From an uncultured bacterium (GTDB lineage: Bacteria > Planctomycetota > UBA8108): a stretch of DNA of 35,441 bases. Made by a program: the position numbers and the translations under genes. The notes below the pieces were generated by a model, which did not search any database, had not been told where the DNA came from, and worked only from the letters and a program-made list of their open reading frames with translations. Each line of letters opens with the position of its first letter. The first letter of the stretch is position 1. Below are positions 1 to 35,441 of the stretch, in pieces. The stretch covers positions 1 through 35,441 of the forward strand of contig CAJWMA010000005.1 of the NCBI GenBank assembly GCA_913042995.1, in the 5' to 3' direction.

Positions 1-2339
1 TTCTCGAGGGCGACCCCCATCTCCTCGGCAATCGAAGCGAAATGCAGATGGAAGATCTCCAGCTGGACAGGATCGGGCTCTCCCGCGGCGTCGCAGGCGG
101 AGAGGGTCCGCGGCTTGTCCAGTCTCTCGAGCACCAGGTGACCCGATGGATGCCTGGCCGCAGTCCAGCCGGGCGCCACGACGATGGTGTGATAGGCCGA
201 GGAGATGATTGCCGGGCCGGCTACGGATTCTCCCTGGCCGAGGGAGGCCTCATCGAGCACCGCGGCATCCACCCAGGCTCCCGAGAAGAAAGCCCGGCGG
301 GACCCGGGAGCCTCGGTCGCCGCCGAGGGTGCCGGTGCTGCCTCGACCCGCTCCTCACCGATACCGGCGGAGCAGGTCACTCTCGCCGTCACCAGCTCCA
401 GCTCTCTGCCGGGATGGGTGAATCCGTAGCGTCTCTCGTGAGCCTTCTCGAAGGCTTCCCTGCAATTGTCCAGCCCGGCCTCCAGCTCGATGGTCGAATC
501 CTGGCCGCTGTAGCGCAGATCGAGGGCGCGGCGCGGCGCGGCCAGGAGCTCCTCGTCCAGGCCATCCAGGAGCAGTTCGCTCCTCGCCTGCTCCTCGAGA
601 TCGCTCATGAGCTCTTCAAAACAAGAGGGTGAAATGTTTTCGGCCGGCTCGAGAACCGGACGCTCGACGATCCGCGTAACATCCGCCTGCGAAGCTCCCC
701 GGGCGCTCAAGACTCCGGCCAGCGCGGGAACGAGCACCTTCACGATGCCCAGCTCGTCTGCGACGGCGCAGGCGTGCTGCGCGCCGGCCCCCCCAAACGC
801 TACCAGCGGGTATTCCCGCACATCGTAGCCCCGCGCGAGGCTGATCCTGCGAATGGCCGCGGCCATACGCTGGTCGGCGATTTCAAGATAGCCGGCGGCG
901 ATCTCCTCCAGGCTCTTCTCGTACCCCCGCCCACGAAGACTCGAGGCCATCGCGTCAAGGCGGCGGCGGACCGCGTCCCCATCGAGAGGAAAAGGAAAGC
1001 GGCCGGCGGGAATCCTCCCAAGAAAGAAATTCAGATCGGTGATCGCCAGCTCCCCTCCCGCGCCATAGCAGGCCGGCCCCGGCACCGAGCCTGCGCTGCG
1101 CGGTCCAACGGTCAGCTTCTCCCCGTCAAACCCGCAGATGGAGCCGCCGCCGGCGGCAACGGTCTCGATCGCGAGGAGCGGGGCGGCTATCCTCACGCCC
1201 GCCTTGACCGCCTCGTATTCCATCTCGAAGCCGCCATCCCAGCGGCTTACATCGGTGCTGGTTCCACCCATGTCGAAAGCGATCGCGCAGGCGCAGCCGG
1301 CCTCCCTTGCCACCTGCGCGGAGCCGACCACCCCGCCCGCCGGTCCGCTGAGAACCGCGTCCTTGCCGCTAAAGAGGCGGGGCGAGCAGAGTCCCCCTGC
1401 GCTGGTGAGCAGCCGCAGCGAGGCGGAGGGAGCCGCCTCGGCAATCGAGGCGACATAGCCCCTGATAACCGGCCCCAGGTAGGCATCGACCAGCGAGGTG
1501 TCTCCGCGTGACACCATCCTTGGAGACGAGGAGGAGGCGCTGGAGCGCACCACCTCGGAAAAATCGAATTCAAGGGCCAGCTCCGCAAGCGCCTCCTCGT
1601 GCGCCGGGTTGGCCGCCGAGTGGAGCAGGCAGATAGAGACCGCCTCCGTACCCGCGGCCTCGAGCTCAGCCAGCACGGCCGCCGCCCGATCGAGGTCCAG
1701 AGGCTCGAGCTCATCCCCGTTGGCGCTGATGCGGCCGGGGATCTCACGCGCCGCGTCAAAAAGCGGCCGGGGCTTCCTGATCTCGAGATCGAAGATTCGC
1801 GGACGGTCCTGGTTGCCGATCAGCAGCAGGTCTGCGAATCCCGGGGTGGTGAGAACGGCTGTCCGGGCGCCCTCTCTCTCGAGCAGCGCGTTGGTTCCGC
1901 GCGTGGTCCCCAGCCGCAGGTCAACCTCGCCGAGGTCCTCATCCAGCCGAAGGCGCATCAGCGTGCGCATGCACAATAGCGGCGCCTCTTCCGGGGAGCG
2001 GAGCTCCCAGGAGTGGGCCTCGGCCAGGGTGACAAGCTCCTCCGAGGTGAAGATGGCCCCGTCTGCGCCGCTGGAGCCCGACACCTCCGCGCGCTCCAGC
2101 TCGGATCCATCGGCGGCCAGGAGCCGCAGCTCGAAGCCCCGGAAAAAATCATGCGGTTCGCGGCGAAGGCTCTTGTCGAGAAGGCCTTCGGCCTCGGCCG
2201 CCTCCACATTGCCCTTGAGGGTCGCCGAGCTCAGAACCTTCAGGACACGAAGCTCTCCCCCGGGAGTCCGGGCGACACAATCGGTGAAGGTGCCTCCTAC
2301 ATCGATGGAGAAACACCAGCCTGGGGTTGTTTTGCTCAT
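1..2339 (-). CDS. Hydantoinase/5-oxoprolinase family protein, HyuA region fused to the start of a HyuB region (C-terminus beyond window)
   Basis: Open minus-strand frame from ATG (complement of 2337-2339) to the window edge; absent from the ORF track because no stop lies in the window. Translation starts MSKTTPGWCFSIDVGGTFTDCVARTPGGELRVLKVLSSATLKG and contains LRLGTTRGTNALLEREG, LSGPAGGVVGSAQVA, IAFDMGGTSTDVSRWDGG, SVPGPACYGAGGELAITDLNFFLGR, then DPVQLEIFHLHFASIAEEMGVALE (HyuB-like N-terminus). Frame agrees at positions 2339, 1271 and 20. Confidence 0.93.
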   Translation of the reverse strand, partial: MSKTTPGWCFSIDVGGTFTDCVARTPGGELRVLKVLSSATLKGNVEAAEAEGLLDKSLRREPHDFFRGFELRLLAADGSELERAEVSGSSGADGAIFTSEELVTLAEAHSWELRSPEEAPLLCMRTLMRLRLDEDLGEVDLRLGTTRGTNALLEREGARTAVLTTPGFADLLLIGNQDRPRIFDLEIRKPRPLFDAAREIPGRISANGDELEPLDLDRAAAVLAELEAAGTEAVSICLLHSAANPAHEEALAELALEFDFSEVVRSSASSSSPRMVSRGDTSLVDAYLGPVIRGYVASIAEAAPSASLRLLTSAGGLCSPRLFSGKDAVLSGPAGGVVGSAQVAREAGCACAIAFDMGGTSTDVSRWDGGFEMEYEAVKAGVRIAAPLLAIETVAAGGGSICGFDGEKLTVGPRSAGSVPGPACYGAGGELAITDLNFFLGRIPAGRFPFPLDGDAVRRRLDAMASSLRGRGYEKSLEEIAAGYLEIADQRMAAAIRRISLARGYDVREYPLVAFGGAGAQHACAVADELGIVKVLVPALAGVLSARGASQADVTRIVERPVLEPAENISPSCFEELMSDLEEQARSELLLDGLDEELLAAPRRALDLRYSGQDSTIELEAGLDNCREAFEKAHERRYGFTHPGRELELVTARVTCSAGIGEERVEAAPAPSAATEAPGSRRAFFSGAWVDAAVLDEASLGQGESVAGPAIISSAYHTIVVAPGWTAARHPSGHLVLERLDKPRTLSACDAAGEPDPVQLEIFHLHFASIAEEMGVALE

Positions 2340-2404
2340 CAGGAAACGAAGTCTACCCCCCCCACCGCCCGCTCGGCAATCAGCATCCGGCGGCGGAGCC
2401 GAGC

Positions 2405-5400
2405 TCAGGCTTCGCAGCCGCCGCCCTCACAGGCTCCCAGGTCGTCAGGAGTCGGGTCGTCACCGCAGCTGAAAGCGGGAGGAGGCAGCGGCTCGTCCCC
2501 GCTGAAGAGATAGCCGAGCAGACGCACCGCGTCGGTCACAAGGAGCCTCCCATCATCATCTACATCCGCGGCATCCGGGCAGGGCAGCTCAAACCCTCCC
2601 GCAAAAAGGGTGAGCAGTATCTTAACCGCATCGGTAATGTCGAGCTCGCCCTCCGCGGTCACATCTCCGCGCCGAAACAGAACCGGGGGCTCAACCGGCT
2701 CTTCTTCACAGGCCGGACGGGAGACGAGAGACGGGGCGAGCGTCAGCATGAAGGAGAGGTCGGAGCTGTCGCGGCTGGAGTTGTGAACACTCACCGCCAG
2801 GACATTCTCTCCCTGCCGAAGAAGCCCGCCATCGATATCGAGCGAGGCGACAGCGCTCTCGACTGATCGCGACGCCGTGGTGTCGTGCGAGACTGCGCCC
2901 CCGGGCATATTGGCACGGCCCAGCTCTTCTCCATTGAGGTAGAGAACAAGGCCGTCATCGTAGACCGCGGTCAGGACAGCCAGGCTCAGCTCGGCAGGAC
3001 AATCGAGCCAGAATGATTTCCTGCAGAAAACGCTGACGTAGCGGTTCCGCATGTCGGCCAGCTCGGTCAGATCATCTCCATCTCCATAGCCGATTCCCGC
3101 GAGACCGCGGGGCCAGGAGGAATCATCGAAGCCCGGCTCGCTCCAGTCGCCGGGAGGCTGCTCTTCTCCCGGCAGGTAGCTCCAGGATCCGTTTCCTCCG
3201 ATCAGCAGATAGGACGCCTCCAGCCGGGGAATCATCGAGAGATCGCCGGAGCCGGAGCCGTTGTTGTGGACCTCGATCGCCAGCACGTTGACGCCGGCGC
3301 GCAGCAGCCCCGGAGACAGCTCGAACACCTCGGGCTCCCCGGCCTCACGGCTCGAATCCGGCCGCTGGTTCCTGCCTACGGGGCTGCCGGGAAGGCCCAT
3401 GTTCTCAGACCGCGCCACCTCGGCGCCGTTCAGATAGGCGACAAAGCCGTCATCGTAGTCGATGCTCAGCTCCAGCGTCTCGACGATGCCGGGATTGGCC
3501 ACCTCGAAATTCTTCCGGCAATAGACGGTCAGGTAGCGGTTCTCCATATCGTCCAGAACGGTCGCATCATCTCCATCTCCGTAGCCGATACCGCTCGGAC
3601 CGACAAGCCAGGAATCATCTGGAACGAAATCGACCTCCCTCCACTCCTCGTCCACCGCGCGGTTGCCCTTGAAATAATCCCAATCGTCCCCGATAGAGAC
3701 AGGCTCACGCCGCTCGATGAGCGGGTATTCGACGAGCAACCTCGGAGCGGAGGCGCCGCTGTCCGATGAGGCGAACTGCCATCCATCAGAGCCAACCGGC
3801 AGGAAGGCCCAGCCATTATTGGCGGAGGGCTCGAGTGACCAGGCCGCCAGGCTCTCGGTGACGTCAACCTCTACTGTGCCTCCCGCGCCGACCACGTCAG
3901 CCTGCAACGCGGAAACGGACTCGACCCCCGGCTGGATTCCATCGCCGCCGAAGTCGCTCCAGACGGAAAGCTCGCTCCAGGGCTGGAGCATCCTGTAGAT
4001 TGCGGCGCCATCGCCGGTGTTGGTCGTCTCCAGTTCGAGCCAGGCTCTCTCAATCTCCACCCCGGGAGGCAGTTGCCCCGGCTGCGGTCCGAAGATGTCG
4101 CCGAAACGCAACAACCCCTGGGTAGCGTTGCCCGACCCGCCTGGAGAGTCGCTGTCAATGCGCAGGGCCTGGTCCGCGCCATGCGCTTCAGCCGGCGAGG
4201 CCGCCCCGACATAGGTGTCGACCGCCGCCGAATATCCATCACTACCCTGTCGAAAGCTCTCCCTCGCCTTGCTGCCGACCAGGATCTCGACATTAACCTC
4301 CACCTGGTCTACATGAAGCAGCTCTCCATCATGAGCGACCAGCGACAGGAGGTACTGTCCTGACTCTGAAAAAGAAGCCGTTGTCGAAGGCGCGCCAGGA
4401 TCCGTGAAAACGACCTCTCCGGGACCGCTGATGACCGCCCAGGAGCTCTCCAGCTCCCTGTCCACAGGCAGGCCATCATCACTCACCGTTGCGCGAAGGC
4501 GAACGGTGTCGCCGAGAAGAACGACGTCCATGTCCGCGCCCGCCAGCGCCCGGGGGCGCTCATTGACTCCGTCGAGAGCCGGGTAGGCGTAGGTTGAGCA
4601 GGTTCTGTCGGTCTCGTTGATGTCCCTGCAGCAGGAAGCGTACATCAGCGCCCTGGAGTCCTCGACATGTCCGAAGCCGAGCCCGTGGCCGAGCTCGTGC
4701 GCCATCATGCTTCTGTAGCCGGTAGCGCCCAGGCAGCCAACGCCCTCGTTCACCACAACGAACCAGCCGGTGATGGTGAGCCAGCTCTCGCCGTCAAAGC
4801 TATGGGTCGACGTCGTGATCGGCCCGCCATAGGCGAGCACTCCGCCGCAGCCCTCGATGTCGGCGATATCGGAGCACGGATCGCCAAAGAGGATGAAATT
4901 GCTCTCGGCGCCCTGGCTTCGAGCGCAATCGATACCGGGATCCCTGGAGCCGCCAAAGTAGAGGTTGCAGCTCGTGTCCGGAATCTCCATCCACAGCTCC
5001 ATGGCCTGCTGAACAATCCAGAAGCCTCCATCGCGCACCGAGGAATCACCCGCGCTATTGCCGTAGATCGTCGCCCATTCGCCCGTGTCAAAACGGCGCC
5101 ACCGCATCTTCCTCCCGTTGTCGGAAAAGATGGAACAGCCCTCCGGCTGCTCAGCACCGCCTCCATCTCCTCCGGGGACCGGCCCGGGACCCAGGCCCTC
5201 CGAGCTCCACTCGGCTCCAGCTCCCAGCAGCGCCGGCAGGTAGTTGAGAAAGGCCGCCTTGTCAAAAGGCCCGGGGGGCTCGGCCGCCAGCCCATCGGGC
5301 CTTGGCAACAGGCCGGCCGGATGCTCATCGATCGGAGAGAGAAGCTCGCGGCCGGCGGCCGTGGTCTCTACCAGCACTCCGTAAAAGAGCATTGCGGGAA

Positions 5401-5791
5401 TCCAGAGCGCCTCCGACTTCCGGCTCAGGCACAACAGATAGTTCTCATCTTCGGAAAAATCCGGAGAGCCGGGAACAAACCAGGCCCGGCTCTCGAGCTC
5501 GCCGCCCGGGGTCTCTACCTTGATGACATCGCCCGGGACCGCAGGCCCCGAATAGCTCGAGAGCACCTCGAATTCAGTGGAGGTGAACACCAGCGGCCCC
5601 CGGGCTGCGGGGACCGAAGCGCGCGCGCGCGCGAAAACCACCGCATCGGCGGCCCGCGCAAGCTCGCCGTAATTCCTCGGCGCGATCAATGACGCGGCGG
5701 AAACCGGCAGGCCCGGGAAGATGACCAGGGCGAGAGCCGCCAGCGCCCGGACGACTGCCTGGCAAATCGAATGTTTTCCTGAAGCTCTCAT
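2405..5791 (-). CDS. Secreted multidomain protein: matrixin-like metalloprotease, Ig/PKD-like and DNRLRE-like regions, two W..GIGYGDGDD domains, C-terminal dockerin-like module
   Basis: ORF 2405..6037; likely start is the ATG at 5791 (MRASGKHSICQAVVRALAALALVIFPGLPVSAAS, signal peptide). Zinc motif MMAHELGHGLGFGHVEDSRALMY (HExxHxxGxxH plus Met-turn). GIGYGDGDD occurs twice. C-term RGDVTAEGELDITDAVKIL...DAADVDDDGRLLVTDAVRLLGYLF. Confidence 0.88.
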   Translation of the reverse strand: MRASGKHSICQAVVRALAALALVIFPGLPVSAASLIAPRNYGELARAADAVVFARARASVPAARGPLVFTSTEFEVLSSYSGPAVPGDVIKVETPGGELESRAWFVPGSPDFSEDENYLLCLSRKSEALWIPAMLFYGVLVETTAAGRELLSPIDEHPAGLLPRPDGLAAEPPGPFDKAAFLNYLPALLGAGAEWSSEGLGPGPVPGGDGGGAEQPEGCSIFSDNGRKMRWRRFDTGEWATIYGNSAGDSSVRDGGFWIVQQAMELWMEIPDTSCNLYFGGSRDPGIDCARSQGAESNFILFGDPCSDIADIEGCGGVLAYGGPITTSTHSFDGESWLTITGWFVVVNEGVGCLGATGYRSMMAHELGHGLGFGHVEDSRALMYASCCRDINETDRTCSTYAYPALDGVNERPRALAGADMDVVLLGDTVRLRATVSDDGLPVDRELESSWAVISGPGEVVFTDPGAPSTTASFSESGQYLLSLVAHDGELLHVDQVEVNVEILVGSKARESFRQGSDGYSAAVDTYVGAASPAEAHGADQALRIDSDSPGGSGNATQGLLRFGDIFGPQPGQLPPGVEIERAWLELETTNTGDGAAIYRMLQPWSELSVWSDFGGDGIQPGVESVSALQADVVGAGGTVEVDVTESLAAWSLEPSANNGWAFLPVGSDGWQFASSDSGASAPRLLVEYPLIERREPVSIGDDWDYFKGNRAVDEEWREVDFVPDDSWLVGPSGIGYGDGDDATVLDDMENRYLTVYCRKNFEVANPGIVETLELSIDYDDGFVAYLNGAEVARSENMGLPGSPVGRNQRPDSSREAGEPEVFELSPGLLRAGVNVLAIEVHNNGSGSGDLSMIPRLEASYLLIGGNGSWSYLPGEEQPPGDWSEPGFDDSSWPRGLAGIGYGDGDDLTELADMRNRYVSVFCRKSFWLDCPAELSLAVLTAVYDDGLVLYLNGEELGRANMPGGAVSHDTTASRSVESAVASLDIDGGLLRQGENVLAVSVHNSSRDSSDLSFMLTLAPSLVSRPACEEEPVEPPVLFRRGDVTAEGELDITDAVKILLTLFAGGFELPCPDAADVDDDGRLLVTDAVRLLGYLFSGDEPLPPPAFSCGDDPTPDDLGACEGGGCEA

Positions 5792-6042
5792 GGTTCCCCC
5801 TCGGCCGCGGGATTCCTGCTCCTGGAGAGCGTCCCTGGCCGGCCTGGAAAATGACGACATCGTTGCCCCGGAATACCAGGCCAACACGAGCTGCCTGCCC
5901 TGAAGTATACAGGTGATCAAATGCATCTCTAAGCAGTGATTGCCGATCACGCTTTTCCCCTGCCCGCTCGCGGCCTCTTGCCGGACTGTGCTAATATGAC
6001 CGTCTGATTTTCGAGGAAACAACAGAATTGGAGGCACCGAAG

Positions 6043-7350
6043 ATGCGCGCCCGTAGATTTTCTTTCCCGGCTGTTCTTGTCTGCCTGTTCATTCCGGCAA
6101 CCCTCGCAGCGTACGAAAATCCGCCGATGGAGCCGGGCTTCAGCTCGCTCTTTGATGGGAAGAACATCGAAGAACACTTCATCATCAAGGGCAAAAAAGA
6201 GTCCTGGACCGTCAAGGACGGTGTCATCCACTCGCTTCGCGGCGGCAACCGGATTATCAGCAAGGAACAGTACGGTGATTTCGTTCTCCGGCTTGACTGG
6301 CGCATCTCCGACCAGGGCAACAGCGGCATCTTCATCCGCGTACCCGGCCAGGACGATGGCGCGCCCTGGGTCTCCGGCTTCGAGGTCCAGATCTCCAACG
6401 CTCCGCGCGACGATGCGCACTGCACAGCCTCCCTCTACGGAGTCGAGGCGACCAGTCCGCGCCCGACCAGGGAAGCCGAGGGCGCCAATGCCTGGCATAC
6501 CTTTGAGATCACCTGTCTCGGAGGGCGGATCTCCGTTCGACTCGACGGGGTGCTGAACATCGACGCCGATGAGAAAAAGAACGAGAAGATGCGCTCGCGC
6601 CCGAAGAAGGGCTTCATCGGACTGCAGGATTATCACGCCAGCAAGGGCTGGGTGGAATACCGCAACATCCGCATCCAGCCGCTCCAGGCAGACGGGGTTC
6701 CGACGGGGTTCGAATCCCTCTCATCCAATGACAAGGGGTGGCATAAAATCCGCACCGGCCACGGTACCGGCGGTCGGTGGAGCCATGCCGACGGCGCCTG
6801 GGAAGGAGAGCAGGATCCTCCCGGCAGCGGCAACGGCGGCGTCCTGGTTACCGACCGCAAGCTCTCCGACTTTGAGCTGGTGATCGAGACGAAACCCGAC
6901 TGGGGAGTCTGCAGCGGAATCTTCCTGCGTTCGACCGAGCGCGGCCAGTGCTACCAGCTCATGGTCGACTGGCACGGCAACGGGAATGTCGCCGGGATCT
7001 ACGGTGAAGGAACCGGCGGCTTCAACGTCCGCAACTACGAGCTCAACGATGACAAAACCATCCGCAAAGGCAATGACAACAAGCAGAACATCCCCCTGGC
7101 CTTCGCGCTTGCGGACTGGAAGAAGGTCTGGCGTTTCGGACAGTACAACGAGGTGCGCGCCCGGATCACCTCCAACCCGCCGACGATCGATACCTGGCTC
7201 AACGGCTGGCACATCTCGCACTTCGAAGATGATAAAAAACGGATCCCGGATGCCGGCGGCGTGGCCATCCAGGTCCACGGAGGCAAGGGGTGGCCCAATG
7301 GCGCCAAGGTGCGCTTCAGGAACATCAGCATCCGCGAACTCAAAAAGTAA
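6043..7350 (+). CDS. Secreted protein with two tandem DUF1080 / 3-keto-disaccharide hydrolase-like domains
   Basis: ATG 6043 with GGAGG about 8 nt upstream; signal peptide MRARRFSFPAVLVCLFIPATLAAYE; FSSLFDGKN...SWTVKDGVIHS...GDFVLRLDWRISDQGNSGIFIR, then a second related unit WSHADGAWEGEQDPPGSGNGGVLVTDRKLSDFELVIETKPDWGVCSGIFLRS. Confidence 0.9.
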   Translation: MRARRFSFPAVLVCLFIPATLAAYENPPMEPGFSSLFDGKNIEEHFIIKGKKESWTVKDGVIHSLRGGNRIISKEQYGDFVLRLDWRISDQGNSGIFIRVPGQDDGAPWVSGFEVQISNAPRDDAHCTASLYGVEATSPRPTREAEGANAWHTFEITCLGGRISVRLDGVLNIDADEKKNEKMRSRPKKGFIGLQDYHASKGWVEYRNIRIQPLQADGVPTGFESLSSNDKGWHKIRTGHGTGGRWSHADGAWEGEQDPPGSGNGGVLVTDRKLSDFELVIETKPDWGVCSGIFLRSTERGQCYQLMVDWHGNGNVAGIYGEGTGGFNVRNYELNDDKTIRKGNDNKQNIPLAFALADWKKVWRFGQYNEVRARITSNPPTIDTWLNGWHISHFEDDKKRIPDAGGVAIQVHGGKGWPNGAKVRFRNISIRELKK

Positions 7351-7369
7351 CCTGGCGAAAGGAACTCCA

Positions 7370-7945
7370 ATGGTAAAAACCGCTTCCACCATGGTCGAGC
7401 TCGGAACCCCGGCGCCCGACTTCAGCCTGCCGGCCACCGATGGCTCCACCGTGAGCCTCTCAGATCTCGAAGGCAGCCCCGTGCTGATGATGTTTATCTG
7501 CAACCACTGCCCCTTCGTCCTGCACCTCAGGGAGCACCTTGCGGAGGCCAGCAGGGGCTACCAGGAACGCGGGGTGAAGGTCATCGGCATCAGCGCCAAC
7601 GATGTCTCCACCCATCCAGATGACAGCTTCGAGAAGATGGTCGAAGAGGTTGCCGCCGCCGGCTACACCTTCCCCTACCTGTACGACGAGAGCCAGGATG
7701 TGGCCCAGAGCTACCGTGCCGCCTGCACCCCTGACTTCTTCCTCTACGACAGCTCCCACAAGCTGGTCTACCGCGGCCAGTACGATGACAGCCGCCCCGA
7801 CAACGGCACCCCCACGGGCGCTGATCTCTCCGCCGCCATCGATGCCTTGCTGGCCGGACAGCCTCCCCGGGAAAACCAGAAAAACAGCATCGGCTGCAAC
7901 ATCAAATGGAAGGCCGGAAACGAACCGGACTACTTCAATCCCTGA
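7370..7945 (+). CDS. Thioredoxin-like / AhpC-TSA family redoxin
   Basis: MVKTASTMVELGTPAPDFSLPATDGSTVSLSDLEGSPVLMMFICNHCPFV...YRAACTPDFFLYD; in-frame ATG at 7370. Confidence 0.88.
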   Translation: MVKTASTMVELGTPAPDFSLPATDGSTVSLSDLEGSPVLMMFICNHCPFVLHLREHLAEASRGYQERGVKVIGISANDVSTHPDDSFEKMVEEVAAAGYTFPYLYDESQDVAQSYRAACTPDFFLYDSSHKLVYRGQYDDSRPDNGTPTGADLSAAIDALLAGQPPRENQKNSIGCNIKWKAGNEPDYFNP

Positions 7946-8909
7946 GAAGGCCGGGGAGATCAGCCTGCGCCCAGCTCTCAAGGTACCCATCGTAGTGCTC
8001 GCGCCTGTGCGTGGTCGCTCCCTCGAGGCGGCAGATTGAGGCGGCGAACTCCACCGCCCTGCCCAGCGTCTTCGCGCCGCCCCAGCCCCGCGTGAGTCCG
8101 AGCATGGTCACGGCCGTGATCGCGTCGCCCGCGCCGACTGTATCGGCCACCTCGTCAACCGGAACCGCAGGCTGAAAGATCGTCTCCCGTCCATCCCTGA
8201 GCAGCGCCGCGCCAGCAGCGCCGCAGGTCAACAGGAGCAGCTCGAGACCAAGATCCCGGCGAAAGTCGTCCGCCGCCTTCAGCAGACCGTCTTCCGAAGT
8301 GTCGCCGACATCGAAGAGAGCGATGAGCTCCTCCTCGTTGAGCTTGGCCCAACGCGCCCGGGAGAGGTCGCCCAGGACACTGTCCTTCTGCCACCAGGGG
8401 CGGCGCAGATTGACATCGACGAAGATCTTGCCGCCGCGAGCCGCCGCCAGCTCTTCGAGGGCCCCGCGCGAACACTCCCCCCGCAACGCAAGGCTGCCGT
8501 GGTAGAGCAGGCTGACGTCGAAACCGGACATCGCCGCGCATCCCTCGGCGGCATCGATCGCATCGTAGGCCTGGTGATCGTTGATCGTGAACTCAGGTTG
8601 GCCCTCGTTGACCCGCACGCTCACGGTGCCGGTGGGCAGCTCCTCGTCGAGCTGGATTCCGGCGGTATCCATTCCGTAGGAGGTCATGATCTGGAGCACT
8701 CGCCCGCCAAGCTCATCGGCGCCAACCCGGCTGATGAGAAGCGGGGCGAGGCCGAGGCTCTCAAGATTCCAGGCCAGGTTGAAGGCGGCGCCGCCGATCA
8801 CCGTCGGACCGCCTTCGAAATCATCGAAGAGAACCTCTCCAAAAACGACCGGCCGGCTCGCCGGGGCCGGGTGCTTCTCGCTCGCCTCGTTCATAACACG
8901 TCCTTTCAC
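7935..8909 (-). CDS. PfkB-family carbohydrate kinase (fructokinase-like)
   Basis: VIGGAAFNLAWNLESLGLAPLLISRVGADELGG and C-terminal DTVGAGDAITAVTMLGL (PfkB signature). Alternative start MNEAS at 8894. Confidence 0.9.
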   Translation of the reverse strand: MKGRVMNEASEKHPAPASRPVVFGEVLFDDFEGGPTVIGGAAFNLAWNLESLGLAPLLISRVGADELGGRVLQIMTSYGMDTAGIQLDEELPTGTVSVRVNEGQPEFTINDHQAYDAIDAAEGCAAMSGFDVSLLYHGSLALRGECSRGALEELAAARGGKIFVDVNLRRPWWQKDSVLGDLSRARWAKLNEEELIALFDVGDTSEDGLLKAADDFRRDLGLELLLLTCGAAGAALLRDGRETIFQPAVPVDEVADTVGAGDAITAVTMLGLTRGWGGAKTLGRAVEFAASICRLEGATTHRREHYDGYLESWAQADLPGLLRD

Positions 8910-9057
8910 GGGGATGTCCGCTCAGGCTACAGGTTTTTTCCGCCCGCGGGAAGATACCTTGTCGAGCGGGAGCACAAAGAAACCGGTCGAGACTTGGATC
9001 CTGCCCCGTGCCTGTTACATTATGATCTCTGACAGCACGAACCCCGAGGTTGAGACC

Positions 9058-9948
9058 ATGAGAGAAAGATGCCGAGCCTTCCTTCACGAGCTGCAGGACA
9101 GCATCTGCGCAGCCCTGGAAGGAGTTGATGGCGGCTGCTTCCGGGAGGACACCTGGGAACGGCCCGGCGGGGGCGGAGGCGCCAGCAGGGTGCTCGGCGA
9201 CGGAGCCGTACTCGAGAAGGCGGGGGTGAACTTCTCGGAAGTTCACGGTGAGCTGGAGGGCAGCTTCTCGGGTGACCTGCCCGGAGAGGGCGCGGATTTC
9301 TACGCTACCGGGGTCTCTCTCGTCCTCCATCCCCGCAACCCAAAGGCCCCGACCGTGCACGCCAATCTGCGCTATATCGAAAAAGGCGACAAGAAATGGT
9401 TCGGCGGCGGCGCCGACCTGACCCCCTACTACCTCTACGAGGAGGATGCGGTCCACTTCCACCAGGCCTGGAAAGACGCCTGTGATCCCCATGGCGAGGA
9501 TCTCTACCCGCGCTACAAGAAGGAATGCGACGAGTACTTCCACCTGCCGCACCGTGGAGAAGAACGGGGTATCGGGGGGATCTTTTTTGACTACGTGGAT
9601 GCCGACGAAGGCTCCGCGGCAATGTGGGAAGACCTCGGCAAGGCCTTTCTCGGGTCCTATGTACCGGTCCTCGAGCGCCGCAAGGACGAGCCCTATGGTG
9701 AGGCCGAGCGCCTGCACCAGCTGCAGAGGCGCGGCCGCTATGCCGAGTTCAACCTCGTCTACGATCGGGGGACCATCTTTGGCCTGAAAACCGGCGGCCG
9801 GATCGAATCCATCCTCATGTCCCTGCCGCCAGAGGTGCGCTGGGACTACGATGTCCAGCACGCGGCGGACTCCGAGGAGGCAAGGCTGCTGGAGGTCTTG
9901 CGCGAGCCGCGTGACTGGCTCGGGACAGGGAATAAAACAGATTCCTGA
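9058..9948 (+). CDS. hemF: Oxygen-dependent coproporphyrinogen III oxidase
   Basis: GVSLVLHPRNPKAPTVHANLRYIE, WFGGGADLTPYYLYEEDAVHFHQAWKDAC, GIGGIFFDYVD, QRRGRYAEFNLVYDRGTIFGLKTGGRIESILMSLPPEVRWDYD: canonical HemF motifs. ATG 9058 or 9022. Confidence 0.97.
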   Translation: MRERCRAFLHELQDSICAALEGVDGGCFREDTWERPGGGGGASRVLGDGAVLEKAGVNFSEVHGELEGSFSGDLPGEGADFYATGVSLVLHPRNPKAPTVHANLRYIEKGDKKWFGGGADLTPYYLYEEDAVHFHQAWKDACDPHGEDLYPRYKKECDEYFHLPHRGEERGIGGIFFDYVDADEGSAAMWEDLGKAFLGSYVPVLERRKDEPYGEAERLHQLQRRGRYAEFNLVYDRGTIFGLKTGGRIESILMSLPPEVRWDYDVQHAADSEEARLLEVLREPRDWLGTGNKTDS

Positions 9949-10004
9949 AAACTAGGTGATCCTGCCGCTTGAAGTGCGAGCCTCTATCGGCGAAAACATG
10001 GTCC

Positions 10005-10976
10005 ATGCGCTATCTCTCAGGTATCCAGCCTTCGGGCGTACTCCATATCGGCAATTACTTCGGAGCCATCCGGCAGCATATTCGCAGCCAGGATGAGCAC
10101 GACTCGTACTATTTCATCGCCGACTACCATGCCCTGACCACGGTGAGGGATGCGGAGGTTCTCCGGGAACACGTACTCGGAGTAGCCCTCGATTACCTCG
10201 CCCTCGGACTCGACCCGGAAAAGACGACCTTCTTCCGGCACTCCGAGGTGCCTGAGGTGCAGGAGCTCGCCTGGATTCTCTCGACCCTGACCCCGATGGG
10301 GCTGCTCGAGCGCTGCCACAGCTACAAGGACAAGACCGCCAAGGGCATCGCCCCGGACCACGGGCTCTTCGCCTACCCGGTGCTGATGGCCGCTGACATC
10401 CTGATCTACGACTCCAACAAGGTGCCGGTCGGCAAGGACCAGATCCAGCACATCGAGGTCACCCGCGATATCGCCCAGCGCATCAACCACGTCTACGGTA
10501 AGGGGCAGGAGCTCCTGGTCATTCCCGAGGCCCAGGTGGAAGAATCGACCGCCGTGGTGCCCGGTATCGATGGACAGAAGATGTCAAAGAGCTACGAGAA
10601 CACCCTCGAGATGTTCGCCTCCGAGAAGAAGCTGAAGAAAACGATCGGGAAAATCGTTACCGACTCTCGCACACCCGAGGAGCCGAAAGACCCGGAAGAG
10701 ATCATCATGTACCAGCTCTACAGGCTCTTCGCATCGGCGGAGGAGCTCGAGGCCATGGCCGAACGCTACCGGGCAGGCGGCTACGGCTATGGAGATGCGA
10801 AGAAAGACCTGCTCGAGAGGCTGCTCGATTATTTCGCTCCCTACAGGAAAAAACGCGAGGAGCTCGCCGGCGACCCCGGCGGAGTCTACGAGATCCTGTC
10901 GGCGGGCGCCGCCCGGGCTCGAGAGACAGCGCAAGCCACGGTCGAACGCGTCTACAAGGCTGTCGGCCTGCGCTGA
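10005..10976 (+). CDS. trpS: Tryptophanyl-tRNA synthetase
   Basis: MRYLSGIQPSGVLHIGNYFGAIRQH (HIGH-like HIGN), VGKDQIQHIEVTRDIAQRIN, GIDGQKMSKSYENT (KMSKS). Confidence 0.97.
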   Translation: MRYLSGIQPSGVLHIGNYFGAIRQHIRSQDEHDSYYFIADYHALTTVRDAEVLREHVLGVALDYLALGLDPEKTTFFRHSEVPEVQELAWILSTLTPMGLLERCHSYKDKTAKGIAPDHGLFAYPVLMAADILIYDSNKVPVGKDQIQHIEVTRDIAQRINHVYGKGQELLVIPEAQVEESTAVVPGIDGQKMSKSYENTLEMFASEKKLKKTIGKIVTDSRTPEEPKDPEEIIMYQLYRLFASAEELEAMAERYRAGGYGYGDAKKDLLERLLDYFAPYRKKREELAGDPGGVYEILSAGAARARETAQATVERVYKAVGLR

Positions 10977-11004
10977 ACCGGCCGGCACTGAAGCAGCCTG
11001 AAGA

Positions 11005-11964
11005 TCAGGAGCGGAACGGGGCCTTGTCGCCCAGCTCCTGGCAGAGCTTCTCGAGCGCCGCGTAGAAGACCATTCGCAGTTGGACGGGATCGCCATCCTC
11101 GTCGGTGGTCACCACCGCCGGGGTGATCTTCTCCCGGATGCTGAAGCTGTCGATAGATTTGAAGACCGCTCCCTTGCGCTTCTCCAGGCTGCAATCAAGC
11201 CGGCAGGTATACCGGCTCCCGGTCTTTACGCCGCTGAACTCGATGTCGCCATCAAAGCTCGAGGTCGCGTGAATAACCAGGCGATGCCCGGGATCTTTCC
11301 TGCTGGCGGAAGAAGGGTAGCCTTCGGGAATACCGGCCCCCTTCTTTGTCTTTTCGCCGGGCCTCCTGATGACCTTCACCTTGCCATCGGAAAACTCGAG
11401 CCAGTGCTGCTCTGACGCCTCGTGTTGAAGGAAAAAACCTATCCGGGACCAGGCGCGGGGATCGTCGGAAGGAAGATTCTCACCTCCCAGCTTACCGGTA
11501 AGCAGCATCTTGAAGACCGTGTTCGCCCCGGCCGCGGCTGGTTTCGCGACAGGCTTCGACGGCGGCTTGATCACGGGAGGCTTGAGCTCCGGGGGCGGAG
11601 CGGCAGGCTCCGCTGGCGGCGGAGGACTTTCTTCCTCGGCCGGTTCGGGTTCAGCGGGCGGCGCAGGCTCTTCCTCCGGCTCGGGAGCCTCGCGAACACG
11701 GGGCGCGGGAGCTGAACCAGGCTCTTCTTCGGGAGGATCGAGTCGGCGAAAAACAGGGCTTTTTGTTCGCCCTGCGCCGGCAAGCCGCTCTTGCTGACGG
11801 GGGGCGGGGCTGTTGGTGCCGACCACGACGAAGATAACGAGACCGACAACGAAAACCACGGCCCCAACCAGGCACAGGACAAGGGTCTTGTCTCCGGATG
11901 ACCTGCCCGGCCTGCCGTAGGCTCGGCCGCGGCGGTTCGATCTGATGCGTCTTCTACCGGCCAT
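11005..11964 (-). CDS. Hypothetical membrane-anchored protein: basic N-terminus, one TM helix, Pro/Glu-rich linker, uncharacterised C-terminal domain
   Basis: MAGRRRIRSNRRGRAYGRPGRSSGDKTLVLCLVGAVVFVVGLVIFVVVG, then PEEEPGSAPAPRVREAPEPEEEPAPPAEPEPAEEESPPPPAEP, then a globular-looking C-terminus; no family recognised. Confidence 0.75.
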   Translation of the reverse strand: MAGRRRIRSNRRGRAYGRPGRSSGDKTLVLCLVGAVVFVVGLVIFVVVGTNSPAPRQQERLAGAGRTKSPVFRRLDPPEEEPGSAPAPRVREAPEPEEEPAPPAEPEPAEEESPPPPAEPAAPPPELKPPVIKPPSKPVAKPAAAGANTVFKMLLTGKLGGENLPSDDPRAWSRIGFFLQHEASEQHWLEFSDGKVKVIRRPGEKTKKGAGIPEGYPSSASRKDPGHRLVIHATSSFDGDIEFSGVKTGSRYTCRLDCSLEKRKGAVFKSIDSFSIREKITPAVVTTDEDGDPVQLRMVFYAALEKLCQELGDKAPFRS

Positions 11965-12277
11965 GTCTTTCGGTTATCACCAGAAAAGGAGCTGTTTCAT
12001 TACCCGAAACGGGCTTAACGCCATTATGACGCAAAGTAACCCTACCTCCAAACCACGCTATGCAAATACCCGGAATAGTCCCCTTGGCGCCCTCAGGGTG
12101 AATCAGGCCGCAATTCGTTCCACCGCTGGCGACTATAAAAAAGTTTTCAGCTTTGTTTTTCGATTTTCAGGCCGGAAAATGAGGAGGTTGGGAAGAATGG
12201 AAATACCGCCTGCGAACAAACCGGCAGCATCAGGAGCCCCGGTCCGGTTCGTGCTGTCGACTTATTCGAGACTGATC

Positions 12278-14143
12278 ATGAAACATCCCGCCTCACCCCG
12301 CGCAATGCCCGGACAGCGGCTCCATCGACTTTCCTCCCTGGTTCTTTGTGTCCTGTCGCTCTGCGGCCTGCCCGCGGGCGCTCAGCATTTCGACTGTATC
12401 GAGCTGAACGATGGGAACACCAACATCTTCATGACCCCGGATGTCTGCTTCAACGAGGAGAACCTCGACTGGTGCAATTGCGTAGACTCGGCCCTGACCC
12501 ACCCCGTGCGAGGTGAGACCAGCGGCTTCAGGCAGGCCATCCAATGGCTGAGCGGACAGCCCGGGATCGGCAATGCCCGTATCGAGATCGAGGGCGGCTC
12601 CCTCGACCTCTCCAATCTTTCCCCCGGTCAGCTGATAGGTACCGGCGAGGCGATGGAGCTGATTCCCCTCGGCTTCCCCTTTGTCGGAGGAGACTTCTTC
12701 GGTGTCCAGTTTGAAGTTCGGGTGGTCTCCGCGCGCGACAACACCGCCGATTTCCACGTCTCCATCACCTCGGTCACCCCCGCGGTCGAGGAGGCGATCG
12801 GCTACAACCCGACCGACCGGGAGCATTCCGATGGGCACCTGCTCACCGGGCGGCTCACAAGCACCGCCGGCGGCGGAGCGGTGATCGACTACCGCTATGC
12901 TACGGAAAACTTCGCGGGCGCCACGGTTCCCGCGCTGCTGCCCACCGAGGCGGCCATGCCGACCTTCACGGTACCGTTCGTGCTCGAGTTTTTCTCCCGC
13001 GAGAGCGGCATCTACACGGTCCCCGATGATGGAAACGTCCAGGTGCTGAGCACGATCCGCAGCTTCCTCGAAGACACGGTCGACGAGATCCTTCCCCTCG
13101 ATGCCGAGGACCTCTGCGAAGGGGTCGACGATTTCACCCATTGCAAGATGATCGAGGAAGATATCGAGATAAAGGCTTCGGCGGATGACAACAACCCGCC
13201 CACGGCAGTCATCACCGCGATCGACGCGGGAATCTTCCTGATGCTGGAGGATCCCGTCAACCTCGACACCTTCTGCGGCCGGGCCTATGTTCTTCTGCGA
13301 GGCAGGAACTCCGATGACGGAGATGGAGGCCACCAGGGTCTGACCTATAGATGGTCCATCCTGGAGGGTCCCGAGGAAGGCGCGGAAATACCCGCGAACA
13401 CCCACGATTTCATGGACACCCATGTGATCTTCACCGAGGCCGGGGTCTACGAAATCGGCCTCACCGTCGATGATGGACACGACGCCGACAGCTCATCGGA
13501 GGCCACCATCACGGTGGTCGTCTCAACCGAGCTGGACTTCAACGCTCCGCCGCTGATCGGGCTGAGGACCTCGCCGGCGCCGCCAGACGTCCAGCTCGCC
13601 GGCGGCTCAGCCAGCGTAACCCTGGACGCACGCGATTCCGATGGCGGCGGCGAAGGCTGCGAACAGGAGGTCTCCTTCCTCTGGCGGCAGCTTGGCGGCC
13701 CCGCCGACGCGGTCATCAGGAATCCGCGGGAGGCTGTCACGCAAGTCGTCTTTGATACCGCTGGAGCCTATCTCTTCGAGATCGAGGTTGACGACGGCGG
13801 CTTCCAGGACAACATCTCGGTTGAGGAGGTGGAGGTCATCGTCACGGCCGCCGCCGTAACCGGCGGCTTCCGGCGCGGCGATGTCGACGACAGCGGCCGG
13901 CTCAACATCACCGACGCCATCACCGTCCTCAACTGGCTCTTCCTCGGCAGCGCTACGCCGAGCTGCACCGATGCGGCGGACGCCGATGACAACGGGCGAA
14001 ACAATATCACCGACGCGATCCAGCTGCTCCAGTTCCTCTTCCTCGGCGGCCCTCCCCCGCCGGCTCCCGGCAGGGACGACTGCGGAGTCGATCCGACCGC
14101 CGACCTCCTCTCGGACTGCGACTACCAGTCCTGCGGAGACTGA
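12278..14143 (+). CDS. Secreted protein: novel N-terminal region, two PKD/Ig-like domains, C-terminal dockerin-like module
   Basis: In-frame ATG at 12278 (or 12305) gives MKHPASPRAMPGQRLHRLSSLVLCVLSLCGLPAGAQ signal peptide; the ORF track start at 11945 is too early. PKD-like LTYRWSILEGPEEG...VYEIGLTVDDGH. C-term RGDVDDSGRLNITDAITVLNWLF...DAADADDNGRNNITDAIQLLQFLFLGG. Confidence 0.85.
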   Translation: MKHPASPRAMPGQRLHRLSSLVLCVLSLCGLPAGAQHFDCIELNDGNTNIFMTPDVCFNEENLDWCNCVDSALTHPVRGETSGFRQAIQWLSGQPGIGNARIEIEGGSLDLSNLSPGQLIGTGEAMELIPLGFPFVGGDFFGVQFEVRVVSARDNTADFHVSITSVTPAVEEAIGYNPTDREHSDGHLLTGRLTSTAGGGAVIDYRYATENFAGATVPALLPTEAAMPTFTVPFVLEFFSRESGIYTVPDDGNVQVLSTIRSFLEDTVDEILPLDAEDLCEGVDDFTHCKMIEEDIEIKASADDNNPPTAVITAIDAGIFLMLEDPVNLDTFCGRAYVLLRGRNSDDGDGGHQGLTYRWSILEGPEEGAEIPANTHDFMDTHVIFTEAGVYEIGLTVDDGHDADSSSEATITVVVSTELDFNAPPLIGLRTSPAPPDVQLAGGSASVTLDARDSDGGGEGCEQEVSFLWRQLGGPADAVIRNPREAVTQVVFDTAGAYLFEIEVDDGGFQDNISVEEVEVIVTAAAVTGGFRRGDVDDSGRLNITDAITVLNWLFLGSATPSCTDAADADDNGRNNITDAIQLLQFLFLGGPPPPAPGRDDCGVDPTADLLSDCDYQSCGD

Positions 14144-14228
14144 CACCTTCCTTCCCCCCTCGGGACGGATTGGCTATACTCCGCTCTGAAACCTCCCGCA
14201 AGACGCCGCCTGAAAGCATGCCCCGCAG

Positions 14229-14807
14229 ATGAAAGAATCCTTCCTGTTTCTCTACAACTTCATCCGCTACCCGTTTGCAACGGGAGCTGTCCTCCCCAGC
14301 TCCCGCAGGCTCGCGGCCAGGATGGTCGACGACTCCGGTATTGACGCAGCGAAGACCGTCGTTGAGCTGGGCCCGGGGACGGGAGTCTTCACCCGGGCCA
14401 TCTCCGAACGCATCGGCTCCGAAACCGTCTACCTGGGAATCGAGCTGCGGGAAAAATTCGCGGCGCTGGTGAGCGAAAAGTTCCCGGGCCTCTGCATCGT
14501 GAACGACTCGGCCGAGAACATCGTCGAGAATCTCGCGAAGCTCGACAGGACGGAGGCGGACACCATCATCTCAGGCCTGCCCTGGGCGGCCTTCGATACG
14601 GACCTGCAGAAACGAATCATGACATCGGTAACCGAGGCCCTCCCCCCCGGCGGGAAATTCGCCACCTTCACCTACCTCCATGCCGTACGCCTGCCGGCCG
14701 CCCGGCGCTTCCGCGCCCTGCTGGATGAAAACTTCTCGGAGGTAAGAGAATCAAAAACGGTCTGGCGCAACATGCCGCCCGCCTTCGTCTACCACTGCAC
14801 GAAGTAG
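14229..14807 (+). CDS. SAM-dependent methyltransferase (phospholipid N-methyltransferase / PmtA-like)
   Basis: FIRYPFATGAVLPSSRRLAARMV; motif I VVELGPGTGVFTRAI; ISGLPWAAF; GGKFATFTYLHA. Confidence 0.83.
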   Translation: MKESFLFLYNFIRYPFATGAVLPSSRRLAARMVDDSGIDAAKTVVELGPGTGVFTRAISERIGSETVYLGIELREKFAALVSEKFPGLCIVNDSAENIVENLAKLDRTEADTIISGLPWAAFDTDLQKRIMTSVTEALPPGGKFATFTYLHAVRLPAARRFRALLDENFSEVRESKTVWRNMPPAFVYHCTK

Positions 14808-15006
14808 CGGACACTCCCCTCGCCCCTCCCGCCTTTAGCTCGGGAAAATTCGCAGGCGCTGCTGGATTGTCAGGAATTGTCATCCGTACAATAGGCTTCG
14901 TGCCTCGCCGCCGAGGGTCGAATCTAATCTTATCAGGGCGGGGAGGGGACGAATCTTGAATTCCAATCGATCAGCTCAACCCTCCCCGAGGGTCACGGAG
15001 TATTCC

Positions 15007-17622
15007 ATGTCCATCACAAAGCTCGTCTTCTATTGCATTCCAGTCTGCATGTTGTTGCTTGTCCCGAACTCCAGCCTCAACGCGCAGAGCCCCCTGGTCC
15101 AGGAAGGAGACACCTGGCGCTTCTTCAGGGCGGTCTCCGCGCCGCCCGAGACCTGGGTCGACCTTGAATTCAACGCGGAGGAGGCCGGCTGGGAGAGCGG
15201 CCCGGGCGGCATCGGCTACGGAGACGAAGATGATGCCACCGTTCTCGATGACATGGCCGACAACTACATCGCCGTCTACATGCGCATCGAATTCGATGTC
15301 CCCGCTGAGCTTGCCGAGGCCTGGCTGCAGCTCCGAGTGCGCTACGATGATTCCTTCGTGGCCTACATCGATGGTGAAGAGGTCGCTCGCCGGGGCATCG
15401 ACGGATCCCCGCCGCTCTTTGACCAGGGAGCCTCTGTTGAACATGAGATCACCAGCGCGGACGGCTTTGATGAAGAGTTCCTGCTCGAGCAGACGGAGCT
15501 TGATACCGGCCGACACGTGCTTGCCGTCGAGGTTCACAATATAACCCTCGGCTCCAGCGACCTGTCGTTCTCCGCCGAGTTGGTCGGCTCGCAGCTGCTC
15601 GTGACCTCTGTAGACCCGGCCTTCGGCCCGCTGGAGGGCGGAAACACGGTGAGAATCCACGCGCTTGGAATTTTCCCGGGGCTCAATCCGGATGTCATCT
15701 TCGGCAACCTGGAGTCGCCCTCGGTTACCGTCGAAGACGAGTACATCGAGGCCGAGGTGCCCGCGGCGAAAGTCCCCGGAGCCGTGGATATCATCATCGA
15801 TACGGTAAACGCCACGACCGTCATCCCGGCCGGCTACATCTACGCCAACCCGGATGGGGGCATAGGAGGTCTCGATTTCACCGGCGGCCCCTACGCGACC
15901 GCGGAGGGCTTCAGCGGCATACTCGGAGAAGGAACCCTGCAGGCCTGGTTCCGGCGTGGAGCGGGGCAAGGCCAGTTCGCCAATTTCATCTACAGCCCCC
16001 TTGCCTCCATCGAGGCCGCGGACGGCTCCGACGCCTTCATCCTCGAGGTGAGACCCGGCAATATCCGCGCGCGGACCGCAGCAGATGGAGACTTCAACGA
16101 TCTTACCGCCACGACCGACCTGCCCGAGGGAGAGTGGCACAACATCTGCTGCACCTTCTCCGAGCGAGGCCGGGCGGTCTACCTCGATGGCCGGCAGATA
16201 GCCGCCGACAACTTCTCTACCAATCTCAGCGACTGCGACCGGATTCGCCTGGGCTCCCGTTTTGAACAAGACGGAGGCTTCTTTTCCGGAGATCTCATCG
16301 GCACCATCCACTCCGCCGCCGTCTGGGGCTTCGAGCGGTTCGAGGAGGAGATTCAACAAGAGCTCTTCATGCCCCCGTCCGAAGACCCCTACATTGGAGC
16401 GAGCTGGGAGCTGAATGAAGGCGTTGGAGACCGCGCGAGCGATTCCGGCGACCTCGGAGCCGATCTCATCTTCGGCGCCGGGCCCGGCGCGGACGCGGAT
16501 GATCCCGACTGGATCACCATCGACGATTTCCCAATCTTCATGGTCACCGGGATCCAGCCCGCATCAGGGCCGCTCGCCGGAGGTGAGATGGTCAGGATCT
16601 TCGGCGCCGGCTTTCCGCTCGAGGGAGAGGTGACCATCAGCTTCGTGGACCGGCTGGCTCCTTTCCTGGCGACGCCCTCGCCCACGGTCAGCGTCCTCAG
16701 CAATTGGGAGATCACCGCCGAGGTTCCCGCGGCGGAAGATTTCCAGGTGGTCGACATCCTGGTGGAAACCCCGGCCGGGAGCGGCCTCCTGGAGGCCGCC
16801 TATACCTACGCCCCCGACCCTGCCAGCATCTTCACGACGATCGAGGAGGGCGACATCTGGGACTACATCATCGCCAACGAGGCGATGCCGGAGGGCTGGA
16901 ACCTGCCTGAGTTCAGGCCGCAGGAAAACGGCTGGGAGAGAGGACCGACCGGAATCGGCTACGGAGACGGTGACGATGCGACCATCGTCACCGGTGTCCA
17001 GGACCAGACCCCGGCGGTCTACGCCCGCCGCGAATGGCTGCTCAGCGGCGGAGGCGAAAACATGAGCTTCCTGCGGTTCAGGATCCGCTATGACGATGGC
17101 TTCGTCGCCTACCTCAACGGCACCGAGGTCGCCCGCGCCAATCTCGACGGAGTTCCGCCGGCCTTTGACGAGCTGGCGACCGCCACCCACGAAATCACCG
17201 GCGGCGAGGGCGTCTTCGATGAGGTCATCGATCTCACCGATTTCCGTGACAGCCTCCGCAACGGTCTCAACGTGCTGGCAATCGAGGTCCACAACAACAC
17301 CCTCGGCTCCAGCGACATGTCTCTCTCCGCCGAGCTCGAATTCTCCGCGCCCGGCGAGACCTTCATCCGAGGAGATGTCGACAACAACCAGAGCTGGAAC
17401 GTCACCGACGCGGTCAAGATCCTGCTGCACGCCTTTACGGGCGCTGAGCTGCCCTGCCTCGAGGCCGCCGATGTCGACGACAGCGGCCGCATCGACCTGG
17501 AAGACGGCGTCGGGTTGCTGAACTTCGTCTTCAGACAGGGCGAGGCGCCGCCGCCGCCGCTCTACGAGGCGCTGCCGGACCTCGACAGCGACGAGCTGGG
17601 GTGTGAGTCCTTCGGGGACTAG
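15007..17622 (+). CDS. Secreted multidomain protein: GIGYGDGDD domain - IPT/TIG - LamG - IPT/TIG - GIGYGDGDD domain - dockerin-like
   Basis: Start at ATG 15007 (MSITKLVFYCIPVCMLLLVPNSSLNAQ). GIGYGDEDDATVLDDM and GIGYGDGDDATIVTGV; VTSVDPAFGPLEGGNTVRI and VTGIQPASGPLAGGEMVRIFGAGF (IPT); LQAWFRRG...EGEWHNICCTFSERGRAVYLDGRQI (LamG); RGDVDNNQSWNVTDAVKILL...DVDDSGRIDLEDGVGLLNFVF. Confidence 0.87.
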   Translation: MSITKLVFYCIPVCMLLLVPNSSLNAQSPLVQEGDTWRFFRAVSAPPETWVDLEFNAEEAGWESGPGGIGYGDEDDATVLDDMADNYIAVYMRIEFDVPAELAEAWLQLRVRYDDSFVAYIDGEEVARRGIDGSPPLFDQGASVEHEITSADGFDEEFLLEQTELDTGRHVLAVEVHNITLGSSDLSFSAELVGSQLLVTSVDPAFGPLEGGNTVRIHALGIFPGLNPDVIFGNLESPSVTVEDEYIEAEVPAAKVPGAVDIIIDTVNATTVIPAGYIYANPDGGIGGLDFTGGPYATAEGFSGILGEGTLQAWFRRGAGQGQFANFIYSPLASIEAADGSDAFILEVRPGNIRARTAADGDFNDLTATTDLPEGEWHNICCTFSERGRAVYLDGRQIAADNFSTNLSDCDRIRLGSRFEQDGGFFSGDLIGTIHSAAVWGFERFEEEIQQELFMPPSEDPYIGASWELNEGVGDRASDSGDLGADLIFGAGPGADADDPDWITIDDFPIFMVTGIQPASGPLAGGEMVRIFGAGFPLEGEVTISFVDRLAPFLATPSPTVSVLSNWEITAEVPAAEDFQVVDILVETPAGSGLLEAAYTYAPDPASIFTTIEEGDIWDYIIANEAMPEGWNLPEFRPQENGWERGPTGIGYGDGDDATIVTGVQDQTPAVYARREWLLSGGGENMSFLRFRIRYDDGFVAYLNGTEVARANLDGVPPAFDELATATHEITGGEGVFDEVIDLTDFRDSLRNGLNVLAIEVHNNTLGSSDMSLSAELEFSAPGETFIRGDVDNNQSWNVTDAVKILLHAFTGAELPCLEAADVDDSGRIDLEDGVGLLNFVFRQGEAPPPPLYEALPDLDSDELGCESFGD

Positions 17623-17636
17623 CCTCGAGGCTCCCC

Positions 17637-18401
17637 TCAGGTCAGATCACGGTACTCTCGCCTGGAGAACCAGTACATTCCCAGAGCCAGGAAGACAGCG
17701 GTAGCCGCCAGGAGCGAAACGGCCGCATCATCTCCCTCCACCGGCTGAAAGATCGGCGTGTTTCTCGGCTTGATACCATGTCCGGAGCCAGCATCGTAGA
17801 GCATGCAGCGGACATAGAAGCTGATGGAGATCCGCTTGAGCACGCCCGGCACCTGGCCCATAAAAAACTCCACCAGGAACACATGGGCTACCCCGATCAG
17901 CGTCGCGTTGCGAAAGACGGCGCCCAGCCAGCCGAAGAAGGCCAGGTAGGCGAAAGTACCCAGGGCGATCGTCGGCAGGAACATCCAGGCGACCTCCAAC
18001 AGCGGCAGCGGCAGACCGCCGCAGGCCGATGCGACAGCGCAGAGCCCGAAGACCGCGCCGAGGGAGATACCAAGAGCCAGCGGAAGAGCCCCAAGCAGCT
18101 TGGCCAGGTAGAGACTCCAGCGCGAGATCGGACGGGTCGAGAGATAGACCAGGGTTTTGTCCTCACGATCGTCCCCGATAACGGCCGTCCCCAGGGTCAG
18201 GGTAATGATCGGCAGGAAGAACCGGCAGAAGGGCAGCTCGATGATCCAGCGCCCGAAGCTCTTGATCTTCCAGGGGTCGATCAGTCCCGTCGTACCCACC
18301 AGCACGGCCAGCACAAGAAACAGGATGAGGGCGACGACGAGACGGCGGGGGCGGAGCTGTCGGCGAAGACTGAAAAAGACGAGGTAGAGCCAGGAATTCA
18401 C
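17637..18401 (-). CDS. ABC-2 type transporter permease
   Basis: Hydrophobic; FCRFFLPIITLTLGTAVIGDDREDKTLVYLSTRPISRWSLYLAKLLGALPLA typical of ABC-2 permeases; downstream of and overlapping an ABC ATPase. Confidence 0.85.
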   Translation of the reverse strand: MNSWLYLVFFSLRRQLRPRRLVVALILFLVLAVLVGTTGLIDPWKIKSFGRWIIELPFCRFFLPIITLTLGTAVIGDDREDKTLVYLSTRPISRWSLYLAKLLGALPLALGISLGAVFGLCAVASACGGLPLPLLEVAWMFLPTIALGTFAYLAFFGWLGAVFRNATLIGVAHVFLVEFFMGQVPGVLKRISISFYVRCMLYDAGSGHGIKPRNTPIFQPVEGDDAAVSLLAATAVFLALGMYWFSRREYRDLT

Positions 18402-19348
18402 GCGCCGCCTCCCATCTCTTCTCCAACCAGGTAGCCGAAGACAGCCTCTACCGAAGCATCGAGAGGAACCAACCGCTCGATGCCGATGCCAAGCTCTGAG
18501 ACCAGCCCTGGAAGCGCGCGGTAGAAACTCTCGACCTGGGGAACGCTGAGCACCAGGTCCTCTTCGTCGAGCCCCCCCCGGACCTTGAAAACAATGCCTG
18601 TAACGAGGCCGGACTCGAGCAACCGCGCACCGAGCTTCCTTGGGTCGGTGGCCGTGATGAGCAGCTTGAGTGGATGGTCCTTGAGAAGACCTCGGACCTC
18701 GGCCAGCGGACCCGAGGCGATCACATTGCCCTGGGCGAGAAAGAGGATCTGGTCGGTAACCGCCTCGATCTCCTCGAGGATATGACTCGAGACAAGGATC
18801 GTGACTCCCTCGGCGGCAAGGCCATCAAAGAGCCGCAGCATCTCACGTCGTCCCCTGGCGTCAATTCCGTTCAACGGCTCATCGAGCACCAGGATGTCGG
18901 GCTTGTGAACAAGGGCCTGGGCGAGCTTGGCGCGCTGGCGCATTCCCTTGGAGCAGGCCTTCAGACGCTTGCCGGCGAACTCGAGCGCGCCGGTCTTCTC
19001 GAGAGCTTCGCGCGCGAAGGCGTCGGCGCAGGCCCCGAGGCCGCAGAGACGGCCCATCGCGCGAACAAACCCAAGGACACTCATGTCTTCGTAAAAAGAG
19101 TCCCCCTCGGGCGAGTAGCCGAGGCGGCGGCGAGCTGAAGGCCTCTTCCAGACATCCTCACCGAAGATGAGCGCCTCGCCGTAGGACGGTTTGAGTTGGC
19201 CGGTGAGAATCTTCATCAGCGTCGATTTCCCGGCGCCGTTGGGGCCTACCAGTCCGGTGATCCCCGGCCGCAGTTCAAGACTGACCTTGTTGAGACCGGC
19301 GATCTCACCGTACCACTTGGCGAGCTCACGAATCGAGACCGGGTTCAT
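18398..19348 (-). CDS. ABC transporter ATP-binding protein
   Basis: Likely start ATG at 19348 (MNPVSIRELAKWYGEIAGLNKVSLELRPG); Walker A GPNGAGKST, Walker B PDILVLDEPLNGID, H-loop SSHILEE. Confidence 0.93.
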   Translation of the reverse strand: MNPVSIRELAKWYGEIAGLNKVSLELRPGITGLVGPNGAGKSTLMKILTGQLKPSYGEALIFGEDVWKRPSARRRLGYSPEGDSFYEDMSVLGFVRAMGRLCGLGACADAFAREALEKTGALEFAGKRLKACSKGMRQRAKLAQALVHKPDILVLDEPLNGIDARGRREMLRLFDGLAAEGVTILVSSHILEEIEAVTDQILFLAQGNVIASGPLAEVRGLLKDHPLKLLITATDPRKLGARLLESGLVTGIVFKVRGGLDEEDLVLSVPQVESFYRALPGLVSELGIGIERLVPLDASVEAVFGYLVGEEMGGGA

Positions 19349-20298
19349 GAAACCACCTCCACCGCGCGGGTCTTGTGCCAGAAGGCCCAGAGCGCCGCGC
19401 CAAGCCAGGCGGCCAGGGCGGCGACAGGCAGCCAGGGCGACGTGCTGAACAGGCTCGACTCGATTCCGAAAAACGCGTTCGAGCACCATTGCAGGAGGTA
19501 CCAGAAATCGAACAGCTTCCAGTAATCGGAGCCCCCCGCGTTCTCGTGAATGACCTCGGTAACGATCGGAAGGAAGATGAAGATCAACCCCCAGACCATG
19601 ACAATCGAGATCGTCCTCTGCAGCAGGGCCGCCACGCCCAGGAGCAGGGTCGACATGCCGACGCTCACAAGGAGGCCGTAGGCCAAAATCCCGAAGAGAA
19701 TGCGCCGCGACTCGATGAAGTAATCAAAGGTGTCTCCAAAGAGGCCATACTCGATAAAGAGCGCCAGGCAGGGAAGCAGGGTCAGCAGGCTCACCAGCAA
19801 GGACGTCGCCACCAGCTTGCCAAGGAAGTATTGCCAGCGCTCGAGCGGCTTGGAAAAGTAGAAGGTGAGCGACCTGAAGCGGAAATCGTTTCCAACCAGC
19901 ACCGCCCCGCTAATGGCCAACAGCAGCATGACAACGGTATTCTGGCTCGTGATAAAGTCTCTGAAGGATTCACCTGTGCCGGTAAAGATAAAGTTCCTGG
20001 CAAATGCGAGCGGTCCCTCCCCGAAACGCTGGCCCTTCAGCTGGGCAGCGAGCCCGGCAAGAAAATAGATCATGGCGCTGAAAAACAGGAAGTTGATAAG
20101 CCCCAGGCCCACAAAGACCTTGAAGATCCTGCGCTTGGTAACGAGCCCCAGGCCGACACGGGCGACCGGCCACCAGGAGAGCGCGGGAGAACGCGACTCC
20201 TCGGGCGCCGAGCTGATCGACCACCGGTCAACGACGGTAGCTCCCATCTTGGGCGGCAGCAGATCAACCTCGTCGATTTCCATTGGTTCCTCAGCCAT
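19345..20298 (-). CDS. ABC-2 family permease
   Basis: Likely start ATG at 20298 (MAEEPMEIDEVDLLPPKMGATVV); hydrophobic segments; FRSLTFYFSKPLERWQYFLGKLVATSLLVSLLTLLP. Confidence 0.85.
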   Translation of the reverse strand: MAEEPMEIDEVDLLPPKMGATVVDRWSISSAPEESRSPALSWWPVARVGLGLVTKRRIFKVFVGLGLINFLFFSAMIYFLAGLAAQLKGQRFGEGPLAFARNFIFTGTGESFRDFITSQNTVVMLLLAISGAVLVGNDFRFRSLTFYFSKPLERWQYFLGKLVATSLLVSLLTLLPCLALFIEYGLFGDTFDYFIESRRILFGILAYGLLVSVGMSTLLLGVAALLQRTISIVMVWGLIFIFLPIVTEVIHENAGGSDYWKLFDFWYLLQWCSNAFFGIESSLFSTSPWLPVAALAAWLGAALWAFWHKTRAVEVVS

Positions 20299-21280
20299 GG
20301 TTCTCCCCCGGAGGCGGTGGCGGCGGAGGCGAAGCGCTGGCAACAACACGCTCAAAGATCGTTTCCAGGTTCTCTTCGTGAGGCTGAAGCCCTGAAAGCA
20401 GGCAGGCAGGTTCGGCCTCACCGGCCGCTGCGAAGGCCTCGAAGAGCAATCTCGTGTCGGCCTCCCCGGGAAGGGTGGCGATGAAATCCCGGGGCGGCGC
20501 GCCCGGCCTCGCCGGGAGTGCCTCCAGCTCGACCCCGCGGTCGGTGAGCACCGCTTCGCAGGTCTCGACCGACCCGGTCACCTGGATCCGGTAGCTGTTG
20601 ACCCGGGAGGATGTGAGCTCCGAAACCTCGCCATGGGCCAGGACGCGCCCCCGGTCGAGGATGACGACCGAATCGCAGACCCGCTCGACATCGCCGAGGA
20701 GGTGGCTCGAGAGCAGGATCGATTTCCCCTGCTCCCGGTGGAGCCGAGAGATGAGCTCGAGCATGGCCGAACGACCGGCCGGATCGAGCCCGTTGGTCGG
20801 CTCATCGAGGATGACCAGGTCGGGATCATTGATGAGCGCCTGGGCGAGCTTGGCGCGCTGACGGATACCGGTCGGCTGCTCCTCGATCAGGCGGTAGCGC
20901 GCCTCCTCCAGCCCCAGCAGCGAGAGCACCTCGTGGGCGCGGCGGCGCGCATCGACAGCTTTCTGGCCGCACAGCTCGCCGGCGAGCGAAACGAACTGCA
21001 GAACCGAGAGCCCGGCGACGAAGCTGTCGTTCTCCGGCATATACCCCACCCGCGACCTCACCTTGCGGGACTCCCGGGCGGCGTCAAAGCCCAGCATCCA
21101 GGCTCTCCCCGCTGACGGAGCCAACAAGCCCATCAGCATGTTGAGCAGGGTCGATTTGCCGGCGCCATTAGGCCCCAGCAGGCCGACAACCCCGGGCTGC
21201 AGAACCACCTCGTCAGCCTCGAAGGCCAGGTGGGCGCCATACAGGCGCTTCAATTTTTCCAGCCGAATCAACTCACTCAC
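20291..21280 (-). CDS. ABC transporter ATP-binding protein
   Basis: MSELIRLEKLKRLYGAHLAFEADEVVLQPGVVGLLGPNGAGKSTLLNMLMGLL; DLVILDEPTNGLDPAGR; SSHLLGDVERV. Confidence 0.94.
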   Translation of the reverse strand: MSELIRLEKLKRLYGAHLAFEADEVVLQPGVVGLLGPNGAGKSTLLNMLMGLLAPSAGRAWMLGFDAARESRKVRSRVGYMPENDSFVAGLSVLQFVSLAGELCGQKAVDARRRAHEVLSLLGLEEARYRLIEEQPTGIRQRAKLAQALINDPDLVILDEPTNGLDPAGRSAMLELISRLHREQGKSILLSSHLLGDVERVCDSVVILDRGRVLAHGEVSELTSSRVNSYRIQVTGSVETCEAVLTDRGVELEALPARPGAPPRDFIATLPGEADTRLLFEAFAAAGEAEPACLLSGLQPHEENLETIFERVVASASPPPPPPPGENHG

Positions 21281-21371
21281 ATTTACCTCTCAAAGAGAAA
21301 CCCATGGGTCACGGCGTATCTTAACATGACCTCGCGGGTGATTCACCCCGACCGTCCGGGCCTGTCGCGGC

Positions 21372-21377
21372 TTGACA
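21372..21377 (+). promoter_or_regulatory. Candidate sigma70-type -35 box; paired -10 CATGAT at 21395-21400 (17-nt spacer) for the DUF3311-SSS pair
   Basis: TTGACA at 21372 is a perfect -35 consensus and coincides with the TTG the ORF track uses as a start, which suggests translation starts downstream (GTG 21453). Confidence 0.4.
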
Positions 21378-21452
21378 GTCAGGGGCTACTCTCGCATGAT
21401 CACTCAAAGTTCGTTCAACTCATCAGCGGCAACCGATTCGAGAGAGACAACC

Positions 21453-21698
21453 GTGCGCATCCTGGTCATTTGCCTGATCCTTCTCCTCGCCATCCTTCAC
21501 CAGGACTGGTGGTGGTGGGAGGCGAAGGAACCCCTGGTCTTCGGCTTCATGCCGATCGGCCTGGCCTGGCACGCCGGGATCTCCCTGGCGGCCGGTCTCG
21601 TCGGCCTGGTAGCGGTCATGTTCTGCTGGCCTGATCACCTGGACAACGAAGAGGAGGAAGAGGCCGGAGCGGAAACAGGGAAAGAGGAGGCCAGCTGA
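21453..21698 (+). CDS. Small DUF3311-type membrane protein, partner of SSS symporter
   Basis: GTG start gives (M)RILVICLILLLAILHQDWWWWEAKEPLVFGFMPIGLAWHAGISLAAGLVGLVAVMFCWP; directly upstream of and overlapping an SSS symporter. Confidence 0.75.
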   Translation: MRILVICLILLLAILHQDWWWWEAKEPLVFGFMPIGLAWHAGISLAAGLVGLVAVMFCWPDHLDNEEEEEAGAETGKEEAS

Positions 21699-23386
21699 TG
21701 TCCTTCACGATCATCCTGTGCTATCTCGCCCTGCTGCTCTTCCTGGGAGTCTTCGCCGGACGGCTGCTGAAGAAAAGCTCGGGCGACTTCTTCCTCGCCA
21801 GCCGCGGCATCGGCCCCTTCATGCTGTTGATGTCGGTCTTCGGCACGACGATGACCGCCTTCGCCCTCATTGGCTCGACCGGCAAGACCTTTGCGTTCGG
21901 AATCGGGGTCTATGGGCTCATGGCCTCGTGGTCGGGCATCATCCACGCGGCGATCTTCTTTCTCATCGGCGCCAAGGTCTGGGCGCTGGGAAAGAAACAC
22001 GGCTATGTCACCCAGCTGAGCTACTTCCGCGACCGCTACCAGTCTGATGCGCTGGTGCTGCTGCTCTTCCCGCTGGTGGTCTCTTTCGTCATTCTCTACC
22101 TGCTGATCGGTGTCATTGGAGCCGGGCGCTTCATCGAAGGCGTCACTCCGGAAACCTTCAGTGAGAGCGCGGTCGTGACCACCGTACCCCTGGCGGCGGC
22201 ACCCGCCGATCTCAAGATTCCCGAGGACTGGAAGGACAGGGTCAGCATCAAAAACGGTGAGCTGTCCGTCAGCGGATCGCTCCATCCCAAGCGCAAGGGC
22301 CTCTTCATGAAGCTCAGCAAGGCGCCCGAGTGGAAGAAGGCCGTTGGCGGCCTGATGAACAAGGCGCCCCGCGGGGCGGTCCCCAAGCCCGCCGGCATGG
22401 CGATCGTCTGCCTGGTGGTGCTCTTCTACGTCTTCTTCGGAGGCATGCGGGCGACCGCCTGGGCCAACACCATGCAGACCCTGGTCTTTATGGTCATGGG
22501 GTTGATCGCCTTCTACGTCATCACGGACGAGCTCGGCGGACCGGTGGCGGCATCTGAAAAACTGCTGGCCAACGAAGGGAAGAACTCCGTCATGGCCCGG
22601 GAGGGGCTGATCGGAAAATGGCAATTCCTTACCTATTGTTTCATCCCGCTATCGGTGGGGATGTTCCCCCACCTCTTCCAGCACTGGCTCACGGCCAGGA
22701 AGGCGAGCAACTTCAAGCTCACCGTCGTCGCACACCCGATCTGCATCCTCATCACCTGGGTACCCTGTGTGCTGCTGGGCATGTGGGCCTTCGGCATCCT
22801 GCCGGACGGAACCAATCCGAACGCGGTGCTCGGAATGATGGTCGCGCGCTACTCCGGCGAGGTGCTCGCCGGGCTCATCGGAGCGGGAGTCCTGGCCGCG
22901 ATCATGTCGAGCATGGACTCGCAATTCCTCTGTCTCAGCAGCCTCTTCACCAATGACATCGTCTCTCACCATTTCGGCAAGGGAGAGATCAGCGACGAAA
23001 AGAAGATCCTCCTCGGAAGAGGCTTCGTCGTAGCGATCGTGCTCGTCTGCTACCTGATCGGCCTGAGCAATACGCAATCAGTCTTCGATCTCGGGGTCTG
23101 GTGCTTCACCGGCTTCGCCGGACTCTTCCCCATTCTCTTCGCGGCGCTCTACTGGAAGCGCAGCAACAAGCAGGGCGCCATAGCCGGGGTTCTGACCCTC
23201 GCGGTTCTCGAGACCACGGGTTATCTCCTCAGCCTGTCGGTGCACGAGGGCGAGTTCCTGGTCCTGGGAATGATGCCGGTCGCCTTCATCGTCACCATCA
23301 CGACAGCGGTGATGGTCATCGTCACGCTGCTGACACCGCCGCCGGATGAGGAGCTCGTCGAAAAATTCTTCCCCGCGAAGAATTGA
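21698..23386 (+). CDS. Sodium:solute symporter (SSS) family transporter
   Basis: SSS-like FFLASRGIGPFMLLMSVFGTTMTAFALIGSTGKTFAFG, VFFGGMRATAWANTMQTLVFM, AAIMSSMDSQFLCLSSLFTNDI; multiple TM helices; start overlaps upstream stop (TGATG). Confidence 0.93.
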   Translation: MSFTIILCYLALLLFLGVFAGRLLKKSSGDFFLASRGIGPFMLLMSVFGTTMTAFALIGSTGKTFAFGIGVYGLMASWSGIIHAAIFFLIGAKVWALGKKHGYVTQLSYFRDRYQSDALVLLLFPLVVSFVILYLLIGVIGAGRFIEGVTPETFSESAVVTTVPLAAAPADLKIPEDWKDRVSIKNGELSVSGSLHPKRKGLFMKLSKAPEWKKAVGGLMNKAPRGAVPKPAGMAIVCLVVLFYVFFGGMRATAWANTMQTLVFMVMGLIAFYVITDELGGPVAASEKLLANEGKNSVMAREGLIGKWQFLTYCFIPLSVGMFPHLFQHWLTARKASNFKLTVVAHPICILITWVPCVLLGMWAFGILPDGTNPNAVLGMMVARYSGEVLAGLIGAGVLAAIMSSMDSQFLCLSSLFTNDIVSHHFGKGEISDEKKILLGRGFVVAIVLVCYLIGLSNTQSVFDLGVWCFTGFAGLFPILFAALYWKRSNKQGAIAGVLTLAVLETTGYLLSLSVHEGEFLVLGMMPVAFIVTITTAVMVIVTLLTPPPDEELVEKFFPAKN

Positions 23387-23496
23387 GACCTCCTTCAGGC
23401 TGAGGGGTTTACAATAGTCCGCCTTGCCCGGCAGGCTTCTCGATGCCAGGGAAACAAACGGTCCGGGCTGTGAATACTTCCCAGGAGAATCCCGCT

Positions 23497-24906
23497 ATGA
23501 AAACCAGGATCGCGGCAGCGCTTCTACTCGTCTCCGGCCTGCTGGCCGCGCCGCCGGCCTTCGCCCAGGAAACGACGACAAAGAAAACCGACACCGTCAA
23601 CCTCTTCGCCGCCGGCAAGCCGGCCTCGATCACGCTCGCGGTGACGAAGGCGAAGTGGGAGCGCCTGCAGCGCAACCCCTTCATCTTCACGGAGGCCTCG
23701 GTGCTCTACAACGGCAAGCGCATCGACGGCGCAGGGGTCCGCTACAAGGGCAACTCCACCTTCGGCGGCCGCGGCCCGCACAAATCCTTCAAGGTCAACC
23801 TGGGCTACTTCGGCGGCACGAAGAAGCTCCACGGCCAGTCGACCCTCAACCTCCACCACCCCTTCAAGGATCCCTCGCGTGTACGCGAGGTGGTCAGCTA
23901 CGAGCTCTTCGCCGAGGCTGGCATCAAGGCTCCGCGGGCGACCCACGTGACGCTCACGCTGAGGGTGCCCGGCATCCACGACGACTTCAACCTTGGCGTC
24001 TACTCGCTCGTCGAGCAGGTCGACAAGAAATTCCTCGGCGCTCATTATCCTGACAACGACGGCGACCTCTTCAAGATCGAGGGCATGGGCGATCCGTTCG
24101 GAGAGAGCCGCCAGCGAAGGCGCGGCGGCCAACGTGAGCCCTACGAAGGCTTCATCAACAAGGAGGGCAGCGCCCGCGGCCCGGCGCTCTCCTACCTGCT
24201 CGATGCGGTGAGGCGCGGCAATGACAGCGATCTTCAAAAGCACCTCGACATGGAGGGCTTCCTGCGCTGGCTGGCGGCCAACCACATCCTCGCCAACCTC
24301 GACAGCTACACCGGCATGGGCCACAACGGCTACATCTACGCCTTCGAGAAGAACCGATTCACCTTCATCCCCTGGGACATGAACGAGGCCTTCGGCAAGT
24401 TCACCTACGGCCGGTCGCAGACCCAGATGGAGGGGCTTGATATCTTCAGGCCCTTCATTCGCAACAAGGCTCTCATCGACCGGGCCCTGGGAAAAAAAGC
24501 CTGGCGGGCTCTCTACATCGAGAACGTAAGGTCGCTGATGAAGGGCCCCTTCTCGGAAAAGAACACCGTCGCAAAAATCCAGGCGGCCAACAGGCGGATC
24601 GCCTCCGCGGTTCGGGCGGAACCGGAACCTGAGCACCCCCTCTCTGAATTTGACAGGTCGTTCGATACCGGGGGCAGCGGAGTCGCTGGTTTCGCAACCC
24701 GCCGGGCGAGATTCATCAACCGACAGCTTGCCGACAAGAAGGCTGTCGCCGGGTTTCTCGCCAGCGGCCCCGGGCGAGGCGAATCCTCCGATGAACGCAG
24801 GGAACCCGGAAGGGGGCGTCCGGCCTTCCCCTTCCCCCGTCGGGGGCGGCCCGATGATGGGCCCGAACGCCGCGATGACGACCGGCGGCCTGAACGCAGA
24901 CCCTGA
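23497..24906 (+). CDS. CotH kinase family secreted protein
   Basis: Start ATG 23497 with signal peptide MKTRIAAALLLVSGLLAAPPAFAQ; RYKGNSTFGGRGPHKSFKVNL, FEKNRFTFIPWDMNEAFG, ANHILANLDSYTGMGHNGYIY: CotH motifs. Confidence 0.9.
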   Translation: MKTRIAAALLLVSGLLAAPPAFAQETTTKKTDTVNLFAAGKPASITLAVTKAKWERLQRNPFIFTEASVLYNGKRIDGAGVRYKGNSTFGGRGPHKSFKVNLGYFGGTKKLHGQSTLNLHHPFKDPSRVREVVSYELFAEAGIKAPRATHVTLTLRVPGIHDDFNLGVYSLVEQVDKKFLGAHYPDNDGDLFKIEGMGDPFGESRQRRRGGQREPYEGFINKEGSARGPALSYLLDAVRRGNDSDLQKHLDMEGFLRWLAANHILANLDSYTGMGHNGYIYAFEKNRFTFIPWDMNEAFGKFTYGRSQTQMEGLDIFRPFIRNKALIDRALGKKAWRALYIENVRSLMKGPFSEKNTVAKIQAANRRIASAVRAEPEPEHPLSEFDRSFDTGGSGVAGFATRRARFINRQLADKKAVAGFLASGPGRGESSDERREPGRGRPAFPFPRRGRPDDGPERRDDDRRPERRP

Positions 24907-24924
24907 GACGGGGTTGCGCGCCGC

Positions 24925-24953
24925 TTGTCTTCACCGGAGCGATAGTCTATTCT
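24925..24953 (+). promoter_or_regulatory. Candidate promoter of the pabA/trpG-DUF447-beta-RFAP synthase operon
   Basis: TTGTCT (24925-24930), 17-nt spacer, TATTCT (24948-24953), about 40 nt upstream of the ATG at 24993. Confidence 0.35.
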
Positions 24954-24992
24954 CGGCTTTCCCCTGCAACTCAATTCAAGCCGGCGGCCGGA

Positions 24993-25592
24993 ATGATTCT
25001 ACTCATCGACAATTTTGACAGCTTTGTCTATAACCTCGCCCGCTACTTCGAGGAGCTTGGACAGGAATGCGAGGTCGTTCGCAACGATGCCATCTCCATA
25101 GAAGGCATCCGCGAGAAGGCTCCCGCCGCGCTGATACTCTCGCCCGGGCCCTGCGCCCCCGAGAACGCGGGAATCTGTATCGAGGCTGTCAGAGAGCTTG
25201 GTGGAGAGCTCCCCCTTCTCGGGGTCTGCCTGGGCCACCAGGCGATCGGAGCGGCCTATGGAGCGCGCATCGAGAGAGTGGATCCCTGCCATGGCAAGAG
25301 CTCTGAGATCCTCCACGATGGAGAGGGTCTGTTTGACGGCATCCCGAACCGGTTCTCCGCTGGACGCTACCATTCGCTCGCCGTCTGCGAAGAGGGTCTT
25401 CCAGCCGAGCTCGAGGTCTCCGCCCGTACCGACGATGGTCTCGTCATGGCGCTGCGACACAAGGTGAACAAGGTCTGTGGAATCCAGTTTCATCCGGAGA
25501 GCGTCCTCACAGAGCACGGGCATCCTCTCCTGGAGGGTTTCCTGCGCCTTGCCGGCATCGACGCGCTCCGGCCCGCCCGGGAGACCGCATGA
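24993..25592 (+). CDS. Glutamine amidotransferase, aminodeoxychorismate/anthranilate synthase component II (PabA/TrpG)
   Basis: MILLIDNFDSFVYNLARYFEELG; LILSPGPCAPENAG; LGVCLGHQAIGAAYG; GIQFHPESVLTEHG. Confidence 0.95.
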   Translation: MILLIDNFDSFVYNLARYFEELGQECEVVRNDAISIEGIREKAPAALILSPGPCAPENAGICIEAVRELGGELPLLGVCLGHQAIGAAYGARIERVDPCHGKSSEILHDGEGLFDGIPNRFSAGRYHSLAVCEEGLPAELEVSARTDDGLVMALRHKVNKVCGIQFHPESVLTEHGHPLLEGFLRLAGIDALRPARETA

Positions 25593-26209
25593 CCGGCGGC
25601 GAAGAACTCATTATCGAGGGCGTCGTCACCACCCTGGGGCCGCGCCATGAAGAGGGCCTGAAAGAAGACGTCAACATCTCGCCGATGGGACCGCTGGTCA
25701 CCGAGCGGATGGACACCCTCCTGCTGAAGCCCTACACCTCCTCCAGGACCTACCGCAACCTCAAGCGCCATGGAGAGGGCGTCTTCCATATCACCGATGA
25801 TGTGGAGCTGATCGCCAGGGCGACCATTGGCCAGGTCGAGACGCCCCTCAACGCGACGAGGGAGATCCAGGGACGCTATATCGAGGGCGCCTGCCGCTTC
25901 TATGAATTCCGCGTCGAGGAGCTGGACGACCGTGAAGAGCGAACCCGTATCCAGTGCCGGGTCGTCCACAGCGAGAAGCTTCGCGACCTGCTGGGGTTCA
26001 ACCGGGCGCGCAACGCGGTGCTCGAGGCGGCGATTCTCGCCAGCCGCACCGCCTTCCTGCCGCCAGGGGACATCCTGCGGCAACTGGATGACCTCCAGGT
26101 CCTCGTCGATAAAACAGGCGCCGAACCGGAACAGCGAGCCTTCTCACTTTTGCGAGGCTATGTAGAGAAGGCTGGTGAGCGGCAAGCCGGCGGGGACGAG
26201 ACCCGGTGA
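25589..26209 (+). CDS. DUF447 domain-containing protein
   Basis: IIEGVVTTLGPRHEEGLKEDVNISPMGPLVTERMDTLLLKPYTSSRTYRNLKRHGEGVFHITDDVELIARATIG resembles DUF447; ATGA overlap with the upstream gene. Confidence 0.82.
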   Translation: MTGGEELIIEGVVTTLGPRHEEGLKEDVNISPMGPLVTERMDTLLLKPYTSSRTYRNLKRHGEGVFHITDDVELIARATIGQVETPLNATREIQGRYIEGACRFYEFRVEELDDREERTRIQCRVVHSEKLRDLLGFNRARNAVLEAAILASRTAFLPPGDILRQLDDLQVLVDKTGAEPEQRAFSLLRGYVEKAGERQAGGDETR

Positions 26210-27177
26210 GCTCGTCAGACCGCAGCGTAACCATCGAGACTGGAAGCCGGCTTCACTTCGGACTCATCGACCCGGTGGGCGCCAGCGGCAGGCTCTACGC
26301 CGGCGCCGGCGTGATGGTCGATGCTCCCGGTATCCGCATGACCGCCCGGCTCGCCGAGGAAGCCGACCGGGTCACCGCAACGCAGGGAATGGAGAAGCGC
26401 CTCGGGGAGTTCATCCACCGGTACCGAGAGGCGACCGGCTGCCGGGCTCACTTCGACATCGAGCTCGCCGCCTGCCCCGCGGACCATCTCGGACTCGGGA
26501 CAGGAACACAGCTTGGAATGGCCGTCTCGAGCGCCTGCTCGAGCCTGCTCGGCCTTGAAGGAGACCTCGAGACCATCGCCGGACGAACCGACCGCGGGCG
26601 GCGCTCCTCCATCGGCGTACACGGCTTCGAAAATGGCGGGTTCCTCGTTGATGACGGAAAGCTCGAGGAGGCGGGGCTCTCTCCCCTGCGCCATCGGATC
26701 GAGCTGCCCGAGGCCTGGCATTTCGTCCTCGTGATAGCCCCCGGGCACCGGGGCCTGAGCGGCCGACAGGAAGCCGAATGCTTTACAAAACTCGAGCCTG
26801 TCGCCGAGCGGACCGTGGCCCAGCTCGAAGCCCTGCTGGAAGAGGCACTGGTGCCGGCTGGCCGGAAAGGGGACTGGCCTGTTTTCTCCCGGGCTCTCCA
26901 TGAATTCGGGCTCATCGCCGGCCAACCCTTCCAGGAAGCCCAGGGCGGAGCCTTCTCTACCGCCCTGGCGTCCCAGGCGGCGGAATATCTGCTTGAGGCG
27001 GGTGTCGAGGGCGTCGGCCAGAGCTCCTGGGGACCCACCCTCTACGCTCTCCTGCCCGGCCGACAGGAAGCTGAAACGGCCGCGGAAGAGCTCCGGAAAC
27101 GATTCAGGCTGGACCGGGAAGAGGTCGTGATTACCCGCCCCCGCAGCCGCGGAGCCTCGGTCAAGATGGCGGACTGA
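26206..27177 (+). CDS. Beta-ribofuranosylaminobenzene 5'-phosphate (beta-RFAP) synthase, H4MPT biosynthesis
   Basis: GTG start; VTIETGSRLHFGLIDPVGASGRLYAGAGVMVDAPGI, DHLGLGTGTQLGMAVSSACSSLLG, GRRSSIGVHGFENGGFLVDDG, GVEGVGQSSWGPTLYALL: GHMP-fold beta-RFAP synthase pattern. Confidence 0.9.
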   Translation: MSSSDRSVTIETGSRLHFGLIDPVGASGRLYAGAGVMVDAPGIRMTARLAEEADRVTATQGMEKRLGEFIHRYREATGCRAHFDIELAACPADHLGLGTGTQLGMAVSSACSSLLGLEGDLETIAGRTDRGRRSSIGVHGFENGGFLVDDGKLEEAGLSPLRHRIELPEAWHFVLVIAPGHRGLSGRQEAECFTKLEPVAERTVAQLEALLEEALVPAGRKGDWPVFSRALHEFGLIAGQPFQEAQGGAFSTALASQAAEYLLEAGVEGVGQSSWGPTLYALLPGRQEAETAAEELRKRFRLDREEVVITRPRSRGASVKMAD

Positions 27178-27287
27178 TCCGCCATCCGCCCGGTTGGTAA
27201 AGAAGCGCTCTTCAACAGGCGTAATCTGTCGTATCATTTGGTACTGAATGTGGAGCGTCCATAACGTTCAGAGAGACCTGGAGTGAC

Positions 27288-27860
27288 ATGCTGAATCCCG
27301 GAGAGTTCAAGAGAGGCCAGATCATCGATATCGATGGTCAGCCCTGCCTGATCGAAAAGATCGTCATGCAAACCCCGTCATCGCGCGGCGGAAACACCAT
27401 CTGGAAGGTTCGCGCAAGGAACCTTCGAACCAAGCAGAAGGTCGACAAACCCTTCCGCAGCGGAGATACGGCAAGCGAGCCGGACTTCGAAAAACGATAT
27501 GTACAGTTCCTCTACCGGGACACCAGAGACCTGCACTTCATGGACATGGACAGCTATGATCAGTTTGCTCTGCCGATCGATGGTTACAGTCAAGAGGCCG
27601 ACTACCTGACCGACAACCTCGAGGGCATTCGCTCCCTCGTCCTGGAAGACGAGGTGATCGGGATCGAGCTGCCCCTGACGGTGGATATTGTCATCACCGA
27701 ATGCGATCCCGCGGTGAAAGGGAACTCCGCGACCGCAAGACAGAAAAATGCCACCCTCGAGACCGGCCTGGTGATCCAGGTCCCCGAACATATATCCAGC
27801 GGGGAGAATGTTCGAGTCGACACGGTGAACGGAAAATTCATCGGCCGCGCGAAGGATTGA
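27288..27860 (+). CDS. efpL: Elongation factor P-like protein (EfpL/YeiP type)
   Basis: [43 protein letters not shown] and [34 protein letters not shown] resemble YeiP/EfpL ([49 protein letters not shown], recalled from E. coli) more than canonical EF-P. Confidence 0.85.
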   Translation: [190 protein letters not shown]

Positions 27861-27867
27861 CCGAGAC

Positions 27868-28311
27868 TCAAGCCTCGCTCGAGTTGACGGCCGGAGCCGC
27901 CTCAAAGCTGCCCTCAACCGGCTCACGTCCGCTGAAACCCGATGTCAGCTCGTGCCAGTGATCAATGGTCTCTTCGCCCAGCTTCCAGCAGAGGTAGACA
28001 ACCCGGTCTTCAAGACGCGCCGGAAAATCAACCAGCCCGATGTTGGGATCCTTGAGCTCCACGCCCAGGCTCGAGAGCTCCTCGACAAACCCGGCCCGCT
28101 CATCCGCAAGATCATGGAGGCGGTCCTGGAGCTCCTCGAGACGTTCGATGGCGGCCTCATCCTCGGCCTCCTGGCGAATCTCGAGATAGGCCTCCTTCAT
28201 TCTCTCCGTCTTCTCGACGATGTCCCTGACAATCCTGGAGACCAGGGGGAGAGTGCTTCTCGCCTCCTCCAGCCCGAAGAGTTTCTGTTCCCTGCAGATC
28301 GTAGTCATCAC
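27868..28311 (-). CDS. DUF2203 domain-containing protein
   Basis: LFGLEEARSTLPLVSRIVRDIVEK...DPNIGLVDFPARLEDRVVYLCWKLGEETIDHWHELTSGFSGREPV: characteristic DUF2203 C-terminal motif. Confidence 0.9.
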   Translation of the reverse strand: MMTTICREQKLFGLEEARSTLPLVSRIVRDIVEKTERMKEAYLEIRQEAEDEAAIERLEELQDRLHDLADERAGFVEELSSLGVELKDPNIGLVDFPARLEDRVVYLCWKLGEETIDHWHELTSGFSGREPVEGSFEAAPAVNSSEA

Positions 28312-28405
28312 CTAACGCTTATCCTCCAGGTATCGTTGCCGCGGCCATTCTCTCCCAGCAGAGCCTGACAATCAATAGCTGAGGGCTGGAGGCGGCGCGC
28401 CGCTT

Positions 28406-29269
28406 TCAAAACAGATCGGAAAACCCCTTGACCGCAGGGGTGAGCTCTTCTCCCCGCCTGGTAACCAGGTAGATGTACTGGCGCGGATAGTAGGCCTTGA
28501 GGCTCCTGATGTGCAGATCCTGGCGCACCGCATCGATGTTGAGATTATGAATGATGGAGATGCCGTAGCCGAGACTGACATAGTTGATGATCAGGTCAGT
28601 TGAACCCAGCTCCATAACGGCGGAAATCTTCAGCTTTTGATGCTCGAAGGGCCGATCGATGAGTCGACGGGTGTCGGTGTCCTGGGTATAGGACAGAAAC
28701 GGGTATTCGGTTATGTCACTGAGCGCGATCTTGCGGCGATGGCTCAGCGGATGGTTGACCGGCGTGATCAGAATCATCTCACAAGGCGCCACCGGCCGAG
28801 CCTCGAGGTCATCGCGCAGAGGATCGATCAGGATGATACCAACATCGGTCCGCGCCTTGCCGACCGACTCGATAATCTCCGCGGTACGCATATTGTGAAT
28901 GCTGATCTCTACCTTGGGGAAAAGGTTCCTGTATCTCCCAAGCAGGGGCGGAAGCATGTGGGTCGCCACGGACTGGTTGGTCGAAATCGTCAGGCTCGTG
29001 CCTTCATACTGCGCATGACCACTGAAGACCGCGTCGATCTCCTCCTCGGTCGTAAACAGCTTTTCAGCCATCTCATAGAGCACCTGCCCCTCCCTGGTGG
29101 GCGTGACGCCGCGCGGATGGCGCTCGAGCAATTGCAGCCCCATCTCCTGCTCCAGGTTCTTCACCTGGAGGCTTATGCTGGGTTGAGAGAGGCGTAAACG
29201 GCGCGCCGCGGCTGTGAAACCTCCCTGCTGTACAACCGTGTAGAAGCCCCGAAGGCGGTTCAGATCCAT
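28406..29269 (-). CDS. LysR-family transcriptional regulator
   Basis: MDLNRLRGFYTVVQQGGFTAAARRLRLSQPSISLQVKNLEQEMGLQLLERHPRGVTPTREG (LysR HTH) plus LysR substrate-binding region; Shine-Dalgarno ggaggg on the minus strand. Confidence 0.96.
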   Translation of the reverse strand: MDLNRLRGFYTVVQQGGFTAAARRLRLSQPSISLQVKNLEQEMGLQLLERHPRGVTPTREGQVLYEMAEKLFTTEEEIDAVFSGHAQYEGTSLTISTNQSVATHMLPPLLGRYRNLFPKVEISIHNMRTAEIIESVGKARTDVGIILIDPLRDDLEARPVAPCEMILITPVNHPLSHRRKIALSDITEYPFLSYTQDTDTRRLIDRPFEHQKLKISAVMELGSTDLIINYVSLGYGISIIHNLNIDAVRQDLHIRSLKAYYPRQYIYLVTRRGEELTPAVKGFSDLF

Positions 29270-29289
29270 TTGAACCCTCCATCAGCTGC

Positions 29290-29306
29290 CATAGTTTAAA
29301 ACTATG
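29290..29306. promoter_or_regulatory. Perfect palindrome CATAGTTT-A-AAACTATG, candidate LysR-type (T-N11-A) operator
   Basis: Exact 8+1+8 inverted repeat in the AT-rich intergenic region between divergent lysR-family gene and panD; contains ATAGTTTAAAACTAT (T-N11-A). Confidence 0.7.
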
Positions 29307-29411
29307 GATAAGCATAACATTTATTTATTAGATTTATATTCGTTTCTTCCTTATTTTCTTCTTCTGCCCGTTTCTTCTCCGTGACAAAACCACTCGCAGC
29401 GACAGAAAACC

Positions 29412-29774
29412 TTGAACCGCAGGCTCCTCAAGTCAAAGATCCACCGCGCCCGGGTAACCGGAGCCGACCTGGACTATACCGGTAGCGTAACGGTAGACGC
29501 CGATCTGCTGGATGCCGCCGACATCCTCGAGCACGAGGAGGTCCACATCTACAACCTCACCAATGGCTCGCGGCTGTCGACCTATGCGATCCCGGGCCCC
29601 GCGGGCTCAGGAACCATCTGTATCAATGGAGCGGCGGCGCACCTCTGCCGCGCAGACGACCTGGTCATCCTCGCCAGCTACGCCGAATATGATGAGAGCG
29701 AGCTCTGCGGCCATGAACCCACGCTCATCATGGTCGATGAAAAGAACCGGTTTCGACAGGAGGCAACCGCATGA
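29412..29774 (+). CDS. panD: Aspartate 1-decarboxylase (TTG start)
   Basis: [38 protein letters not shown]: PanD N-terminus with Gly-Ser self-cleavage site; [28 protein letters not shown]. Confidence 0.96.
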
Positions 29775-30640
29775 GCCGCCTGCCCGAACCCGGCAACCCC
29801 CGCCCCGCGGGAGACAAGGTCACCTCGACGGGACTGAAGACCCGCAAGCTGACCGGCGAAAAAATCACCGCCCTGACCGCATTCGATTGCCTGGGAGCCT
29901 CGATTCTCGATGAGGCGGGAGTTGACCTGATCCTCATCGGAGACAGCCTCGCGAATACATCCCTGGGCTACGAAACCACGCTGCCGGTGTCGATGGAGGA
30001 GATGCTGTCAGCCGTCAGGGCCGTCAAGCGCGGCGCCAGCCGGGCCATGCTGGTCGCCGACATGCCCTTTGGCAGCTACCAGGTATGCATCGAAGACTCC
30101 CTCGCCAACGCCATCGAGTTTCTCAAGGCCGGGGCGGAGGCCGTCAAGCTCGAAGGCGGAGCCTCCCGAAGCCGGCTGGTGTCCGAGCTCTCCGGCAACG
30201 GGATCCCGGTCATGGGACACATCGGGCTCACCCCGCAGTCGGTCCACGCCATGGGCGGCTACAAGGTACAGGGGAAAATACGGGAAGATGCCCTGCGCCT
30301 GCTCGATGATGCTCTCGCCCTGGAGGCCGCGGGCGCCTTCTGCCTGGTGCTCGAGGGCATCCCCGCTCCGCTGGCCGCGCAGATCACCGGCGCCCTTGAA
30401 ATACCGACGATCGGCATTGGAGCCGGGGCGGGATGCGATGGCCAGATCCTCGTTTTTTCCGATTTATTGGGCCTCAGCGCGGGACAAAAACCAAAATTTG
30501 TCCGCCAATATGCCGAGCTTCGCTCCCTGGCCATCAGGGCGATCGAGAGCTATTGCCAGGACGTTCGAGAAGGCGATTTCCCTTCTGCCAGCGAGACTTA
30601 CGGAAAAAACCCGGAAAAACACACCGAGAAACCCGCCTGA
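29771..30640 (+). CDS. panB: 3-methyl-2-oxobutanoate hydroxymethyltransferase
   Basis: [118 protein letters not shown] overlap with panD. Confidence 0.97.
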
Positions 30641-30766
30641 TTTTCCGCCGCCGGAAACGCCGGATCGCCCGCTACAGGGCCAACCCCTCCCGCCAATTTC
30701 CTTTGATTTTAACCACCCGATTGGACATGCTTGGCCCTCGATCTGAACTCGTTTCGAGGTTAATTG

Positions 30767-31147
30767 GTGGTCTCTATACAGGATGAAAACATCGTCTTTC
30801 TGGAGCTGACACTCCGAAAGATCCAGGACTCCGTCTTGTCGGCTGAGATCGTTCAGACCGGGCACAATGCCGCGGTACGCAAAGCGATTCACGCCTGGGC
30901 CGACCTGCGCGGCGCCTCGATTGAAGACCGGGTCAGAAGAGAGATCACGACCTATCACATCGAAAATCCCTCGACGGATTCCTTGAAGCCTTCCGAGCGG
31001 CTGCTCGGCAGGGTTCTCGATCACTACCTTGACCAGTATTGCCAGGCCGGGCAAAGTGTCTTTGGTGAACGCCTTGTTGTGGATGTAGCCATGGGACAGG
31101 TGTCGGGACCACACGGCATCACCGAACACCTGAATACAATCGCCTGA
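30767..31147 (+). CDS. Hypothetical protein, about 126 aa
   Basis: GTG or TTG start; MVSIQDENIVFLELTLRKIQDSVLSAEIVQTGHNAAVRKAIHAWADLRGASIEDRVRREITTYHIENPSTDSLKPSERLLGRVLDHYLDQ; fills the gap between panB and the M42 gene in the transcribed direction. Confidence 0.6.
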   Translation: MVSIQDENIVFLELTLRKIQDSVLSAEIVQTGHNAAVRKAIHAWADLRGASIEDRVRREITTYHIENPSTDSLKPSERLLGRVLDHYLDQYCQAGQSVFGERLVVDVAMGQVSGPHGITEHLNTIA

Positions 31148-31220
31148 CCGGCATCGGGCCGGACCGCCCTCCAGCCCGGATGAGTACAGCTCTAATTGAA
31201 AGCAGCAGGGGAATAAAAAC

Positions 31221-32303
31221 ATGAGTCGCTCTGAGCAGGACATGAAAGATCTCCTGCGCTCTCTCACCCTCGCCGCCGGCGCGCCCGGCGCTGAAGATGA
31301 GGTGCGCGCCCTGGTTCGCGAAAACCTCGGGGGAATCGGTGAGCTCTCCTACGACAGCCTTGGCAGCATCCTCTGCGAAAAATCCGGAGAGGCGGACTCC
31401 CCCAGGGTGATGATCGACGGGCACATGGATGAGGTCGGCTTCATGGTGCAGAGCATCACGAAGGAAGGAAGGATCAACTTCGTTCCGCTAGGAGGCTGGT
31501 GGGCCCATGTTCTCCTGAGCCAGAGGGTCGACATCGTCACCGCCGGCGGCAAGGTGCCGGGAGTCATCGGCTCGACCCCGCCGCATTTTCTCAGCGGAAA
31601 GAAACGCGAGCAGCTCCTCGGGCTCGAGGATATGTACATCGACATCGGCGCCGCCAGCGAAGAGGAAGTCTCCGGGATGGGTGTCCGGATCGGCGACACC
31701 ATCGTCCCCCACGCCGAGTTTACCGAGCTGAAGGATCCCGACATCCTCAGCTCGAAAGCCTTCGACAACAGGGTCGGGATCGGGCTCATGATCGAGGCCC
31801 TGCTGGAATTCTCTTCGCGAGACCATCCCAATACGATCATCGGCGTCGGCGCCGCCCAGGAAGAGATCGGCTGCCGCGGGGCCGTGACCGCCTGCGAAAA
31901 GGCCGCCCCCGATGTGGGAATCGTCCTCGAGGGCACCCCGGCGGATGACATCCCAGGCTTCAACGAACCCCAGGCCATCCTCGGCAAGGGACCGCAGATC
32001 CGCTTCTACGACCCCACGGCGATCTCCAACAGGAGACTTGCCGAGCTCGTCGCCGCGATCGCTGAGAAGGCGGGCATCGAGATCCAGCTCGCGGTGCGGC
32101 GAAGCGGCGGAACCGATGCGAAGAGCATTCACCTGCACCGCGCCGGCGTACCCACGGTCGTGATCGGAGTCCCTGCAAGGTACATCCACAGCCACGTAAG
32201 CCTTATCAGCTGGCAGGACTACCTCAACACCGGCCGGCTCGTCCGCGAGCTGATCGCGGGGCTTGATTCCGCCGCGGTCGAGAGCCTCACCGACTTCAGC
32301 TGA
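31221..32303 (+). CDS. M42 family metallopeptidase (glutamyl aminopeptidase/endoglucanase-like)
   Basis: VMIDGHMDEVGFMVQSITKEGRINFVPLGGW; SSKAFDNRVGIGLMIEAL; GVGAAQEEIGCRGAVTA; RRSGGTDAKSIHLHRAGVPTVVIGVPARYIHSHVSLI. Confidence 0.95.
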   Translation: MSRSEQDMKDLLRSLTLAAGAPGAEDEVRALVRENLGGIGELSYDSLGSILCEKSGEADSPRVMIDGHMDEVGFMVQSITKEGRINFVPLGGWWAHVLLSQRVDIVTAGGKVPGVIGSTPPHFLSGKKREQLLGLEDMYIDIGAASEEEVSGMGVRIGDTIVPHAEFTELKDPDILSSKAFDNRVGIGLMIEALLEFSSRDHPNTIIGVGAAQEEIGCRGAVTACEKAAPDVGIVLEGTPADDIPGFNEPQAILGKGPQIRFYDPTAISNRRLAELVAAIAEKAGIEIQLAVRRSGGTDAKSIHLHRAGVPTVVIGVPARYIHSHVSLISWQDYLNTGRLVRELIAGLDSAAVESLTDFS

Positions 32304-32330
32304 CCGCCTCTGCGCGCCGAAGAGCCGGGA

Positions 32331-33362
32331 TCATTTGAAACCGGCGCCCCGGGTCAGCGTCTTGATCCTGCACAGGTACATGTCCGAGGTCAGGTAGAGA
32401 ACGCTGCCGTCGTTGCCCCAGCCCACGTTGGCAATCCTCTCACCAGTGACGATACGGCCCAGCAGCTTTCCCTCCGGCGAGATCACCAGCACGCCGCCGG
32501 GACCCGTCGCGAAGACATTGCCCTTCGCATCGACCTTCAGCCCATCTCCTCCACCGCGGGAGATGTTCTCCTGCTTCGAAGAGTCGAAAAAGGCCCGGGG
32601 CGAACCCAGGCTCCCATCTTCTTTCACCGGAAAGGCCCTCCAGACGGGATCACGGCCATCGCTGTTGGCCACGTAGAGTGTCTTATGGTCCGGTGAAAAG
32701 GCGATCCCGTTCGGCCGGGAGATCTCCTTCGATTGCAGGGTGACCGTCCCATCCTTCCGCAGACGATAGACGCCGCAGAAATCGATCTCGCGCATCGGAT
32801 CCTTCTCCCTCCGGGGCAGCCCGTAGATCGGATCGGTAAAGAAAATATCGCCGTTGCCGCGAATCGCCAGGTCGTTCGGGCTGTTGAAGCGCTTGCCGTT
32901 CCAGCGGTCGGCCAGGGTGACCTTGCCGCCCCCGGCGGTGAGCACGGAGATTCTCCGGTCGCCGTGTTCACAGGAGACCAGCCGGCCCTTCGCATCGAGC
33001 GCGAGCCCGTTGCTGCCGGGCTCGCGGCCGTAATCCGCCGCCCCCGTATAGCCGGAGGGCTTGAGGAAGAGCGATGAGCCGACGCCCTCCTGCCACTTGA
33101 TGACCGAGTTGGGCGGAATATCCGAAAACAAAACGTAGCCGCCGAACTTGTTGCCCTTCTCCGGAACCCAGACCGGCCCCTCGGCCCAGTCAAACCCGCC
33201 GCAGAGAACCTCGATGACGGCATCCTTTGAGATCAACCCATCCAGGGTCGAATCGAAGCGATCGACGCGGCCGATCCTGGCGAAGTTGGTGGTGTTCTGA
33301 GACCAAACCATCGAGGGAAGGATGGCGACGAATAGCGCTGCGGCGGCCAGGGCTGTTTTCAT
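32331..33362 (-). CDS. SMP-30/gluconolactonase/LRE family protein, secreted
   Basis: Signal peptide MKTALAAAALFVAILPSMVWSQ; EVLCGGFDWAEGPVWVPE, SNGLALDAKGRLVSCEHGDRRI, NSPNDLAIRGNGDIFFTDPIYGL, RPNGIAFSPDHKTLYVANSD. Confidence 0.93.
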   Translation of the reverse strand: MKTALAAAALFVAILPSMVWSQNTTNFARIGRVDRFDSTLDGLISKDAVIEVLCGGFDWAEGPVWVPEKGNKFGGYVLFSDIPPNSVIKWQEGVGSSLFLKPSGYTGAADYGREPGSNGLALDAKGRLVSCEHGDRRISVLTAGGGKVTLADRWNGKRFNSPNDLAIRGNGDIFFTDPIYGLPRREKDPMREIDFCGVYRLRKDGTVTLQSKEISRPNGIAFSPDHKTLYVANSDGRDPVWRAFPVKEDGSLGSPRAFFDSSKQENISRGGGDGLKVDAKGNVFATGPGGVLVISPEGKLLGRIVTGERIANVGWGNDGSVLYLTSDMYLCRIKTLTRGAGFK

Positions 33363-33495
33363 AGGACTTCTTTCTTCCTTTGGTAAAGATCAGCCAACGA
33401 CTATGCGGACTGAAAATGGCGTCTGTAGTGAACTTGCGCGATCATCTTGGAAAGAAAAATTGCAGGCCTCCTCGCCGAGGGGCTCCCCGGATCCT

Positions 33496-34386
33496 TCATC
33501 TATTGAAGAGAAGGTTCCAGGCCAGCCCCGGGCTCTCGACACGGAAGGAGATAATTCGTCTGTGCTCCACCTCGGTAACGTAGGCGGTGCGGCCATCCGG
33601 ACCGCCGAAGCAGATGTTGCTCGGCTTCTTGCCCAGCACGTCGATCTCCGCAAGCACCTCTCCCGCCGGGGACAGCTTGACCACGGTCCCCTTGCCGTAG
33701 CGGGTAACGTAGAGGTTGCCATCGACATCGCAGCGCATGCCGTCAAAACCATGGTCCTCGAAGCTCTTGAAGAGCTTCTTGCCGGAAAGATTGCCTTCGG
33801 AATCGATGGCGAAGGACCAGATCTTGCGCTGAACGCTCTCGTTGACGTACAGGGTCCGGCCATCGGGGCTGAGATCGATCCCGTTCGTCGTCCCCATTCC
33901 CTCGCCGAGGCGGACCGTGCGGCCATCTACCGTGACCTTCCAGAGCTGGCCGGTCTTCGCAGACCAGTTCGGATCGCTGGCATAAAGCGTACCGTCAGAG
34001 CTGATCGCAAGGTCATTGGGCTGGTTCATCATCGAGTTGGACGCAAAAACAACCGGCTTCGAGGTCCCGTGAGCGACCCTGAACACCTGGTGATTGACGT
34101 AGTCGGCAATATACATATTGCCGGAGCGGTCGAAGCGGATTCCATTGCCGACACTGTCAGCCGGCAGCTTGAGAAAGACCTCTCCTTTTCCCGAAGGGGA
34201 AATTCGGCCGATCGTACCCTGCTCGGTAAAGTTAACGGCATAGATGGATCCATCCGGGCCGCAAGCCGGCCCCTCGATCCCGGGGGTGAACTCGTCCGCT
34301 CTCGTCAACGCGCGAGCCGTGTAGAGCGGCGTAGAGCAGCCCGCCAGAAGAAGAATACACAGCAGCAAACCGGCTGAACGAACCAT
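33496..34386 (-). CDS. SMP-30/gluconolactonase-like beta-propeller lipoprotein
   Basis: ATG 34386 gives MVRSAGLLLCILLLAGCSTPLYTARA (lipobox LAGC); NQPNDLAISSDGTLYASDPNW, GTTNGIDLSPDGRTLYVNESVQRKIWSFAID, GFDGMRCDVDGNLYVTRYGKGTV. Confidence 0.9.
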   Translation of the reverse strand: MVRSAGLLLCILLLAGCSTPLYTARALTRADEFTPGIEGPACGPDGSIYAVNFTEQGTIGRISPSGKGEVFLKLPADSVGNGIRFDRSGNMYIADYVNHQVFRVAHGTSKPVVFASNSMMNQPNDLAISSDGTLYASDPNWSAKTGQLWKVTVDGRTVRLGEGMGTTNGIDLSPDGRTLYVNESVQRKIWSFAIDSEGNLSGKKLFKSFEDHGFDGMRCDVDGNLYVTRYGKGTVVKLSPAGEVLAEIDVLGKKPSNICFGGPDGRTAYVTEVEHRRIISFRVESPGLAWNLLFNR

Positions 34387-34515
34387 TCCGTGATCTCCAT
34401 GGCATAGAAGGAAAAAACCCCGGCACGCGGCCCGCCCGGCGCGAACCCGTCCCATGCGCGAAATTGTACGCCATCAGACAGCCGCGGAACAGGCCGGGAG
34501 AGAACGGTACGGTTC

Positions 34516-34545
34516 TTGACATCCGGGCAGGCCTGCAAATAGCAT
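34516..34545 (+). promoter_or_regulatory. Candidate sigma70-type promoter of the CXXCH cytochrome gene
   Basis: TTGACA (34516-34521), 18-nt spacer, TAGCAT (34540-34545), about 70 nt upstream of the ATG at 34618. Confidence 0.4.
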
Positions 34546-34617
34546 CCGGGTTCGGTTTCTTCCGCGGAGAGTTCCTTCGCGAGACCGCAGCCAAACACCC
34601 TGCAAGGAGACAAGCTC

Positions 34618-35004
34618 ATGAAGTTTAACACCAGGATCATCACGGCCTCGCTGGCCGGCGCCATCCTCACCTTTGGCCTCGCCGGCACCGCCGGCGCCGA
34701 CTCCAAGCCGAAATACACCATCAAGCAGATCATGAAAGATGGCCTCAAGGGGGGGCTGGCTAAAAAGGTCATCGAGGGCAAGGCTACCAGCCAGGAAAAG
34801 ATCCAGCTGCTTGATTACACTATCGCCCTCTACGAGACCAAGCCCAAGAAGGGCGACCCGGCCGGCTGGACGAAACTCACCGGCGATCTTGTCGCCGCGG
34901 CCGCCAAGGTGGCAATCGATCCCAAAGCCGGCACCGCGGCTCTCGGCAAGGCAGTCAACTGCAAGGCCTGTCACAATAAGCACAAATACGACAAGCCCAA
35001 GTAA
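34618..35004 (+). CDS. Small secreted monoheme c-type cytochrome (cytochrome c'/class II-like)
   Basis: Signal peptide [27 protein letters not shown]; single C-terminal CKACH followed by [15 protein letters not shown] Shine-Dalgarno upstream. Confidence 0.8.
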
Positions 35005-35069
35005 ACACATCCAAACCACTGATCCGGGCCTGCCCCGGCTTTTTACTACTGAAGGAAAGTGACATATTC

Positions 35070-35441
35070 ATGATGCGGTTCCCCCGATCGAAGCTCAGCC
35101 TCCAGGCCCTCGTGATCCTGTTGGGCATCTCAGCTGTTTCTGAAGCGGCCGAGAAGCGCCCGAACATTCTCTTCATCTTCACCGATGACCACGCCCCCCA
35201 CGCCATTGGCGCCTACGGCTCGAAGATCAACAAGACGCCCAATATGGACAGGCTCGCTCGCGAGGGAATGATCTTCCACAACAGCTTCTGCACCAACTCG
35301 ATCTGCGGACCGAGCCGAGCCGTGATCCTGACCGGCAAGCACAGCCATCTCAATGGCTTCATGACCAATGGCAACACCTTTGATGGCTCCCAGCAGACCT
35401 TTCCCAAGCTGATGCGCAAGGCCGGCTACCAGACCGCCATG
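35070..35441 (+). CDS. Sulfatase (N-terminal part, truncated by window end)
   Basis: Not in ORF track (no stop in window). [100 protein letters not shown] metal site and CxPSR formylglycine motif (CGPSR). Confidence 0.95.

Follow-up and report, generated by a model that had tools for sequence, protein, structure and literature searches.

The window, by which we mean the whole 35,441-nucleotide stretch of DNA analysed, from an uncultured planctomycete, encodes three large exported proteins with a common C-terminal module, and this module is, by family and by fold, a true type I dockerin (PF00404) that recurs across the genome far beyond chance. Taken together, the evidence is on balance best explained by a general extracellular docking tag: a dockerin clasped through its C-terminal tail, for which divergent domains of cohesin fold would be the most likely partners. 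The high copy number of the module (on about 140 proteins) and its presence in every sampled genome of the class point to a large, undescribed extracellular docking system, and not to a sorting signal.

The window proteins and their shared end

The three ends are present in the window exactly as they were quoted in the sequence-only reading, and those of proteins 2 and 3 share 48–49% identity with that of protein 1, with short gaps only (Table 1). That reading had described a shared cysteine tail on otherwise unrelated N-terminal parts, and both descriptions hold in part: all three ends carry the tail, but that of protein 3 is without two of the four cysteines, and the N-terminal parts are not all unrelated, as a domain of ~170 residues (GYGDGDDxTVLDDM...YDDGFVAYLNG) is common to proteins 1 and 3, with two copies in each. 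This domain, which follows the pattern W..FDDS.W..G..GIGYGDGDD.TVLDDM...YDDGFVAYLNGEEVAR and is without a Pfam match, recurs in some 20 further proteins encoded by the genome. Next to protein 3, the other strand carries two genes for ABC transporter ATPases that alternate with two for membrane permeases (17637–21280, −).

Table 1. Features of the three dockerin-bearing proteins of the window
Feature	Position	Strand	Evidence
Protein 1: signal peptide (MRASGKHSICQAVVRALAALALVIFPGLPVSA), matrixin-like M10 peptidase domain, PKD, CBM96/DNRLRE, two GYGDGDD domains, dockerin	2405–5791	−	
Putatively clasped dockerin module of protein 1, four-Cys form (A, B, C, D); end CGDDPTPDDLGACEGGGCEA	2405–2674	−	Profile match, E 1.4e-47
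~170-residue GYGDGDD domain copies, protein 1	2699–3733	−	
Matrixin-like metallopeptidase segment of protein 1	4634–4876	−	Pfam PF00413, E 4e-6
Protein 2: signal peptide (MKHPASPRAMPGQRLHRLSSLVLCVLSLCGLPAGA), PKD domains, dockerin	12278–14143	+	
Putatively clasped dockerin module of protein 2, four-Cys form, modelled example; end CGVDPTADLLSDCDYQSCGD	13868–14143	+	Pfam Dockerin_1; AlphaFold pLDDT 87; PDB matches
Protein 3: signal peptide (MSITKLVFYCIPVCMLLLVPNSSLNA), GYGDGDD domain, LamG, TIG, GYGDGDD domain, dockerin	15007–17622	+	
~170-residue GYGDGDD domain copy, protein 3	15073–15645	+	
LamG-like domain of protein 3	15922–16356	+	Pfam PF13385, E 5e-15
~170-residue GYGDGDD domain copy, protein 3	16813–17340	+	
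Putatively clasped dockerin module of protein 3, two-Cys form (A and C only); end LPDLDSDELGCESFGD	17362–17622	+	Profile match, E 4.6e-44; Cys pattern

Identity and fold of the module

The earlier assignment of dockerin repeats is borne out by Pfam, by alignment and by modelling, all of which give two tandem repeats of a Ca2+ loop followed by a helix; the module would presumably bind Ca2+. For an AlphaFold model of the protein 2 module (pLDDT 87), the 32 best matches in the PDB are all dockerins, with TM-scores, normalised by target, of up to 0.86. Moreover, a profile of the module matches CelS and other clostridial dockerins of solved structure by sequence, at E-values of about 1e-5. Loop positions 10 and 11, the cohesin-contacting positions of type I dockerins, are occupied by an aliphatic residue plus Ser/Thr in 91 (repeat 1) and 89 (repeat 2) of the 105 type A modules defined below; that these positions are near-uniform, and symmetric between the repeats, suggests one shared type of partner.

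Copy number and placement in the genome

A profile built from the three window ends was searched against the whole 3.94 Mb genome, in which the window is contig C5, at a threshold of E ≤ 1e-3. It matched 147 places, corresponding to 142 distinct ORFs, which encode very different exported proteins. Pfam Dockerin_1 (PF00404) alone yields 56 places, most of them above cut-off, and the family is therefore more divergent than the Pfam model; NCBIfam contains no family for the module. The supposition that the carriers are exported is upheld by a signal-peptide-like start in 88 of the 91 module ORFs with a complete N-terminus (that is, uncut by a contig or locus end), as counted with a heuristic of our own and not with SignalP.

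The module lies at the extreme C-terminus in 122 of the 142 ORFs, and is N-terminal or internal in the other 20. Several of the N-terminal copies immediately follow the signal peptide, and in most the cysteine tail is retained; indeed, two sulfatases of this genome carry the module at opposite ends, one N-terminally (L034) and the other C-terminally (L054). Additionally, there are two single-repeat, or half, dockerins (L126:1776–2531 and L130:406–1374), which sit just after an N-terminal hydrophobic segment and are without the cysteine tail.

Cysteine pattern of the tail

The cysteines were aligned over all 122 C-terminal modules of the genome, comprising 105 of type A and 17 of type B. In type A, CysA lies between the repeats, whereas CysB (in CG.DPT), CysC (in D..L.C) and CysD (the last cysteine) are in the tail: all four are present in 72 of the modules, and CysB and CysD are found together in 72, are both missing from 31, and occur one without the other in just 2. 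Type B modules (PGD.NQD ... EC..I.GCP..C) always have CysA and three tail cysteines. The cysteine total is even in 100 of the 105 type A modules and in all 17 of type B, giving 117 of 122 overall, and extra cysteines are nearly always paired, at columns 10 and 41 (ten modules), 10 and 23 (six) or 8 and 43 (two).

The B–D pattern is repeated in loci from other genomes of the class, with both cysteines in 38 modules, neither in about 20, and one alone in 5, at least four of these five resembling one gene family; in two modules from these loci, CysA and CysC are lost together. When the data are pooled, the association between CysB and CysD has a Fisher p of 7e-36, a value that serves only as a guide since the sequences are related. 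When the B+D state is traced on a low-resolution tree of the repeat core, about 29 changes are counted (36–49 with shuffled labels), so that the pair has repeatedly been gained or lost as a unit. The main exception to the B–D rule is a set of modules (L154, L160, L169 and L170) in which CysC and CysD are kept, CysB is absent and the extra pair at columns 10 and 41 is present; a different cysteine pairing may apply to these. L086 of this genome is similar to this CysB-less family.

Because the number of cysteines is even, CysB and CysD are co-present or co-absent, and CysA goes with CysC, the tail is most likely a double disulfide clasp, with putative A–C and B–D bonds. In the model, a strand bridge links CysC (residue 88) to residue 4, which is at the N-terminal edge of the module. 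The 'acidic Cys tail' is an integral part of the dockerin domain, and the two-cysteine tail of protein 3 is one of the family's regular forms rather than a degenerate end. As the cysteines are even in number and covary, none would be left free for anchoring or attachment.

Cargo proteins

Pfam was used to scan 33 module proteins, namely the three of the window and 30 from elsewhere in the genome. The domains identified include sulfatase, sulfatase-modifying enzyme, subtilase, matrixin, DUF1800, Kazal inhibitors, YHYH and cytochrome c554, together with LamG, PKD, TIG, PPC, TSP3 and others. No cellulase families were found among these 33 proteins, and the dockerins on plant cell wall hydrolases that characterize a cellulosome were likewise not seen among them. 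An LTD-like motif is present in 11 of the 17 type B proteins versus 6 of the 105 type A proteins, and type B dockerins are mostly on LTD/CotH-like proteins (L105, L120, L121, L122, L124, L052, L067, L100, L131, L128 and L047); cargo class and dockerin type seem to go together.

Cohesin-like domains in the same genomes

The sequence-only reading had set the cellulosome aside for want of a cohesin. This is correct for canonical cohesins, of which none in the genome passes the Pfam cut-off (PF00963), but fails at the level of fold: genomes that have the module also encode two divergent families of cohesin-like domains. The first of these, the GWS family, is a domain of ~175 residues (GVQGWSxG...GTxAAD...AVVLSFxxPITL) with 18 copies in this genome. 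An AlphaFold model, calculated for a groundwater relative (L136), reaches a pLDDT of 90; its eight best matches in the PDB comprise only cohesins (5lxv, 4ums, 4dh2, 6kgf, 4fl4 and 2jh2; E-values of 5e-5 to 3e-3), with TM-scores of about 0.5–0.6, albeit at a sequence identity of only about 10%. The GWS domain is accordingly modelled with the cohesin β-sandwich fold; by sequence, the only hint from the PDB is a match to Scaffoldin C with an E-value of 0.38. The second family (contigs C116, C70 and C22) gives borderline matches to Pfam Cohesin, with E-values of 6e-4 to 0.04.

All 22 cohesin-like domains of the genome lie in ORFs that also encode a dockerin. The same is true of 57 of the 63 cohesin-like ORFs in loci from other genomes and relatives; of the six without a dockerin, five are truncated at the end of a contig or locus, and the last is a short ORF. 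There are one to three cohesin-like domains per protein. Since these domains sit on dockerin-bearing proteins, the usual division between scaffoldin and cargo is absent from the genome and from the loci of relatives: no separate scaffoldin was seen there, including the type with several canonical cohesins that defines a cellulosome, and no surface anchor was identified. The sharing of ORFs also makes the co-occurrence of cohesin and dockerin partly automatic, and the cohesin-like domain may itself be cargo; this co-occurrence and the fold of the candidates are what bears on the putative binding between the two. Coh-Doc and Coh-Coh-Doc genes form a tandem cluster (L086, on contig C145 of G000, and L134, L135 and L136), and they are clustered in relatives too.

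Distribution across Planctomycetota

The dockerin module was found, in high copy, in all 28 further genomes of the same class, with 59 to at least 133 copies each. Outside the class, it was found in 2 of 11 other genomes of the phylum in a first sample (one copy each), and in 6 of 140 in a wider draw at a stricter threshold (one to four copies). Each of the 29 class genomes, this one among them, has both cohesin-like families, and neither occurs in the 11 others from the phylum. The distribution is that of one clade, and therefore amounts to a single evolutionary event, a point that counts against the docking reading. For a 9.1 Mb genome (G008), about 590 dockerin ORFs are extrapolated from a 186 kb sample (95% interval 240–970). 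The closest named genome found to that studied here is Planctomycetes bacterium UBA1662 (95% identity over a 172-residue domain), followed by the Planctomycetota MAG ALOHA_A2.5_93 and then by a groundwater MAG.

A putative docking system and its alternatives

We propose that the module functions as a type I dockerin with two Ca2+-binding repeats, onto which the Pro-rich C-terminal extension would fold back: CysA, in the loop between the repeats, would pair with CysC of the D..L.C motif, and CysB of the CG.DPT motif with CysD. The tag is found at one end or the other of about 140 exported proteins, among them peptidases, sulfatases, inhibitors and binding modules, which are presumably located at the cell surface. 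Its likeliest partners would be the divergent cohesin-fold domains that this genome encodes in its Coh-Doc and Coh-Coh-Doc proteins; as a dockerin is also present on these proteins, they could link to each other and recruit other tagged proteins, with no need for a separate scaffoldin. A more far-reaching version, to which we give only tentative credence, is a class-wide, non-cellulosomal assembly in which roughly 100–600 exported proteins per genome dock onto a self-chaining Coh-Doc scaffold, with types A and B acting as two docking channels.

The main rival to this scheme takes the cohesin-like domains to be one more kind of cargo; the dockerins would then have a different partner, such as an envelope protein or a divergent scaffold that has no dockerin. 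It is in keeping with the fusion of the cohesin-like domains to dockerins in all but one of the complete ORFs, and with the failure to find a separate scaffoldin or anchor; however, the match in fold points to cohesins in particular, which are what dockerins pair with structurally, and both cohesin-like families occur in every class genome examined, such that we regard this as a doubtful, albeit serious, alternative. Near-uniform and symmetric recognition positions in both repeats, over ~105 proteins, exceed the needs of a simple cap. We therefore consider it unlikely that the modules have a stability or cell–cell role that does not involve docking, as Ca2+-dependent, disulfide-locked caps protecting exported proteins in the environment, even though a disulfide clasp and Ca2+ repeats would both be stabilising and the module is found on very different proteins.

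The sequence-only reading had also entertained a C-terminal sorting signal, whereby the end would be recognised by a sortase, an exosortase or a type IX-like machine, and then cut or attached to the surface. The extreme C-terminal position of 122 of the 142 modules, on signal-peptide proteins, would suit such a role, but the 20 N-terminal or internal modules, most with an intact cysteine tail, together with the sulfatases tagged at opposite ends, rule against it. Moreover, searches of the genome found neither a sortase nor an exosortase, and the module ends have no hydrophobic segment and no basic end; we judge this explanation very improbable. A search for SprA of the type IX translocon gave no match, and the control search was equally silent. 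It is harder still to credit that free tail cysteines cross-link covalently to a Cys-rich protein wall. The tail is Cys-rich and the planctomycete wall is protein-rich, but the cysteines are even in number in 117 of the 122 C-terminal modules and pairs are lost in step, a pattern replicated in other class genomes; on grounds of this parity, cross-linking was rejected.

Most of what is known of dockerins comes from the cellulosomes of a few anaerobes. In a whole class of uncultured aquatic planctomycetes, a large share of the secretome carries a dockerin that is probably clasped by disulfides. Were the proposed binding true, nature would have a second large docking system, with a cargo of sulfatases, peptidases and binding modules in place of cellulases, and this system would furnish oxidation-stabilised docking tags for engineering.

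Comparison with known systems

The dockerin family is already known. In the papers searched we came across no account of the putative disulfide clasp, of the expansion throughout the class or of the fused cohesin-like domains, and none of a Cys-clasped planctomycete dockerin. The module shares with the clostridial type I dockerin (PF00404; C. thermocellum CelS, 2mte, and ScaB-type, 4uyq) its two Ca2+-loop/helix repeats, its fold, its near-symmetry and its usual occurrence once per exported protein. It differs in the addition of a Pro-rich extension with paired cysteines (A–C and B–D) and in its cargo, which here comprises sulfatases, peptidases, LTD/CotH-like proteins and inhibitors, with no cellulase among those scanned. 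An intramolecular clasp is on record for dockerins (R. flavefaciens ScaA; Slutzki 2013, as cited in PMC5864761), and it reportedly holds the termini together and stabilizes the module. The termini would be held together in the present case also, although here most likely by two disulfides and a tail of ~25 residues.

A 'planctosome' has been proposed for the freshwater Nemodlikiaceae, of class Phycisphaerae (PMC6461901), and this too involves non-cellulosomal cohesin/dockerin proteins in Planctomycetota, associated with peptidases, lamin-tail and TSP3 domains. However, it consists of an anchoring cohesin protein and a few partners, whereas here there are at least 100 dockerins per genome and no anchor was found; as far as can be told, the host class is also different. 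A very large dockerin repertoire is likewise seen in R. flavefaciens FD-1, with 222 dockerin proteins (PMC2930009), but those are cellulosomal and have true scaffoldins, unlike here, and the text of that paper makes no mention of cysteine or disulfide. Finally, the GWS domain shares the β-sandwich fold of Pfam Cohesin (PF00963), and the second family approaches it with a borderline score; in contrast to that family, the domains described here fall below its cut-off, have ~10% identity, and lie beside a dockerin in the same protein.
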